Origin: Salinivibrio sharmensis
GTDB taxonomy: Bacteria; Pseudomonadota; Gammaproteobacteria; Enterobacterales; Vibrionaceae
Reading direction: 5' to 3'
Assembly: GCF_001995985.1 (NCBI RefSeq)
Contig: NZ_MUFC01000001.1
Location: 220,029-284,028 of the forward strand
Length of the DNA stretch: 64,000 bases
In this document: positions 1-64,000 of the stretch, in pieces
Layout: each line of letters opens with the position of its first letter
Numbering within the stretch: position 1 is the stretch's first letter
Notes under the pieces: generated by a model
Database searches by the model: none
What the model was told of the DNA's origin: nothing
What the model saw: only the letters and a program-made list of their open reading frames with translations
Position numbers and translations under genes: made by a program

Positions 1-225
1 GGTGCGCTGCGAACGGATCAAGTGCCAGCCTTGCAGTTCTTTGGTTGCCATACTGACATTGCCACGAGAAATGTTGAGTGCCGACACAATGTCGTCTGCG
101 CTCAGCGGATGCTCACTCAAAACAATCAGTGCCAGCATTTCGCCCACCGAACGGTTAAAGCCCCAACGACTTCCCATTTCACCAAAGTGCATCACCACAT
201 TACGTAGTTCTTGTGACAGCTCCAT
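1..225 (-). CDS. GbsR/MarR-like transcriptional regulator, N-terminal part (3' end outside window)
   Basis: The visible 75 codons begin at an ATG preceded by a GGGAGA ribosome-binding site. They encode a helix-turn-helix protein resembling the GbsR branch of the MarR superfamily: an N-terminal stretch with HFGEMGSRWGFNRSVG, then a winged-helix segment with SADDIVSALNISRGNVSMATKEL, which is the recognition region. GbsR-type proteins often control choline/glycine-betaine or other osmolyte genes, but nothing here shows the target. The gene diverges from the PAS chemoreceptor across about 420 bases. The C-terminal part lies outside the window, so a ligand domain cannot be judged. Confidence 0.7.
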   Translation of the reverse strand, partial: MELSQELRNVVMHFGEMGSRWGFNRSVGEMLALIVLSEHPLSADDIVSALNISRGNVSMATKELQGWHLIRSQRT

Positions 226-385
226 CTTGATCTCCCTCGCAGTGCCTTTGAGAAATAATACGGAGTTTCTTTGCGGGGGATCAATGAAAATTTGGAAATT
301 TCAGAAATTATTGAAAATAGAAAAGCGAAGTTGTAAGCAAACGTAAGGAGAGGTTATTGATGTGTTACATGCGCACGTCGTCTAA

Positions 386-401
386 TATGATCTAAGTCAC
401 A
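386..401. promoter_or_regulatory. CRP/FNR-like palindrome in the divergent intergenic region
   Basis: TATGA, six bases, then TCACA matches the CRP consensus TGTGA-N6-TCACA with one mismatch. Read as an FNR site it is ATGAT-CTAA-GTCAC. The core ATGATCTAAGTCA is identical to that of the FNR-like site upstream of the DUF3360-pflB operon. No good -10 hexamer sits at class II distance on either strand, so which gene it serves is open. The rest of 226-646 holds only a possible 14-codon ORF at 553-597 and no other gene I can support. Confidence 0.4.
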
Positions 402-646
402 TAGCGTACGTGTTGTTGGCAGGAAAAAAAAGCTGTAAAACACACACAGACACACAATTGCGGTGTTTGAAAACATTGAGGCTCTCAACAGAACTGGTTA
501 TTTATACTGGCAACCACAGTATATTTGGGGACAATATCACATCAGGAGTGTAATGATCTCCTACACTTATAACAGCGCACCTCCTTATAACGATTAGACA
601 TGATGCGCCCTCACATAGTCACCTGAACAAAAGGAAGTTTGCTGTC

Positions 647-1942
647 ATGTTCAAGAAAACGCAGCGAGAGCTAGATACCTGTCGCGCAGAAAAAGCCTCG
701 CTCCAAGCAGAACTCAATGCTATCCAAGCACATATTGCGACCATCACCTTCACACCCGATGGCATTATTACCGATGTGAATGACAAATTGCTAAATATCA
801 TCGGCTACACCTACGATGAAGTGATCGGACAGCATCATCGCACGGTCTGTTTCGAGGAAACCAGCCAAGCATCAAGCTATCGGCAGTTTTGGCAATCACT
901 CGCGCAAGGAAAGTCACAGAAAGGGGTATTTCGTCGTCGCCATCAGACCGGCGCCGAGATTTGGATGGAAGCGACGTATGTCCCCATTAAAGATGCCAGA
1001 GGCAAAGTGATCAGCATTCGCAAATTAGCCGCTGATGTGACTAAACAACATCAAGATGCCCGACGACAAGAAGCCATATTGACGGCGATTAACCGCTCAC
1101 TGGCGGTGATTGAATTTGAGCCCGATGGCACCATAATTCGTGCCAATGACAACTTTCTCGCAGCAGTGGGCTATCAAGATAACGAGATTAAAGGTCAACA
1201 TCACCGTATGTTCTGTGATCAGGAATTTTATGATGAGAATCCTGATTTTTGGGCGAATTTAGCTCAAGGGCAATTCACGTCTGGGCAATATTTGCGCCGC
1301 GATAAATATGGCAACGAAGTTTGGTTAGAAGCGACCTACAATCCAGTTTTTGATGCCGCAGGAAAGGTTCATCGGGTGATCAAGTTCGCTACCGCCATCA
1401 CCGATACGGTGAAACAAAACCAAGCAGTCAACCAGGCCGCAGAGCTCGCGCAAGCCTCCTCCGAACAAACACTCAGTCATAGTGAAAATGGTAGTGCCTT
1501 GTTACAAGAGGCCGTCAAGCTGTCGCAAAGCGTGACTGATCAAGCCGTCGAAGCCACCAACCAAGTTGCGCAATTGAGTGAGCACGCACAAAGCATCGAA
1601 AACATCGTCACTACAATTAAACAAATCGCAGAGCAAACAAACCTTCTGGCGCTGAATGCGGCGATAGAGGCCGCTCGTGCGGGCGATCAAGGGAGAGGTT
1701 TTGCAGTGGTCGCCGATGAAGTACGCGGTTTGTCGCAACGTACCAGTCAATCGACCACCGAAATTGCCGATGTTGTCGATGAAAACCTACAACTGATCAA
1801 AGGAGTGAGCGAGGCGATGGGAAAAGTCACTGAACAATCTTCGCTCGGACAGGAAAAGGTAACCGCCGCCGATACCGTAATGACCGATATTCATGCCGGC
1901 GCAGAAGAGGTCTCCGCTACCGTTCGTCGTCTGACACAATAA
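647..1942 (+). CDS. Soluble methyl-accepting chemotaxis protein with two PAS domains
   Basis: This 431-residue cytoplasmic receptor has no signal peptide, membrane segment or HAMP domain. Two PAS domains lie at about residues 28-145 and 150-265. The second ends [15 protein letters not shown], the usual PAS C-cap. A short chemoreceptor signalling domain follows (about 268-431) with the conserved hairpin tip [18 protein letters not shown] and [16 protein letters not shown]-only receptors of this type usually sense redox or energy state, or small molecules. The coiled-coil arms on each side of the tip are only about 60 residues, shorter than in Tsr/Tar. The protein ends without an NWETF-type CheR tether. 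AAGGAAG lies ten bases before the ATG. An HD-GYP gene follows after 50 bases, suggesting co-transcription of taxis and c-di-GMP functions. Confidence 0.9.
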
Positions 1943-1992
1943 CTGTCGGTCATTGCCACCGGTCGCCATGAGCACAAAGGATAAGGAATAGC

Positions 1993-3372
1993 ATGCACAC
2001 CCAAGCCAGCAGCGCCACACAGTTGAAATTATCGGAGCTCATTTTGGCGTTAAGTACCGCGTTGGACATGACGGAGGGGCAGCCTCCCGAGCACTGTATG
2101 CGCTGCACGTGGTTAGGAATGAAACTCGCTGACGCCTTAGCGCTCGACGAGCAACAACGTCATGATCTTTTCTATACGTTGCTGCTAAAAGATGCGGGCT
2201 GCAGCAGCAATGCGGCACGGATCTGTGAGCTTTACCTCACTAACGACTTGGCCTTTAAACAAAGCTACAAAGTTGTCGATGGTAGCTTGTCCAGCGTACT
2301 CAACTTTGTACTTAAAAATACCGGCGTCAAGCGCGGCTTTATGCAAAAACTCTCGACCACACTAGATATCATCCGCAACGGTGATATGTATGCGCAGGAG
2401 CTGATTGAAACACGATGTACCCGCGGTGCCGATGTCGCACGCGATTTGCGTTTTAGTGAAACCGTTGCTGAAGCCATCTATGCGCTGGATGAACACTATG
2501 ATGGCGGTGGGCGTCCTGACCAGCTAAAGGCCGAACAGATCCCCTTGTTTTCGCGCATCGCATTGATGACACAGGTCATTGATGTCTTCCGAACCGAGTC
2601 CGGTGTCGACGCCGCACTCAGCGAACTAACAAACCGCCGCGGTACTTGGTTTGACCCGGTGCTCGTGGACACCTTTTTACAGATAGCGCGCGATCCACAG
2701 TTTTGGCAGCAGCTGGACAGCCCCGCACTAAAAGAAGACGTGCTGTCGATGACGCCGGCAGACACATGTATCTGGGTCGATGATGACTATCTGGATGACA
2801 TTGCGGCGGCTTTCGGACGCATTGTTGATGCCAAAAGCCCTTTCACCTCCGGGCACAGCGAGCGCGTGGCCGTTTACGCCAGCTTAATTGCTGATGAGCT
2901 TGGCATCAGTGAACAGGATAAAAAATGGCTAAAGCGTGGCGCGTTACTGCACGATATTGGCAAACTCGGCGTAAGCAATGATGTGCTCGATAAACCGGGA
3001 AAATTGGATGACGACGAATGGGAGCACGTTAAACGCCATGCAGCACTGAGCAAAACCATTTTATCGAAAATCCACCAATTCGATCACCTCGCTAAGTTCG
3101 CCAGCGCCCACCACGAAAAGCTTGATGGTACTGGGTACCCTGAAGGCATCAAAAGCGATGACATCTCTTTGCTCACTCGCATTATCACCACCGCGGATAT
3201 TTTCGATGCGATCACTGCCGAACGCCCCTATCGTGGCCCTATTCCGATGAACAAAGCCCTCTCCATCATGAAAGAGGAGACAGGGACAGCCATTGACGCC
3301 CAGTGTTTACAGGCGCTAATGGCTGGCCTCAAGCGACTGCCTGACCATTTTATTGTTCATGACGATACCTAG
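1993..3372 (+). CDS. Tandem HD-GYP domain protein, probable cyclic-di-GMP phosphodiesterase
   Basis: The 459-residue protein carries two HD-GYP modules. The C-terminal one (about 265-455) is intact: HDIGK at 320-324, HHE at 373-375 and GTGYP at 379-383, as expected for c-di-GMP hydrolysis. The N-terminal module (about 12-240) has the same outline but is degenerate. KDAG (66-69) replaces the HD motif, and HYDGGGRP (168-175) replaces HHE-DGTGYP, so it is probably regulatory. No membrane segment or receiver domain is visible. The ATG has AAGGAA five bases upstream. The gene follows the PAS chemoreceptor on the same strand. HD-GYP proteins typically lower c-di-GMP and favour motility over biofilm. 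Confidence 0.9.
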   Translation: MHTQASSATQLKLSELILALSTALDMTEGQPPEHCMRCTWLGMKLADALALDEQQRHDLFYTLLLKDAGCSSNAARICELYLTNDLAFKQSYKVVDGSLSSVLNFVLKNTGVKRGFMQKLSTTLDIIRNGDMYAQELIETRCTRGADVARDLRFSETVAEAIYALDEHYDGGGRPDQLKAEQIPLFSRIALMTQVIDVFRTESGVDAALSELTNRRGTWFDPVLVDTFLQIARDPQFWQQLDSPALKEDVLSMTPADTCIWVDDDYLDDIAAAFGRIVDAKSPFTSGHSERVAVYASLIADELGISEQDKKWLKRGALLHDIGKLGVSNDVLDKPGKLDDDEWEHVKRHAALSKTILSKIHQFDHLAKFASAHHEKLDGTGYPEGIKSDDISLLTRIITTADIFDAITAERPYRGPIPMNKALSIMKEETGTAIDAQCLQALMAGLKRLPDHFIVHDDT

Positions 3373-3380
3373 ATCACATC

Positions 3381-3417
3381 ATAGATATTACCTATCGCGT
3401 ATATAGGTTAACTCCAT
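3381..3417 (+). promoter_or_regulatory. OxyR binding site upstream of dps
   Basis: The first half (3381-3395) matches ATAGnTnnnAnCTAT at every defined position. Exactly seven bases follow (3396-3402). The second half (3403-3417) matches with two deviations, C for A in the middle and CCAT for CTAT. This is the full tandem 37-bp architecture bound by an OxyR tetramer. It lies about 120 bases before the dps start. Peroxide induction of dps by OxyR is established in E. coli. Confidence 0.75.
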
Positions 3418-3539
3418 TTTCTTTTTTTATATCGGGTAGTTACTCTATTTACATCGTTTGGAACGAACCGTTTCCAGTGCTTGGCACTCGCGATAAGCGA
3501 AGGGTCGAACACATTGATTTGCCACTAAGGAGGCATTAA

Positions 3540-4016
3540 ATGAGTAAGCAAGCAGCATTGATTGGACTAGACAGCAGCAAAGCCGCCGATCTAGGCGCGC
3601 GTTTGGATACGCTATTGGCTAACTACCAAGTGCTATATACCAATGTGCGTGGTTTTCACTGGAACATCAAAGGCAACGACTTTTTCGAGTTGCATACCAA
3701 ATTTGAAGAAATTTATACCGATCTTCAAACCAAGATTGATGAAGTGGCTGAGCGCATTCTTACCATCGGTGGCACCGCCGAGCATCGCTTCAGCGAGTAC
3801 CTGAAGGTCAGTGAAATTAAAGAGCACGCACCCGAAGCGAATGGTCAAGCCGGTGTCCGTGCGCTGGTCGAAGGCTTTAGCGTCCTGATTGGCCTACAAC
3901 GCGATATCATGAACCTTGCCGGTGATGCAGGTGACGAAGGGACGTCTGCACTAATGAGCGACTACATCCGCGAACAAGAAAAACTGATGTGGATGCTTAA
4001 CGCTTATCTCAACTAA
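3540..4016 (+). CDS. dps: Dps, DNA-protecting ferritin-like protein
   Basis: The 158-residue protein belongs to the Dps/ferritin-like four-helix family, whose dodecamers oxidise Fe(II) with peroxide, store iron and protect DNA in starved or oxidatively stressed cells. The intersubunit ferroxidase ligands are in register: H40 in GFHWNIKG, H52, then D67 and E71 in IDEVAERI, the same spacing as H51/H63/D78/E82 of E. coli Dps. The lysine-rich N-terminal tail used for DNA binding in E. coli is short here. A perfect AAGGAGG lies six bases before the ATG. An OxyR-type site lies upstream and a strong terminator follows, so the gene is probably monocistronic. Confidence 0.95.
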   Translation: MSKQAALIGLDSSKAADLGARLDTLLANYQVLYTNVRGFHWNIKGNDFFELHTKFEEIYTDLQTKIDEVAERILTIGGTAEHRFSEYLKVSEIKEHAPEANGQAGVRALVEGFSVLIGLQRDIMNLAGDAGDEGTSALMSDYIREQEKLMWMLNAYLN

Positions 4017-4040
4017 TCATGAACCAGTAAGATTTAATAC

Positions 4041-4067
4041 AAAGCCCGCGTTCTCGCGGGCTTTTTT
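4041..4067 (+). terminator. Intrinsic terminator after dps
   Basis: AAAGCCCGCG, TTCT loop, CGCGGGCTTT and a T tract. The stem is perfect. It separates dps from the convergent vxrC end and can work in both directions. Confidence 0.9.
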
Positions 4068-4072
4068 ATGGT

Positions 4073-4936
4073 TCATTCTTTATTCACAGTTTGAGGCAGC
4101 GGCAACGCCAGCCACTCAACATAGTTCACTTTTATCGCGCCTTGATACTCAAAGTGACTAACAGTGACGCTTAAATGCTCCGCATTAACAAGCGATGAGG
4201 TGGGCAGTTTTATCATACTTGGCGCGTGGGAGTTGTCTGAGCGACCGGACAAGTAAATCGGCGTTTGCTCGATCCAGCGGTAGGCGTCATCAAGCCACAA
4301 CCAGTGTGCGACGGCCGGCAAGCAACTCAAAGGCGTTTCGGGCAAATCAATGGCGAGCTGTTGATCAGGATGGCCACTCAGTTTGACCCAAGGTCGACGT
4401 GGCAAACCGTATACCACCAGGCTGTAGTGCTGGCCTCCCATTTTTAACTCATAAATACCCGGGATAATTTGAGTAAACAAAGTCCCTGACTCGACTTCTT
4501 GATAACCACGCTTCTCATTCAAGATCCCGTTTACCACCGTTTGCCCAGTAGGATCAGTGAGGGTGAGTAAGGTATCACGCTCCACCTCCTCTGCAGAGAG
4601 TCTTATTTCATAGCCAAGACTTGACCCACCTACCCAGCGCACAAAATCGATTGTCAGCCCTTGAGGAACCCCTTTTCCGTTCGGCTCGGTTAACTGTTGG
4701 CCACAATCGCTTTGATTGATGATCGCGTACTTTATCTTCGCCCAACGCTCAGTCGGTATTTGCTGCTGAGATAGCGCAAAAATAAGCTCTTGCCACGCCA
4801 CCTTGGGCCTATCTGCGAGTAGTGCCTGATAGGTTTCCTGCATCGGTGTTTTTGGGAACCAAGCTTGCTCCGCGCGGACGCTAAAGCTGCATACCATGCA
4901 CCCTATCAATAGTAAGTGGTAGCCAAACCCGTTCAT
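4073..4936 (-). CDS. vxrC: VxrC-like DUF2861 periplasmic protein
   Basis: The 287-residue protein has a signal peptide (MNGFGYHLLLIGCMVCSFSV then RAEQ) and no other membrane segment, so it should be periplasmic. I place it in DUF2861 on overall sequence feel and position. In V. cholerae a protein of this type is VxrC, encoded directly after the VxrA kinase and VxrB regulator. Its start codon overlaps the vxrB stop (ATGA), which is strong evidence for coupled expression. Its molecular role is not established; an accessory role in cell-envelope stress sensing is inferred from the operon. The next gene is the convergent dps, so vxrD and vxrE homologues are missing from this position. Confidence 0.75.
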   Translation of the reverse strand: MNGFGYHLLLIGCMVCSFSVRAEQAWFPKTPMQETYQALLADRPKVAWQELIFALSQQQIPTERWAKIKYAIINQSDCGQQLTEPNGKGVPQGLTIDFVRWVGGSSLGYEIRLSAEEVERDTLLTLTDPTGQTVVNGILNEKRGYQEVESGTLFTQIIPGIYELKMGGQHYSLVVYGLPRRPWVKLSGHPDQQLAIDLPETPLSCLPAVAHWLWLDDAYRWIEQTPIYLSGRSDNSHAPSMIKLPTSSLVNAEHLSVTVSHFEYQGAIKVNYVEWLALPLPQTVNKE

Positions 4937-5577
4937 AGCACCACCAACCGATATCCGACACCGCGATGCGTCTCTATCGCTAAACCGGGCAACTTTTGTC
5001 GTAGCCGCAACACATGATTGTCAACCGTGCGCGTGGTAGGAAACGCCTGATATCCCCATATTTTGTTGAGCAATTCTTCGCGGTGAAAAACCCGCCCTTG
5101 GTTTTGTAACAGCAGTAGCAATAAATCAAACTCTTTAGGCTTGAGCGTCACATCCTGGTCTTGCCAATACACATGACGGGATCCAGGTTCAACCTTGATC
5201 TGCCCGTATACGAGTTGGCTTTCTCCCAAGGGCCGCAATTGGGCATAGATGCGCGCCAAGAGCTCCTGGTGTGAAAAGGGTTTAACCACATAATCTTTGG
5301 CGCCAGCCATCAGCCCCTCAACACGTTGCTCAACCTCAATCTTGGCCGTCAACACAATCACAGGAAGTGCTTTTAGCGAAAGCCAATGAGGCAAATGCGC
5401 CAAACTGTCTCCATCGGCAAGCTGACGATCTAAAATCACCAAGTCAGCGTGAAACCAATGCTTATCCACCTTGTTACTTTCGGTCAGCCAGGTGCATTCA
5501 AATCCTTGCTGCACCAGAAACTGGCGCAAGCCCTCCCCCAGTAGCATGTCATCTTCAATCAACAATAAGTGGCTCAT
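4933..5577 (-). CDS. vxrB: VxrB/WigR-like OmpR-family response regulator
   Basis: The 214-residue protein has a receiver domain (1-110) with acidic residues E8, D9 and D10, phospho-acceptor D50 in LVILDRQ, and K99 in VVKPFS. A winged-helix OmpR domain follows (about 120-214), ending in THRGVGYRL. The ATG at 5577 is preferred over longer versions because it overlaps the vxrA stop as ATGA and starts exactly at the receiver fold. In V. cholerae VxrB/WigR responds to cell-wall damage and controls peptidoglycan synthesis, type VI secretion and biofilm genes. That role is carried over here by homology and gene order. Confidence 0.85.
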   Translation of the reverse strand: MSHLLLIEDDMLLGEGLRQFLVQQGFECTWLTESNKVDKHWFHADLVILDRQLADGDSLAHLPHWLSLKALPVIVLTAKIEVEQRVEGLMAGAKDYVVKPFSHQELLARIYAQLRPLGESQLVYGQIKVEPGSRHVYWQDQDVTLKPKEFDLLLLLLQNQGRVFHREELLNKIWGYQAFPTTRTVDNHVLRLRQKLPGLAIETHRGVGYRLVVL

Positions 5578-6971
5578 TGCGGTAACTCCAGAATACAGCA
5601 GGTAGGATGACGCTTGATCACTAGCTTCCCCCCCATTTGACGCATTAAACGCGCCACTAAAAACAACCCAATCCCCATGTTTCTTTCTGACGGTGACGAC
5701 TGATATCGCCGCCACAGCCTTTGCCCCCAGGAAGGAAAAATTCCGTTATCATAGACACAAACACGCACGCGCTTATCCACGCATACACGAATCCAAATTT
5801 GATCACCGCCATGATGATGCGCATTTTGAATCAGGTTTTTCAAGCAGATGGATAACCAGTAGAAAGGCAACGTCAGTGTTTTATCTTGCTCAAGGGTGTA
5901 ATCAACCTCTAAGCAATCGCAAATATTATCCAGCCACTCTGATAAGGACGCAGTTTGTAACTTAAACTGCTCACGTTTATCGGTACTTAAATAGCCCTTA
6001 CTGGTCTCTGTCAGCTGACTTAAGCGTTGATGATCCGCCAATAATCGCCAAAGCACATCTTGTGTTCCCGGCTCAAGAGAGTCGAACTGGCTGCGAAGCA
6101 TCTCCACCGTCATGCCTAGGCTTGCAATCGGTGTTCTTAGCTCATGGGTCAGCAACTGCAGGATAAATTGGCGTTCGCGGCGCTGCTGGTATCGATCGTA
6201 TAGGCTACGCGCTAAACCAACTATTAGTGCACAAAAAACCGCTATCAACACCGCAATCATCACGCCACGATAGGCAGGATGAAGTTGATTGCAAATGTTC
6301 CCATAGCGGTAATCACATCCCGTGGTATTCGTCGATAAACTCAAACGATATTGCTCAGCAATTGGCGCCCATTGTTCATGAGATAGCGCCTTCCACCCTT
6401 CTTCGCCGTTGAGCCACAGGCGCCCGCCATCTAAATACGCACGGTAACCACTGAGTAACGCATCTTGGCCAGCCTGACTAAGGACATTCAGTGCAGCATG
6501 TAGGGGATGTTTTTCATTGGCTAAGGTAAAACGTTGTATCAGTTCAGGTGACGGCGTGGCGATACCACGTGCTGACACATAGCGCTCCGCATAACTGCCA
6601 CCAGCAGGATGGAGTAGCGGGTTTTGCTCAAACCACTCAATGGCTATAGGCTCATCACGGCACAAAGCCAATTCAAAACGCTGGGCGGCTAACAAGAGGG
6701 GGGACACGATACTGGGGGTCGGCTCGCACGTTTGCACCACTTGATGTAACGCGTCTAAGTCCTGCCAATTAACATTCTCGAAATCAGGGTACTGCGACTG
6801 ACTGACCAACAAAGCCTGCGGATACGCATTTAGTGCGGGTTGTGCAACCATCAAGGTGCCCGTTTGCCAGGCCTTATCATAAAATCCTTTCAGTTGCGTG
6901 TGCAGCTCACTGGCCACCGTTTGGCTGCTGAGTAAAGCCAACAATAACGCTGCTAACGCTCGAAACACCAC
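5574..6971 (-). CDS. vxrA: VxrA/WigK-like sensor histidine kinase
   Basis: The 465-residue membrane kinase has an N-terminal signal segment (about 1-20), a large periplasmic domain (about 21-233, DUF3404 type, with several cysteines), one transmembrane helix (about 234-256), a dimerisation/H-box with H276 in THELRTP, and an HATPase_c domain with N-box KNLIQNAHHHG and G-box GIGLFL. In V. cholerae this kinase senses cell-wall stress such as beta-lactam damage. The start is GTG at 6971 behind AAGGGTGG; an adjacent GTG at 6968 is an alternative. It is the first gene of a tightly overlapping vxrABC operon. No HAMP domain is visible between the membrane helix and H-box. Confidence 0.85.
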   Translation of the reverse strand: MVFRALAALLLALLSSQTVASELHTQLKGFYDKAWQTGTLMVAQPALNAYPQALLVSQSQYPDFENVNWQDLDALHQVVQTCEPTPSIVSPLLLAAQRFELALCRDEPIAIEWFEQNPLLHPAGGSYAERYVSARGIATPSPELIQRFTLANEKHPLHAALNVLSQAGQDALLSGYRAYLDGGRLWLNGEEGWKALSHEQWAPIAEQYRLSLSTNTTGCDYRYGNICNQLHPAYRGVMIAVLIAVFCALIVGLARSLYDRYQQRRERQFILQLLTHELRTPIASLGMTVEMLRSQFDSLEPGTQDVLWRLLADHQRLSQLTETSKGYLSTDKREQFKLQTASLSEWLDNICDCLEVDYTLEQDKTLTLPFYWLSICLKNLIQNAHHHGGDQIWIRVCVDKRVRVCVYDNGIFPSWGQRLWRRYQSSPSERNMGIGLFLVARLMRQMGGKLVIKRHPTCCILELPQ

Positions 6972-7157
6972 TTTGCCACCCTTATGGATCCTTACACTTA
7001 CGCTACCAGCGCTAATGATTAAATCATAGCTAAGCGGTAAGGGGCTGTGTCACCCGAGTGTCAACATTGTGGGGAAGGACAAGACGCTATATGGTCATAC
7101 GAACAACGAGAGGGGTCGGCAGTTGATGAGTAACGTGGTTTTCATGGCGCAGAAAGG

Positions 7158-7269
7158 GCGGAGACCTCCCCAGCTGCATCCCGGCACACACGTCCCAAGC
7201 GCGGGCTGCTTCCTTCCGGACCTGACCCAGTACACAAGATAGTGTTGCGGGAGAACCAAGGAGGCCTCC
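7158..7269 (-). ncRNA. ffs: 4.5S RNA of the signal recognition particle
   Basis: Read on the minus strand, the sequence has the hallmark SRP apical hairpin GGTCAGGTCCGGAAGGAAGC, with its GGAA tetraloop and asymmetric loop for Ffh binding. It starts GGAGGCCTCC and ends GGAGGTCTCC, which pair as the terminal stem, and carries TTGGTTCTCCCGCAAC and GTGTGCCGGGATG as in E. coli 4.5S RNA. The length is about 112 nt and the ends are set by the terminal stem to within a few bases. It lies near ybaY and tesB, as in E. coli. Confidence 0.95.
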
Positions 7270-7385
7270 ATCGATATGTCGTTAAGCTTGCTTAACTGCG
7301 GGGCATTATGTGGCAAGGCTGGATGCAATGCAAGGAGGATTCACGTCCTTGACGGTTAACTGTTTATCTTCTGGACAGTTACTTA

Positions 7386-8117
7386 CTATTCGTCGTTCGG
7401 CTCTTCCAATAACAAATACTCACCGACCCAAATCGCCGCAAGCATGGTAGCCCACGCGACCAATAGCGACAGCGTGAGTTGCCCAGGGGTAATCCACGTA
7501 ATCACCAAAAACGGAATACTCGGGATTAAATGTACGGCAAGGTGACGTGAGCGAGCAAATTGTGGTGTGAACCCGATCCATTGCAAAAGCCAAACAACCA
7601 TCACTACAGCCGCAGTCCATAGCGCCGCAGGCCAACCACTCAACGCCACTAATACAGGCAGTAATAACCAAGCGCCGCGATGAGGCGGCTGATAACCTGG
7701 CCAATACCGGATTGCAAGCCATAACCCCACAAGTGCTAGCGTTTGCAGCGCGAGGGGACTCGGTGATCCACCCAATTTAGCTTCCGATTGCAAAGCCATC
7801 ATCCCCGCGAACATGGCAACCATCACTGCCCCGAGTAATAGCTTGACGTGTGGGTGTCGGTCGGGATTGAACCAAAGAGACAAAGCCGGTAAAAGCAATA
7901 GCGTGCTTGCGGCTAACAGCGCAGGTAACTGTGGCAAGGTAAAAGCAAAAATCGCCATCGCGAGTGCCAAGCACCAACTCGCGAATTTATCTGGATAGAA
8001 AAAGAATAAAGCAGACGCGCCAATCGCCAGACTATTAAGGGAAAACGTGGCGCTTATCCCCGCGACAGCGATAACCGATAGCACCAACACCGGCCAGAGA
8101 AACAGTGAGATTCGCAT
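7386..8117 (-). CDS. Hypothetical polytopic inner-membrane protein
   Basis: This 243-residue protein is not one I recognise. It is made almost entirely of hydrophobic helices, about eight to nine, separated by short polar loops such as FNPDRHPHVK, QSEAKLGGSPSP and GYQPPHRG. It ends in an acidic cytoplasmic-looking tail EYLLLEEPNDE. No catalytic or nucleotide-binding motif stands out. The ATG at 8117 is chosen because AAGGAG lies six bases upstream; a GTG two codons earlier would have no spacing. It sits between ffs and ybaY, where E. coli has ybaZ. A transporter or envelope role is possible, but nothing in the sequence decides it. Confidence 0.7.
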   Translation of the reverse strand: MRISLFLWPVLVLSVIAVAGISATFSLNSLAIGASALFFFYPDKFASWCLALAMAIFAFTLPQLPALLAASTLLLLPALSLWFNPDRHPHVKLLLGAVMVAMFAGMMALQSEAKLGGSPSPLALQTLALVGLWLAIRYWPGYQPPHRGAWLLLPVLVALSGWPAALWTAAVVMVVWLLQWIGFTPQFARSRHLAVHLIPSIPFLVITWITPGQLTLSLLVAWATMLAAIWVGEYLLLEEPNDE

Positions 8118-8156
8118 GCACACTCCTTGTGCGGATATCTCTTACCAGTGTAGCGA

Positions 8157-8576
8157 TCAATGCCCCGCACGCACCAGTGTTAGCGTCGGATCATAGGTAT
8201 GATTCGTATCCGTGATCACTTTATTGACGGTATTAGTAATAAACAGAGGCCGATCACTAACATCAATTTGAGCGGTGATCACATAATCATGTGTGGTCGT
8301 GATTTGCCCCGGGTCATAATTGAGTGAAAAGTGCAGAGGTGTTTGTTGCCCTTCAGTCACGAAGGACTGGCGACTGATTACTTTACCAGGAGCATCCATA
8401 TTTTTGATTTCTACTAGTCGCACGGTCACGCTAGCATTTTCAGGTAACGCAAGGCGTTCACGATACACCAAACTACCAGAAACATTGGCTAAATCATTAG
8501 GTTGGGTATTTCCAGAACAAGCAGTAAACACCAAAGCAGTGAATAAGGCGAACAATAGAAACGTTAGTTTCTTCAT
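8157..8576 (-). CDS. ybaY: YbaY-family outer-membrane lipoprotein
   Basis: The 139-residue precursor starts with a lipoprotein signal ending FTAC at C20. A YbaY/YscW-like beta-sandwich domain follows (about 38-137), with the typical opening VSGSLVYRERLALPENASVTV and ending TLTLVRAG. The family is widespread and of uncertain function. The ATG at 8576 is favoured over an upstream ATG because GAGGA lies seven bases before it and it gives a proper signal peptide. The gene diverges from tesB, the same pairing as in E. coli. Confidence 0.85.
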   Translation of the reverse strand: MKKLTFLLFALFTALVFTACSGNTQPNDLANVSGSLVYRERLALPENASVTVRLVEIKNMDAPGKVISRQSFVTEGQQTPLHFSLNYDPGQITTTHDYVITAQIDVSDRPLFITNTVNKVITDTNHTYDPTLTLVRAGH

Positions 8577-8660
8577 TAAAGAATCCTCACTGAAGCGCAT
8601 TCAAATGCGGCAAAAACACTAAGGTTATGATAGCTTGAACAATAACAATGGAAGCATAGC

Positions 8661-9539
8661 ATGAATCAAGGACTTATGAGCCAACCACTAAAAGAACTCT
8701 TACAGCTGCTAGAGCTTGAGCGACTAGACACTGGCCTGTACCGCGGTCAAAGTGAGAACCTTGGACTCCCCCAAGTGTATGGTGGGCAAGTGATTGGACA
8801 GGCCTTATCGGCCTCCAAAACTTCGGTTGACCCTGATCGCTTTTTGCATTCATTCCATAGTTATTTTCTGCGCCCAGGCGACCCTGAGCAGCCGATCATC
8901 TATGATGTTGAGATACTCAGAGACGGAAAAAGTTTCAGCACACGGCGAATAAAAGCCGTGCAGTACGGAAAACCGATATTTTATCTCACCGCCTCTTATC
9001 AAGAGGAGGAAGAAAGCTTTGAGCATCAAAACACCATGCCAGCAGACGTGCCAGCGCCCGAGACCTTGCGCTCTGAGCAGTCACTTGTCAATGATATCGC
9101 TCACAAGCTTCCCCCTAATGTGGTCAAAGCCTTTGGGGGCGACAAGCCGATCGAAGTGCGACCTGCCACGGTGATCAACCCACTGAAGCCCCATGCGGCA
9201 CCGGCTAAGCAATATTTATGGATCCGCGCTAATGGCGAAGTAGGAGACGATTTTCATGTCCACCAGTATTTACTTGGCTATGCCGCCGATTGGGGCTTTT
9301 TGGTCACGGCCTTGCAGCCTCACGCAGTGACGCTGCTTACGCCGGGCATGAAAGTAGCCACCATTGATCACTCCATGTGGTTCCACCGCCCGTTTAGAAT
9401 GGATGAGTGGCTGTTGTTTGCGATTGAAAGCCCCTCCGCCAGTGGCGCGCGTGGCTTTGTACGCGGCGAACTTTTCAATCAGCAAGGCGATCTTATCGCC
9501 TCAGCCACCCAAGAAGGCTTGATGCGTAAGCTCTCCTAA
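8661..9539 (+). CDS. tesB: Acyl-CoA thioesterase II
   Basis: The 292-residue double-hotdog thioesterase hydrolyses medium- and long-chain acyl-CoA in the cytoplasm. The sequence follows E. coli TesB closely: [51 protein letters not shown] and a C-terminal TQEGLMR, which carries the catalytic glutamine. The start at 8661 has GGAAG six bases upstream. An ATG at 8676 aligns better with the E. coli N-terminus but has a ribosome-binding site only three bases away. A strong terminator follows, shared with the convergent mdlB. Confidence 0.95.
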
Positions 9540-9577
9540 CCGTCAACGTTTCGAGCGTGAGCGAATCTGAGCGACAC

Positions 9578-9603
9578 AAAAAAGGGGCATTGCGCCCCTT
9601 TTT
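9578..9603. terminator. Bidirectional terminator between tesB and mdlB
   Basis: AAAAAAGGGGC, short loop, GCCCCTTTTT. A tracts and T tracts flank both sides of a G/C stem, so it can end transcription of both convergent genes. Confidence 0.85.
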
Positions 9604-9628
9604 GATTGCTTCACTCATGACTGAGCCG

Positions 9629-11389
9629 CTACACCTGCGCCTCTTCCTCTAGTGCGGCTAAATGCGCGCTGGCTTGCTGGAGTTGATACATCTGCCAATA
9701 GCGACCTTGCTGACGCAGCAGGCTTTGATGACGCCCTTGCTCTATCACGCGGCCACGATGCAAGACGAGGATGTTATCGGCCTCGGCAATGGTCGATAAG
9801 CGGTGCGCAATGACCACCACTGTCATCTGTTGGCGTAACCTGTTCAGCGCCTGTTGCACAAGCTCTTCGGTGCCAGAGTCGATATTGGCGGTGGCTTCAT
9901 CAAGGATCAGAATTTTAGGCTGACGCACTAACACCCGCGCCAGAGCTAACAGCTGGCGCTGACCGGCAGAAAAGGTCATTCCGCCCTCACCAAGTAAGGT
10001 ATCCAGCCCCGCTGGCAATCCTTTCACGTAATCTGCCAACGCCACTTGCTCGAGTGCATGCCAAATTTTTTCATCGTCCAGCGTCTGTCCCAGCGCGATG
10101 TTTTCTCGCAAACTCCCCGTCAACATGTGCGGGTCTTGTTGCACCATGGCAACGCCTTCACGCAAGCTTTGATGACTCAAGCTTTCGATCGGTAACCCCC
10201 CCAGCGTCAGCGTCCCCTCGCCTGCGCGATAAAACCCCATCAGTAACGACGCTAAGGTTGATTTACCACTGCCCGTATGACCGACTAACGCCAGAAAGCC
10301 GCCCGCAGGGACGTCTACATCCACGTCTGACAACACCGGTGTTTCACCATCATAGGAAAACGACACATTCTGCAGTGCAATGGCACCATCAGGGATTGGC
10401 TTGGTGTCATGACCATATTGCTCAGGCGGCGTGTCCATCATTTCGAAAAGCCGCTCACCGGCCGAAATAGCCTGCTGAAGCAGTGACAGTTGCTGCATCA
10501 TTTCGATCAATGGCTCGGTGATCCGCCCCAAGTAGCTTAAAAAGGCGTACAGCACCCCGACCCCAATCACTGCCGTGCCGCTAAAACCGAAGATAGCCAC
10601 CAAAGACAGCAACGCGGCCCCCGCGAGCAAATCAATCAAAGGACGAAGATAGATCCCGTTAAGGCGTTGAATAGTAACCATGGCATCCAAGTGATCCGCG
10701 GTCATATCACTGAATCGCGAGGAGAACGCCCGCTCTTGCTGCATTAGCTGGATCAAATTCATGCCGAGCACAGATTCATTCATCACCCCGTTGATGTCCG
10801 CCAGCCGGTCTCGTGCCCGACGATACGCAGGCGCGGAGCGTTTTTGATAGCGCGCCATCACCAGCACCACACACGGCAGTAGCACCAGCACCACCATTGT
10901 CAGTTGCACACTGAGCATCAGCATTGCCACCAGCATCACCCCAATCAGCGCGATGTTGCGTAAAAAGGTTGAAAGCACCGACACGTATAGCTCTTTCAAC
11001 GACTCGGTGTCATTGGTCAAACGCGATACAATCCGCCCCATTGGCACATAGTCAAAGGCTGATAGAGGCTGTTTAATCACATTGGCGAACACCGCTTTAC
11101 GAATACGTTGAATGATGGCCACCGCCATGGTGTTAAAACGCAGCTCGTACTGATACTGAAAGCCTGCAGAAACAATAGTCGATACGATATAACCGACTGC
11201 CAGTGCCCACATGATCATCGCCGGATAATGGTCTTTGGCGACATAGTTATCGAGAAAGATTTGCACCAAATAAGGGCCCGTCACTTCCGCTACAGCCGCG
11301 ACTAGCAAGAAAATCGTGGCAATCACAAATTGACGCCTGTCGCGGCGCATGTAGCCTAGCAATCGAAATAAGATCTCTCGCTTAGTCAT
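9629..11389 (-). CDS. mdlB: MdlB-like ABC exporter half-transporter
   Basis: The 586-residue protein has an N-terminal exporter membrane domain (about 1-315, six helices) and a C-terminal ATPase with Walker A GHTGSGKST, Walker B ILILDEAT, H-loop IAHRLST and signature FSAGQRQ. The signature departs from LSGGQ, as E. coli MdlB does with LSVGQ. It presumably pairs with MdlA as an asymmetric heterodimer. The substrate is unknown; multidrug or lipid export has been proposed for the family. The ATG at 11389 overlaps the end of mdlA and has GAGGAG upstream, so translation is probably coupled. Confidence 0.93.
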   Translation of the reverse strand: MTKREILFRLLGYMRRDRRQFVIATIFLLVAAVAEVTGPYLVQIFLDNYVAKDHYPAMIMWALAVGYIVSTIVSAGFQYQYELRFNTMAVAIIQRIRKAVFANVIKQPLSAFDYVPMGRIVSRLTNDTESLKELYVSVLSTFLRNIALIGVMLVAMLMLSVQLTMVVLVLLPCVVLVMARYQKRSAPAYRRARDRLADINGVMNESVLGMNLIQLMQQERAFSSRFSDMTADHLDAMVTIQRLNGIYLRPLIDLLAGAALLSLVAIFGFSGTAVIGVGVLYAFLSYLGRITEPLIEMMQQLSLLQQAISAGERLFEMMDTPPEQYGHDTKPIPDGAIALQNVSFSYDGETPVLSDVDVDVPAGGFLALVGHTGSGKSTLASLLMGFYRAGEGTLTLGGLPIESLSHQSLREGVAMVQQDPHMLTGSLRENIALGQTLDDEKIWHALEQVALADYVKGLPAGLDTLLGEGGMTFSAGQRQLLALARVLVRQPKILILDEATANIDSGTEELVQQALNRLRQQMTVVVIAHRLSTIAEADNILVLHRGRVIEQGRHQSLLRQQGRYWQMYQLQQASAHLAALEEEAQV

Positions 11390-13142
11390 GGCGCGGCTCC
11401 TCATCGGCTTCCAATGCTGCTTCCAGCTGCTGATATTGGTGCATTTCTTGATACCACCCTGGCTGTTGAATCAATTGGCGATGTTGGCCACGCTCTCGGA
11501 TTTGCCCATGACTGAGCACCACAATTTCATCGGCATTTTCGAGCGCCGATAAGCGGTGGGCTATCACTATCGTGGTACGGGTATGCTGATGCTGTTGCAG
11601 GTTCTGCAAAATGCGATGCTCGGTGTCACCATCAACCGCCGACAAGGCATCATCCAAAATCAAGCACTCCGCTTCCACCAACAAGGCGCGGGCAATCGAA
11701 ATGCGCTGCTTTTGACCGCCAGATAAGGTGATCCCTTTTTCACCCACCGCAGTTTCATACCCGTGCGGTAGCTGACGGATGTCTTCATCGATGCAGGCAA
11801 GTGTCGCCGCCTGTTCGATTTCCGCTTGGGTTGCATCCGGACGACCAAGGGCGATGTTTTCCGCAATCGAGCGCGAAAACAAAAACGGCGTCTGCGTCAC
11901 TACCGCGAAACGTTGTCGCCATGACGACAAATCAGCCTCCGCTATCGACACATCACCATAGCGAATATCACCCTTTTCAAGCTGGGTCAGATGAAGCAGC
12001 AATTGCAATAAGGTTGATTTGCCACTGCCGACTGGGCCGGCAATCCCCAGCATGGCACCGGGCGGAAGCGTCACATGGATATCTTTGAGGGCAAAACTGT
12101 CATCCGGTTGCCACTTAAACTGCTCAATCGCCAGCGTCAACGGCTGCATGGTGTCAGGCAGCGGCGTGTCACCGCCAACAATGTCCGGTTGCTCTTGCAG
12201 CAACGCATCAATCCGCGTCCAAGCGGCACGCCCACGTTCAATGATATTAAACAGCCACGCCACCGCGAGCATTGGCCAAATCATCAAACCTTGATACAAG
12301 GTAAACGCGGTAAGATCCCCAAGCGAAATCTCACCAGTGGCGACCAAGTAGCCACCGCCAGACACGGTTAGGAAAAACGAAGCACCAATGGTGCCTTGGA
12401 TCACCGGCGAAAACAGCGCATCAACCCGCGCCACCGCGAGGTTTTTCTCCCCAGTGCGATCGGCAACCTGATCAAACTGATTCATTTGATGCTGCTCTAA
12501 GCCGAATGCACGCACCATACGCACTGCTGACAGTGAGGACTGACTCACCTCTGACAGCTCAGAAAATGCCGCTTGTGATTCGGTGAAGGTATGGTGCAAA
12601 CGACGGCCAAAGCGATTGACCAGCACCGCCATCACCGGCATCGGTAGCAGCGCTAAAAGCGTCAGCTGCCAACTGATTTGGCTTACCATCACAATCAGCA
12701 CGGCCGCGCCTGTGATAATGGAATCCCCCGCGGTCAGAACCCCTTCACCAGCAGTCATTACCACCGCTTTCACATCATTGGTAGAGCGCGCCATGATATC
12801 GCCACTCGGATAGCGACGGAAAAAATGCGGGGATTGGCGAGTAAAATGATCATAAAGCCGGTTGCGCAGCACGGTACCCAGCTCAGCCGCGGCACCAAAT
12901 AGCCAGACTCGCCACACAATGCGTAGCACATACACCACCACCCAAATGGCCAGCATACCCGCGAGTAGCCACATCAGTAGCTCAGTAGAAATCTCTCCCG
13001 CGACCACGCCATCAACCACATGACCCACCGCCATCGGTGGAATGAGCTCGAAGACAGAGACAAATACCAAAATAATCATGGCGCCGACATAACGACGCCA
13101 TTCACGTTTAAAAAACCAGCCTAACTGCCAAAACACCTTCAT
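11382..13142 (-). CDS. mdlA: MdlA-like ABC exporter half-transporter
   Basis: The 586-residue partner of MdlB has a six-helix exporter domain (about 1-320) and an ATPase domain with Walker A GPVGSGKST, signature LSGGQKQ, Walker B LILDDALS and H-loop IAHRLS. The Walker B aspartate pair (DD) means the catalytic glutamate is replaced by aspartate, a common sign of the non-canonical site of heterodimeric exporters, although this subunit keeps the canonical LSGGQ. AAGGAG precedes the ATG. It is the first gene of mdlA-mdlB, directly downstream of decR on the same strand. Confidence 0.93.
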   Translation of the reverse strand: MKVFWQLGWFFKREWRRYVGAMIILVFVSVFELIPPMAVGHVVDGVVAGEISTELLMWLLAGMLAIWVVVYVLRIVWRVWLFGAAAELGTVLRNRLYDHFTRQSPHFFRRYPSGDIMARSTNDVKAVVMTAGEGVLTAGDSIITGAAVLIVMVSQISWQLTLLALLPMPVMAVLVNRFGRRLHHTFTESQAAFSELSEVSQSSLSAVRMVRAFGLEQHQMNQFDQVADRTGEKNLAVARVDALFSPVIQGTIGASFFLTVSGGGYLVATGEISLGDLTAFTLYQGLMIWPMLAVAWLFNIIERGRAAWTRIDALLQEQPDIVGGDTPLPDTMQPLTLAIEQFKWQPDDSFALKDIHVTLPPGAMLGIAGPVGSGKSTLLQLLLHLTQLEKGDIRYGDVSIAEADLSSWRQRFAVVTQTPFLFSRSIAENIALGRPDATQAEIEQAATLACIDEDIRQLPHGYETAVGEKGITLSGGQKQRISIARALLVEAECLILDDALSAVDGDTEHRILQNLQQHQHTRTTIVIAHRLSALENADEIVVLSHGQIRERGQHRQLIQQPGWYQEMHQYQQLEAALEADEEPRHD

Positions 13143-13184
13143 GAGGTCTCCTTTTTATCCCCGCCTTTTTATCATCAGAACGAC

Positions 13185-13652
13185 CTATCGGATCGGTAAG
13201 GCGGTGGTGTACTTAAGCGCTTCCATGGCGAATGTTGATGTCACATTATTCAGACTTGGCACAGAATTGACCAGCTTTTTATAAAAATGATCAAATCGAG
13301 TCATATCAGCTACCTGCACCTTCATCATGTAATCATACTCGCCTGCCATGCGGTAGAATTCCATCACCTCAGGGAACTCGGTTACCACCTCGGTAAAGGT
13401 CTTGTACCACTGCTCACTGTGATCATTGGTTTTGATATGGACGAAGGCGGTAAATGCGAGGCCAACGGTTTCGGGGTCAAGCAATGCCACCCGCCCGCGG
13501 ATCACTCCTTGTGATTCCAGCCGTTTCAGCCGCTTCCAACAGGGGGTTGTGGTTAAATTCACCCGTTCTGCCAGCGCGGACACAGACCAGTTGGCATCTT
13601 CCTGCAGCGCCGCGAGTAAAGTGCGATCTATCTCATCTAAAGTGACATTCAT
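13185..13652 (-). CDS. decR: DecR (YbaO)-like Lrp/AsnC family regulator
   Basis: The 155-residue protein has an Lrp-type N-terminal helix-turn-helix ([20 protein letters not shown], then [15 protein letters not shown] as recognition helix) and a C-terminal RAM/AsnC ligand domain (about 60-150). DecR of E. coli senses cysteine and activates cysteine detoxification. This protein diverges from a PLP enzyme of the cysteine synthase/desulfhydrase family across 130 bases, which supports the same regulatory logic. Its position next to mdlA also matches E. coli. The A/T-rich divergent region 13653-13782 is the likely operator, but no clear repeat stands out. Confidence 0.88.
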
Positions 13653-13782
13653 GAAAATTTATTTCCATTAAGTGTTATTTAGGAGTTCATTTTTCTCTTT
13701 TAGCGTCATTATAGAGCAAAAATAGCAAGGTTTTTATCCCACTCTTTACGTAAACTGGTGCTAATTACGTATTCGGAGATGC

Positions 13783-14847
13783 ATGATGACAACCTCACAT
13801 CCTTGCCATACTTGGGTCGGTAACGCGATTCGCCTGATTGAAGCTGACTTTAAACGCTCTGCAGATACCCATTTAATTAAGCTCGATCTCCCTAGCTTTA
13901 CGGACATTGATATCTATTTAAAAGACGAGAGCACCCACCCGACCGGTAGCTTGAAGCACCGCTTGGCGCGTTCTTTGTTTTTGTACGGCTTGTGTAATGG
14001 TTGGATTGATGAGCACACCACCATCATTGAAAGCTCATCAGGCAGTACTGCCATTTCTGAAGCGTATTTTGCCCGCTTGCTTGGCTTGCGTTTTATTGCC
14101 GTAGTGCCCAAAAACACTGCGTGTAAGAAGATTGAACAAATTCGTTTTTATGGCGGCGAAGCGCACTTTGTCGAGCGGTCAGATCAGATCTATGCCGAGT
14201 CTCGCCGCCTTGCTAAAGAGCTAAACGGCCATTACATGGATCAGTTTACCTATGCCGAGCGCGCGACCGACTGGCGGAGCAATAACAACATTGCCAACCG
14301 CATTTTTGATCAAATGCAGTACGAGCGCTTCCCTATCCCTCGCTGGATTGTGATGAGTCCGGGCACCGGTGGCACCTCAGCGACCATTGGCCGCTACATT
14401 CGTTATCGTTGCCAACCGACTCAGCTGATGGTGGCAGATGCTGAGCACTCGGTGTTTCACGATTATTACCTCACCGGCGACAGTGCACTGACCACCGATA
14501 AAAGCAGCCGCATTGAAGGGATTGGACGACCACGTGTCGAGCCCAGCTTTATTCCCGGCGTGATTGATAGAATGACCACCGTGCCGGATACCCACAGTAT
14601 CGCCACCATTTATTGGCTAGAAAGCCAGCTTGGCCGCAAAGCCGGCGCGTCCACCGGTACCAACCTGTTCGGTGTCTTGATGCTGGCCAATGAAATGCGC
14701 GCCAACGGCGAGAAAGGCTCTATTGTCACCTTGCTGTGTGACAGCGGCGAGCGCTACCTAGACACCTATTACAACCCTGATTGGGTACGCGAGCACATTG
14801 GGGATCTCGACCAAGCAACCCATGATTTGCAGACGGTGTTGGGGTAA
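13783..14847 (+). CDS. PLP-dependent cysteine synthase-family enzyme, probable cysteine desulfhydrase
   Basis: The 354-residue fold-type II PLP enzyme has the Schiff-base lysine in PTGSLKHR, the substrate loop [10 protein letters not shown] and the glycine-rich phosphate cradle [12 protein letters not shown]. The family includes cysteine synthases, cystathionine beta-synthase domains and L-cysteine desulfhydrases. The divergent decR-type regulator makes cysteine breakdown to pyruvate, ammonia and sulfide the best guess for its role. Two adjacent ATGs (13783, 13786) follow GGAGA, and either may be the start. A terminator follows. The reaction cannot be told from sequence alone. Confidence 0.8.
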
Positions 14848-14857
14848 CGCCAAAAGC

Positions 14858-14888
14858 AAAAAGGCTCTCATACTCGGAGAGCCTTTCG
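14858..14888. terminator. Terminator after the PLP enzyme gene
   Basis: AAAGGCTCTC, seven-base loop, GAGAGCCTTT. A rather short T run follows on the plus strand and an A/T tract on the other, so it may serve both convergent genes. Confidence 0.7.
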
Positions 14889-14910
14889 CATTCTTGTTAT
14901 AACCACTCGT

Positions 14911-15375
14911 TCAGTACGATGTGCAGATTTCAGAGTGAGTAATATCAGATTCAGTACAATAAGTGGTCTGAATGCGATTTTGACGATTTTGTTGTGTGAT
15001 GGCTTCGAGACGTCGCTGCTGATGACGAAGGTTTTCCACGGCCGCTGTGTTCTGCTGGTCATAGTCCTCCAGCTCATGGCGCCATTGGCTCATAGTCACC
15101 AGCAGCTGCTGACAATCTTGCTTATCGTATTCATAACGACGCTTTGCCTTTATATACTGATGGTCTAGCTCACCTTGATCATATTGCCAGGTGTTTTTAA
15201 CACGCCCTGCTAGATGATAAAACTCACCAAGAGTTTCTGGTCCAATCTCATCTCGACATTGTTCGGCTATCACATATACGCGAGCAAACTCACCGTACAG
15301 CGTTTCTGGCATGGTATTGGTCGTACAACCGGCAAGGCTTAACATCAGCATGCCAACGACACCTAATCGTTTCAT
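14911..15375 (-). CDS. Hypothetical lipoprotein
   Basis: The 154-residue precursor has a lipoprotein signal ending LAGC (C17), followed by TTNTMPETLYGE. The mature part is helical and highly charged, with a probable coiled coil around residues 75-140 (DYDQQNTAAVENLRHQQRRL region), and three cysteines besides the lipid anchor, two of them in the tail YCTESDITHSEIC. I do not recognise the family. GAGGT precedes the ATG. It lies 33 bases downstream of the sgrR-like gene on the same strand and could share its transcript. Confidence 0.7.
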   Translation of the reverse strand: MKRLGVVGMLMLSLAGCTTNTMPETLYGEFARVYVIAEQCRDEIGPETLGEFYHLAGRVKNTWQYDQGELDHQYIKAKRRYEYDKQDCQQLLVTMSQWRHELEDYDQQNTAAVENLRHQQRRLEAITQQNRQNRIQTTYCTESDITHSEICTSY

Positions 15376-15408
15376 TGTTACCTCTACGTTCCTAATTGAT
15401 GGCTTTTA

Positions 15409-17064
15409 TTAATTTTGCGGTTTTTCAACCCAAAGTTTTTTAAAATCGCTATACCCAGTAGCATTGATCCCAATGCCTTGCACTTGAGTGAGACAGCTCA
15501 GCTCCTCGACACCATTAAATAGCGCCACGCAAGTAAACTGGTCATAGAGTCGGTTCTCTATCTGCCTGAGCGCGGCTAAGGGTCTTTCTCGACCAGCACA
15601 CTGCGCAACCTGATGACGATGTAAACTCAGCTGCTCGCGGTTAAGCGCAAACCTGAGCCCAGTTGAGATCATCAACCACTCATACACGCCATACTCCAAC
15701 GGAAACTCAATCACCTCTTCAACCAGCAAAAGATCTGCACGACCTTGCCAATACTCTGGATTATTAATTTCAGTATATTCATGTACTTCAAGCTCTACGC
15801 CTGTAGCACGAATGCACTCATGTAACCAATTGGCTAAACGGCGCAATTGAGGAAGTGTCCATTGCGGCTCCGCTAACACGACTTTTCCCTGTAATGATAG
15901 GGGACGAGCCGGGATTAACCGTCGTCCGTAGTGACACGCTCCTTCAACCACATTTTCCGGGTCATAGTGGTACTTGCAGGCGCCAATGTAGTCAGCAATT
16001 TGATACCACTGAGAAGGCGTGATCCCAGCGTTAGGCCGCGGACGATACGATAAATAGGAGTACGCGTTTATGCTGCTGACACTTTTCTCGCCCGACTCTT
16101 GATTAAAACTCATTGCACTGGTGATCTCTTCACTGGCATGCGAGAGGGTAACCTGGTCCAGCAATGCATTTTTTTGAAAGTACTGGGTATGCCGTTGTAA
16201 TGTCAGTTTCTCGCTGTCCCATTCACTGACCTTAAAAGCACCCGTTCCAATATGCACATGGTGCTTCTTACTGAATGGGGTTGTCTCAGGACACAGAATG
16301 CTGGCATGCGGGGTGGCAAGCGCATACAGAAACAGAGGATTTTTCTCGGCCAACTTGACAGACAAACTATGTTCCCCGAGTACCGTCACGGAGACAATGC
16401 TCTGAAAAATAGGAGAAACGGGACATTGGGCATGCTTGAGCCGTTCAAGACTCCACGCCACATCATTCACACTGAGGTATAAACCATCATGGCGCTGCAC
16501 GCGGTCGCGTAAATAAAAGATAATCTCTTGTTCTAACACCCGCCATTCATGCGCAATCCCCGCAACAATATTGCCGAACGAATCTTGCTGCACCAAGGTA
16601 TCGTAAACGCTGCTGATGATATGTAGCTCCGCGCGGCGAATTGTCACTGCCGGATCGAGTTCATCCACCCAAGGGTAACGAGCAACCAATAAACGATTGT
16701 TACTCTTGTTCACCGTATTTTGCTCTTCCACTGCACTGGCCAAAATCCGTGCGGCCAAGTCACCATACGCGGTAAGTAGCTTACTGATTAAGTCAAAACG
16801 CCCTTCATTAAGCTGCCGTTTGATCACATCAAATAAGGTGCTAGCAAATGTCACCCGAATAAAAAGCTCACTTGGTTTCCCCCTACCCACAGCAGGTGTC
16901 CAGTCAATCCAACCAAGACTATCGAGTTCTCTCAACACATTGCTGGTATTACGGCGAGAAGTCGAAAAGGCCGACTCAAGTTCCTCGATTGTTACTTGAT
17001 GAGCGTGCTGTACGGTATAGCGAGAGATTAACTGGTAGAGACGTCTGAGATTATTTTCCTGCAC
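15409..17064 (-). CDS. sgrR: SgrR-family transcriptional regulator with solute-binding domain
   Basis: The 551-residue protein has an N-terminal SgrR-type winged helix (about 5-110; ELESAFSTSRRNTSNVLREL, then WTPAVGRGKPSEL) and a C-terminal domain related to oligopeptide-type solute-binding proteins (about 140-545, ending INATGYSDFKKLWVEKP as in E. coli SgrR). In E. coli SgrR senses sugar-phosphate stress and activates the sRNA SgrS. No SgrS-like gene or divergent sugar transporter is seen here: the upstream neighbour is an outer-membrane protein on the same strand, so the target may differ. The start is a GTG with only a weak ribosome-binding site, so the N-terminus is uncertain. Confidence 0.8.
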   Translation of the reverse strand: MQENNLRRLYQLISRYTVQHAHQVTIEELESAFSTSRRNTSNVLRELDSLGWIDWTPAVGRGKPSELFIRVTFASTLFDVIKRQLNEGRFDLISKLLTAYGDLAARILASAVEEQNTVNKSNNRLLVARYPWVDELDPAVTIRRAELHIISSVYDTLVQQDSFGNIVAGIAHEWRVLEQEIIFYLRDRVQRHDGLYLSVNDVAWSLERLKHAQCPVSPIFQSIVSVTVLGEHSLSVKLAEKNPLFLYALATPHASILCPETTPFSKKHHVHIGTGAFKVSEWDSEKLTLQRHTQYFQKNALLDQVTLSHASEEITSAMSFNQESGEKSVSSINAYSYLSYRPRPNAGITPSQWYQIADYIGACKYHYDPENVVEGACHYGRRLIPARPLSLQGKVVLAEPQWTLPQLRRLANWLHECIRATGVELEVHEYTEINNPEYWQGRADLLLVEEVIEFPLEYGVYEWLMISTGLRFALNREQLSLHRHQVAQCAGRERPLAALRQIENRLYDQFTCVALFNGVEELSCLTQVQGIGINATGYSDFKKLWVEKPQN

Positions 17065-17132
17065 GCAAAAATACTCACTCTCAGCTAGGAGAAGAAACAG
17101 GGGCCCAGAGTCCCAAGCCCCACTTTTAGACT

Positions 17133-17747
17133 TTAGAAATGATAGCTCATCCCAACGGATAACGTATTGATATCAACATCCGCAGAAACTGTCGCTTGTG
17201 CATCTTGATATAAGTCTAACTCAGGGCGCATATAGTCCCACGAAGCACGGACACTCAGCTGATCTGTCATATAAAACTCAGCACCTGCGCTTAGCATGCC
17301 TCCGATAGTATCATCCGAGACGGTACTGTTGCCTGACATGCCGAAGATGGCATTTGAAACCGCCACTTCAGCCTCAAAGTAAGCTAACCCCGCTTTGGCG
17401 AATAAATTAAAACGGTCATTTAAAGGAAGGGTAACTTTGGGCTGTACCGCAAAGTACATCATGTCGCCAATGGAGTAGTAATCACCATTCAGCGCATCAT
17501 AACCACCAAGGCTGACTTCTGCGCCTAAGTAATCATTAAAGGCATAACCGGCATAGATAGCGCCGGCAGTACTGCTGGTATCATCTAGCTCCACATCTTG
17601 GGAAGCACTGATACCAAAGGCCTCGGCATTAATAAAGGCGTCATCAAAATTGCTTTGACCCACTGAAACACCAATATACGGTCCCGTCGCATGGGCCACA
17701 GACAAAGGTGCGAGCACCAGCGCCGCTAATAGAAACTGCTTTTTCAT
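17133..17747 (-). CDS. Outer-membrane beta-barrel protein (OmpA/OmpW-like small porin fold)
   Basis: The 204-residue precursor has a signal peptide (MKKQFLLAALVLAPLSVAHA) and a mature region of alternating amphipathic strands: GPYIGVSVGQSNF, AGAIYAGYAFNDYLGAEVSL, FNLFAKAGLAYFEAEV and the terminal LSVGMSYHF with the C-terminal phenylalanine used by the BAM complex. It looks like the eight-stranded opportunistic OmpA-like barrel class without a peptidoglycan domain. The ATG at 17747 with AGGA upstream is preferred over an N-terminal extension that would bury the signal peptide. Adhesion or stability roles are possible but not shown. Confidence 0.85.
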   Translation of the reverse strand: MKKQFLLAALVLAPLSVAHATGPYIGVSVGQSNFDDAFINAEAFGISASQDVELDDTSSTAGAIYAGYAFNDYLGAEVSLGGYDALNGDYYSIGDMMYFAVQPKVTLPLNDRFNLFAKAGLAYFEAEVAVSNAIFGMSGNSTVSDDTIGGMLSAGAEFYMTDQLSVRASWDYMRPELDLYQDAQATVSADVDINTLSVGMSYHF

Positions 17748-17891
17748 GTTTACATCCTGAGTGTCGTATTCTAAACGAGTGTTATCCGTCCCCCCTTGAG
17801 ACTGAAAAAGACCGGATCGTCCTTGTGGTGATAACGTGCTCAATTATGTTTGTTCATTGAATAATTAAACAGGAAAACAGCAAGCCTCTTT

Positions 17892-18414
17892 TTACCTGGA
17901 TTTAATAAAAACATTCATTTTCAATGACTTTTTTTCATCTATCCTCGCCTGCAAGGCATCAAACTTGTCGTGCAGGCGCATGAGTTCAAGCTCGAGTTTT
18001 AGATTGATTTCGTAGGTGGCTTTTTGCTCCATCCTGTCTTTTGACGCTTGGCGGTTTTGCGACATCATGATGATCGGCGCTTGGAAAGCCGCCAGACTGG
18101 ATTACCCAAGGTTCAGCAAAATAAAGGGATAGGGATCGAATGACGCGTCTCCCACTAACCAAGCCGTATTCACGACAATCCAGCCAATCATGAATGCGAA
18201 GAAAAGCCCGATAAATGACCAGAGCAACCAAATGAGGCAATTTTGTCCGCCACCATCTGCCAGTGGTCAGACTTTCGTGGAAGGACTTGTTGACGCTCTA
18301 AGACACTGCCGTGTTATTGGCAATACTTTCAATAATTTTCTGTTCTCCCAAACTAAGGCTACCAAACGGCTGGCCGAGCAAGGCTTTGGCTGAGTTCTCA
18401 AAATACTTTTTCAT
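17892..18414 (-). pseudogene. Decayed DUF1003 membrane protein gene
   Basis: On the minus strand an ATG (18412-18414) opens MKKYFENSAKALLGQPFGSL and runs to NNTAVS, then a TAG. After frame changes the conserved DUF1003 core is readable: MVADKIASF, then WSFIGLFFAFMIGW, FDPYPFILLNL, then an in-frame TAA, then AAFQAPIIMMSQNRQASKDR and a basic tail KATYEINLKLELELM ending at the TAA complement at 17892. At least two stops and two frameshifts separate these pieces, so the gene is not functional as read. Intact family members are inner-membrane proteins of about 170 residues and unknown function. The remnant fills most of the gap between the barrel gene and dbpA. Confidence 0.85.
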
Positions 18415-18534
18415 CTGTCACTCCATGCTAACGTGCACGACACCAACAAGGTATCGTGCAGACTTTATCATTAAGCCATTGAAATAGAGTAGATTAGCTT
18501 AAAGGCTTGGCAAGCGATGTCTCTTCTGTAAGGC

Positions 18535-19929
18535 TCAAATCCGGCGGGCACGAATAGTGCGGCCTTTCACTTTTCCATCATTGAGCTTACGCAACGCAGC
18601 TTTAACGCAGGATTGTGATACAGCAATAAACGCCACATTATCGAGCACATTGATTTTACCCACCTGCTTACCGTCAATGCCCGCTTGACCGGTCAGCGCG
18701 CCCAAAATGTCACCCGCGCGCACTTTTTGTTTTTTACCTGAGTCAATCATTAAGGTTGCCATCTCAGGCTGGTAAGGCGCAGTGTCAAGCAAGTGCTGCG
18801 GCGGCAGGGCTTCAGGGAGAAAGTCGCGCTCATACTGATCGCCAATCATCGCCAGTTTATAGTGCTCGGCATCGTTATATAGCGAACACGCCACCCCTTT
18901 TTTGCCTGCGCGACCGGTACGGCCAACGCGGTGCACGTGAGTTTGCGGATCGTGGGCGAGTTGATAGTTGATCACCATATCCATGTCATCAATGTCTAAG
19001 CCTCGCGCTGCCACATCAGTGGCCACCAGCACGGACGCACTTTTGTTGGCAAATTTTACCAAGGTGCGCTCACGGCCACGCTGTTCAATATCGCCATGCA
19101 AGGCAACGGCGCTAAAACCGTCATCTTCTAGGTTATCGCAAACTTGTTGGGTTTGAGCTTTGGTCGTACAGAACACCACGCAGCTTTGCGGCTGAAAGTG
19201 CAATAAAAGTAACTTTAACGCCTGGTAACGCTGCTTGTTGTCATCGACTTTGTAGACGTGTTGCGAGATTGTACTTTGCGTTTGCACCTCATCCACTTTA
19301 ACGGAGAAAGGGTGGCTCAGCACTCGCTGGGCAATCGCATTGATCGATCGCGGGAAGGTAGCGCTGAATAACAAGGTTTGGCGATGAGCAGGAACACGCG
19401 CAATGATAGCATCCAAGGTCTCTTGGAAGCCCATATCCAGCATCTGATCGGCTTCATCCAACACCAAGGTCTCAACGTCATCGAGACGCAATGTACCTTT
19501 GCGTAAATGATCATCCACACGCCCCGGCGTGCCGACAATAATGTGTGCACCATGCTCCAATGAGCCAATTTGTGGGCCAATCGATACGCCGCCACATAGC
19601 GTCAGCACTTTGACATTATGGCGACCACGCGCCAACTTACGCATCTCAACCGCCACTTGCTCGGCCAGCTCACGGGTTGGACACAGCACCAAAGATTGCA
19701 CGCGAAAGCGTTTTACGTTCAGTTTGGCTAACACGCCAAGGCTAAACGCCGCAGTTTTCCCCGAGCCGGTTTTAGCTTGGGCAATAATATCTTTGCCACT
19801 GAGTACAGACGGTAAGCTCTGCGCCTGAATCGGTGTCATGTGCGTATAACCCAAGGTTGCTAAGTTATCGAGTAAATCAGCGGGTAACGCTAGCGAGGAA
19901 AAAGCGGTATCAGTCAAAGTCGTATCCAC
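18535..19929 (-). CDS. dbpA: ATP-dependent RNA helicase DbpA
   Basis: The 464-residue DEAD-box helicase has Q-motif PIQAQSLP, Walker A AKTGSGKT, PTRELAEQV, DEAD in VLDEADQML, SAT in FSATFPR, ARGLDID and HRVGRTGR. The C-terminal DbpA RNA-binding domain (about 385-464, ending KVKGRTIRARRI) targets hairpin 92 of 23S rRNA, so the role is late assembly of the large ribosomal subunit. The only plausible start is a GTG at 19929 with no clear Shine-Dalgarno. A seven-base-pair inverted repeat lies downstream near 18434-18460 but lacks a T run. Confidence 0.95.
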   Translation of the reverse strand: MDTTLTDTAFSSLALPADLLDNLATLGYTHMTPIQAQSLPSVLSGKDIIAQAKTGSGKTAAFSLGVLAKLNVKRFRVQSLVLCPTRELAEQVAVEMRKLARGRHNVKVLTLCGGVSIGPQIGSLEHGAHIIVGTPGRVDDHLRKGTLRLDDVETLVLDEADQMLDMGFQETLDAIIARVPAHRQTLLFSATFPRSINAIAQRVLSHPFSVKVDEVQTQSTISQHVYKVDDNKQRYQALKLLLLHFQPQSCVVFCTTKAQTQQVCDNLEDDGFSAVALHGDIEQRGRERTLVKFANKSASVLVATDVAARGLDIDDMDMVINYQLAHDPQTHVHRVGRTGRAGKKGVACSLYNDAEHYKLAMIGDQYERDFLPEALPPQHLLDTAPYQPEMATLMIDSGKKQKVRAGDILGALTGQAGIDGKQVGKINVLDNVAFIAVSQSCVKAALRKLNDGKVKGRTIRARRI

Positions 19930-20161
19930 AACAAAAGTAAATCATGCCGCGCCCAAGCACGGCCAAAGGGGGGCGTATCATACCAGAGTCTGATTGCTGC
20001 CACATTAACCGATTAGCGCCACCCGCGTTGAGAACCGCTTTGTCGAGTCATGTATTTTGTTACGTCATTGTTAGACAAAGCTCCGTATTTATACCTACGC
20101 GGCTTGTCTTGTCATTGGGCTTGGTGTGCAATCAAGGCACACAATTAAGGAGGATTGTCTT

Positions 20162-20596
20162 GTGGCTAATATCCCAGTAGAAAACTACCCGCTCTCTCAT
20201 ACGCAGGCGATTGTCTGGAACGACATGGATGCCATGCAACATATCAATAACACCGTGTATTTTCGCTATTTTGAAGATGTACGCGTGGTGATGCTTGAAA
20301 AATTGGAAGTGTTCGAGCTAGCCAAACGGCTGCATGTTGGCCCCGTGGTCGCCTCAACCCGCTGCGATTATCGTGCCCCTTTGGTGTATCCAGATACCAT
20401 CACCACTGTCACTTGGGTCGAGGATATTCAAGAAAAGCGCTATGCGATGAAGTATGAAATCTACAGCCACAATCAAGATCGCTGTGTGGCCGAGGGCGAG
20501 GCTTTGATTGTCTATTGCGATTTTAAAACCGGGAAAAGCTGCCCTATCCCAGCCGAGACGCTCGAAGGGTTAAAAGCTTTTGTGGCGAAACAGTAA
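20162..20596 (+). CDS. Hotdog-fold acyl-CoA thioesterase (4HBT/YbgC-FadM type)
   Basis: The 144-residue single-hotdog protein has the 4HBT signature WNDMDAMQHINNTVYFRYFED, whose aspartate is the catalytic residue of the YbgC/FadM group. The likely substrate is an acyl-CoA thioester; chain length cannot be read from the sequence. The GTG at 20162 is chosen because a perfect AAGGAGG (20147-20153) lies eight bases upstream. An in-frame ATG twelve codons earlier would place this site inside the coding region. A perfect eight-base-pair inverted repeat (20612-20633) follows without a T run. Confidence 0.85.
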   Translation: MANIPVENYPLSHTQAIVWNDMDAMQHINNTVYFRYFEDVRVVMLEKLEVFELAKRLHVGPVVASTRCDYRAPLVYPDTITTVTWVEDIQEKRYAMKYEIYSHNQDRCVAEGEALIVYCDFKTGKSCPIPAETLEGLKAFVAKQ

Positions 20597-20672
20597 ACAT
20601 AAAGACGAACACTGCGCGTTGCCTGACGCGCAGTCAGTAACCAATAGAGAACTTTTAAGTGTAATGACAAAT

Positions 20673-20972
20673 TTAACGCGATAGTAAGAACTTACGTAGA
20701 TCCTGTTCTGAACGCATGACGAATAAGATAAACACCGTGTCTTCTTCTTGCTTATAGAAAATACGACAAGGGTTCACCACCACCTCTCGGTAATTCAAGT
20801 GCGGTAGTTCAGGTGGCACTCGACCAGAATCAGGAAAAAGCACTAACCGCTCAACTGCTGTAAAGGCCGCTTGCACTAGCGCTTTAGCTGCAACCAGGTT
20901 GTCCAGTGCAACATACTCCGCAACGTCATTCAGATCCGCCAACGCAGGCTCAGTCCAAACTATTTGAGCCAT
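20673..20972 (-). CDS. ParE/RelE-superfamily toxin
   Basis: The 99-residue protein matches the ParE/RelE toxin fold: an N-terminal helical hairpin (VWTEPALADLNDVAEYVALD), a central strand region FPDSGRVPPELPHLNYREVV, then CRIFYKQEEDTVFILFVMR and a C-terminal short helix with R. Relatives poison DNA gyrase (ParE) or cleave ribosome-bound mRNA (RelE); ParE is more likely here from the PELPHLNYREV block. Its start lies within the last 13 bases of the antitoxin gene, the usual coupling in type II pairs. Confidence 0.9.
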   Translation of the reverse strand: MAQIVWTEPALADLNDVAEYVALDNLVAAKALVQAAFTAVERLVLFPDSGRVPPELPHLNYREVVVNPCRIFYKQEEDTVFILFVMRSEQDLRKFLLSR

Positions 20973-21217
20973 TTGGACATTTGTTCCTTGGCATCATGGT
21001 GACTCAAGAGCTTCTCTTCGGTAATTGCGCGTTCGCCACGCGCGATCCCTTCTAAGATAGCAAGACGACTCTGCATTAATTCGTAATCATCCACACTTAA
21101 TAAGTACGCTGAAGGCTTACCATGTTCGGTGATCAAAACAGGCTCTTTATTCGCCTTCAATTCAGACAAAATTTTGGTTGCCTGACGCTTCAGTGTGGTC
21201 ACAAGTTCTACTTTCAT
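20960..21217 (-). CDS. Phd/YefM-family antitoxin
   Basis: The 85-residue protein starts MKVELVTTLKRQATKILSEL, a classic Phd/YefM N-terminus that forms the DNA-binding dimer, with LITEHGKPSAYLLSVDDYE in the core. The C-terminal region (about 55-85) should wrap the toxin. The ATG at 21217 matches the family length; a longer start at 21238 (MSLSGRA) is possible. The antitoxin normally represses its own promoter, here in the about 90 bases before the RES gene end. It overlaps the toxin gene by 13 bases. Confidence 0.9.
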   Translation of the reverse strand: MKVELVTTLKRQATKILSELKANKEPVLITEHGKPSAYLLSVDDYELMQSRLAILEGIARGERAITEEKLLSHHDAKEQMSKWLK

Positions 21218-21306
21218 CGCTCGCCCGGATAGTGACATTAAAGTATCAGTATTGTAGCACTTAAATATCACTGAAAAAGTTTTTTGATTCGCCTTATCAG
21301 CGACCG

Positions 21307-21831
21307 TCATTTCAAACTAATCTCTTCAGGCTCGCCCACTCTGGTTACGGACGGCGCGCCTGGGGCGTTCCAGCGAAACAAGGTGATATGCCAAGTGCTG
21401 GGATCTTTTCGCGACGGGTCAATCAAGCCAATTTCATTACCACTTCTCAGCGTATCGGCCACCCACCAACTGGATGGTGATTCGCCTTTTGCTAAGGCGG
21501 CTTGCCAATCAACGCTGGATAAGGTTTTGTATTGCTGAAGTTCAGGATGACGCAAATCCACCAGCTCACAGGGGTCAACCTGATACCGCACAAGCACACG
21601 TGGCGTTGTGATCTGGCTGGCGTACTTTTGCATGGCTACGCGCGCACTCTCTGCAGTCTCGGTTAAATACAGTGCGCTTTCGCCCTGACAATTATACCGA
21701 CCGTTCGGTCTGTCTTTACTTCCTCGCATCAAGACAGCGTCGATGTGTTCAGGGTGACATACTCTGACAAAAATACCCGAGATAGGCGTGCGGCACAGGC
21801 TGGGGATAGCTTGCGGTTCAAGTCCGTCCAT
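21307..21831 (-). CDS. RES-domain protein, probable NAD+-degrading toxin
   Basis: The 174-residue protein carries RES-domain landmarks: R in FVRVCHPEH, GRYNCQGESALYLTETAES, and the C-terminal SSWWVADTLRSGNEIGLIDP then ITLFRWN. Known RES toxins (ParT/MbcT/Res) deplete NAD+ by phosphorolysis or modify target enzymes. They are normally encoded beside an Xre-type antitoxin with a DUF2384 domain. No such gene is adjacent: upstream is queC on the other strand and downstream is the Phd/ParE pair. The ATG at 21831 has AAGGA twelve bases away; a TTG at 21858 is an alternative start. Confidence 0.75.
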   Translation of the reverse strand: MDGLEPQAIPSLCRTPISGIFVRVCHPEHIDAVLMRGSKDRPNGRYNCQGESALYLTETAESARVAMQKYASQITTPRVLVRYQVDPCELVDLRHPELQQYKTLSSVDWQAALAKGESPSSWWVADTLRSGNEIGLIDPSRKDPSTWHITLFRWNAPGAPSVTRVGEPEEISLK

Positions 21832-22012
21832 GACTTGTGAATGTCCTTTATAAATCAACCATCAAGGCGTAGCTTAGCAAACAAAGAGGGGACAAATTGC
21901 GTGCTGACTAACGGATTGCATCATCGCATCTGGCTTGCTGTCGATACCACACAGGGGTACCATCCGTGCTCTGTGTAACACTGGGTAAGTAGCAGCGCCA
22001 AAGGACAAACCA

Positions 22013-22708
22013 ATGAAAAAAGCCGTTGTGGTATTTAGCGGAGGACAGGATTCAACCACCTGTTTGATTCAAGCGCAGGCAGAGTACGACGAAGTGCATT
22101 GCCTCACTTTCGACTATAACCAGCGCCACAAGCAAGAAATTGATGTTGCCCGTGAGATTGCTGCAAACCGCAAAGTCAGTGCGCACAAGGTATTGGATGT
22201 TGGCTTGCTCAATGAATTAGCAATTAGCTCGCTCACACGCGACAACATTCCTGTTTCCAATGCACTGAACGAAAACGGCCTGCCCAATTCCTTTGTGCCG
22301 GGACGTAATATCTTGTTTTTGACTTTAGCGGGTATCTACGCCTATCAAATTGGCGCTGAGGCGGTGATCACCGGTGTCTGCGAAACCGACTTTTCTGGCT
22401 ACCCAGATTGTCGTAACGATTTTATTCAATCAATGCAGCAAGCCCTTGAGCGCGGCATGGACAGAAAACTCGCCTTAGTCACACCATTGATGTGGCTGAA
22501 TAAAGCTGAAACGTGGGCACTGGCAGACCAGTATCACGCTCTCGATTTTGTGCGCGACCACACCCTAACCTGTTATAACGGCATTAAAGGCACTGGCTGT
22601 GGTGAGTGTCCAGCCTGCCATTTGCGTCAGCGTGGCTTAGATGACTATCTGGCCAATCAAGCGGACGTACAAGCCGCACTGCGACGCAAACAAGCCGAAA
22701 ACGCCTAA
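22013..22708 (+). CDS. queC: 7-cyano-7-deazaguanine (preQ0) synthase QueC
   Basis: The 231-residue ATP-dependent enzyme converts 7-carboxy-7-deazaguanine to preQ0 in queuosine tRNA modification. It has the PP-loop SGGQDSTT (9-16), a [12 protein letters not shown] segment, FVPGRN, and four zinc-ligating cysteines in [25 protein letters not shown] precedes the ATG. No other queuosine gene is next to it. The 150-base leader has an imperfect ACACAG/CTGTGT hairpin near 21949-21976 but no preQ1 riboswitch that I can fold. Confidence 0.96.
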
Positions 22709-22739
22709 TAGCGGGCACTCACAGGCAGCGACAAGAAAT

Positions 22740-22771
22740 AAAAACCGCCTCTCTATGAAGAGGCGGTTTTT
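22740..22771. terminator. Bidirectional terminator between queC and the RND permease
   Basis: AAAAACCGCCTCT, six-base loop, AGAGGCGGTTTTT. A perfect stem with A and T tracts on the two sides, suited to both convergent transcripts. Confidence 0.9.
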
Positions 22772-22792
22772 GTATCAAGAATACAACAGCGG

Positions 22793-25700
22793 TTATTTAT
22801 GCGGCTCATCATGCGGGTGGGTATCAAACTCACCATGACTGGCCCGATGCACAGTTTCCACCGCGAGCGCTTTATCCAACTGCTGCGCGACATACTCTGG
22901 CGAGTGAGTATGAATGGAGAGCAGACGATACATCGCCGGGATCACCAGCAAGGTGACAAAGGTTGCAAAGGCCATACCGGTGAAGATCACCGTCCCAACC
23001 GCGATACGACTTTCCGCTCCCGCGCCAGTGGAGAGGATAAGTGGGATCATCCCTGCCAAAGTGGTAAACGCTGTCATCAGAATCGGCCGCAAACGACGGA
23101 CTGACGCATCGATAATCGCTTTATCAAATGCAATGCCGCGGTCACGCAATTGGTTGGCAAACTCCACGATCAAGATACCGTTTTTCGTCACCATCCCAAT
23201 CAGCATAATCAAACCAATTTGGCTGTAGATATTAATCCCTTGGTTGGTCAGCCATAGGCCTAAAAAGCCGCCTAGCATCCCCATAGGCACCGTCAACATC
23301 ACCACCAAGGGGTTGATAAAGCTTTCAAATTGCGCCGCTAACACCAAGTACGACACCAAGAGCGCTAAACCAAACACCACCAGCACACTGGTTTGGTTGT
23401 CACGAAAATCTTTCGACTCTCCTGAATAGCCCACCGAGATATCGGCCGGCAGGTTCTCAGCCGCGATTTTATCCAGATAATCGAGTGCTTGGCCCAGCGT
23501 CACACCCTCGCTTAAATGCGCCGATAAGGTGATCGATTTTTGCTTATTGGTATGGCTTAAACGCTGCGCGGACGCGGTTTCTTCCACCGTGGTTACCGCA
23601 TCGAGCGAAACCAACTTACCGCTACGACTGCGCATATAAATACGACTGAGATCACCTTTACTGCTAAAGGCCTTTTCATCGCCGCGCACATACACATCGT
23701 ACTCTTCACCGCGATCCACATAACTGGTCTGGGCACGGCCGCCAAGCATCACCTCTAACGTATCGGACACATCCCGCACCGAAATGCCGAGTTCAGAGGC
23801 GCGACGACGATCCACTTTAACCACCAGCTCAGGGGTAGTTTGGTTGTAGTCATAATCTGGGCTATCAATCATGCCCGCCTCACGCCCCATTTCGCCCAGT
23901 TTTTCCGCCCAGCGGTGAAGCTCAGGATAGTCTGGGCCACTCAATACAAACTGCACGGGCTCTGAACTCCCCCCACCAAAGCCAGGCGCAAACGGAAACA
24001 CTTGCACGTCTGGCACACCATTTAACACCTGACGGACTTCCGCCAAGATATCCTGTGCAGAGCGATCACGCTCATCCCAATCCGGCAATAGCATGATCAC
24101 AAAGCCCGTTTGATCTCCCGCTCGACCGCCAAACGCCGGTGTCTGTACGCTGACCGAGCTCAAGGTCCCCGCCTCGACCAAGGGCATTAAACGCTGCTCA
24201 ATTTTCTCGATGTTACCCACCATTCGGTTATAGGCCGTGCCTTCCGCACCACGGACAAATGCCAGCAACACCCCACGATCTTCTTGTGGCACCAATTGCG
24301 ATGGTAAGTGCTGCATCAACACACCACTACCACCAATACAAAGCAGAATGACCACAGGTGCCACCCAACGCCAGCGCAGTACATGCCCCAACGCACGGCG
24401 ATAGTAGCCTTCAAGCACATCAAACCCACGAGTGATAACACGGTTTACGGGAGTCGATGCCACATTTAAGCGCAGTAATTTACTGCCAAGCACCGGCGTG
24501 AGCGTTAACGCAATGAGGGACGAACAGAGCACAGTGACGGCAAGCATCACGGCAAACTCGGTGAACAGCTTACCAATCATGCCATCCATGTAGGTAATGG
24601 GGAGGAACACCATCACCAAGACCGCCGTGGTGGCAATCACCGCAAAGCCCACCTCCCGTGCGCCACGGTAAGCGGCCACCAAGGGTGGATCGCCTTGCTG
24701 TAAGTGGTGGAAGATATTTTCGACCACTACAATAGCATCATCCACCACCAGACCAATCGCTAGAATGAGCGCCATTAAAGTCAGCAGGTTGATGGAAAAG
24801 CCCATCGCCGAGGCAACGATAAAGGCAGATATCAAGGACACCGGCACAGTCACTGCGGGGATCAAGGTGGCGCGCGCTTGGCCAATAAAGATATACAACA
24901 CTAATACCACCAACGCCCCAGTGATAAATAGGGTGCTGTACACCTCCTCAATCGAGCGATCAATAAATACCGTGGTGTCGTAATCGACCCACAGGCGCGT
25001 GCCTTCGGGCAGGAAGGCCTGCATCTCATCGACAAGCTTATGAGCGCGGTCAGAAATATCGAGCGGGTTGGCATCGGATTGTGGGATCAGCGCCAAACTT
25101 AAATTATTGATACCATTGTTTTTGTAGGTGGCATCTTCGTTCCGTGAGCCAATTGCCACCTCCGCCACATCCGACAGATAAATCGCAGTGCCATTCGCCG
25201 TAGTGCGCACCACCAGTTGTTTAAAGTCCTCCGCATCACGGTATAACCGATCGCTACGCACTGGCATGGTCATCACGTCATTGCGGATTTCCCCGCCCGG
25301 ACTTTCTAAGTTTTCATCCCGCAATGCATCAAGAATATCTTGAGTGGTAACACCGTGCCCCGCCATTTGGGTAGGATCCAGCTTCACATACATCACTTTA
25401 TACAGCGCGCCGTATAAATCGACCGAGCTCACGCCTGAGATCAAACTGAATCTATCTTCCAGCGTACGTTGGGCATATTCCGTCAGTTGGTTGCGGTCCA
25501 TTTCTGACGAGGCCAGGTTAATATAAACCGCCGCTTCGCCGGTGCCGTTGTCTTTGTAGACAATCGGATCGTTGGCATCATCGGGTAATCCCCCTTGTGC
25601 GCGCGCCACAGCATCGCGCACGTCACTCACCCCTTCAGTCAGCGGATGATCGAGATTAAATTCCACCGTGATACGCGATGAGCCATTGCGACTGACTGAC

Positions 25701-25942
25701 GTAATTTCATCAATACCGCTAATGCCGGAGAGCTCATCTTCAATCAGTTGCGTGACTTGGCTTTCCATAATGCTCGCTGAGGCGCCGGAATAGCCGGTGT
25801 AGATACTCACAACCGGGCTATCGATATCAGGCATCTCACGCACGGACAAGGTCGAGAAAGACACCGCGCCAAAGACACATAGCAGCAAGCTCAATACTAT
25901 TGCCATCACTGGCCGTTTTACCGAGACATCAGACAACCACAT
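22793..25942 (-). CDS. RND-family efflux pump permease (HAE1 type)
   Basis: The 1049-residue inner-membrane pump has the AcrB layout: an N-terminal helix VKRPVMAIVLSLLLCVFGAV, two large periplasmic loops, and TM4 with the proton-relay aspartates in GLVVDDAIVVVENI (two adjacent D residues). The C-terminal helix bundle has GMVTKNGILIVEFA and the AFTTLAGMIPL block. It likely exports hydrophobic compounds with its adaptor and a TolC-type outer-membrane channel, not encoded here. The start overlaps the adaptor stop as TAATG. The tail HTHSPEYVAQQLDKA and the His-rich end (HPHDEPHK) are variable features. The substrate is unknown. Confidence 0.93.
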   Translation of the reverse strand: MWLSDVSVKRPVMAIVLSLLLCVFGAVSFSTLSVREMPDIDSPVVSIYTGYSGASASIMESQVTQLIEDELSGISGIDEITSVSRNGSSRITVEFNLDHPLTEGVSDVRDAVARAQGGLPDDANDPIVYKDNGTGEAAVYINLASSEMDRNQLTEYAQRTLEDRFSLISGVSSVDLYGALYKVMYVKLDPTQMAGHGVTTQDILDALRDENLESPGGEIRNDVMTMPVRSDRLYRDAEDFKQLVVRTTANGTAIYLSDVAEVAIGSRNEDATYKNNGINNLSLALIPQSDANPLDISDRAHKLVDEMQAFLPEGTRLWVDYDTTVFIDRSIEEVYSTLFITGALVVLVLYIFIGQARATLIPAVTVPVSLISAFIVASAMGFSINLLTLMALILAIGLVVDDAIVVVENIFHHLQQGDPPLVAAYRGAREVGFAVIATTAVLVMVFLPITYMDGMIGKLFTEFAVMLAVTVLCSSLIALTLTPVLGSKLLRLNVASTPVNRVITRGFDVLEGYYRRALGHVLRWRWVAPVVILLCIGGSGVLMQHLPSQLVPQEDRGVLLAFVRGAEGTAYNRMVGNIEKIEQRLMPLVEAGTLSSVSVQTPAFGGRAGDQTGFVIMLLPDWDERDRSAQDILAEVRQVLNGVPDVQVFPFAPGFGGGSSEPVQFVLSGPDYPELHRWAEKLGEMGREAGMIDSPDYDYNQTTPELVVKVDRRRASELGISVRDVSDTLEVMLGGRAQTSYVDRGEEYDVYVRGDEKAFSSKGDLSRIYMRSRSGKLVSLDAVTTVEETASAQRLSHTNKQKSITLSAHLSEGVTLGQALDYLDKIAAENLPADISVGYSGESKDFRDNQTSVLVVFGLALLVSYLVLAAQFESFINPLVVMLTVPMGMLGGFLGLWLTNQGINIYSQIGLIMLIGMVTKNGILIVEFANQLRDRGIAFDKAIIDASVRRLRPILMTAFTTLAGMIPLILSTGAGAESRIAVGTVIFTGMAFATFVTLLVIPAMYRLLSIHTHSPEYVAQQLDKALAVETVHRASHGEFDTHPHDEPHK

Positions 25943-27063
25943 TAGCTGGCCTCCGTCTCAGACTCGGTATCATTCACACGGCTTTGGTCATCGGTTTGGT
26001 TTTTGGGCGCTTCCGCATTTAATACAGAGACTTGCGCCCCATCACGCATGTTCACCAAACCTTGCACCACTATGTGCTGACCGGGTTCAAGTCCTTTACT
26101 TACCACCACTTGGTTATCAATCCGCGCGCCAAGGGTAATTTCAGTGCGATGAGCAATGCCTTCATCATCAATCCGGAAAACATAACGTCGTGTGCCGGAA
26201 TATTGCAGAGCTTGCACAGGCACAATCACCGCTTGTTGCTCCGGCAAGGTCAGTTTCGCCTCCATCAGCATGCCGGGCTGCAATTGGCGTTCAGGGTTAT
26301 CCAGCGCCACACGGACACTGACTGATAGCGCTTCTTTATCCACCCGAGAGTCCACCACACTCACCGTGCCGGTAAAGGCATCATCGGGGTACGCTTGCGA
26401 CGTGACCGCCACTGGCATATTGGGATAAAGCAGTCCGACGTATTGCTCTGGCACCTGAATATCAAGATTCATGCGTGACAGGTTGTCGAGACTAAAGAGG
26501 GTTTCGCCCACATCCACGCGCTGGCCGACACTTAAATCAAACAGGCCAATGCGACCTGAAAAGGGCGCAACTAAACGGTGATCATCTAAATCAGATTGCG
26601 CCGATTGCAAACGCGCCTTGGCAATATTGACACTCGCTTGCTGTGCATCCAACTCGGTTTGCGTTAACGCACCACGCTGCGCCAGCTTGGTATACTCTTT
26701 TAACTTGCGCTGCTCATCATTGAGGTAAGCCGACGCTTCCAGCACCGCGGCTTGGGCTTTGGCGCGATTAAAGGTCACCAAAGGCGCCCCTTTTTGCACG
26801 GTTTCGCCAGGCTTGACATGCACCGTTTCAATGCGCGCCGAGACTTCCGATTCGATATTAATCTGTTGGTGGGCTTTGACATTCCCCACCAAGGATAACG
26901 ACGGCGCAATCGGTTTGGTTTCCACCTGTGCCGTCATCACATCCACGGATCGTGCCCCCGGTGGTGGCGCAGAGACCTTCTCGTTAGGGAGCTGTGTATC
27001 GCCCCACTGCCAGAACGCGACGCCCGCCAACACCACGACGCCTAATAGCATCCACTTCTTCAT
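25942..27063 (-). CDS. RND efflux periplasmic adaptor (membrane fusion protein)
   Basis: The 373-residue protein has an N-terminal membrane anchor (about 4-22), a barrel-sandwich/lipoyl half ARIETVHVKPGETVQKGAPLV, a short coiled-coil hairpin (about 95-155, EASAYLNDEQRKLKEYTKLA), the second lipoyl half LVAPFSGRIGLFDLSVGQRV, and beta-barrel and membrane-proximal domains. The acidic tail QTDDQSRVNDTESETEAS is probably disordered. It bridges the RND permease to an outer-membrane channel. The ATG at 27063 has AAGG nine bases upstream; an ATG two codons earlier is too close to it. It is the first gene of the two-gene operon. Confidence 0.92.
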   Translation of the reverse strand: MKKWMLLGVVVLAGVAFWQWGDTQLPNEKVSAPPPGARSVDVMTAQVETKPIAPSLSLVGNVKAHQQINIESEVSARIETVHVKPGETVQKGAPLVTFNRAKAQAAVLEASAYLNDEQRKLKEYTKLAQRGALTQTELDAQQASVNIAKARLQSAQSDLDDHRLVAPFSGRIGLFDLSVGQRVDVGETLFSLDNLSRMNLDIQVPEQYVGLLYPNMPVAVTSQAYPDDAFTGTVSVVDSRVDKEALSVSVRVALDNPERQLQPGMLMEAKLTLPEQQAVIVPVQALQYSGTRRYVFRIDDEGIAHRTEITLGARIDNQVVVSKGLEPGQHIVVQGLVNMRDGAQVSVLNAEAPKNQTDDQSRVNDTESETEAS

Positions 27064-27307
27064 TACCATGTACCTTATAGATTGGATAGCACAAGTGTAC
27101 TGATCTGCATTTTTTTGTCCTTAAAGAATTGTAAAGACACTGTTTTTTATCGTTATTACATAGGATTGTGCGACAAAGCGAGACAGAGATAAGACTGTGT
27201 AAGCGCGGCCAGGTTTCAAAAAACGTCGAAAAAGCACACTTTACGGTAATTATCACGCGCAAGACGCTGAAAAAAGCACCAACCACTAGCTTGGATTGAG
27301 AAAACTC

Positions 27308-27335
27308 TTTACAGCTTCAGTCGGTTTGGTAAGAT
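27308..27335 (+). promoter_or_regulatory. Promoter of the tRNA-Tyr array
   Basis: A -35-like TTTACA (27308-27313), a 16-base spacer and a -10-like TAAGAT (27330-27335), followed by a G/C-rich discriminator TCGCC. This is the layout of a growth-rate-controlled stable RNA promoter, placed 15 bases before the first tRNA. Confidence 0.6.
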
Positions 27336-27350
27336 TCGCCTCGTCTCCGT

Positions 27351-27435
27351 GGTGGAGTTCCCGAGCGGTCAAAGGGATCAGACTGTAAATCTGACGGCTC
27401 AGCCTTCGAAGGTTCGAATCCTTCCTCCACCACCA
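27351..27435 (+). tRNA. tRNA-Tyr (GTA), copy 1
   Basis: An 85-nt class II tRNA with acceptor stem GGTGGAG/CTCCACC, anticodon GTA in ACTGTAAAT (27385-27387), long variable arm and T arm GAAGGTTCGAATCCTTC. The CCA end is encoded. It closely resembles E. coli tRNA-Tyr. Confidence 0.98.
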
Positions 27436-27456
27436 TTTTATAAAGCAAGACTCCGT

Positions 27457-27541
27457 GGTGGAGTTCCCGAGCGGTCAAAGGGATCAGACTGTAAATCTGA
27501 CGGCTCAGCCTTCGAAGGTTCGAATCCTTCCTCCACCACCA
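27457..27541 (+). tRNA. tRNA-Tyr (GTA), copy 2
   Basis: Identical to copy 1, CCA included, and 106 bases downstream start to start. The spacer has the AAAGCAAGACTCCGT motif shared by the array. Confidence 0.98.
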
Positions 27542-27562
27542 TTTTACAAAGCAAGACTCCGT

Positions 27563-27647
27563 GGTGGAGTTCCCGAGCGGTCAAAGGGATCAGACTGTAA
27601 ATCTGACGGCTCAGCCTTCGAAGGTTCGAATCCTTCCTCCACCACCA
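27563..27647 (+). tRNA. tRNA-Tyr (GTA), copy 3
   Basis: Identical to copies 1 and 2, with the same 106-base period and nearly the same spacer. Confidence 0.98.
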
Positions 27648-27669
27648 CTTTTACAAAGCAAGACTCCAT

Positions 27670-27754
27670 GGTGGAGTTCCCGAGCGGTCAAAGGGATCAG
27701 ACTGTAAATCTGACGGCTCAGCCTTCGAAGGTTCGAATCCTTCCTCCACCACCA
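27670..27754 (+). tRNA. tRNA-Tyr (GTA), copy 4
   Basis: Identical to the other three copies. The preceding spacer is one base longer (107-base period) and reads CCAT rather than CCGT. A terminator follows four bases after CCA. Confidence 0.98.
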
Positions 27755-27757
27755 TCT

Positions 27758-27787
27758 TTAAGGGCCAGCATTTGCTGGCCCTTTTTC
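27758..27787 (+). terminator. Terminator of the tRNA-Tyr transcript
   Basis: AAGGGCCAGC, ATTT loop, GCTGGCCCTT and TTT. A strong G/C stem directly after the last tRNA. Confidence 0.9.
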
Positions 27788-27811
27788 GTTGCTTTTGCGG
27801 TGATAACTTCA

Positions 27812-28789
27812 TCATTTCGCGTGAGATGCGAGTGATGCGCGGCCATGCGGCGACCACAAGTCTTGCTCTGGCCCTTTCGGCACAATACGTGTCGGATTGA
27901 TATTGCCGTGACTGTAGTAGTAATGCGTTTTGATATGATACATATCAACGGTGTCTGCGACGCCTGGTACTTGAAATAACTCCTTCATGTAACAGAACAA
28001 ATTGCAATAATCGGCAATACGTTGCTTATTACATTTAAAGTGGCCCACGTAGACAGGATCAAAGCGAATTAAGGTGGTGAACAGGCGCCAATCCGCTTCT
28101 GTAATCTGGTTCCCAGCAAGGTAACGGTTACGGCTTAAATGATCATCCAACACTGTCAATGCAGTGAATAACTGATCAAAGGCTTCCTCATAAGCCGCTT
28201 GTTCGGTGGCAAAGCCACATTTGTACACGCCATTGTTCACATTGGGGTAAACAAATTCATTCCATTGATCAATTGCCGCACGCAGGTTGTCTGGGTAATA
28301 ATCATCATGATTGCCCGTAATACCATTAAACGCCGAATTGAACATGCGAATAATGTCGGCTGACTCATTACTGACAATGGTCTCGGTTTGCTTATCCCAT
28401 AAGATAGGTACAGTAACCCGCCCCGTATAGTCAGGCTTGGCTTTGGTGTACAACTGGTGCGCATAGTCAAAGCCATGTAAGGGCTCTGGCTTCGAAAACG
28501 TCCAACCGTTTTCCAACATCTCAGGCGCCACCACGGTGACATCTATATGAGATTCAAGTCCTTTCAAATGACGCATAATCAGGGTGCGATGCGCCCACGG
28601 GCACGCAAGAGAAACATACAGATGGTAGCGGCCCGATTCAGCGTTAAAACCCGCATCGCCGCTTGGACCAGCTTCACCACTCGCGGTGACCCAATGGCGA
28701 AACCCTGCGTCTTCACGCACAAAACGGCCCCCCGACGATTTGGTGTCATACCACACATCGTGCCATACCCCATCAATCAGTTTTCCCAT
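27812..28789 (-). CDS. yqjG: Glutathionyl-hydroquinone reductase YqjG
   Basis: The 325-residue xi-class glutathione transferase reduces glutathionyl-hydroquinones. The catalytic cysteine is C63 in SLACPWAHRT. SNESADIIRMFN supplies the glutathione-binding SNES element, and the all-helical C-terminal domain (about 170-325) carries DWRLFTTLIRFDPVYV and HYYYSHGNINPT, both typical of the family. AAGGAGG lies four bases before the ATG. It is transcribed toward the tRNA array and ends 25 bases past the tRNA terminator. Confidence 0.95.
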   Translation of the reverse strand: MGKLIDGVWHDVWYDTKSSGGRFVREDAGFRHWVTASGEAGPSGDAGFNAESGRYHLYVSLACPWAHRTLIMRHLKGLESHIDVTVVAPEMLENGWTFSKPEPLHGFDYAHQLYTKAKPDYTGRVTVPILWDKQTETIVSNESADIIRMFNSAFNGITGNHDDYYPDNLRAAIDQWNEFVYPNVNNGVYKCGFATEQAAYEEAFDQLFTALTVLDDHLSRNRYLAGNQITEADWRLFTTLIRFDPVYVGHFKCNKQRIADYCNLFCYMKELFQVPGVADTVDMYHIKTHYYYSHGNINPTRIVPKGPEQDLWSPHGRASLASHAK

Positions 28790-28999
28790 ATGTCCTCCTT
28801 TTTTACTAACAGCAGTATAAGAAGCACGCTAAGAAAAGTCGGCAGAGCAACTTGTTGGAGTTATTCGAAAAAGCTGAACAATCCTTACAGTATCAACAAT
28901 GTCATGGTCTTGTGAGAATTTGTCTGATTGCCTTTTCGCGTTTGACCGTCACTCTCCATCTCTTTTAGGGTGACCGTGATGAATAAAAGGAGAGTATTG

Positions 29000-29353
29000 A
29001 TGAAACGTTTATTAGCGACCCTATTTTTTGCGTTTGTTGTTGCAGCCAGTCTGCCAAGTTTCGCTGCCAACGAAACAAACGAACTGTCAGCGGATCAGCT
29101 GACCGACCAAGTAGTCAGCAGCTACGCAGAGGCCGCTGAACAGGTGGTTTCAATCTCAAAAGATTACAAAAGCAAGCTTGAGAGCATTCGCAGTGAAGAA
29201 AAGGCGAAAGCGCTAATGGCGGAGACGCAAAAAGAAATGGCGCAAGCGATTGAGGCAACGGGTCTAACGATTGAAGAATATAACGCTGTTTTTCGTCAAG
29301 CACGTGAAGATAAAGAGCTGCAGAAGAAAATCAGCAATATGCTCAATGAGTAG
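29000..29353 (+). CDS. DUF4168-like periplasmic protein
   Basis: The 117-residue precursor has a signal peptide (MKRLLATLFFAFVVAASLPS, FAA) and a mature helical domain with AEAAEQVVSISKDYKSKLES, EKAKALMAETQKEMAQAIE and ATGLTIEEYNAVFRQAREDKE. This is the DUF4168 pattern. The function is unknown; a periplasmic helical bundle is implied. The ATG at 29000 has AAAGGAG upstream and opens the signal peptide directly; longer frames would bury it. A terminator follows. Confidence 0.8.
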   Translation: MKRLLATLFFAFVVAASLPSFAANETNELSADQLTDQVVSSYAEAAEQVVSISKDYKSKLESIRSEEKAKALMAETQKEMAQAIEATGLTIEEYNAVFRQAREDKELQKKISNMLNE

Positions 29354-29362
29354 CCGTAGTCT

Positions 29363-29400
29363 TAAAGAGGGGCAAGCATATGCATGCTTTCCCCTCTTTA
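29363..29400. terminator. Bidirectional terminator between the DUF4168 gene and arsJ
   Basis: AAAGAGGGGCAAGCAT, short loop, ATGCTTTCCCCTCTTT, with a one-base shift in the middle. It ends both convergent transcripts. Confidence 0.8.
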
Positions 29401-29401
29401 T

Positions 29402-30634
29402 TTAAGCGTGATCTGTTAAGGCTATCGTTTTGGGTAACCCCAGCGAAATGACCGTGGTTACGGTGAGAAACCCAAACGACACCCAAAGACACGCGGCGAG
29501 CCCCCATACTTGGAACACCCAACCGGATAACACGGTGCCAATTAAGCGTCCCATGGCGTTCGCCATATAATAAAATCCTACATCCAGCGACACACCATCG
29601 CCTTTGGCGTAGCTGACAATCAAGTAGGAATGCAGGGAAGAGTTAATCGCAAATATCGCCCCGAATACCATGAGCCCAACGATAATCACCCCTTGCGGAT
29701 ACCACTGTTCGCCAATCGCGTAAGCAATGATGCCAGTTACCACCGCCAATAAACCTGCCCAACCGAGCGCCGCTTTACCGCCCGGCGAATGGCCAGCTTG
29801 GCGCCCAGTAATTTTCGGCGCAACCCCTTGCACCATGCCGTAAGCGATGACCCAAAGGGCCAGAAAGCCGCCCACCGCACTGTGGCTCCAACCAAATGTG
29901 GTGCCGAGATAAATTGGCAACGCCACCACAAACCACACATCTCTTGCCCCGAAAAGAAATAAACGTGCAGCCGAGAGGATATTCACACTGCGAGACTTGG
30001 AAAAGATTTCCGAAAACTTAGGCTTATTTTTGGCTTTCCCCAACTCCGCATTGAGCGATACCACACTGCCGATAAACACCAAACTCAACACACCCGCCAT
30101 CGCCGCCACCGCATATTGAAAGCCAATCAGAGAGAGCAATGCGCCACCGACAAAAAAACCTACGCCTTTGAGCGCGTTCTTCGAGCCGGTCAAGATTGCA
30201 ATCCACTTAAACAGCGCTCCCTGTGCATTGTCAGGCACTAAGGTTTTAATCGCGCTTTTAGCGCTCATCTTGTTCAGATCTTTCGCAATTCCAGACAAGG
30301 CTTGAGCCGCCATCACCCAAGGAATAGTGAGCCAACCGGCTGGCACGGCTAACATGGCAAGCGCGATAATTTGCATGCCAAGGCCAATATTCATGGTGCG
30401 GTTAAGCCCTAATCGGGCTCCTAACCAGCCGCCGACAAGATTGGTTACCACCCCAAAGAATTCGTAAAACAAAAACAGCGAGGCGATTTCTAACGTGCCG
30501 TAGCCCAACTCATAAAAATACAGCACCACCAGCATCCGCAGTGCACCGTCGGTGATGGTGAAATTCCAATAGTTAAAGGTCACCAGCATATACTGGCGTA
30601 CAGATTGGCTTAATTGAGCAAACATAGTGGTCAT
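29402..30634 (-). CDS. arsJ: ArsJ, organoarsenical efflux MFS transporter
   Basis: The 410-residue major facilitator protein has about twelve helices. It has the ArsJ opening FNYWNFTITDGALRMLVVLY, the conserved SGIAKDLNKMSAKSAIKTLV and the NSSLHSYLIVSYA segment. ArsJ exports 1-arseno-3-phosphoglycerate, made from arsenate and glyceraldehyde-3-phosphate by the partner dehydrogenase; the ester then breaks down outside. The upstream dehydrogenase gene is the expected partner. The start at ATG 30634 fits the family length; a GTG 13 codons upstream is less likely. No strong ribosome-binding site is visible. Confidence 0.93.
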   Translation of the reverse strand: MTTMFAQLSQSVRQYMLVTFNYWNFTITDGALRMLVVLYFYELGYGTLEIASLFLFYEFFGVVTNLVGGWLGARLGLNRTMNIGLGMQIIALAMLAVPAGWLTIPWVMAAQALSGIAKDLNKMSAKSAIKTLVPDNAQGALFKWIAILTGSKNALKGVGFFVGGALLSLIGFQYAVAAMAGVLSLVFIGSVVSLNAELGKAKNKPKFSEIFSKSRSVNILSAARLFLFGARDVWFVVALPIYLGTTFGWSHSAVGGFLALWVIAYGMVQGVAPKITGRQAGHSPGGKAALGWAGLLAVVTGIIAYAIGEQWYPQGVIIVGLMVFGAIFAINSSLHSYLIVSYAKGDGVSLDVGFYYMANAMGRLIGTVLSGWVFQVWGLAACLWVSFGFLTVTTVISLGLPKTIALTDHA

Positions 30635-30698
30635 CGATTCACAGACAAAAAAGGGCGATGCGGCACTGGGCACACATCGCTACCTTATAAAAAAGCGA

Positions 30699-31706
30699 TT
30701 ACTGATCAACGCCGCCGACGTTGCGCACCAACTCCGCGGTGCGCGTGGCATACCCCATTTCGTTGTCATACCACGCATAGATTTTGACCATACGCTTACC
30801 CACTACCATGGTGGATAAACCATCGACAATAGTAGAGCGCTGATCGCCACGGTAATCAATCGAGACTAAAGGACGCGCCTCAAAGCCAAGAATGCCGTTG
30901 AGCTCGCCGTCCGCGGCCTCTTGCAACAGTGCGTTCACCTCATCAGCAGTGGTATCGGTTTCCACATCAAAAATTACATCCGTCAGCGACGCATTAGCGA
31001 GGGGGACACGCACCGCATGACCATTAATCTTACCTTTTAGATCCGGGAAAATTTCTACGATGGCGGTCGCTGAGCCTGTAGTCGTCGGGATCAAGCTCAT
31101 GCCACAGGCGCGAGCGCGACGTAAGTCTTTATGCGGCGCGTCTAAAATCGTTTGGGTATTGGTTAAATCATGAATGGTGGTGAAGGTCGACTGCGCAATC
31201 CCCAGCTTTTCATGGATCACTTTCACAATCGGTGCCAAGCAGTTCGTGGTACACGACGCTGCGGTGACGATTCGATGTTTACTCGGATCAAATATCGCGT
31301 CATTCACTCCCACCACGATATTCGCCACACGCTCATCTTTGACCGGCGCAGAGACCACCACGCGCTTTACGCCTTGGTCCAAGTATTGCTGCAGCAAATC
31401 CGCATCACGGTGTTTTCCCGTTGCTTCAATCACCACATCGCAGCCTGACCAGTCGACGGCATCAATCGCTTTTTCTTGGCTTGTCGTCAGTGTTTTGCCG
31501 TTAATCTGCACGCGGTTGCCTTCTGCACTCACCGCGTGATGCCAACGCCCTTGTACCGAATCAAACTCCAGCAAATGCGCCAGTGTTTCGGTATCTCCCG
31601 CCACATCGTTAATATGCACAAACTCGAGCTCTGGCCAATCAAATGCTGCCCGCAGTGCTAAGCGACCGATACGGCCAAACCCATTGATCCCGACTTTAAT
31701 TGTCAT
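30699..31706 (-). CDS. ArsJ-associated glyceraldehyde-3-phosphate dehydrogenase
   Basis: The 335-residue NAD-dependent enzyme has the Rossmann start [14 protein letters not shown], catalytic C152 in SCTTNC and H179 in TTIHD. In the arsenate pathway it uses arsenate in place of phosphate to make 1-arseno-3-phosphoglycerate for export by ArsJ. The neighbouring arsR and arsJ identify it as the resistance copy rather than the glycolytic one. AAAGGAGA precedes the ATG. It follows arsR after eleven bases, indicating one transcript arsR-gapdh-arsJ. Confidence 0.93.
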
Positions 31707-31717
31707 TGCTTTCTCCT

Positions 31718-32059
31718 TTACACGCAGCAGGTAGGGCGAGACGCCATCTTGGCAAGCCGCGTGATATCTTCTTGATAAGTATCTTTTAGGCAGTTGGAAT
31801 CAACTAAACCCTGAATTTGTTTGCGCATCCAGCCGGGTAAATCAGCGGCTAAGCGATAAAACACCCATTGCCCTTGGCGCGTATCAACCAACACACCACT
31901 GGCCCGCAGTTGCGCCAAATGACGTGAGATCTTCGGCTGCGAGGTGTCCAGCGCTTCGGTGAGCTCGCAAACACATAACTGCCCTTCACGAGCAATAAGC
32001 AGTAAACACCGCACACGTGTTTCATCGGCCAATAATTTGAAAAACTGGTGAGGCAACAT
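31718..32059 (-). CDS. arsR: ArsR-family arsenic-responsive repressor (arsJ module)
   Basis: The 113-residue winged-helix repressor has the arsenite-binding CxC in [12 protein letters not shown] at the start of the DNA-binding helices, recognition helix [17 protein letters not shown], and a C-terminal CC (PTCCV). It should leave its operator when As(III) binds. The ATG at 32059 begins [14 protein letters not shown] and matches the family start; a GTG four codons earlier is possible. It heads arsR-gapdh-arsJ and is distinct from the second arsR at 33958-34302. Confidence 0.93.
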
Positions 32060-32089
32060 AGGCTCTCTCACTACACTTCATTAAATGCA

Positions 32090-32108
32090 CATATGGATAT
32101 GCGTATAT
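32090..32108. promoter_or_regulatory. ArsR operator upstream of the arsJ module
   Basis: CATATG, six bases from G32096, then CGTATAT: an imperfect inverted repeat with the same arm sequence and spacing as the repeats before the other arsR. It lies about 30 bases before the arsR start, where it would block the promoter. Confidence 0.6.
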
Positions 32109-32165
32109 TATAAAGCCTAAGCATGCACGCAACCCTGACAAACAAGAATTCACAAAAGCTTCATA

Positions 32166-33227
32166 TTAAGTCGTATAGCGTCGCTTCATTCTTAGCGCGA
32201 CATTCACCAAGGCAATCAACACAGGCACTTCCACCAGCGGCCCAATCACTCCTGCAAAGGCTTGATCAGAGTGAATGCCAAAGACTGCTATTGCCACCGC
32301 AATCGCCAATTCAAAGTTATTACCGGATGAGGTAAACGCAATTGACGCGTTTCGGTCATACGGGATCCCCAGTTTTTTGCCCACAAAGAAGCTAATAAAG
32401 AACATCAGCACAAAGTAGGTCACCAGCGGCACAGCGATACGCAACACATCAAGCGGCAACGCAACAATCGCTTCCCCTTTGAGGCTAAACATCAACACAA
32501 TGGTCGCCAACAAAGCGATTAACGTCATCGGGGAAATACGTGGCAAAAAGACGTCTTCGTACCATTGTTCACCTTTTTTAGCGACCAGCACGGTACGTGA
32601 TAGATAGCCCGCCAAAAAAGGGATACCCAGATAAATCAGCACACTTTGCGCGATGTCCCCCATGGTGACATCCACCACATAGCTTTGTAACCCCAGCATA
32701 GGAGGTAAAACGGTGATAAATAGCCATGCCATCACACTGTAGGTCAGGATCTGAAATAAGCTATTCAGTGCCACTAGGGCTGCGCCATACTCTTTATTGC
32801 CACCACTGATGTCGTTCCACACCAAGACCATGGCAATACAGCGTGCTAAGCCAATTAGTATCACTCCTGCCATGTAGCCTGGCTCATCACGTAAAAACAG
32901 CACCGCCAGCGCGAACATAAGAATAGGACCCACGACCCAGTTCATGATCAGCGATAGCGTGATGGCTTTTTTGTCGCGCGTGACCGAGCCCAGTAAGCGA
33001 TAATTTACTTTCGCCAGTGGCGGATACATCATTAAAATCAAGCCAACCGCCAGCGGCACGTTGGTGCTCCCGACCGATAAGCGCTCACTGAGGGTCGCGA
33101 CGTCGGGAAAAAGCCACCCCACACTCACCCCAATGGCCATAGCGAGGAAAATCCACACGGTTAAATACCGATCGAGCCATCCCATTTTTTGCGCAGCCGA
33201 CGGTGCACAGGTTTCAGATTGAGTCAT
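32166..33227 (-). CDS. arsB: ACR3-type arsenite efflux permease
   Basis: The 353-residue membrane protein belongs to the ACR3 family of As(III) antiporters, with about ten helices. The conserved cysteine required for arsenite transport is in [14 protein letters not shown], and [15 protein letters not shown] is the second family signature. It is unrelated to the ArsB of plasmid R773, although many annotations share the symbol. AGGAAA precedes the ATG. The gene lies 15 bases after arsH in arsR-arsH-acr3. Confidence 0.95.
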
Positions 33228-33242
33228 CGCGATATTTCCTTT

Positions 33243-33956
33243 TTATATCTGACGTTGATTGACACGTGTTGATAGTTCATCGGCACTCTCAACGCGCTCA
33301 GAGTAGCGATCAACGAGATAGTCTTTGTTGTCACGAAGTAAGAGTGTAAATTTCATAAGCTCTTCCACCACATCAACAATGCGTTGATAAAAAGGCGATG
33401 GCAGCATCCGGCCTTGTTCATCAAACTCTAAATAGGCTTTGGGCACCGATGATTGGTTCGGAATGGTAAACATACGCATCCAGCGGCCGAGAACACGGAG
33501 CTGATTAACCGTATTGAATGATTGAGAGCCCCCACATACTTGCATCACTGCGAGCACTTTGCCTTGGGTTGGCCTCACGGCCCCAAGACTTAGAGGCACC
33601 CAATCGATTTGGCTTTTCATGATACTGGCCATCGAACCGTGGCGTTCAGGCGAACACCAAACCTGCCCTTCAGACCACATCATCAGCTCGCGCAACTCCG
33701 CCACTTTCTCATGTGAAGGATCAACACTATCGGCCGCGGGTAAGCCACTAGGATCATAAATCCGCGCCTCGGCCCCCATTGCCGTCAGTAGGCGCGCCGC
33801 TTCCTCAACCACCAGTCGGCTGTATGAACGCGCCCGCAAGGAACCATATAGCAACAAGATACGAGGGCGGTGGCTCGATGACTGCACCGCAAACTTATCA
33901 GCCGACGGAATATCAAACGCATCGGCCGTGATATTTGGGAGTTCGTTATCATTCAT
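33243..33956 (-). CDS. arsH: ArsH, NADPH-dependent organoarsenical oxidase
   Basis: The 237-residue flavoprotein has the FMN phosphate loop [12 protein letters not shown], the conserved [18 protein letters not shown] and [17 protein letters not shown]. ArsH oxidises trivalent organoarsenicals and can act as a quinone reductase. The ATG at 33956 follows the arsR stop by one base, with GAGG about twelve bases upstream. An overlapping GTG at 33974 is an alternative. It lies in the middle of the arsR-arsH-acr3 operon. Confidence 0.94.
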
Positions 33957-33957
33957 A

Positions 33958-34302
33958 TTATTGGTTTTCCTCACAACAAGTCAGGCTTAAGGCCATTGGT
34001 TCGAAAGCCGGCAACATAGCAGGATTGTGTTTTACCGTGGTCAGTAAAATACCGTGCATCCACTCCGGTAAAGCTGGATGCAACCGGTAATAGACCCACT
34101 TTCCTCGACGCTTTCCGACAACCAATTGGTGCTTACGTAGTTCCGCCAAATGCCGAGAAATCTTTGGTTGGCTTAGGGCTAACGCCTCCATCAGATCACA
34201 TACACATAACTCACCATGCTGAGATAGCAGCAATAAAGAGGTCAGCCGAGTGGGCTCGGATAAGGCTTTGTAAAACGTTAGGGTGTCACACATTGAGATC
34301 AT
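33958..34302 (-). CDS. arsR: ArsR-family arsenic-responsive repressor (acr3 module)
   Basis: The 114-residue repressor has the same architecture as the other arsR here: [25 protein letters not shown] with the CxC pair, winged helix [16 protein letters not shown] and a C-terminal TCCEE. The two proteins are clearly related but far from identical, so they are not a recent duplicate. This one heads arsR-arsH-acr3. Overlapping palindromes lie within 50 bases upstream. Confidence 0.93.
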
Positions 34303-34313
34303 CCGCGCTTTTT

Positions 34314-34349
34314 ATATATGGAAAATCATATATATGTTTTTTCATATGT
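34314..34349. promoter_or_regulatory. Overlapping ArsR operators upstream of the acr3 module
   Basis: ATATATG-GAAAAT-CATATAT (34314-34333) is followed by ATATATG-TTTTTT-CATATGT (34330-34349). Both have seven-base arms around a six-base spacer and they share bases. The same arm and spacer occur before the other arsR. The rest of 34350-34518 shows no further feature. Confidence 0.6.
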
Positions 34350-34518
34350 CAATTAAAATACTGAGCCATGATAGCCAATTGAAAACAATAGCCTCGTCTG
34401 CAGCCTGACATAACTTTTTAAAGATAACTCGGCTTTACCAAGCAACCTTCACTGAGCGTTGCGTGATAGGTATAACGCTAGACAAGCACTGACGCTTAAT
34501 ATTGATGAACAAACTCGA

Positions 34519-35088
34519 CTAAAGCATGCAGCTGAAGCTTCTTAGCTTTGAGACAAAGCTAGGCAGTTTTTGCCGTTGCAAACAGGCTAAAAAGTCATCT
34601 GAAGTCATCGGTGGGTTTTTCAAGGCACGTCTTTGTTGTTGAGCTGCCTTAACGCATGCGCTGCTATCTAGTTCAAACATGTCGCATAGGAATTCGTCTG
34701 GATGTATGGCAGATAAACCAAGTGGATCAAGTGCCTCTGAAGGGAAGTCTTTTAAATTGAAGGTGATGATAGACTCTGCTTGCCCTTTAATGGCAGCGGC
34801 AACGACATGTCTATCATCTACATCAGATAACGTTAACCCGTCTATTAATGGCTCATATCCTTCAATTAAGCAGTCAGGTACATGCGCATTCATCAATTGT
34901 CTGGTTCTTGCTAGCCGTTCTGGATCGACATCTGGATTGTTTCTGCGGAGGTTTCTGATCCATTCATCATGTATTTGTTCTGTCCATCGTGCTCTAAATA
35001 ACCCCGTGTTGGACAAATACATCAAATAGCTACGAAGCGGCGCGGGGTACATAACACATGCGTCTAAAATTACCGTATAGGATGTCAT
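34519..35088 (-). CDS. PIN-domain ribonuclease toxin
   Basis: The 189-residue protein starts with the PIN signature TSYTVILDACVMYP (D9 as metal ligand). It continues with HDEWIRNL and the central acidic pair in LSDVDDRHVVAAAIK, followed by SIITFNLKDFP. The C-terminal 60 residues extend beyond a minimal VapC. It is probably an Mg-dependent RNase. The start overlaps the antitoxin stop as TGATG, so translation is coupled. The partner is a helix-turn-helix protein rather than a VapB, as in the larger PIN group often annotated COG1569-like. Confidence 0.85.
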   Translation of the reverse strand: MTSYTVILDACVMYPAPLRSYLMYLSNTGLFRARWTEQIHDEWIRNLRRNNPDVDPERLARTRQLMNAHVPDCLIEGYEPLIDGLTLSDVDDRHVVAAAIKGQAESIITFNLKDFPSEALDPLGLSAIHPDEFLCDMFELDSSACVKAAQQQRRALKNPPMTSDDFLACLQRQKLPSFVSKLRSFSCML

Positions 35089-35537
35089 CAATACCCCATA
35101 TCCATTTCTTGATCTAACGCTGATAGTTCAGCAAGTGCTGCTAGCCGTTTCTCTTCTAAGCGATTCTTATACGCCATCAAATCAGCATAAGCCACCTTCC
35201 TGCGGTTACCTTTGCGACTATATGGGATCTCGTTGGCATCAAGCAGCTTAATAAATGTAGGGCGAGACATATTGAGCATGTCAGCCCCTTCTTGCGTGGT
35301 CAGCTCGGCCTGAATGGGTGTAATACTCACTGAGTTACCATGGCCTAATTGAGTTAGCACCTCGATCATCATGTTTAACGCACTTGATGGAATAGTGACT
35401 TCATGACTCTGACCAGACTTATCGACGACATGAATTTTTTGCGCTTCACCATTGGTTTCTATAACGGCTGATAACGCTTGGCTACTAAGCTTAGCCAGTG
35501 TGATTTCTTCGGCACTTGGCAGTGTTGTCATATTCAT
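35088..35537 (-). CDS. Helix-turn-helix antitoxin paired with PIN toxin
   Basis: The 149-residue protein has an excisionase/MerR-like helix-turn-helix in the second half: LTTQEGADMLNMSRPTFIKL, then DANEIPYSRKGNRRKVAYAD. The N-terminal half (1-80) is a helical dimerisation or partner region, and the tail ALAELSALDQEMDMGY is acidic. It should bind the palindromes just upstream and neutralise the PIN toxin. The ATG at 35537 has GAGAAAA upstream. Confidence 0.82.
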   Translation of the reverse strand: MNMTTLPSAEEITLAKLSSQALSAVIETNGEAQKIHVVDKSGQSHEVTIPSSALNMMIEVLTQLGHGNSVSITPIQAELTTQEGADMLNMSRPTFIKLLDANEIPYSRKGNRRKVAYADLMAYKNRLEEKRLAALAELSALDQEMDMGY

Positions 35538-35598
35538 CGTATTTTCTCGGCTTCGATTTCAGGCGGTATAAGCCTATGTACTGCTCAGTATCTGAAAT

Positions 35599-35633
35599 AT
35601 TCGAAAATTTGTCAACATTCGAAATTTTCGAAA
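35599..35633. promoter_or_regulatory. Palindromic operator of the PIN/HTH toxin-antitoxin operon
   Basis: TTCGAAATTTTCGAA (35618-35632) is a perfect odd palindrome. A second half-copy TTCGAAAATTT starts 18 bases upstream at 35600. The pair lies about 60-95 bases before the antitoxin start, the usual place for autorepression. The stretch 35640-36003 holds no gene I can support; it contains a CCCCCCCCC run and a GGCCGA/TCGGCC hairpin. Confidence 0.6.
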
Positions 35634-36003
35634 GCCATTCAAACGCTCTTTGCCGATTGAGTCGAACACGAAACATAAAGGCACCGGGTTTCTAAAAAGC
35701 CCTTTACATCCGCATAAAATGCTGTAGTGTGACTAAAGCTCTAGATACGGAGCACCAAAAGACATCAAGTCAAAGTCGAGACAGACCACGCTATTTCCCG
35801 CATAGACTCTCTGCAGCAATCCACTTTCGCTTTTTTCCGAGATTGATAACCCGTTAACCCCCCCCCTTTTGCTATCACTCATTGGTGGGTATCACTGTAT
35901 TGATGGTGATCGCTCACCCTAAAGAGGCCGACGCATTCATTCGGCCCATGATGGATAACCACTGAGGGCAGAGCAATAATCATTTAACTCATGGAGATAA
36001 TAT

Positions 36004-36117
36004 ATGGCCGCCACTAACGGCAGACTGCGTCACTGGTATCATTTACGCCGTACGCAAACACAAACGAAAACGTCTCACAACACAACTAAAACAGTAAGGA
36101 ACGCCATTGATAGTTAA
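36004..36117 (+). CDS. Doubtful 37-residue basic small protein
   Basis: ATG at 36004 behind GGAG opens a short frame MAATNGRLRHWYHLRRTQTQ, continuing as a Lys/Thr-rich stretch to NAIDS. It overlaps the next small frame by eleven bases, as coupled genes do. There is no recognisable domain. It could be chance; the reasons to list it are the ribosome-binding site and the overlap. Confidence 0.25.
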   Translation: MAATNGRLRHWYHLRRTQTQTKTSHNTTKTVRNAIDS

Positions 36118-36307
36118 CTTTTCACTCCCTAACCTTGCCAACTGGCAGGTCGCGATTCATCAATTTAATGGGGATATTATCCTCAAGCACTTGCTCCATC
36201 GCCTACCGACATTATCCCAACCGACGCTACAGTTTGATCCCAGCACCGAGCTTGGCACTATTTTTAGCCAAGGCGAATGCTTGGGTGAGTTTGCTCTCGC
36301 GCACTAA
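36107..36307 (+). CDS. Doubtful 66-residue small protein
   Basis: A TTG at 36107, six bases after TAAGGA, opens a 66-residue frame: IVNFSLPNLANWQVAIHQFN, then GDIILKHLLHRLPT, ending GECLGEFALAH. The hydrophobic pattern looks like a real protein rather than noise, and the codon usage resembles the neighbours. I do not recognise it. The next gene is xthA, after about 120 bases. Confidence 0.4.
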   Translation: MIVNFSLPNLANWQVAIHQFNGDIILKHLLHRLPTLSQPTLQFDPSTELGTIFSQGECLGEFALAH

Positions 36308-36348
36308 CGCTTAGACAATATCGCGCGTTTCCATAACCGGTAGAAATA

Positions 36349-36425
36349 GAGGCCGCCTTTCCGTTCATTGAACGAAGCTGGTAAAGTGTCTTGCTATTAA
36401 CAAGACAACAAAGGCAGCCTCAAAC
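36349..36425 (+). promoter_or_regulatory. Folded leader enclosing the xthA ribosome-binding site
   Basis: GAGGCCGCCTTT (36349-36360) pairs with AAAGGCAGCCTC (36410-36421) except for one C-A mismatch. Inside lie CGTTC-ATT-GAACG (36362-36374) and GTCTTG-CTATTAA-CAAGAC (36388-36406). The result is a three-way junction whose closing stem contains AAAGG, the only Shine-Dalgarno for the GTG at 36426. Confidence 0.55.
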
Positions 36426-37229
36426 GTGAAAATCATTTCATTCAATATCAATGGTATTCGTGCTCGTTTGCATCAATTGCAAGCCTTGATTGAAAAGCAT
36501 CAACCTGACGTGATCGGGTTACAAGAAACCAAAGTTCATGACGACGCCTTCCCCCTTGCTGACGTCGAAGCCATGGGTTATGAAGTGCACTTTCATGGCC
36601 AAAAAGCCCATTATGGCGTGGCAATGCTGTGTAAGAAGTCCCCTATCAGCGTACAAAAAGGCTTTCCCACTGATGATGAGGACGCGCAACGCCGGATGAT
36701 CATGGCGACTTTTGAAGACGAAAACGGCAAGCCAATTACTGTGCTCAACGGTTACTTCCCGCAAGGGGAAAACCGCAGCCATGAAACCAAATTCCCCGCC
36801 AAGCGTAAGTTTTATCAAGACCTGATGACCTATTTAGCCGGCCGTGACCCGAGTGAACAGCTGGTCGTGATGGGCGATATCAATATCAGCCCGAAAGACG
36901 ATGACATCGGTATTGGCGAGCAAAACGCCAAACGCTGGCTACGCACTGGCAAGTGCTCATTCTTGCCCGAAGAGCGTGAGTGGCTGGGCACCCTGATGGA
37001 TTGGGGATTTGTTGACACCTTCCGTGCCCTGCATCCTAGCGTGAACGATCAGTTCTCGTGGTTTGACTACCGCTCCCGCGGCTTTGACGATAACCGCGGC
37101 CTGCGTATTGACGTGATTCTGGCCACCCCAGATCTAGCGAGCCAATGCATCGATGCTGGCATTGACTACGAGCTTCGTGCGATTGAAAAGCCATCAGATC
37201 ACGCACCGATTTGGGCGACCTTTAAGTAA
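36426..37229 (+). CDS. xthA: Exodeoxyribonuclease III
   Basis: The 267-residue AP endonuclease/3'-5' exonuclease of base excision repair has the metal and catalytic residues in place: E34 in LQETK, D150 and N152 in [13 protein letters not shown] near residue 228, and D258-H259 in SDHAP. The sequence follows E. coli XthA throughout ([31 protein letters not shown]). It starts with GTG and the nearest Shine-Dalgarno lies inside a predicted stem. A bidirectional terminator follows. Confidence 0.96.
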
Positions 37230-37252
37230 GCCCCAAGTTATACGCTTTGGAT

Positions 37253-37286
37253 AAAAAACGCCGCAGATGACACTGCGGCGTTTTTT
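37253..37286. terminator. Bidirectional terminator between xthA and the ABC importer
   Basis: AAAAAACGCCGCAG, six-base loop, CTGCGGCGTTTTTT. A perfect 14-base-pair stem with A and T tracts. Confidence 0.93.
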
Positions 37287-37304
37287 ATTTGAGATTGAGC
37301 CCAA

Positions 37305-37982
37305 TTAGCTAAGCGGCTTTAAATGGCGCAGGAAGCGGCGCTCTGCTAAGCGGAACATCCAAAGGATGCTAAATGTCAGGGCCATATAGAACGCCCCCGC
37401 AGTCAAAAACGACTCGAACGGCGCATAATAGCGCGAGTTAACAATCCGCGCGGCACCGGTTAAATCGACAATGGTGATAATCCCTGCCACCGCTGAGCCG
37501 TGGAGCATAAACACCACTTCGTTACTGTACGCCGGTAACGCACGTCGCATCGCGCTGGGCAATACAATGCGCGAAAAGGCTTTATAAGGGCTCATGCCAT
37601 AAGCGATCGCCGCCTCGACTTCCCCTTTCGGTAAGCCATTAATCGCGCCACGAATGATTTCCGCTGTATAAGCAGCTGTGTTGAGTACAAAGGCCACCAA
37701 GGCGCAGAACCAAGCATTCTGCCACAAGGTATCTTCAACATTTACTACCTGACTTAAGCCGTAGTAAATCAGATACAACTGAATGAGCAACGGTGTACCC
37801 CGGAAAAAATAGATAAACGCCCACGCGGGATAGCGCCATAAAGGCAATTGTGCATTACGCGCGACCGCCACTGGCACCGCCACCACTAAGCCAATCACCA
37901 ACGCAGAGGCGACCAGCCATACGGTGGTCCAAAGGCCGTCTAAGTATATCGGCCAGGTTTCGAGTACAAGAGAAAAATCCAT
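37305..37982 (-). CDS. Polar/basic amino acid ABC transporter permease (HisM/ArtM-like)
   Basis: The 225-residue permease has five to six helices and the EAA loop EAAIAYGMSPYKAFSRIVLP that contacts the ATPase. FRGTPLLIQLYLIYYGL near residue 65 is a family signature. The ATG at 37982 is chosen; a GTG two codons earlier touches the preceding stop. It is the last gene of a four-gene operon ATPase-binding protein-permease-permease. Arginine, ornithine, lysine or histidine is the likely substrate class, judged from the partners. Confidence 0.9.
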   Translation of the reverse strand: MDFSLVLETWPIYLDGLWTTVWLVASALVIGLVVAVPVAVARNAQLPLWRYPAWAFIYFFRGTPLLIQLYLIYYGLSQVVNVEDTLWQNAWFCALVAFVLNTAAYTAEIIRGAINGLPKGEVEAAIAYGMSPYKAFSRIVLPSAMRRALPAYSNEVVFMLHGSAVAGIITIVDLTGAARIVNSRYYAPFESFLTAGAFYMALTFSILWMFRLAERRFLRHLKPLS

Positions 37983-37988
37983 GGTCAC

Positions 37989-38729
37989 CTACCGCGTGTG
38001 AATACTAAAACGGCGCTCCATCCAGCGCAGTCCCGTGGTCGAGATGCTGGTGAAGAGCAAGAAAATCAGTGCGACGGTAAAGTAAAAAGTGAATGGCATT
38101 TGGGTGGATCCCGCCGCCAATGCCCCTTTACGCACCATGTCGTCAAGGCCAATGATCGATACCAGCGCGGTGGTTTTAAGCAGTACCAACCAATTGTTGC
38201 CAAAGCCTGGCAGCGCATGTCGGATCATCTGCGGCAACAGAATACGGCGAAACGCTAAACTGCTGCTCATCCCATAGGCACGTGCCGCTTCCATCTCTCC
38301 TGAATCCACCGCCATGATAGCGCCACGGAAGGTTTCCGCCATGTAAGCGCCAAAGATAAACCCGATGGTTAGGATCCCGGCGATAAATGGGCTGACATCG
38401 ATGTAATCGGGCAAATAGGACGTCCAATCATGATTGGGATCTTGATCGGCCATGTACTCGTTTAACCACTCATTGATGCCGTACAAACTGTTATTTAGCA
38501 GCATTTGCCCGCCGTAAAAAATCAGCATCATCAGCACCAGATCAGGGATGCCGCGTATCACCGTGGTATACACAGTCGCTATCCCGCGCAGCCAACCAAA
38601 TTTGGAGAGTTTCGCCAGTGCGCCCAGCATACCCAGCAACATGGCAAGACCTAACGAGAGCAGCGCAACCTGAAGGGTCACCCATGCGCCTTCAAGCAGG
38701 GACCACTCGTAACCTTTCAAATCAATCAT
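37989..38729 (-). CDS. Polar/basic amino acid ABC transporter permease (HisQ/ArtQ-like)
   Basis: The 246-residue permease has the HisQ-type RGIPDLVLMMLIFYGGQ and EAA loop EAARAYGMSSSLAFRRILLP. It is longer than E. coli HisQ by an insertion around residues 85-115 (NEYMADQDPNHDWTSYLPDY), which may form a periplasmic loop. No strong ribosome-binding site is seen, but a hairpin lies just upstream, between it and the binding-protein gene. Confidence 0.9.
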   Translation of the reverse strand: MIDLKGYEWSLLEGAWVTLQVALLSLGLAMLLGMLGALAKLSKFGWLRGIATVYTTVIRGIPDLVLMMLIFYGGQMLLNNSLYGINEWLNEYMADQDPNHDWTSYLPDYIDVSPFIAGILTIGFIFGAYMAETFRGAIMAVDSGEMEAARAYGMSSSLAFRRILLPQMIRHALPGFGNNWLVLLKTTALVSIIGLDDMVRKGALAAGSTQMPFTFYFTVALIFLLFTSISTTGLRWMERRFSIHTR

Positions 38730-38736
38730 ATGAATC

Positions 38737-38759
38737 GGGCAGCACTTTCATGCTGCCCG
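38737..38759 (-). other. Intercistronic hairpin after the binding-protein gene
   Basis: CGGGCAGCA, six-base loop, TGCTGCCCG: a perfect nine-base-pair stem without a T run. Such stems behind binding-protein genes stabilise the upstream mRNA and lower permease expression. Confidence 0.6.
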
Positions 38760-38767
38760 CCTGCCTA

Positions 38768-39544
38768 TTACTCGCCGTAAACGTCGTAGTCAAAGTACTT
38801 GGCAGCAATCTCGTCATACACGCCTTTTTCACGCAACGAATCGATCGCTTGGTTAAGCTTCTTGGTCAGTTCTTTGTCTTGCTTACGTGTCGCTATACCA
38901 AAGCCTTCACCAAACCACTCAGGGTCAGTGAGTGACGGGCCAATGAACGCAAACTCGTCACCCCCCTCTTTGTCGAGCAGCCCTTGTTGGAGTGCCGACG
39001 CATCGCCAAGGATTGACTCAATACGGCCTGCTTTTAGATCCAGGTAGGCTTCATCAAAGGTGCCGTAACGGACGATATCCACCGAATCGCCATAGTTATC
39101 AGTCAGGTATTTATCATGGGTGGTCGCGCGCTGCACACCAATTTTAACGCCCTCTAAGCCCTCTTTAGTAAAGGTCAGATCAGTGCCTTTTTCAGCCACA
39201 AATTTATTGGGGATCAGCGCGTATTTGTTGGTGAAGTCAACTTTTCGCTTACGCTCTTCGGTAATGGACATCGCGGCGATAATGGCATCGTATTTACGTG
39301 CCAGCAGTGATGGAATAATGCCATCCCAATCCTGCGCCACAATCTTACACTTTGCCTGCATCTCTTCGCAGAGCGCATTAGCCATATCCACATCAAAGCC
39401 TTTCAGCTCGCCTTCGTTGGTGGTCCAGCTAAATGGAGGATAGGCCCCTTCGATACCGAAACGTACGACCTTCCAATCCTTGGCTGCTACGGAGGTTGAC
39501 CCAACCGCGGCCATTACAGCGGCGGCAACTAGCCATTTTTTCAT
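38768..39544 (-). CDS. Periplasmic amino acid-binding protein (ArgT/HisJ/ArtJ type)
   Basis: The 258-residue precursor has a signal peptide (MKKWLVAAAVMAAVGSTSVA, AKD) and the solute-binding family 3 fold: FGIEGAYPPFSWTTNEGELK, GFDVDMANALCEE, AAMSITEERKRKVDFTNKY and GVQRATTHDKYL. The AMSITEERK segment and acidic pocket resemble Lys/Arg/Orn-binding proteins. Two cysteines (CEEMQAKC) may form the usual disulfide. AGGAG and AGGAAG precede the ATG. It is second in the operon. Confidence 0.92.
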   Translation of the reverse strand: MKKWLVAAAVMAAVGSTSVAAKDWKVVRFGIEGAYPPFSWTTNEGELKGFDVDMANALCEEMQAKCKIVAQDWDGIIPSLLARKYDAIIAAMSITEERKRKVDFTNKYALIPNKFVAEKGTDLTFTKEGLEGVKIGVQRATTHDKYLTDNYGDSVDIVRYGTFDEAYLDLKAGRIESILGDASALQQGLLDKEGGDEFAFIGPSLTDPEWFGEGFGIATRKQDKELTKKLNQAIDSLREKGVYDEIAAKYFDYDVYGE

Positions 39545-39628
39545 CTTCCTGTCTCCTGTCGTTTTTACGATGTTGTCAGGGCTGCGCCCTATTGCATGGT
39601 TATGCTATTGATATTTATGATAAATAGA

Positions 39629-40399
39629 TTAGTAAATCGATGAGATAAACTGCTGCAAACGCTCTGATTCTGGCGAATCAAACAACTCTTTCGGGTTGCC
39701 TTGCTCTTCCACTAATCCTTGGTGCAAGAACATCACATGGTTAGACACATCACGCGCGAAGCTCATCTCGTGGGTAACCACCAACATGGTGCGCCCTTCT
39801 TCGGCCAGTGAGCGCATCACCCCCAGCACTTCTCCTACTAATTCAGGGTCCAGCGCGGAGGTTGGCTCATCAAACAGCAAAACTTCTGGCTCGACGGCGA
39901 GTGCACGCGCAATCGCCGCACGCTGTTGTTGACCACCGGATAAATGGCCTGGGTAGTAGTCGCGGCGCTCATATAGCCCAACGCGATGTAATAACGCTTC
40001 TGCTTCTTCAATCGCTTGTGCCTTAGGCACACCTAGCACATGCACGGGCGCTTCGATAACATTTTGCAGCACCGTCATATGCGACCAAAGGTTGAATCCT
40101 TGAAACACCATCGCCAGACGCGAACGAATGCGTTGCACTTGCTTGTCACTGACGGGGACGGGTTCACCAGCACGGTTGTTTTTCATTTTGATCAACTCAC
40201 CATTGACCCAAATTTCACCGCCCGTGGGGGTTTCCAGCAGATTGATACAGCGAAGAAAGGTGCTCTTGCCGGAACCGGAAGAGCCGATAATGGAAATCAC
40301 GTCGCCGCGGTGGGCGTCGAGGGAAATACCTTTGAGCACTTGATGCTGCCCAAAGCTTTTTTTTAGTGATTTTACCTGTAGCGCCACAGCATCCGTCAT
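39629..40399 (-). CDS. Polar/basic amino acid ABC transporter ATPase (HisP-like)
   Basis: The 256-residue ATPase is close to HisP: Walker A GSSGSGKST, QGFNLWSHMTVLQNVIEAPV, signature LSGGQQQR, Walker B VLLFDEPTSALDPELVGEV and switch VVTHEM. It powers the two permeases that follow. AGGAG lies seven bases before the ATG. It is the first gene of the operon. The upstream 40400-40832 has no gene; it carries TGCATAAAAAGTCA (40547-40560), a weak match to an ArgR box. Confidence 0.93.
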   Translation of the reverse strand: MTDAVALQVKSLKKSFGQHQVLKGISLDAHRGDVISIIGSSGSGKSTFLRCINLLETPTGGEIWVNGELIKMKNNRAGEPVPVSDKQVQRIRSRLAMVFQGFNLWSHMTVLQNVIEAPVHVLGVPKAQAIEEAEALLHRVGLYERRDYYPGHLSGGQQQRAAIARALAVEPEVLLFDEPTSALDPELVGEVLGVMRSLAEEGRTMLVVTHEMSFARDVSNHVMFLHQGLVEEQGNPKELFDSPESERLQQFISSIY

Positions 40400-40832
40400 G
40401 CGCTAACTCCTGTCGTCCGTGAAATCTGTTGTGTTTGTGTTTTTAGCGCACCAAATGCACTGAGTATGATTTGAAAATATCACCCCCCAGCGCAATGAGC
40501 AACATTTTGTTAACCTTTAAAGTGCATTCATTATAGTCACTATTACTGCATAAAAAGTCAATCGTAAAATTTACTGCTGAAAAAACCAACAATTGCTTTG
40601 TCAGCCATTAGCCGCACTAAACCGGCTTTAACCGAGGTAAGTATAGAAGTTAACTTGAAGAAAGCTGGTTATTTTTATCGTGAAAGCTGACAAAAATTAG
40701 CGTTGGAGGGGATAGACGTGCAATTTATTTCATTTCAATGCGATCAGCGGTGCGTAACAAAACTGTGAACATCATAGTTAAACGCCCACTAAAAAAGACA
40801 GTGATGATTTTAAAGTAGGCAGTCTCTAACCC

Positions 40833-42062
40833 TTAAGACAGTCGCGCGTCGCGACGTTTCGCGCGCTTCGCTTTAAGCAGCTCTAAGGTGTCACGCCAGC
40901 GCTCGGCAAGGCCGGTAGGATCACGCGCCTCCCACTGTTCTAGTGCATAGTCTGCCAGTGCATAGTCCCCAGCTTTAATCGCACTGATGGATAACCACTG
41001 CCACAGCATACGATCATCTTTCAGGCCATAAGAGAGCGCCACTTGCGCGGTATCAATCACTTCCTGCCAATGATTAAGCTGATACGCTAACATCACCTGT
41101 AGTTTGAGCGTTTGCTTATCTGGCTCGCTCAAATTCACTTCACTGATCCGGTTTAACGCCGCTACGCGCTGACCTGTTTTTATCAAACACTGCACCAAAA
41201 ATAACTGCTCATCACGGGTAGGTAGCCGGGTTAACTGTTGTAAACCCTGTTGCCAATACAGCAACGCCTGCTGTGAGGCCCCCTGCTCCATTTGTGCAGC
41301 GGAGAGTGTTCGGTAAAGGGCAATGTCAGCATTGGCACGCGCTAAATACTGGCGCGCCGTTTGGTGTGAGCCAGCTTTGGCGTGGGCGCGTGCGGCCTGC
41401 TCTAACCAACGAGCAGCCACATCGGGTTGATTGACCAGCTTATCGAATGTCGCTGCCGCCGCCTTAAAGCGTGATAGCGCCATCTCACTGAGTCCTTTGG
41501 TTTGCAGGATAAATGCATCCTCCGCACCGAGCTTTTTCAACTGGCGCGCATACTCAATCGCCACGTCGAAACGAGACAGGGCATAAGCAGCCTGCATCGC
41601 GAAGCGAGCAGAGGTCGGCTGCAGTGTGTGCTTATCACGAAGCTGGCGAGCATAGTTGAGGACTTCCTCATACTGCTCAACACGAAACGCCAAACTTATC
41701 ACGGCAGTTAAGGCATCCGCTTCACTCTCTTTACTAAGGCCGTTCAGTGTCAACGCCTGACGATATGCGCGATACGCTTCGGCGCGCTGATCAAGGTACA
41801 AGTAGGCAATGGCTCTCAAGCGGTGCAGCTCAGCACGCTCAGGCGCTGTAAACGACTGCTCACCTGATTGTGCCAAAATGCCTTCAGCCTGCGACAAGGC
41901 TTGCTGATAGTCGCCGTTTTGAATAGCAGCGCTTACTGTGCCTATATCCACGGCCGGTGCCGCCATTAATGGACTGGACAATACCAGGCTCAAAATCAGG
42001 CCACGGAAGACACACATCGGCGTTGGATGACACACAACAAGGCGGAACAATCGGCGCACCAT
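40833..42062 (-). CDS. Periplasmic tetratricopeptide-repeat protein
   Basis: The 409-residue protein has a hydrophobic export segment (about 17-35, CVFRGLILSLVLSSPLMAAP) and then a series of about nine TPR-like helical pairs (about 45-390), for example YQQALSQAEGIL, EAYRAYRQALTL and YEEVLNYARQLRD. The tail KRAKRRDARL is strongly basic. It looks like a periplasmic scaffold. Relatives occur with TonB systems in vibrios, but none is adjacent here. The start is uncertain: ATG 42062 lacks a Shine-Dalgarno, and ATG 42017 would give a shorter signal peptide. Confidence 0.75.
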   Translation of the reverse strand: MVRRLFRLVVCHPTPMCVFRGLILSLVLSSPLMAAPAVDIGTVSAAIQNGDYQQALSQAEGILAQSGEQSFTAPERAELHRLRAIAYLYLDQRAEAYRAYRQALTLNGLSKESEADALTAVISLAFRVEQYEEVLNYARQLRDKHTLQPTSARFAMQAAYALSRFDVAIEYARQLKKLGAEDAFILQTKGLSEMALSRFKAAAATFDKLVNQPDVAARWLEQAARAHAKAGSHQTARQYLARANADIALYRTLSAAQMEQGASQQALLYWQQGLQQLTRLPTRDEQLFLVQCLIKTGQRVAALNRISEVNLSEPDKQTLKLQVMLAYQLNHWQEVIDTAQVALSYGLKDDRMLWQWLSISAIKAGDYALADYALEQWEARDPTGLAERWRDTLELLKAKRAKRRDARLS

Positions 42063-42342
42063 AAGGACCCATTTTTAGAGGACAATATATCGACTATAAC
42101 CTATCTTTTTTATTCACTACAGCGAGCGCGCAGTGACTGTCTTTATTTATTGACCCAGATTCAAGATGACACCACGCCCGCTTTACATCGGGCGCGTTTA
42201 TCTTGCTGTTTTGTAGCACATATTCATCGGCTTAAATGGTAATTAAATTACACGAATACGGATTTATCGGTGATGAGAGGGGCAACTCAGGGGCAAAAAC
42301 CGCGGCTCAAGTGGGCGTAGCACGTAAAAAAATTACACGGTA

Positions 42343-42384
42343 ATGATCTAAGTCAACATTCTACGCCCACCCTGTTGTTAGCAT
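42343..42384 (+). promoter_or_regulatory. FNR-type promoter of the transporter-pflB operon
   Basis: ATGAT-CTAA-GTCAA (42343-42356) matches TTGAT-N4-ATCAA with one mismatch per half. A -10-like TAGCAT lies at 42379-42384, exactly where a class II site centred at -41.5 predicts it, giving a start near 42391. FNR activation of pfl is established in E. coli. The remaining 42063-42342 holds a CGCCCG/CGGGCG hairpin near 42175-42194 and no gene. Confidence 0.65.
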
Positions 42385-42490
42385 GCTGATAACGAAACAG
42401 AACACGGCCATAAGGCCAGCGTTAACAACACATAAAGACTGGCTAAGCCACTGTTTCGAAAGCGTTTGCTTTCTGTACGACGAGGAAATT

Positions 42491-44002
42491 ATGGCAACAC
42501 ATGCTCAAGACCGCAGTGTGAGTCACGAAGAAAAGAGCGAATACCAAAAGAAGCACAAGCCGGCTTCTTCATTTGCCTCCCGCGCTGACTACCTGAATCA
42601 CGAACTACAAATTATGCGTCCGCGCCGTTGGGGCTTAAACCTGCCTGGCCGTGACTTCCGTTTTGAAATCGAAGACCTTGTCCCTGCTCTAGCGGGTACC
42701 ATCGGCATTATCGCCATGTACTCTGCAGTGATGATGTCTTGGGCGGACGGTTTAACCGCTGCTTGGGATCACATCACCTTGGGTAAAGCGTTTGCCGTAG
42801 AAGTGGCTCGGGTAGAAATGCTTATCCCAGCGCTTCTGTTCTGTGTCCTGTTGTGCGGGTTTATTAACCCACGCGCCAACTTGGCCGGCAACCATGGGCC
42901 TATGATTCCACTGATCGGTACCATCGCGTTAGCAGGTGCTCACCCATTGGCATTGGGGATCCTGATTGGTGCCTTTGGCCTGATACTCAGTTATCTAAAA
43001 GGTGGCTCCAAATTAGTCAACTTGACCAGTCAAGGGGTCGCCGGTGGCTTGCTGATCTTCCTCGGCTTTGGTGGCGCAAAAGGTCAGATTGAGAGTCTGC
43101 TCGCATGGGGCGCGGCGATTGATATGGGCTATATCTCCATTTTAATTCTCGCCGTCTCAATCGTGATCTATGCCTTCTTGGCGCGCATCGGTAAACGCTG
43201 GCTCGCGATTCCTGTGTGTGCGGTCACCGGCGGATTAATTGCTACCGCGCTGGGTGCTGGCTCTTCACTGGAGTTCGTCACTCAACCGGGCGTGCCTAAC
43301 CTTAATCCGGTATACTGGTGGGGTTCGACTGAGCAAGGCTGGCAACTCGGCCTTCCAAACCTGTCGCACTTCCTTGCCTCTTTGCCGTTTGCATTGCTGG
43401 CCGTGGCGATGTGGTCACCAGATTTTCTTGGGCACCGTATCTTCCAGGAACTAAATTATCCTAAGAAAGCCGAAAAAGTATTGATGGACGTGGATGACAC
43501 CATGACAGGTTGTTCTATCCGTCAAATGGTTGGTGCCTCTGTGGGTGGCGGTAACATCACCTCATCGTGGGGAACCTACATGATTCCGGCGGCGATTGCG
43601 CGTCGACCCATTCCTGGCGGTGCCATTGTACTGGGTCTGTTATGTATTGCCGTTGCCTTGATTGGCTACCCTATGGATGTCGCCACTTGGCCACCAGTGA
43701 TGACTATCGCGCTGCTATCGGGTGTGTTCCTGCCCTTGCTTGAAGCAGGCATGCAGATGGTGAAAGACGCCAAGTCGAGCCAAGCAGCGGGTATTTGTAT
43801 TTTCGCCTCCATGGCTGTTAATCCAGTCTTTGGTTGGGCAGTCACTATGCTCTTGGACAACAACGGCCTTATCGGTGATAAAGAGCGCCCAACAACGCTC
43901 TCTACCGTTGACCGTCTGGTGATTCCAACCGCCACAGTGATCATTTGTATTGCTGCCATGTTGGCAGTCGGAATGATTCCCGGCATTCCATCTTTGTTGT
44001 AA
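42491..44002 (+). CDS. DUF3360-like membrane transporter co-transcribed with pflB
   Basis: The 503-residue protein has about 12-14 membrane helices after an 80-residue polar N-terminus. NPRANLAGNHGPMIPLIG, LTSQGVAGGLLIFLGFGGAK and GASVGGGNITSSWGTYMIP recall the SulP/NCS2/UraA fold, in which paired half-helices bind small anions or bases. I believe it is DUF3360. It is not FocA, which is shorter and belongs to the FNT family. It lies between an FNR-type promoter and pflB with 133 bases to the next start. Pyruvate, formate or another organic anion is a reasonable guess for substrate, without direct evidence. GAGGAA precedes the ATG. Confidence 0.8.
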   Translation: MATHAQDRSVSHEEKSEYQKKHKPASSFASRADYLNHELQIMRPRRWGLNLPGRDFRFEIEDLVPALAGTIGIIAMYSAVMMSWADGLTAAWDHITLGKAFAVEVARVEMLIPALLFCVLLCGFINPRANLAGNHGPMIPLIGTIALAGAHPLALGILIGAFGLILSYLKGGSKLVNLTSQGVAGGLLIFLGFGGAKGQIESLLAWGAAIDMGYISILILAVSIVIYAFLARIGKRWLAIPVCAVTGGLIATALGAGSSLEFVTQPGVPNLNPVYWWGSTEQGWQLGLPNLSHFLASLPFALLAVAMWSPDFLGHRIFQELNYPKKAEKVLMDVDDTMTGCSIRQMVGASVGGGNITSSWGTYMIPAAIARRPIPGGAIVLGLLCIAVALIGYPMDVATWPPVMTIALLSGVFLPLLEAGMQMVKDAKSSQAAGICIFASMAVNPVFGWAVTMLLDNNGLIGDKERPTTLSTVDRLVIPTATVIICIAAMLAVGMIPGIPSLL

Positions 44003-44010
44003 TAACATTG

Positions 44011-44028
44011 CCCCGCTTTCGGGCGGGG
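44011..44028 (+). other. Hairpin between the DUF3360-like gene and pflB
   Basis: CCCCGC, six-base loop, GCGGGG without a T run. It may stabilise ends generated between the two genes rather than terminate. Confidence 0.5.
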
Positions 44029-44135
44029 TATCCGGATAAATCGATGGGTCGCAGGCGTCAGCCATACTGACAAATACGATGACTGAACCTGGTCCCAATA
44101 CATATCTTTTTGAAAAGAGTACAGGTAGGTGCAAC

Positions 44136-46412
<2,277 letters not shown>

Positions 46413-46438
46413 GAGATAAATAAAGGTTAACGCCTAAA

Positions 46439-46468
46439 GAAAAACCGCCGGCAATGCTGGCGGTTTTT
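46439..46468 (+). terminator. Terminator after pflB
   Basis: AAAAACCGCCGGC, AAT loop, GCTGGCGGTTTTT with one G-U pair. A strong terminator at the end of the operon. Confidence 0.9.
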
Positions 46469-46577
46469 GTTTATCTGTCGTTTTTCAGCGCTATGTATTG
46501 CTTTGTCCAGGTGCAACGCCAAAGGGGCAACGCCCAGCGAGCGGTTGTTTAACCTGCCAGCTAGGCGCAATCAGCAA

Positions 46578-48200
46578 TTACCCCACTTCAAAGCGGTCCA
46601 ACTTACTGTCCAACTCGCGTGCTGAATCGGCAAGTAACTGACTTTGCTCAGCGAGGTGCGACGCTGCACCGCTCACTTCGTTGGCCGAGTTGTGAATATT
46701 GCTCACATTCTGGTTCATCTCTTCCGACACCGTCCCCTGTTCTTCTGCCGCGGCAGCGATTTGTACCACGCGATCATTTGAGTCGTGCAAGGCACTCACC
46801 ATTTCCTTCAATTGCTCTTGAGTCTCCAGCGCCGTGTTGACACTGTCTTCACTGGACTGATGGCTTGATGTCATCGCCTCAGCGGCCTCAATCGCATTGT
46901 TGGTGAGTGATTCAATCGTGCCTTGAATTTGGGTGGTCGATTTTTGCGTGCCTTGTGCCAGCGAGCGCACTTCATCAGCCACTACCGCAAAACCTCGGCC
47001 TTGCTCACCGGCTCGCGCCGCTTCAATGGCTGCGTTAAGCGCCAAGAGATTGGTTTGTTCAGAGATGCCCTGGATCACCGTCGCCACATCACTGATTTCC
47101 ATCACCCCTTGCTTCACTTGATTCACTAATTTATCCGCTGCAGCAATGCGCTCGGCCACTTCACGAATACTGGCCACCGTACTATCTAGTTTTTGGTTGC
47201 CATCTTCCGCCATCGACGAAATATCGTTGGTCGCTTGCGCGGTTTGCTCAGCGTGATCGGCAACATCGGCCACGGTAGCCGTCATTTCGTTCATCGCCGT
47301 AGCGAGCTGCTCAAGTTGTGCGCGCTGAGATTGAATACTTTGTGCACTCTCCTCACTGGCCGACGCAATGGAGGAGGCCATGGTCGATGATTGCTTGGCT
47401 TCGTCATGCGCAACACGCAGCGCCTCGCGGACACTGCTCATCGCGGTATCCATTCGACGAGCGAGCTTGCCAATTTCATCATGGCGGGTATAACCGCACT
47501 CTATCCGAAGATCGCCGCCGGCAATGCGATCGAATTTCTCCACCAGCTCATCCAAAGGCACCACGATATCGCGGCTGACAAACCCACCAGCGACCAGCAA
47601 GATAGCGCCAGATAACAGGGTTAAGCCACCAATTTGCCATGCAGATTGTATCACCTGCTCCTCGATATCACTGACATGAACGCCTGAGCCAATAATCCAA
47701 TTCCAGCCATCAACGCGCTTAACATAGGAGATTTTCGGCTTCATCTCGCCCTCAGGTGAGCGCCAAGTGTAATCGAGCACGCCGCCCTGTGCGCCTTGAC
47801 TGACTTGCACCATCTCACGCCAGTGGTGCTTGCCGTCACCATCGGTTAGCCCATCCGCACTGGTGCCGTTTAGTTTGGGCTTGATCGGGTGATTCACAAT
47901 CGTGAGGTCGGGCTTGAGAACCCAAAAGTAATTATTACCGTCATAACGCAGTTTATTAAGCTGGGCGATCGCTTGTGCCTTTGCTTCTTCTTCGCCAATT
48001 TGTGGTGCCTGCTGGCGATAATAGGCGACCACGCTTTGCGCCACCTCAATATTGGCGCGCAACGAGGCCGTCCGTTCAGCATAGGATTGCTCCCGCTCTT
48101 TGTTGATGGTGTACGCGCTGATCCCTGCCAGCAATACAACGGCAACCAGCATTAGTGCAACAAGCTTATTTTTAACTCTCAGATCACTGATTCTTTTCAT
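46578..48200 (-). CDS. Methyl-accepting chemotaxis protein with sCache_2 sensor domain
   Basis: The 540-residue receptor has TM1 (about 12-30), a periplasmic single-Cache domain (about 35-183) with [37 protein letters not shown] and [12 protein letters not shown]2 (about 186-208), HAMP (about 209-262) and a full signalling domain with [21 protein letters not shown]. Receptors with this Cache type bind C2-C3 carboxylates such as acetate, pyruvate or lactate in pseudomonads (McpP). The position between pflB and pflA fits such a ligand, but this is inference. ATG 48200 has AGGA seven bases upstream; longer versions add a non-conserved tail. Confidence 0.92.
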
Positions 48201-48531
48201 TATAAGTCCTAGCATTTTCTTTGATCCTAGCCTGACACCAAGCATATCCTTGCTTGCATGCAACCTGGCATAAGCATGTATCGCTTTGGCGACGTGTCGC
48301 ACGTAAGTTTGGACAAAAAAACGAAAAGTCACAAAAACAGCATGGAATTTATCTGGTTAACGTCTCATTCGTTAGGCAATAGAAAACTGGAACTGTGATC
48401 AAGCTAAGACAGGGATGCAAAAAAGAAGAAAAACGAGGGTAAGAAGTGCGAAAAAGCTGGGAATTCCCTTATCTTCGCACCGGCTTTTGTAATAAAATGA
48501 CGGCATAGCCATTCGCAGTCTGGAGACAGTT

Positions 48532-49272
48532 ATGTCGACAATTGGTCGCATCCATTCGTTTGAGTCCTGTGGCACCGTAGACGGCCCAGGTATCCGCTTT
48601 ATTGTCTTTATGCAAGGCTGTTTGATGCGGTGCAAATACTGTCATAACCGTGATACGTGGGATACCCACGGCGGCAAAGAAGTGACCGTCGATGAGATCA
48701 TGAAAGATGTGCGTGCCTATCGCCATTTTATCACCGCCTCTGGTGGCGGAGTGACGGCATCTGGCGGTGAGGCCATGTTACAACCTGAGTTTGTGCGTGA
48801 CTTTTTCCAAGCCGCTAATGCGGAAGGGATCCACACCTGTTTAGATACCAACGGCTATATCCGCAAACACACCCCGGTGATTGATGAAGTGCTTGATGCC
48901 ACCGATTTAGTGATGCTGGATCTGAAACAACTCAACGATGAAGTCCACGAAGATTTAGTCGGGGTATCAAACCGACGAACCCTCGACTTTGCCAAATACC
49001 TGCACAAAATTGGGCAAAAAACCTGGATTCGTTATGTGGTTGTCCCCGGTTACACCGATGATGATGACTCTGCCCACCGTATCGGCCAATTTATTCAAGA
49101 CATGGATAACATCGAAAAAGTCGAGTTACTTCCCTACCACCAACTCGGCGCGCACAAATGGGAAGCGCTGGGTCATGACTACGAACTGCAAGATGTCTCG
49201 CCCCCATCAAAAGAAGTGATGGACAGAGTCAAAGAGATTATTGCCAGTTACGGTCACAGTGTCACTTACTAA
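48532..49272 (+). CDS. pflA: Pyruvate formate-lyase activating enzyme
   Basis: The 246-residue radical SAM enzyme installs the glycyl radical on PflB. The iron-sulfur motif CxxxCxxC is C30, C34, C37 in [30 protein letters not shown] is the family start, and [19 protein letters not shown] is the SAM-binding GGE region. It has its own leader (48201-48531, no gene), and GGAG lies eight bases before the ATG. In E. coli pflA directly follows pflB; here an oppositely oriented receptor gene separates them, so the two need separate promoters. Confidence 0.97.
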
Positions 49273-49285
49273 GCGTTAACGCTAT

Positions 49286-49312
49286 AAAGCCGGCCATGCA
49301 GCCGGCTTTTTT
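49286..49312. terminator. Terminator between pflA and the LysR gene
   Basis: AAAGCCGGC, CATGCA loop, GCCGGC and six T. It serves pflA and, less strongly, the convergent regulator. Confidence 0.88.
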
Positions 49313-49316
49313 CGCC

Positions 49317-50222
49317 TTACATCTCACGTCGCCGCGCCTTGGTCATTCGAATTGCTTCACGGATAATACAGTCACGCAACGGGTTATCCGCCGCGTCTGC
49401 TCGCCAAATAAAAGACAAGGTACGTCGCATATTTAGCTCAGGCACATTCAGCGCCACCAGCTCTTCGCGTGCTAACCACTTCTCGACATCAAGGTATGGT
49501 AAGCAGCTAAGATAATTGGAATTCGCTACCAAGGTACGTAATACCGGTACCTGCTCATACTCACGGCGCACATCAAGATCTTCGATAACGCCATGAATGG
49601 CACTATCAAAACTATGCCGCGTTCCCGCTCCCGGCTCTCTCAGCACCCATTGGGCTTGCTCCAGCTGCGCGAGGCTGACTTGGTCACGTTGTGCATAAGG
49701 ATGATGCTTGGCCGCCACCACCACCAAATGGTCATGGCACCACACCTGTTGCTTCAACCGGCTGTCGTCACAACGCCCTTCAATAATCCCCAAGTCGTGC
49801 TGATAGCGGCGCACACTATCAATCACCTTCTGGGTATTTTTCACCGTAAAGTCGATTCTCAGCTCGGGAAAATCACTATCAATAATACTGATAAGGTCTG
49901 GAATTAGGTGTTCTGCTGCGGTCTGACTGGCAATTAAGGCAATATCACCACTAATAATGTGCTGCCCATCAAACCCGGCTTCAATTTGTTGCGCGTCAAA
50001 CAGCAATTGTCGTGCTTTAGGTCGCAACCATGCCCCCCAATAGGTGAGCTGCATTTGCTTGCCTTGACGCTCAAAGAGCGGCCTACCGAGTAGCTTTTCA
50101 AGCTGTGAAAGCGCCATGCTGGTCGCCGACTGCGTTAACGCTAAATGGTCGGCAGCACGGCTCACACTGCCCATAGCGGCAATCGCTTCAAACACAGCGA
50201 GCTGCTTGAGTGAGTAGCGCAT
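49317..50222 (-). CDS. LysR-family transcriptional regulator divergent from focA-CBS
   Basis: The 301-residue protein has a LysR helix-turn-helix (about 1-60: LKQLAVFEAIAAMGSVSRAA, then LTQSATSMALSQLEKLLG) and a substrate-binding effector domain (about 88-295; SGDIALIASQTAAEHLIPDL, GAGTRHSFDSAI). It is close to the CysB/YeiE style of regulators. It diverges from the formate channel across about 200 bases with repeated ATCA/TGAT motifs, so it probably controls that gene. The effector cannot be read from the sequence. Confidence 0.9.
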   Translation of the reverse strand: MRYSLKQLAVFEAIAAMGSVSRAADHLALTQSATSMALSQLEKLLGRPLFERQGKQMQLTYWGAWLRPKARQLLFDAQQIEAGFDGQHIISGDIALIASQTAAEHLIPDLISIIDSDFPELRIDFTVKNTQKVIDSVRRYQHDLGIIEGRCDDSRLKQQVWCHDHLVVVAAKHHPYAQRDQVSLAQLEQAQWVLREPGAGTRHSFDSAIHGVIEDLDVRREYEQVPVLRTLVANSNYLSCLPYLDVEKWLAREELVALNVPELNMRRTLSFIWRADAADNPLRDCIIREAIRMTKARRREM

Positions 50223-50242
50223 CTAGGATCCTTACTGTCTGA

Positions 50243-50309
50243 CTTTGATGACATCAGACTATCAATTTTTGTGATTATTACCCTAAGAAATATCAATTTT
50301 ACTCCTGAT
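50243..50309. promoter_or_regulatory. Repeated ATCA/TGAT motifs, candidate LysR operator
   Basis: TTTGATGACATCAG (50244-50257) is a short palindrome. ATCAATTTT followed by TGAT occurs at 50261-50275 and again at 50292-50309, 31 bases apart (about three helical turns). The repeats lie between divergent LysR and focA-CBS genes. Confidence 0.45.
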
Positions 50310-50419
50310 AACCACAGGCATAGGCTGGATTTATTCACATTCAGTCTAAAAAGGAGTACAACCAGTATGTTTTTTTGTCTTCAAGGTCGGGCACCCATTG
50401 CCAAAAGAGGAGGCAGCCG

Positions 50420-51868
50420 ATGGTAACCCCCATTCACACTGACGGCCCCGCTGCTCTGCTGGTGCAAGCCGAGCAATACGCTGAGAGCAAGTCGCGCAAA
50501 TCCACCCGTATGGCCGTCGGACTGGCGATGATGGCAGGCCTATTTATCGGGTTAGCGTTCGTGTTTTACCTCACGGTCACCACAGGCAGTAATGCCGGCT
50601 GGGGGCTCACCCGACTGATGGGCGGACTGGCCTTTAGCATGGGGCTGATCCTCGTGGTGCTCGGTGGGGCCGAGTTGTTTACCAGCACGGTGCTATCAAT
50701 GCTCGCGCGTGCCAACGGCAAAATTAGTACGCGCAGCCTGCTTTATACCTGGGCAAGGGTGTATATCGGCAACTTATGTGGCGCACTCTTGTTGGTGCTG
50801 ATCGTAATGGCAGCGGGTTTATATCAGCTTGATGATGGCCAATGGGGGCTCAACGCCCTACACGTTGCGCAGCACAAACTGCATCACAGCTGGCTGCAAG
50901 CGTTCTCTCTCGGTGTGCTCTGTAATTTACTGGTTTGTTTAGCGATTTGGATGACATTTACCTCACAAAACCCACTGACTAAAGCCGTGATGGTGATTTT
51001 GCCTGTCGCCATGTTTGTCAGCACCGGTTTTGAGCACAGCGTCGCCAATATGTTCATGGTGCCATTGGGCATGAGCATCGCCACCTTCGCACCAGAAAGC
51101 TTTTGGCAAGCGGTGGGCAGCTCCCCCGCAGCCTTTAATGACGTCAATCTCATCCAGTTTATTAGCGCCAATTTAATCCCCGTCACCCTCGGCAATATCG
51201 TGGGTGGTGCCGGCCTTGTCGGCATGGGCTATTGGCTGATTATTAACCCAGAAAGAGAAAACAAAACCGCGCACATTTCTTCATTGACGCTCCCGTCTGT
51301 GCCTTATTCTGAGAGACCTGTTATGACCCAAGAAACCTTAACCATTGAAAACAATATGCAACCGGCTCAATGTGCCTTAAAAGCCCAGCAGTTTGTGGCT
51401 GACGCCTTAGAGCAACTTAATCGCCATCAACTTCAAGGCGCCCCTGTGGTAGACAGCCAGAATCAACTGGTTGGCTTTTTCTCGGTGCAGGATGTCTTGG
51501 TGGATTTATGGTGGAATGACTATCAACCAGATATGGATGCGAAAGTTGAAGATCTGATGCGTACCGAGGTACAAACGGTTGAGGCAGACCAATCGGTGAT
51601 TGAACTGGCGCAATACATGAGCATTGACAACCAAGTGCTTTACCCGGTCAGTGATACGGGGATTGCCACTCGCTTTACCACCCAATCAGCGTTAGAGCGC
51701 GCCAAAACACAAACCTTATCGCGCCCCTATATTTATCCGGTGATGAAAGATGAGCGCTTGGTGGGTGTGATCACCCGCGCCAATGTGGTTCGAGCACTCG
51801 CGCCACTTTACGGCAATGCGATGGATATTCTTCCCGCCGATGCGAAAGAAGGCTTAGTCACCGCGTAA
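50420..51868 (+). CDS. focA: FocA-type formate channel fused to a C-terminal CBS domain pair
   Basis: The 482-residue protein starts with a complete FNT channel domain (about 28-277). It carries T90 in ELFTSTVL and H206 in GFEHSVANMFM, matching the T91 and H209 gate residues of E. coli FocA, plus QHKLHHSW and IPVTLGNIVGG. A linker (280-300) leads to two CBS motifs (about 300-365 and 375-460), VMTQETLTIENNM through GFFSVQDVLVDL and DLMRTEVQTVEADQSVIELAQ through GVITRANVVRAL. CBS pairs bind adenine nucleotides. Coupling of formate flux to cell energy state is inferred. GAGGAGG (50407-50413) fixes the ATG at 50420. Confidence 0.93.
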   Translation: MVTPIHTDGPAALLVQAEQYAESKSRKSTRMAVGLAMMAGLFIGLAFVFYLTVTTGSNAGWGLTRLMGGLAFSMGLILVVLGGAELFTSTVLSMLARANGKISTRSLLYTWARVYIGNLCGALLLVLIVMAAGLYQLDDGQWGLNALHVAQHKLHHSWLQAFSLGVLCNLLVCLAIWMTFTSQNPLTKAVMVILPVAMFVSTGFEHSVANMFMVPLGMSIATFAPESFWQAVGSSPAAFNDVNLIQFISANLIPVTLGNIVGGAGLVGMGYWLIINPERENKTAHISSLTLPSVPYSERPVMTQETLTIENNMQPAQCALKAQQFVADALEQLNRHQLQGAPVVDSQNQLVGFFSVQDVLVDLWWNDYQPDMDAKVEDLMRTEVQTVEADQSVIELAQYMSIDNQVLYPVSDTGIATRFTTQSALERAKTQTLSRPYIYPVMKDERLVGVITRANVVRALAPLYGNAMDILPADAKEGLVTA

Positions 51869-51889
51869 AGCTAGGATTGTCACGACCGA

Positions 51890-51923
51890 CAACGCCGCCG
51901 GCCTGCACTGGCGGCGTTTTTTT
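51890..51923 (+). terminator. Terminator after focA-CBS
   Basis: AACGCCGCC, ten-base loop, GGCGGCGTT and a run of T. A strong stem shortly after the stop codon. Confidence 0.9.
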
Positions 51924-51967
51924 ATCGATATTTCACTTATAATTTTTCGCGGTCATTGACGCATACA

Positions 51968-52633
51968 CTAACGCTCGGGTGAGAGATACTCTCGGTCATA
52001 AAAAGTGCGTAGCCAGTGTGGGCGGTACACAGCCATCACTGTCACCGCCATGCCATTTAATAGCGCCTCAGGGAACCACATCAGTAGCGCAATTTGCAGG
52101 TAGTTATGGACAATATCTTGCCAGCTGTGCCTATCAGCCAACCAATACCACAACGAGGTCACGGAGAGCTGGAATACCATAGTCAGCGCCGCACCGATGA
52201 ATGCAGCGATAAAGATATAAATAAACAAATGCCGGGTTAAGTAGTGGTAACTGAGCGCGAAAATGCCATAACTAAAGGTGATAGGTAAGACCGCCGTGGT
52301 CAATGCGGTCATGCCCACATCAGCAACGGGAACAAAACCAAACACTGCCATCAACGCCAGTGGCACAGTGGCAATCCAAATGGCAATGCGCCAACCGTGG
52401 CACAAAGCTAAGGTGGTCACACCTAAAAAGTGGATATCCAGCCCTTCTTTAATCCCCGCTTGGAGCGCCCACAAGGCAAACAGCACCACCGCGGAGGAAA
52501 ACGCCAAATGCTGATACCCGGTTTCTTGGCGCAGCTTAGAGAAAAACTCTGGTGGATAGGTCCGATACAACACCGCTGCCCACAATAACCAGCCGCCCCA
52601 CTGCCAACCACTCACTTCGGCGAACTCAAACAT
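51968..52633 (-). CDS. CbiM-like/COG3235 energy-coupling-factor membrane protein
   Basis: The 221-residue membrane protein has six to seven helices. LGVTTLALCHGWRIAIWIAT and LPITFSYGIFALSYHYLTRH with FPEALLNGMAVTVMAVYRP resemble the CbiM-like integral subunits of ECF transporters. No ATPase or T-component gene is adjacent and the N-terminal MHI motif of true CbiM is absent, so nickel or cobalt uptake is only a possibility. No cobalamin riboswitch is visible upstream. Confidence 0.7.
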   Translation of the reverse strand: MFEFAEVSGWQWGGWLLWAAVLYRTYPPEFFSKLRQETGYQHLAFSSAVVLFALWALQAGIKEGLDIHFLGVTTLALCHGWRIAIWIATVPLALMAVFGFVPVADVGMTALTTAVLPITFSYGIFALSYHYLTRHLFIYIFIAAFIGAALTMVFQLSVTSLWYWLADRHSWQDIVHNYLQIALLMWFPEALLNGMAVTVMAVYRPHWLRTFYDREYLSPER

Positions 52634-52815
52634 ATTTAATCCCTAGTCACTGACCTTTTCTACCATTGACTGATACAACCACTAGCGGGTGATAAACGTG
52701 CTACGGACATAGCTCAGATCAAGATTTCACCCTTATAGAGCTGGTAGTCTTTATTTATTCCCTCATCAATTGATGAACGACTATTGTACCTTTGAGAGCT
52801 AAGAGGCCAACCGCG

Positions 52816-53316
52816 ATGGATATGACCCCTGCACAACGTCTGATTTTATCTAATCAATACCAATTAATGTGCCACCTCGATCCCTCTAACAGCGAAAAGT
52901 ATCGCCGCTTACAAACCATTATTGAGCGCGGTTACGGCTTGCAAATGGCGGAAGTGATCAGCCAGTTCGAGGCATTATGTGAAACCCAATGCCGTGAAAT
53001 CATTGATATCATGGAAATGCACCATGCCATGCAAGCGTCTTACAACCTCCTGGACGATGCCAACCAAGCCGCCTTATCGCCACGCCGCGTTCAATTCTGG
53101 GGCTTCGATGCGGCGACCGAAGGCGCCCTAGTGCATTATGTCCGCTTTCTGGTTGATACGGAGGGGCTTTATCCGCAATTCGATCAAGGCGAGCATCGCT
53201 TTAACAGCCAAATGCCAATGCTGGAAAAGTACCGTCGCATGCTGAACGTGTGGCGTGATTGCCCACGTCAATTCCACTTAAGCTTAACCGAGATTGAGCA
53301 GATCCTCGCCGCCTAA
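52816..53316 (+). CDS. yfbU: YfbU family protein
   Basis: The 166-residue cytoplasmic protein follows E. coli YfbU closely ([64 protein letters not shown]). The family has been linked to MazF-type cell-death phenotypes, but its biochemical role is unknown. AAGAGG precedes the ATG at 52816; a second ATG at 52822 is possible. In E. coli it lies near ackA-pta, as it does here. Confidence 0.93.
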
Positions 53317-53341
53317 ACCAAAGCAAGCGACCTCTCCATTG

Positions 53342-53369
53342 CCAGCCGCCCACGAGGCGGCTTTTTATT
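53342..53369 (+). terminator. Terminator after yfbU
   Basis: AGCCGCC, CACGA loop, GGCGGCT and a TTTTATTT tail. Confidence 0.8.
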
Positions 53370-53444
53370 TGCGCGTCTCGCGCTTGTCGAATGCCTCGCA
53401 AGCCCGTACCCTTAAGCCCATTGACGCTAACACACCGAACAACC

Positions 53445-54272
53445 ATGATTTATCGATGCCCGCTGTGCCAACAGCCCCTGCAAGCCAGGTCACGTGGCGC
53501 CTATTGCGCTAATAATCACCAATTTGACCGCGCCAAAGAAGGCTACCTCAATCTGCTTCCGGTACAATTTAAGCGCTCTAAAGATCCGGGCGATAACAAG
53601 GCCATGACCCAAGCGCGTCGGGCGTTTTTAAATGCCGGCCATTACGCCCCCATGCGCCAAGCGATGATTGACGCCCTCACCCAAGCGCTCGATGGCGAGC
53701 ACAAAACCATCTTAGACGTGGGCTGTGGCGAAGGTTACTACACCCACGCGATTGCCGATCAAACCACAGAGCAACAGTGGTCTGTACACGGATTAGATAT
53801 TGCCAAAGTGGCAGTGCGTTATGCAGCTAAATGGTATCCACAGTGTCAGTTCTCTGTCGCCTCTTCCCAGCGCCTGCCGTTTGCCGATAACAGCCTTGAT
53901 GGTGTAGTACGCATTTATGCGCCCTGTAACGGTGAAGAGTTAGATCGCGTGATTAAGCCTGGTGGCGTGGTGGTGACGGTAACGCCAGGTCCACGTCATC
54001 TATTTCAGCTAAAAGCCGGTATCTATCAAGAGGTGCGCTTACACGAAACGCCACCGGAGTCATTACCAGGCTTCCAACTTGAGAGTGAGCACTCACTGCA
54101 TTACCCGATGACATTAGCTGGCGAGCAAGCTCTCACGCTGCTGCAGATGACGCCCTTTGCTTGGCGTGCCTCAGATGAGTGGCGTAGCACCTTAGCCAGC
54201 AGCGAGGCCTTTGAGTGCGAAGCAGATTTCACCCTGCGCGTGTACCGCCATCACGCTGCGGAACAATCATAG
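53445..54272 (+). CDS. rlmA: 23S rRNA (guanine-745-N1)-methyltransferase RlmA
   Basis: The 275-residue enzyme has an N-terminal zinc finger (YRCPLCQQPL, then GAYCANNHQFD), followed by the linker KEGYLNLLPVQFKRSKDPGD typical of RlmA. A SAM methyltransferase domain follows with motif I ILDVGCGEGYYT. It methylates G745 in domain II of 23S rRNA, a site near the exit tunnel linked to macrolide action. The ATG at 53445 begins with the zinc finger; no clear ribosome-binding site is seen. The chaN-like gene follows after 15 bases, so the two are probably co-transcribed. Confidence 0.95.
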   Translation: MIYRCPLCQQPLQARSRGAYCANNHQFDRAKEGYLNLLPVQFKRSKDPGDNKAMTQARRAFLNAGHYAPMRQAMIDALTQALDGEHKTILDVGCGEGYYTHAIADQTTEQQWSVHGLDIAKVAVRYAAKWYPQCQFSVASSQRLPFADNSLDGVVRIYAPCNGEELDRVIKPGGVVVTVTPGPRHLFQLKAGIYQEVRLHETPPESLPGFQLESEHSLHYPMTLAGEQALTLLQMTPFAWRASDEWRSTLASSEAFECEADFTLRVYRHHAAEQS

Positions 54273-54287
54273 CCAAGGAGACACCCC

Positions 54288-55259
54288 ATGAAACAAGGTC
54301 GCGTATCGGTTCGTATCATCACTGCCTGGCTCGCCGCAGCCTGCATCACACTCACCAGCTCGGCGCTCCATGCGAAAACCGATGCGCTTGCCACTTTATT
54401 TGACTATCAAGTCACCCGCGCAGAGGGGGAGTCATTAAGCCTAACCCAAGTGGCCGCTCAAGTGGCGGATGCCGATGTGGTGCTGATTGGCGAGTGGCAC
54501 GGCCATCCGGGCGTGCACCGCTTTCAAACTGAGCTACTCAGTCAGCTCGCCTCACAGCATTCGGTGGCCCTGTCGATGGAGCAATTCAGTCGCGATGCAC
54601 AGCCCGTCCTTAACCAATATCTTGCCGGCGAGATCGGCGAAGACACGTTAAAGCAGCAAGCCAAAGCCTGGGATAACTATGACGGCAGTTACCGCCCCTT
54701 GATTGAACTGGCCAAGCAACGCCAAATCGAGGTGATTGCTGCCAACGCCCCCAAGCGACTGGTGCGCTGTATTGGTCAGCAAGGCTTGTCGTACCTCGAC
54801 AGCCTTTCCGAGCAACAGCGTGGCTGGTTTGCCGACACCATCGACACCCAAGACTCCCCCTATAAGCGCAAGTTTAAAGCCAATATGCACCATGGCAGCG
54901 CCAGCCAAACAGACGCCCAATATGCCGCCCAGCTTGCGTGGGATGCCACGATGGCCGAAAGCATCGTCGAGTATCATGCTACCCACCCCAACAGCCAAAT
55001 TGTGCATATCGCCGGTCGATTTCACGTGGCGGAAGGGTTGGGAACCGCGGCGCAAATTCACGCCCGCGACCCTGAACTGCGCATCGCACTGATCACCGCG
55101 GTGAGCGACCAAACCATGCTAAGCGACGACGCACCCGACTTGCGCTTACACGTGCAGCCCATGCCACAACGTTGGCTGTCGATGGATGAAATGCGTCAAG
55201 CGGTGAGCCAAATGAAAGAGCAAGGTGACGCCCAGTGCAAGCGCTCCACCAATAGCTAG
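54288..55259 (+). CDS. chaN: ChaN family heme-binding/iron-regulated lipoprotein-like protein
   Basis: The 323-residue precursor has a signal peptide (about 1-28, AAACITLTSSALHA) and the ChaN domain (about 40-285): VVLIGEWHGHPGVHRFQTEL, ALSMEQFSRDAQPVLNQYL, VIAANAPKRLV and HIAGRFHVAEGLGTA. ChaN of Campylobacter binds stacked hemes at the outer membrane and is iron-regulated. The signal here has a cysteine but no clean lipobox, so lipid anchoring is uncertain. AGGAGA precedes the ATG. No Fur box is evident between rlmA and this gene. Confidence 0.85.
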   Translation: MKQGRVSVRIITAWLAAACITLTSSALHAKTDALATLFDYQVTRAEGESLSLTQVAAQVADADVVLIGEWHGHPGVHRFQTELLSQLASQHSVALSMEQFSRDAQPVLNQYLAGEIGEDTLKQQAKAWDNYDGSYRPLIELAKQRQIEVIAANAPKRLVRCIGQQGLSYLDSLSEQQRGWFADTIDTQDSPYKRKFKANMHHGSASQTDAQYAAQLAWDATMAESIVEYHATHPNSQIVHIAGRFHVAEGLGTAAQIHARDPELRIALITAVSDQTMLSDDAPDLRLHVQPMPQRWLSMDEMRQAVSQMKEQGDAQCKRSTNS

Positions 55260-55294
55260 CGCTCACGTTTTCCCACAGACACTTTCCCACAGAC

Positions 55295-55324
55295 AAAAAC
55301 GCCGACCAGCTGGTCGGCGTTTTT
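55295..55324. terminator. Terminator after the chaN-like gene
   Basis: AAAAACGCCGACCAG followed by its exact complement CTGGTCGGCGTTTTT: a 30-base perfect palindrome, usable on both strands. Confidence 0.88.
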
Positions 55325-55400
55325 GTTATCGTTTCTTCTCGTTAGCGCGTCGATAGTCGATGGCCGATATCTACGCGATAGCGCCTACTCCGCGCACATG

Positions 55401-55850
55401 TTAGAACCAACGCTCCAAGGCGGCGCGATCAACTTTAAACGCGCGGCTTAACGCATGCGCGAGCTCTTTGTATTTTGGCTGGCTTTTAATCGGCTGCATC
55501 GCATGGCCTTCGCTGGTGATTTTTTGATGCAGCTCGCGATACCAACCTGCTAGCGCCGGCGGCAGAGGCGTATCACGACGCTTACCCAACCACCACAATC
55601 CTTGCACCGGCAAACTCAACGCGAACAGAGCCACAATCACCGCTTGCGGTAGCCCTTGCACATTATTGGCCGACATCTGCAGCAATACACTGATTGCCGC
55701 CACTGCAGGCATGACTTTAATCGCGAAACGAGTCATGGTGATCACCCGGTTTTCGGGAAACACCGGTGCCAACTCCTTTCTCATTGGCCATTCCTGCATG
55801 TACTTCTGACCGTCTTGCAGGCAGCGCCAGATTGACTTATTCGTTGTCAT
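55401..55850 (-). CDS. yfbV: UPF0208 membrane protein YfbV
   Basis: The 149-residue inner-membrane protein has two helices (about 44-62 and 68-88) flanked by the family motifs [20 protein letters not shown] and [12 protein letters not shown], and ends [16 protein letters not shown]. In E. coli YfbV keeps the Ter macrodomain insulated from neighbouring DNA. It is divergent from ackA across about 350 bases, the same arrangement as in E. coli. GAGGTAGGT precedes the ATG. Confidence 0.95.
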
Positions 55851-55965
55851 ACCTACCTCACTTACTCAGTGTGACTCGACTCGCTGTCACTCAACTTTTA
55901 CAATAAAAATTAAACAAACTGTTTAAAAACTTTCAAATTTAGCCAGTATTGCTCAAAAAATTTTT

Positions 55966-56206
55966 GTTATCTGTATCAAGTCCCGCTATCCTTAGCGCAC
56001 TTTATCATTGTTGCTCGGATTCGATTGTCTCGCAACCTAATCTGGTTGTACTCGACGGAGCGTTCATTTATCCAGGACGGATAAAGATGGTTCTTTCCCC
56101 GCGACAACGCATGAGATAATTCTTTTTTTAAAAAGGTAGTGTCTCTGTTTGTCCACTATCCTTTTTGTTCAATACACTTTGTCATACGAAACATAGGTAG
56201 TCATAC
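55966..56206 (+). promoter_or_regulatory. Structured ackA leader with short ORF and terminator-like hairpin
   Basis: A weak FNR-like GTTAT-CTGT-ATCAA lies at 55966-55979. TTTATCC-AGGAC-GGATAAA (56067-56085) is a perfect seven-base-pair hairpin with AGGA in the loop. ATG 56087 opens MVLSPRQRMR, stopping at 56119. AAAAAGGTAGTG (56130-56141) pairs with CACTATCCTTTTT (56154-56166) with one bulged A, followed 40 bases later by the ackA start. The layout resembles a leader-peptide attenuator. Confidence 0.5.
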
Positions 56207-57403
56207 ATGTCCAAGCTGGTTCTCGTACTCAATTGCGGAAGCTCCTCTTTGAAGTTCGCCATTGTCGACGCTCAATCAGGCGATGAGCATCTTACCGGTC
56301 TAGCCGAATGCCTTCACCTTCCAGAAGCCCGCATTAAGTGGAAGATGGACGGTAAGCATGAAGCCCAACTCGGCGAAGGTGCCGCACACAATGAAGCCCT
56401 TAACTTCATTGTCGATACCATTCTTGCCTCTAAGCCTGAGCTTGCCGAGAACCTGGGTGCTATCGGCCACCGCGTTGTTCACGGTGGTGAGCACTTTACT
56501 CAGTCAGCATTAATTACGGACGATGTACTGAAAGGGATCCACGATGCAGCCAGCTTTGCACCGCTGCACAACCCTGCCCATATCGTAGGTATCGAAGCGG
56601 CGAAAAAAGCCTTCCCTGCGCTGAAAAACGTGGCAGTATTCGATACGGCATACCATCAAACGATGCCAGAAGAAGCCTACCTATATGCACTGCCTTATAA
56701 CCTTTATAAAGAGCACGGCATCCGTCGCTATGGCATGCACGGCACGTCACACTACTTTATCGCTAACGCCGCCGCTGAGCAGCTTGGCAAGCCAGTAGAA
56801 GAAGTGAACATCATTAACTGCCACCTCGGTAACGGCGCGTCAGTTTGTGCGATTAAAAACGGTAAATCCGTCGACACCTCAATGGGTATGACTCCATTGG
56901 AAGGTCTGGTCATGGGCACGCGTTCAGGTGATCTTGATCCTGCGATCATCTTCCACCTGCACGATGCACTGGGTTACAGCGTTGAGCAAATCAACACCAT
57001 GCTGACCAAAGAGTCTGGCCTGCAAGGCTTGACCGAAGTGACCTCTGACTGCCGCTTTGTCGAAGACAACTACGGTGAGAAAGAAGAGGCCACGCGTGCG
57101 ATGAACGTGTTCTGTCACCGTCTTGCTAAATACGTAGCAAGCTACACCGCGACCCTAGACGGCCGTCTTGATGCGATTGTCTTCACCGGCGGTATCGGTG
57201 AGAACTCAGGTCCAATCCGCGAGCTCGTGCTTGAGCGCTTGTCGCTACTGGGTGTTGATGTCGACAAAGAGCGCAACCTGAAAGCGCGCTTTGGTGGCGA
57301 AGGCGTGATCACCACAGACGAAAGCCGTGTGCCAGCCATGGTGATTTCAACCAACGAAGAGTTGGTCATTGCGCAAGATACTGCGCGCCTAACTGGCCTG
57401 TAA
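56207..57403 (+). CDS. ackA: Acetate kinase
   Basis: The 398-residue enzyme interconverts acetyl phosphate and ADP with acetate and ATP. It has the ASKHA phosphate loops [41 protein letters not shown] and FTGGIGENS. With Pta it makes ATP from acetyl-CoA during fermentation and overflow, and sets the acetyl phosphate pool. AGGTAG precedes the ATG. A terminator-like hairpin separates it from pta. Confidence 0.98.
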
Positions 57404-57411
57404 GACCATTC

Positions 57412-57441
57412 CCAACGGCTGATTCCACTCAGCCGTTTTTA
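57412..57441 (+). terminator. Intrinsic terminator between ackA and pta
   Basis: AACGGCTGA (57414-57422), six-base loop, TCAGCCGTT (57429-57437) and TTT. The stem is perfect and sits within the 90-base gap, so part of the ackA transcript should end here. Confidence 0.8.
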
Positions 57442-57493
57442 TATTTGTGCCGGCCTGTCCGGCACGCCAATCAGATAGTAAGAGGAAGTCAAC

Positions 57494-59656
57494 GTGTCCC
57501 GTACTATTATGCTAATTCCAATCGGCTCCGGCGTCGGTCTGACCAGTATCAGCCTCGGCGTAATGCGAGCGATGGAGCGTAAAGGCGTTCGCGTCTCATT
57601 TTTTAAACCCATTGCCCAGCCACATCACGGTAGCGACACCGATGTGACAGACCTGACGACAGAAATCATTCACGCCAACAGTGACATGAAAGTCGCCGAG
57701 TCGATGTCCATGAACCAGGCCGAAGATCTGCTGCGCTCCGATCAAGAAGACGTGCTGCTTGAAGAAGTGCTTGCACGCTTCACACGCGCCACCCAAAACA
57801 CCGAAGTGGCGCTGGTTGAAGGCTTGGTCACCACGCGTAACCATCCGTTTGCCAACCAAATCAACTACGAGATCGCCAAGACGCTGGATGCAGAGATTGT
57901 CTTTGTCACCACACCAGGTACCGACAACCCAGCCCAGCTAAAAGAGCGTATCGAGTTTGCGTGCACCAACTTTGGTGGCAGCAAAAACGGCAATATCTCT
58001 GGCGTGATAATCAACAAGCTCAATGCGCCTGTGGATGATGCTGGCCGCACCCGCCCTGATCTGTCAGAAATCTTTGACGATGCAGACGGCGCGCGTCCAA
58101 CTAACGTTGAAGTGATGCAGATTTTCAACTCGAGCCCAATCCGTGTACTGGGTTGTGTGCCGTGGAAAATCGACTTAATTGCCACCCGTGCCAGCGATAT
58201 GGCCAAGCACTTGAATGCCACCATCATCAACGAAGGTGAAATTCACTCACGCCGTATCAAGAGCATTACTTTCTGCGCACGCTCTATTCCTAACATGGTT
58301 GAGCACTTCCGTCCTGGCTCACTGCTGGTGACCTCGGCAGACCGTCCAGACGTGATTGTCGCGGCCTGCTTGGCAGCAATGAACGGCGTAGAGATTGGTG
58401 CACTGCTTCTGACCGGTGGTTATTCGATCCCTGATCAGCTCAAAGCACTGTGTGATCGTGCCTTTGAAACGGGCCTACCGGTATTCACCACCGCAGGCAA
58501 CACCTGGCAAACCTCACTCAACCTGCAAAGCTTCAGCCTCGAAGTTCCGGCTGACGACAAAGAGCGTGTTGAGTTTGTGAACGACCATGTAGCCAGCCAC
58601 ATTGATGGTAACTGGATTGAGTCACTAAGCTCTGGCTCTAACCGCGAACGTCGCCTCAGCCCACCGGCCTTCCGTTATCAGCTCACCGAGTTTGCGCGTA
58701 AAGCCGCCAAGCGCATTGTGCTGCCAGAAGGTGACGAGCCACGCACCATCAAGGCCGCCGCTATCTGTGCGGAGCGTAAAATTGCTGAGTGTGTGCTTTT
58801 GGGTAACCCAGAAGAAATCAAACGTGTTGCTGATCAACAGGGCGTAACCCTGGGCGCAGGCGTTGAAATCATCGATCCAGTGAAAGCGCGTGACAAATAT
58901 GTCGCCCGCTTGGTTGAGCTGCGTAAGAGCAAAGGCATCACCGAAGTGATTGCGCAAGAGCATCTGGAAGACACAGTGGTACTGGGTACCATGATGCTAG
59001 AAGCCAACGAAGTGGACGGTCTGGTTTCTGGTGCCGTGCACACCACGGCTAACACCATTCGCCCACCGCTGCAGATCATCAAGACAGCACCGAACGCCTC
59101 TTTGGTGTCGTCGGTCTTCTTCATGCTGCTGCCTGAGCAAGTGCTAGTTTACGGTGACTGTGCGATCAACCCGGATCCAAACGCGGAACAACTGGCTGAA
59201 ATTGCAATTCAATCAGCCGATTCTGCCGCAGCATTCGGTATTGAGCCACGCGTGGCGATGATCTCTTACTCGACCGGTAGCTCAGGCAAAGGGGCTGACG
59301 TGGATAAAGTTCGCGAAGCGACTCGTCTTGCCAAAGAGAAGCGCCCTGATCTCGTGATTGATGGCCCACTGCAGTACGACGCGGCCATCATGGAAAACGT
59401 GGCTAAGTCGAAAGCACCGGATTCACCGGTTGCCGGTAAAGCGACCGTGTTCGTCTTCCCAGACTTGAACACAGGTAACACCACCTATAAAGCGGTACAA
59501 CGTTCTGCTGAGCTGGTGTCTATCGGTCCAATGCTGCAAGGCATGCGCAAGCCAGTGAACGACTTGTCGCGTGGCGCACTGGTAGACGACATTGTTTACA
59601 CAGTGGCACTGACAGCTATCCAGGCGAAACAAGCTGAAGATAACGGCCAAGTGTAA
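57494..59656 (+). CDS. pta: Phosphate acetyltransferase (long form)
   Basis: The 720-residue enzyme interconverts acetyl-CoA and acetyl phosphate. It has the long-form layout: an N-terminal DtbA/P-loop-like domain ([20 protein letters not shown]), a middle DRTGG domain (about 220-330) and the catalytic PTA_PTB domain (about 390-715; [50 protein letters not shown]). The N-terminal domains sense NADH and pyruvate in E. coli. It starts with GTG behind AGAGGAAG. It follows ackA on the same strand. Confidence 0.98.
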
Positions 59657-59683
59657 TTTGCACCACGCCCTGTTGGGATAAAA

Positions 59684-59713
59684 TAAAAGCCAGCACCTGT
59701 TGCTGGCTTTTTT
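59684..59713 (+). terminator. Terminator after pta
   Basis: AAAAGCCAGCA, CCTGT loop, TGCTGGCTTTTTT. Confidence 0.92.
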
Positions 59714-59785
59714 GCGTTTGCGTTCACAACGTGACATGCCAACGCGATCTAGCATGGCGTATCCATTCTGGTTTTGGAGTCGACG

Positions 59786-60925
59786 ATGGCTAACGAATTC
59801 GATCCCGTCACACTACGGCATACCCTGCACCAAACCCCTGAGCTTTCTAATCACGAAGCTCTCACCGCCCGCACCATCGCCGCCCAATTGCGGCAATTTG
59901 GCTTTCACCCTGCCACTGATATCGGCGGTCACGGGATCCTAGTTACCATTCAAGGCACGGCACCAGGGCCCACCACCTTGCTACGTGCCGATTTCGATGC
60001 GCTGCCGATTGAAGAGCGTGGATCACAGGCTTACTGCTCCCAGCACCCAGGCGTGATGCATGCCTGTGGCCACGATGGTCATACCGCGGCGTTGCTGGCC
60101 GTCGCCGCCGAGCTTAGCCACATTCCGCCCGCTCGTGGCACTGTGCTGCTCGCCTTTCAGCCTGCCGAAGAAACCGGTGAAGGTGCAGCGCGTATGTGCG
60201 AGTCCCCCGAGATTGCCAACGTGCAGATTGATAATGTCTACGCCTTTCACAATCTCCCCGGCTTTAATCAGCATCAAATCGTGGTGCGCCCCGGTACCTT
60301 TGCCTGCGCATCAACCGGGGTCGCTATTGAGCTGTACGGAAAAACTTCTCATGCCGCCTACCCAGAGCGTGGGATCAGCCCCGCCAGTGCAATGACAGGC
60401 GTGATGCATACCCTGACACAACTGCCCGACGCCTACCCAGACGCCAACAGACTCGTCACCTTGGTTCACGCTCAGTTAGGAGAACCAGCCTACGGCGTCG
60501 CGCCCGGCCAGGCGACCGTGATGGCTACCTTGCGCAGTGATGACAACGCCTGCTTTCACGCCATGAAGGCCGACTTAGTCGACAAAGCAAACACGCTGGC
60601 GGCTCGGGCAGGATTAACGGTCAATGTTAGCTGGCATGAACCCTTTATCGCGGCCGAGAACAGCACGCACCATACGCAGCATGTGGTCAGTGCCGCGCAG
60701 TCGTTAGGGTTAGCGGTTCACAGGCTCACCGAGCCGATGCGTTGGTCGGAGGATGTGGCCGAATTTCTTGCTCGTTGGCCAGGGGCGTTATTTGGCATTG
60801 GCAGCGGTGAACATCATCCACAGCTACATAACCCCGATTATGATTTTCCCGATGCGATTCTCCCCACCGCCAAAGCGATCTTTACCGCGTTAGTCGCTGA
60901 GCATCACGGGCGTGGCACGGATTAA
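59786..60925 (+). CDS. M20 family amidohydrolase (peptidase/amidase)
   Basis: The 379-residue enzyme has the binuclear metal motifs LRADFDALP, HACGHDGHTA and PAEETGEGA, and the dimerisation insert TSHAAYPERGISPA. The group includes N-acyl-amino acid amidohydrolases such as hippurate hydrolase and IAA-amino acid hydrolases; substrate choice cannot be told. The ATG at 59786 has GGAG six bases upstream. It is convergent with lysE seven bases away. Confidence 0.88.
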   Translation: MANEFDPVTLRHTLHQTPELSNHEALTARTIAAQLRQFGFHPATDIGGHGILVTIQGTAPGPTTLLRADFDALPIEERGSQAYCSQHPGVMHACGHDGHTAALLAVAAELSHIPPARGTVLLAFQPAEETGEGAARMCESPEIANVQIDNVYAFHNLPGFNQHQIVVRPGTFACASTGVAIELYGKTSHAAYPERGISPASAMTGVMHTLTQLPDAYPDANRLVTLVHAQLGEPAYGVAPGQATVMATLRSDDNACFHAMKADLVDKANTLAARAGLTVNVSWHEPFIAAENSTHHTQHVVSAAQSLGLAVHRLTEPMRWSEDVAEFLARWPGALFGIGSGEHHPQLHNPDYDFPDAILPTAKAIFTALVAEHHGRGTD

Positions 60926-60932
60926 TCACGTC

Positions 60933-61571
60933 CTACCCCAGCGCCAGCCAAACACCAACGCCCACCATCAAGGTGCCGGCGACACGGTTGAGCAGTTGCA
61001 CGTTGCCGCGTTGCTGCAAAAATCGACGCAACGTGCGACCACCGCTGGCGTAGAGCATCAAGCAGCTAAATTCAGTCAGCAGAATAATCAACACCAGCAC
61101 ACTTAACTGGCTAGGCAGCGCCAATTTAGGATTAATAAATGGCGGCAACAGAGAAATCATAAACGCCCAGCCTTTGGGGTTGGCAATCGCGGTGACAAAC
61201 CCTTGGGTCGCCAAGGACCACGCTGATGCTTCACTGGGGCTGGCGTCATCATCCTCCGGAATCGCCATTTTCCCGCGAGATCGCCACATTTGCACCCCAA
61301 GAAACGCCAGATAAGCACCACCGACGTATTTAAACACCTGAAAGATAGACGGGTAATTGAGCATCATTGCCGCCACCCCAATTACCGAGGCAATCGCTAC
61401 TAGCCCCACGCCAATTAACTCGCCCCACATCATATGCAGGCTACGCTTAACCCCGATGGTCATTCCCAGCGTCATCGAGAGGGTCATACACATCCCAGGG
61501 GTCACGGACACCAGAAAAAAGGTCGGGATGAACAAGGAAAGCATGGTGGTATCAATCAAAGCAGTTGGCAT
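60933..61571 (-). CDS. LysE/RhtB family amino acid exporter
   Basis: The 212-residue membrane protein has about six helices and the family signature VSVTPGMCMTLSMTLGMTIG near the N-terminus, plus AIANPKGWAFMISLLPPFIN. Members export amino acids such as lysine, homoserine or threonine. The substrate is not shown. The ribosome-binding site is weak. It diverges from metN across 247 bases, which hold the MetJ-like site. Confidence 0.88.
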   Translation of the reverse strand: MPTALIDTTMLSLFIPTFFLVSVTPGMCMTLSMTLGMTIGVKRSLHMMWGELIGVGLVAIASVIGVAAMMLNYPSIFQVFKYVGGAYLAFLGVQMWRSRGKMAIPEDDDASPSEASAWSLATQGFVTAIANPKGWAFMISLLPPFINPKLALPSQLSVLVLIILLTEFSCLMLYASGGRTLRRFLQQRGNVQLLNRVAGTLMVGVGVWLALG

Positions 61572-61682
61572 AAAGCGTAATCAGAACAAAGCACTACAGG
61601 GGCTCCTAGTTAACGTCCTTTATCGTTTGAGATCAAGCCTACTGTTGAGTTTATAACCAAGCGATTGGACTTATTGCCATTT

Positions 61683-61736
61683 AGACGTCCAGAAGTAAAA
61701 ATATCCATTGACTTAATTTTGACTAACTCATAGCAT
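61683..61736 (+). promoter_or_regulatory. MetJ operator and promoter of metNIQ
   Basis: AGACGTCC (61683-61690) matches the met box AGACGTCT at seven of eight positions and the adjacent AGAAGTAA at five of eight. A -35 TTGACT (61708-61713), 17-base spacer and -10 TAGCAT (61731-61736) follow. MetJ with S-adenosylmethionine represses metNIQ in E. coli. Confidence 0.6.
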
Positions 61737-61818
61737 CAATAACCAGAGCGACAGCAAGAATGTGGCACAAGCCGCTGAGTGAGTCTGCTGTGATCAAATT
61801 ATTCGCCAAGGACATGTG

Positions 61819-62853
61819 ATGATTGAGATAACCAACCTCAACAAGGTATTCGAACTCGGGGAACGCCGAATTCATGCCCTTAATGACATCAACTTATTTA
61901 TTCCCAAGGGGAAAGTATTTGGTGTGATCGGTGCCTCTGGTGCAGGGAAAAGTACCCTGATCCGGATGGTTAACCTGCTCGAGCGCCCAACCAGCGGCTC
62001 AGTCAAAGTGGGTGGCACTAACCTCACGGCGTTACCCAGCCGCCAGTTGACCCAAGCGCGCCGTAAAATCGGCATGATTTTCCAACACTTTAATCTGCTC
62101 TCGTCACGCACCGTGTTCGACAACATCGCCCTGCCGCTTGAGCTAAGTGGCTCGAGCCGCGATAAGATTGAAACACGCGTGAGCGAACTGCTCGATCTGG
62201 TCGGCTTGGCCGATAAGCGTGATGTGTATCCTGCCAGCCTCAGTGGCGGACAAAAACAACGTGTCGCCATTGCCCGTGCATTGGCGCCAAGCCCCAACGT
62301 TCTGCTTTGTGATGAAGCCACCAGCGCACTGGATCCCGCCACCACGCAATCGATTTTGTCGCTGCTGCAAACCATCAACCAAAAGCTCAACCTCACCATT
62401 TTGCTGATCACCCACGAAATGGATGTGGTCAAACGTATCTGTGACGACGTCGCTATTATTGGCGATGGCGAGCTGGTCGAGTCCGGCCCGGTGGGCGAGA
62501 TTTTTGCGCACCCCAAATCCGACTTGGCCAAACAATTTATTCGCTCAACCCTCGACTTGTCAGTGCCGCATGATTTTGCCCAGCGCTTACAAAAAGAATA
62601 CTTTAAAGGCAGCTACCCCTTGGTGCGCCTCGAGTTTACCGGCGCGACGGTCGATGACCCGTTAATCAGTCAGATATCGCGCTTGTTTGATATCGACATC
62701 AGCATTTTAAGCTCAGATATCGACTACGCCGGCGGCGTGAAATTCGGCCTACTGCTTGCAGAAATCATGGGGCCAAAAGAGGCGGTTGAAAACGCCATTA
62801 CTTACCTCAACAAGCACCATGTCAACACGGAGGTACTTGGCTATGTTGATTGA
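61819..62853 (+). CDS. metN: Methionine ABC transporter ATPase MetN
   Basis: The 344-residue ATPase has Walker [30 protein letters not shown], signature LSGGQKQR, Walker [14 protein letters not shown] and switch LITHEMDVV, followed by the C-terminal NIL/ACT domain (about 265-340) that binds methionine and gives trans-inhibition. AAGGA lies six bases before the ATG at 61819; a GTG one codon earlier is less well spaced. It overlaps metI by eleven bases. Confidence 0.97.
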
Positions 62854-63529
62854 TCAACTCACTCAATGGGTCAATGAAAACAGCGCCCTTATCAACTTGC
62901 TCCTCGAGGCCACCGGCCAAACCCTGTATATGGTCTTTGCCTCCGGCATCATGGGCTTTGTGATTGGTATCCCACTAGGCGTGCTACTGCATGTGACCAA
63001 ACCCGGTGGTTTGCTGGGTCAGCCACAAGTTAACCAGGTGCTTGGCGCAATCGTGAACATTGGTCGCTCCATTCCCTTTATTATCTTGCTGGTGGCGATT
63101 ATTCCCTTTACCCGTATGGTGGTTGGCACCTCGATTGGTACCGCGGCGGCGATTGTGCCACTTACCGTCGGCGCGATTCCATTTATTGCTCGCTTGGTTG
63201 AAGGGGCGTTACTGGAACTACCGGCAGGGCTAGAAGAAGCGGCCAAAGCGATGGGCGCGAACCCGCTCCAAATTATTTGTAAAGTGCTGATACCTGAAGC
63301 ACTGCCGGGCATCATCAATGGCGCCACCATTACCTTGGTCACCTTGGTGAGCTACTCAGCCATGGCCGGTGCCGTCGGCGGTGGTGGCCTTGGGGATGTG
63401 GGCATCCGCTATGGCTATCAACGCTTTGATACCACCGTCATGCTGATCACCGTTGTGATGCTGGTGGTCTTAGTACAAGCGATTCAATCTTTTGGTGATT
63501 ACTTGGTGCGACGCGCTGATCACCGCTAA
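62843..63529 (+). CDS. metI: Methionine ABC transporter permease MetI
   Basis: The 228-residue permease has five helices and the EAA loop [23 protein letters not shown]. The sequence [22 protein letters not shown] and the ending [11 protein letters not shown] are typical of MetI. The ATG overlaps the end of metN, with GGAGGT nine bases upstream. It is the second gene of metNIQ. Confidence 0.97.
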
Positions 63530-63575
63530 ATCAAACACAATAATGACGAATATGTTCCAAACAGGGAGACAGACA

Positions 63576-64000
63576 ATGAAAACCACCATTAAAACGTTAC
63601 TCGCCACCCTAGGCCTTGCCTCAACTTTGGTGCTGACTGGCTGCGGCGAAAAAGAACAAGCCGCAACCGATAATAACAGCATCACCGTGGGCGTGATGGC
63701 CGGCGAAGAAGCACAAGTGGCTGAACATGCAGTGAAAGAAGCGAAAAAGCTCGGCCTTGAGGTAGAGCTAGTGACCTTTACCGATTATGTCTCGCCAAAC
63801 GCAGCACTGGATGATGGTTCGGTTGATGTGAATGCTTTCCAGCATAAACCGTACTTGGACGCACAAATCAAAGACCGTGGTTATGAGTTTGCGATTGCCG
63901 GCAACACCTTTGTGTATCCGATTGCAGCGTATTCTTACAAGCTAGATAGCGTCGAGGATCTACCAGAAGGCGGTAAAATTGCGGTGCCTAACAACCCATC
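63576..64000 (+). CDS. metQ: Methionine-binding lipoprotein MetQ, 5' part (cut by the window end)
   Basis: The visible 141 codons start with a lipoprotein signal ending LTGC and continue into the NlpA/MetQ fold: ITVGVMAGEEAQVAEHAVKE, FTDYVSPNAALDDGSVDVNA and FQHKPYLDAQIKDRGY. It captures D- and L-methionine in the periplasm for MetNI. AGGGAG precedes the ATG. The C-terminal half lies beyond the window. Confidence 0.95.
   Translation, partial: MKTTIKTLLATLGLASTLVLTGCGEKEQAATDNNSITVGVMAGEEAQVAEHAVKEAKKLGLEVELVTFTDYVSPNAALDDGSVDVNAFQHKPYLDAQIKDRGYEFAIAGNTFVYPIAAYSYKLDSVEDLPEGGKIAVPNNP

Follow-up and report, generated by a model that had tools for sequence, protein, structure and literature searches.

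A FocA-type formate channel with a CBS module in Salinivibrio and its relatives: a conserved internal start and a proposed MthK-like two-product logic

The window analysed here, a 64,000-nt stretch of DNA from Salinivibrio sharmensis, contains a 482-residue frame on the plus strand (50420..51868) in which a FocA-type FNT channel is followed by two CBS domains. Is such a fusion real, and what would a CBS pair do on a formate channel? The sequence-only reading answered the second question with a built-in sensor through which nucleotides would gate formate flux. Open reading frame, domain profiles and fused relatives all mark the fusion, and it is real: an assembly or frame artefact is excluded because full-length fused relatives exist in other genomes. 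The full-length start ATG at 50420 is preceded by a strong ribosome-binding site, AGAGGAGG (50406..50413, plus strand, duplex energy -12.0). A terminator-like hairpin, AACGCCGCC/GGCGGCGTT, with a T run lies 3' of the stop codon on the same strand (51891..51923), as read by eye from the sequence.

The channel domain comprises residues 16-273 (50465..51238). It matches PF01226 of Pfam with 245 bits (E 8.9e-73) and TIGR04060, the FocA equivalog model of NCBIfam, with 357.5 bits, above the cut-off of 290.1. The best Foldseek match is FocA (9i3k, E 1.1e-20), and the closest solved structures by sequence are also FocA. The gate threonine T88 and the pore histidine H206, equivalent by alignment to T91 and H209 of E. 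coli FocA, are invariant in all 184 fused family proteins, the window's included; the complete FNT channel with both residues, as read from the letters alone, is thus borne out. Channel domain, gate threonine and pore histidine are shared with the FocA proteins of E. coli, S. Typhimurium and V. cholerae (PDB 9i3k, 3q7k, 3kly), whereas the solved FocA chains are 280-293 residues long and the window protein carries a CBS pair in addition. A Y-L-R/K motif after TM6 is described for FocA (PMC5572259); the window protein reads I-N-P at this position and so differs from FocA in lacking this end motif. Among the 184 fused proteins, residue 275 is Tyr or Phe in 176 and residue 277 is Arg or Lys in 159. 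A search of the window's genome for a second FNT gene found none, leaving the fusion as the only FNT found there.

Upstream of the fusion lie a DUF3360 membrane protein, pflB, a chemotaxis receptor, pflA and then a divergent LysR-type regulator. The fusion sits after pflA and behind the LysR gene, whereas focA in E. coli occupies the position directly upstream of pflB. In the window this position is held by the DUF3360 membrane protein (42383-44002; PF11840, 903.8 bits). Downstream, a CbiM-like membrane protein on the other strand (51968-52633; PF01891, 53.4 bits) stands tail to tail with the fusion, and a YfbU gene is also found there. The LysR gene (49317..50222, minus strand; PF03466/PF00126) scores 214.5 bits against NF040889, the YeiE equivalog model with a cut-off of 480, and is therefore related to YeiE without being an equivalog. 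It adjoins the fusion in all 41 loci compared (40 related ones and the window), with an 83-aa frame between the two genes in one of them, and the wider neighbourhood changes among these loci. A LysR match is also present in 40 of 44 further stretches, including stretches with stand-alone CBS genes and no FNT, and its orientation varies. In Salmonella, YeiE has been linked to sulfite (PMC12880088).

The CBS pair was found in the same frame as the channel, within the limits that had been read, and matches PF00571 in three stretches with 56.8 bits in Pfam. By profile, model and alignment, CBS1 extends approximately over 51341..51505 and CBS2 over 51527..51817. We take S/T-x-x-D/N to be the nucleotide site motif of CBS pairs. 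CBS1 carries it as S355-x-x-D358, with the Ser kept in 183 of the 184 fused proteins and the Asp likewise in 183 of 184, and the matching CBS2 positions 452 and 455 vary among the same proteins. A model of the CBS part alone (mean pLDDT 75.8) is placed by Foldseek nearest to AcuB with AMP (9s52), CBSX2 with AMP (4gqy) and MJ0922. All three share the CBS-pair fold, and AcuB and CBSX2 were solved with nucleotides; their entries have no FNT channel attached, unlike the window protein, and the window family differs further in that one of the two binding motifs is variable. Because the CBS proteins nearest to the model include structures solved with and without nucleotides, an adenosine-type ligand at CBS1 is plausible and is our best guess. 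The linker of residues 276-305 (51245..51334) falls below pLDDT 50 in the fusion model and is likely flexible. The full-length model is weak (mean pLDDT 69.7, pTM 0.48), and for this reason no gating geometry was taken from it. A ligand-sensing formate channel, as originally proposed, is plausible and unproven, and we give nucleotide gating of formate flux even odds.

The survey of FNT-CBS fusions that the sequence-only reading had called for was run and covers 184 distinct family proteins and 32 loci of other families. Full-length fused relatives are found in seven other genomes of the genus at 87-98% identity and elsewhere in the family at 50-60% identity. The window protein finds a match somewhere in 294 of 296 family genomes at E <= 0.001, many of them full length, and its CBS part finds one in 209 of 296 at E <= 1e-30. 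The 184 proteins, the window's included and identical ones counted once, were drawn from part of these 209 CBS-matching genomes; G080, G083, G129 and G158 lack a full match at 1e-120. Fused frames also turn up in several other families of the same order, with lengths of 442-635 residues, and 32 such loci were examined; when the order was searched at E <= 1e-15 with a profile of the CBS part alone, 225 of 394 genomes matched, many of the hits being remote CBS proteins. Among 369 genomes sampled across the class, the window's own was the sole one to match at E <= 1e-28. Two Zooshikella records are among the relatives listed. The idea of a one-off fusion is rejected by this distribution, which is wide in the family and reaches other families of the order. 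A literature search for FNT or formate transporter together with CBS domain found no paper, and no use of 'CBS domain' was seen in the FocA papers among the matches listed. The main text of a survey of 2206 FNT sequences is free of the words CBS, fused and fusion (PMC5525234).

A comparison of the linkers points to a feature that the picture of a simple fusion does not contain. Just 5' of CBS1, the window gene has an internal in-frame ATG (Met302, 51323..51325), and an SD-like GAGAGA (51311..51316) stands 6 nt 5' of it. Translation from this ATG would yield a free CBS-pair protein of 181 residues (51323..51868). Met302 is placed where the probably flexible linker ends, as residues 276-305 fall below pLDDT 50, so that a protein beginning there would contain the complete CBS pair. 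The ATG is kept in 179 of the 184 family proteins: it is in range in 180 and missing in four, and the one of L145 is an unrelated upstream Met and was counted as lost. Its position shifts by no more than 3 residues in 110 of 111 loci, and in the linkers of 30 loci that were printed it follows a purine-rich stretch in every one. In the other families, whose linkers are otherwise unlike, an ATG precedes CBS1 directly in 31 of the 32 fused loci. L206, L217 and L221 have far longer linkers (frames of 559-635 residues) and retain the ATG with a good SD before CBS1.

The SD signal at this ATG was scored by duplex energy, with the best-scoring Met taken where several were in range, both in the family and in the 32 other loci. 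Energies of -5 or lower are reached in 164 of the family proteins that keep the ATG and in 28 of 32 loci of other families, with weak SDs in L213, L215 and L216. Relatives carry cores such as AAGGA and GGAG. The distance between core and ATG is 7 nt in 151 of 208 loci and 5-11 nt in all 208, a range bounded by design because the search was limited to -17 to -5 and accepted cores of at least 3 letters; in two of 210 loci (L215, L216) this search found no core. Over 110 loci the mean energy at the internal start is -5.85 and at the true start column -8.49; 200 synonymous shuffles average -3.29 (lowest -4.10), and 1885 other in-frame Mets average -1.44. Among the other in-frame Mets 11% reach -5, and 66 of the 110 genes hold at least one that is as strong as the internal start. 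The conserved internal Met column M74 has a mean of -6.16, owing to its Gly-Gly codons. SD energy alone is therefore no proof, as other Mets, M74 included, reach equal strength. The window gene itself has a weak internal SD (-2.9), outscored by several of its other in-frame Mets, so that its case rests on the relatives.

The codons and the mRNA around the site provide further evidence. Where a Lys stands at -4 in genes that keep the start, it is coded AAG in 146 of 146, compared with 599 of 2001 Lys codons (30%) gene-wide. Among 16 well-filled Lys columns, the -4 column has AAG in 150 of 154 and the other 15 range from 2% to 66%; Lys column 299 ranks third of 105 two-fold columns by codon fixation. 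Codon-context bias of Lys before Asp or Glu was considered as a cause and rejected, as AAG is used there in merely 41 of 281 cases. Conservation at the peptide level was rejected as the cause of the SD-like stretch as well: the core is found in each of the three codon phases, and the dipeptides it encodes include Lys-Glu, Glu-Arg, Met-Glu, Gly-Glu, Gly-Arg, Gln-Gly and Glu-Asp. The openness of the mRNA was assessed by folding 60-nt windows, a measure independent of how the site was found. The start window is within the most open 10% of its own gene in 196 of 210 loci, part of which is due to its composition (36% GC versus 46-48%). Compared with shuffles of its own letters the start window is again more open, with a mean z of +0.83 and 88% above zero in 179 family loci and +0.64 and 74% in 31 others, whereas windows at other Mets give -0.10 and 50% in the family and -0.29 and 48% in the others. 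In the window gene, the start region is the most open of the regions sampled. Taken at the nucleotide level, the conservation of the internal start looks like selection on the RNA, and by this comparative evidence the start is probably functional, a claim we hold with some confidence.

Additional evidence comes from genomes in which the arrangement has changed. In three of them FNT and CBS are separate adjacent genes (L190, L191 and L192); in L190 a single stop codon separates the two frames. The CBS ATG is preceded by an SD-like AAGGGAGG in L190 and by AAGGAGA in L191. In these split loci the CBS start signal takes the place that the internal one has in fused genes, and FNT and CBS can thus exist as separate chains. 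Five family proteins have no internal ATG, namely the sisters L106 and L132, then L145, L288 and L284. L284 has TTG instead and retains the SD. Four of the five have AAA as the Lys codon, so that AAG is gone together with ATG.

A stand-alone related CBS gene is present in at least 15 of the 296 family genomes, a number taken from the matches to the CBS part, with G195 and G109 examined individually. All five proteins that lost the start come from genomes with such a gene, versus 8 of the 179 that keep it (Fisher 7.7e-7); expressed by carriers among the 184 proteins, the start is lost in 5 of 13 versus 0 of 171 non-carriers. All five losses fall within one clade of ten, all carriers (support 0.909), and amount to about three events. 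As this clade makes up 8.7% of the tree length, the probability is about 7e-4 and not 8e-7. Eight carriers retain the internal start. The stand-alone CBS gene of G164, G206 and G117 is accompanied by a LysR gene of its own and followed by a membrane protein gene, and may therefore serve another purpose. The idea that a gained stand-alone gene simply makes up for a lost start is accordingly kept only in part, and the link is suggestive, not decisive, because the losers share one clade and the gene has its own neighbours. The membrane protein beside it, taken from G164, has no Pfam match. In L251 (3002-4564) and L186 (4598-6127), membrane protein frames of 521 and 510 aa follow a stand-alone CBS gene and a divergent YeiE-related LysR, a module of LysR, CBS and membrane protein in stretches without FNT. 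Outside the family, the linker of L183 lacks an ATG and a stand-alone CBS gene lies close by, and no close stand-alone copy was found in G306 and G330 (L215 and L216).

We propose that one gene gives two products, a FocA channel with tethered CBS pairs and a free CBS pair that regulates the channel, with a rough probability of 0.6 on comparative grounds. Translation from 50420 would give a channel protomer with its CBS pair on a flexible cytoplasmic tether, and translation from the internal ATG at 51323 would give the CBS pair alone, a product for which comparative data, separate-gene counterparts and the CBS-only model speak. The CBS pair would be the regulatory unit of the channel, and the conserved site in CBS1 would most likely bind an adenosine-type nucleotide. 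FNT channels assemble as pentamers, and CBS pairs usually form dimers. Five tethered CBS pairs therefore cannot all pair mutually, and free pairs would solve the mismatch. Free copies may pair with tethered ones, as free RCK domains complete the gating ring of MthK, and the bound ligand would then control whether the formate path is open or closed. The fusion, its conservation and the nucleotide-level conservation of the internal start stand on direct comparison, whereas we infer the use of the start in cells, the binding of free to tethered CBS, the ligand and the direction of control. Assembly of free CBS with the channel, argued by analogy, is given slightly less than an even chance. With respect to the built-in sensor, the conserved CBS pair on a FocA channel and the retained CBS1 motif stand, and the simple built-in picture is incomplete in view of the separate CBS genes and the conserved internal start.

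It could be argued that the CBS pair gates the channel solely in cis and that the SD and ATG in the linker are chance or a relic of the fusion event. Fusion and CBS1 motif are conserved, as this explanation expects, and an internal Met would be the natural first residue of a former CBS protein; in seven of the eight Salinivibrio-genus genes the SD has moreover the weak value of -2.9. A relic should decay, yet the AAG at -4 is fixed against a gene-wide share of less than a third, the SD core is kept across codon phases and peptides, and the start window is more open than its composition predicts. We consider a purely cis-acting sensor unlikely for this reason. A pause site, where the SD-like sequence slows ribosomes between the membrane and CBS domains for folding and starts nothing, would fit its position at the domain border, and SD-like sequences inside genes have been discussed as pause elements. 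An ATG would be superfluous for pausing, yet it is present at start-like spacing in nearly every fused gene examined, and four of the five genes that lost it also lost the SD codon; we regard this possibility as very improbable.

A free CBS protein may also be made and act elsewhere, for example on the neighbouring YeiE-related LysR, with no assembly on the channel. The constant company of LysR, both beside the fusion and in most of the further stretches, is in its favour. LysR genes beside transporters are common, however, and two of the three split loci (L190 and L191) have no LysR match in their stretch, from which it follows that FNT and CBS can stay together without LysR. Action elsewhere seems improbable, a little more so than the sensor confined to cis. 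The two-product reading, with free CBS pairs acting on the channel, is thus preferred.

Internal starts that supply free regulatory domains are described in other systems. In the MthK K+ channel, four RCK domains are tethered and four more are free, translated from the internal start Met107 (PMC9440719, PMC2920069). Both genes join a channel to a C-terminal regulatory domain; ligand binding by that domain and an internal start in its frame, known for MthK, are proposed for the window gene. The two differ in channel fold, regulatory fold, substrate and symmetry, MthK being a tetramer and FNT channels pentamers, and the free regulatory product of MthK is known whereas the free CBS product of the window is a prediction from sequence. 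For E. coli Kch, removal of a putative internal start brought no change (PMC2920069). In the enterococcal phage endolysin LysIME-EF1, the C-terminal domain is also translated separately from an internal RBS and ATG, and these free copies join the full-length chain (PMC7098653); this is an unrelated protein, and the second product is demonstrated there and predicted in the window.

The conserved internal start is a stronger finding than nucleotide sensing, and together they would describe a FocA channel with a CBS module for which an MthK-like two-product logic is proposed. In its most specific form, which we put forward tentatively, free CBS modules would pair with the five tethered ones of a pentameric anion channel into a nucleotide-gated ring, an MthK-like design of independent origin in the FNT family; in some lineages a gene of its own would supply the free copy. 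If true, extra regulatory domains provided from an internal start would be a feature of a second channel family, one that differs in fold and symmetry. The free CBS pair would also be one more protein to count in many Vibrio, Photobacterium and Salinivibrio genomes. For FNT control beyond pH and contact with PflB, the fusion offers a direct way to ask if a nucleotide signal governs formate flux.
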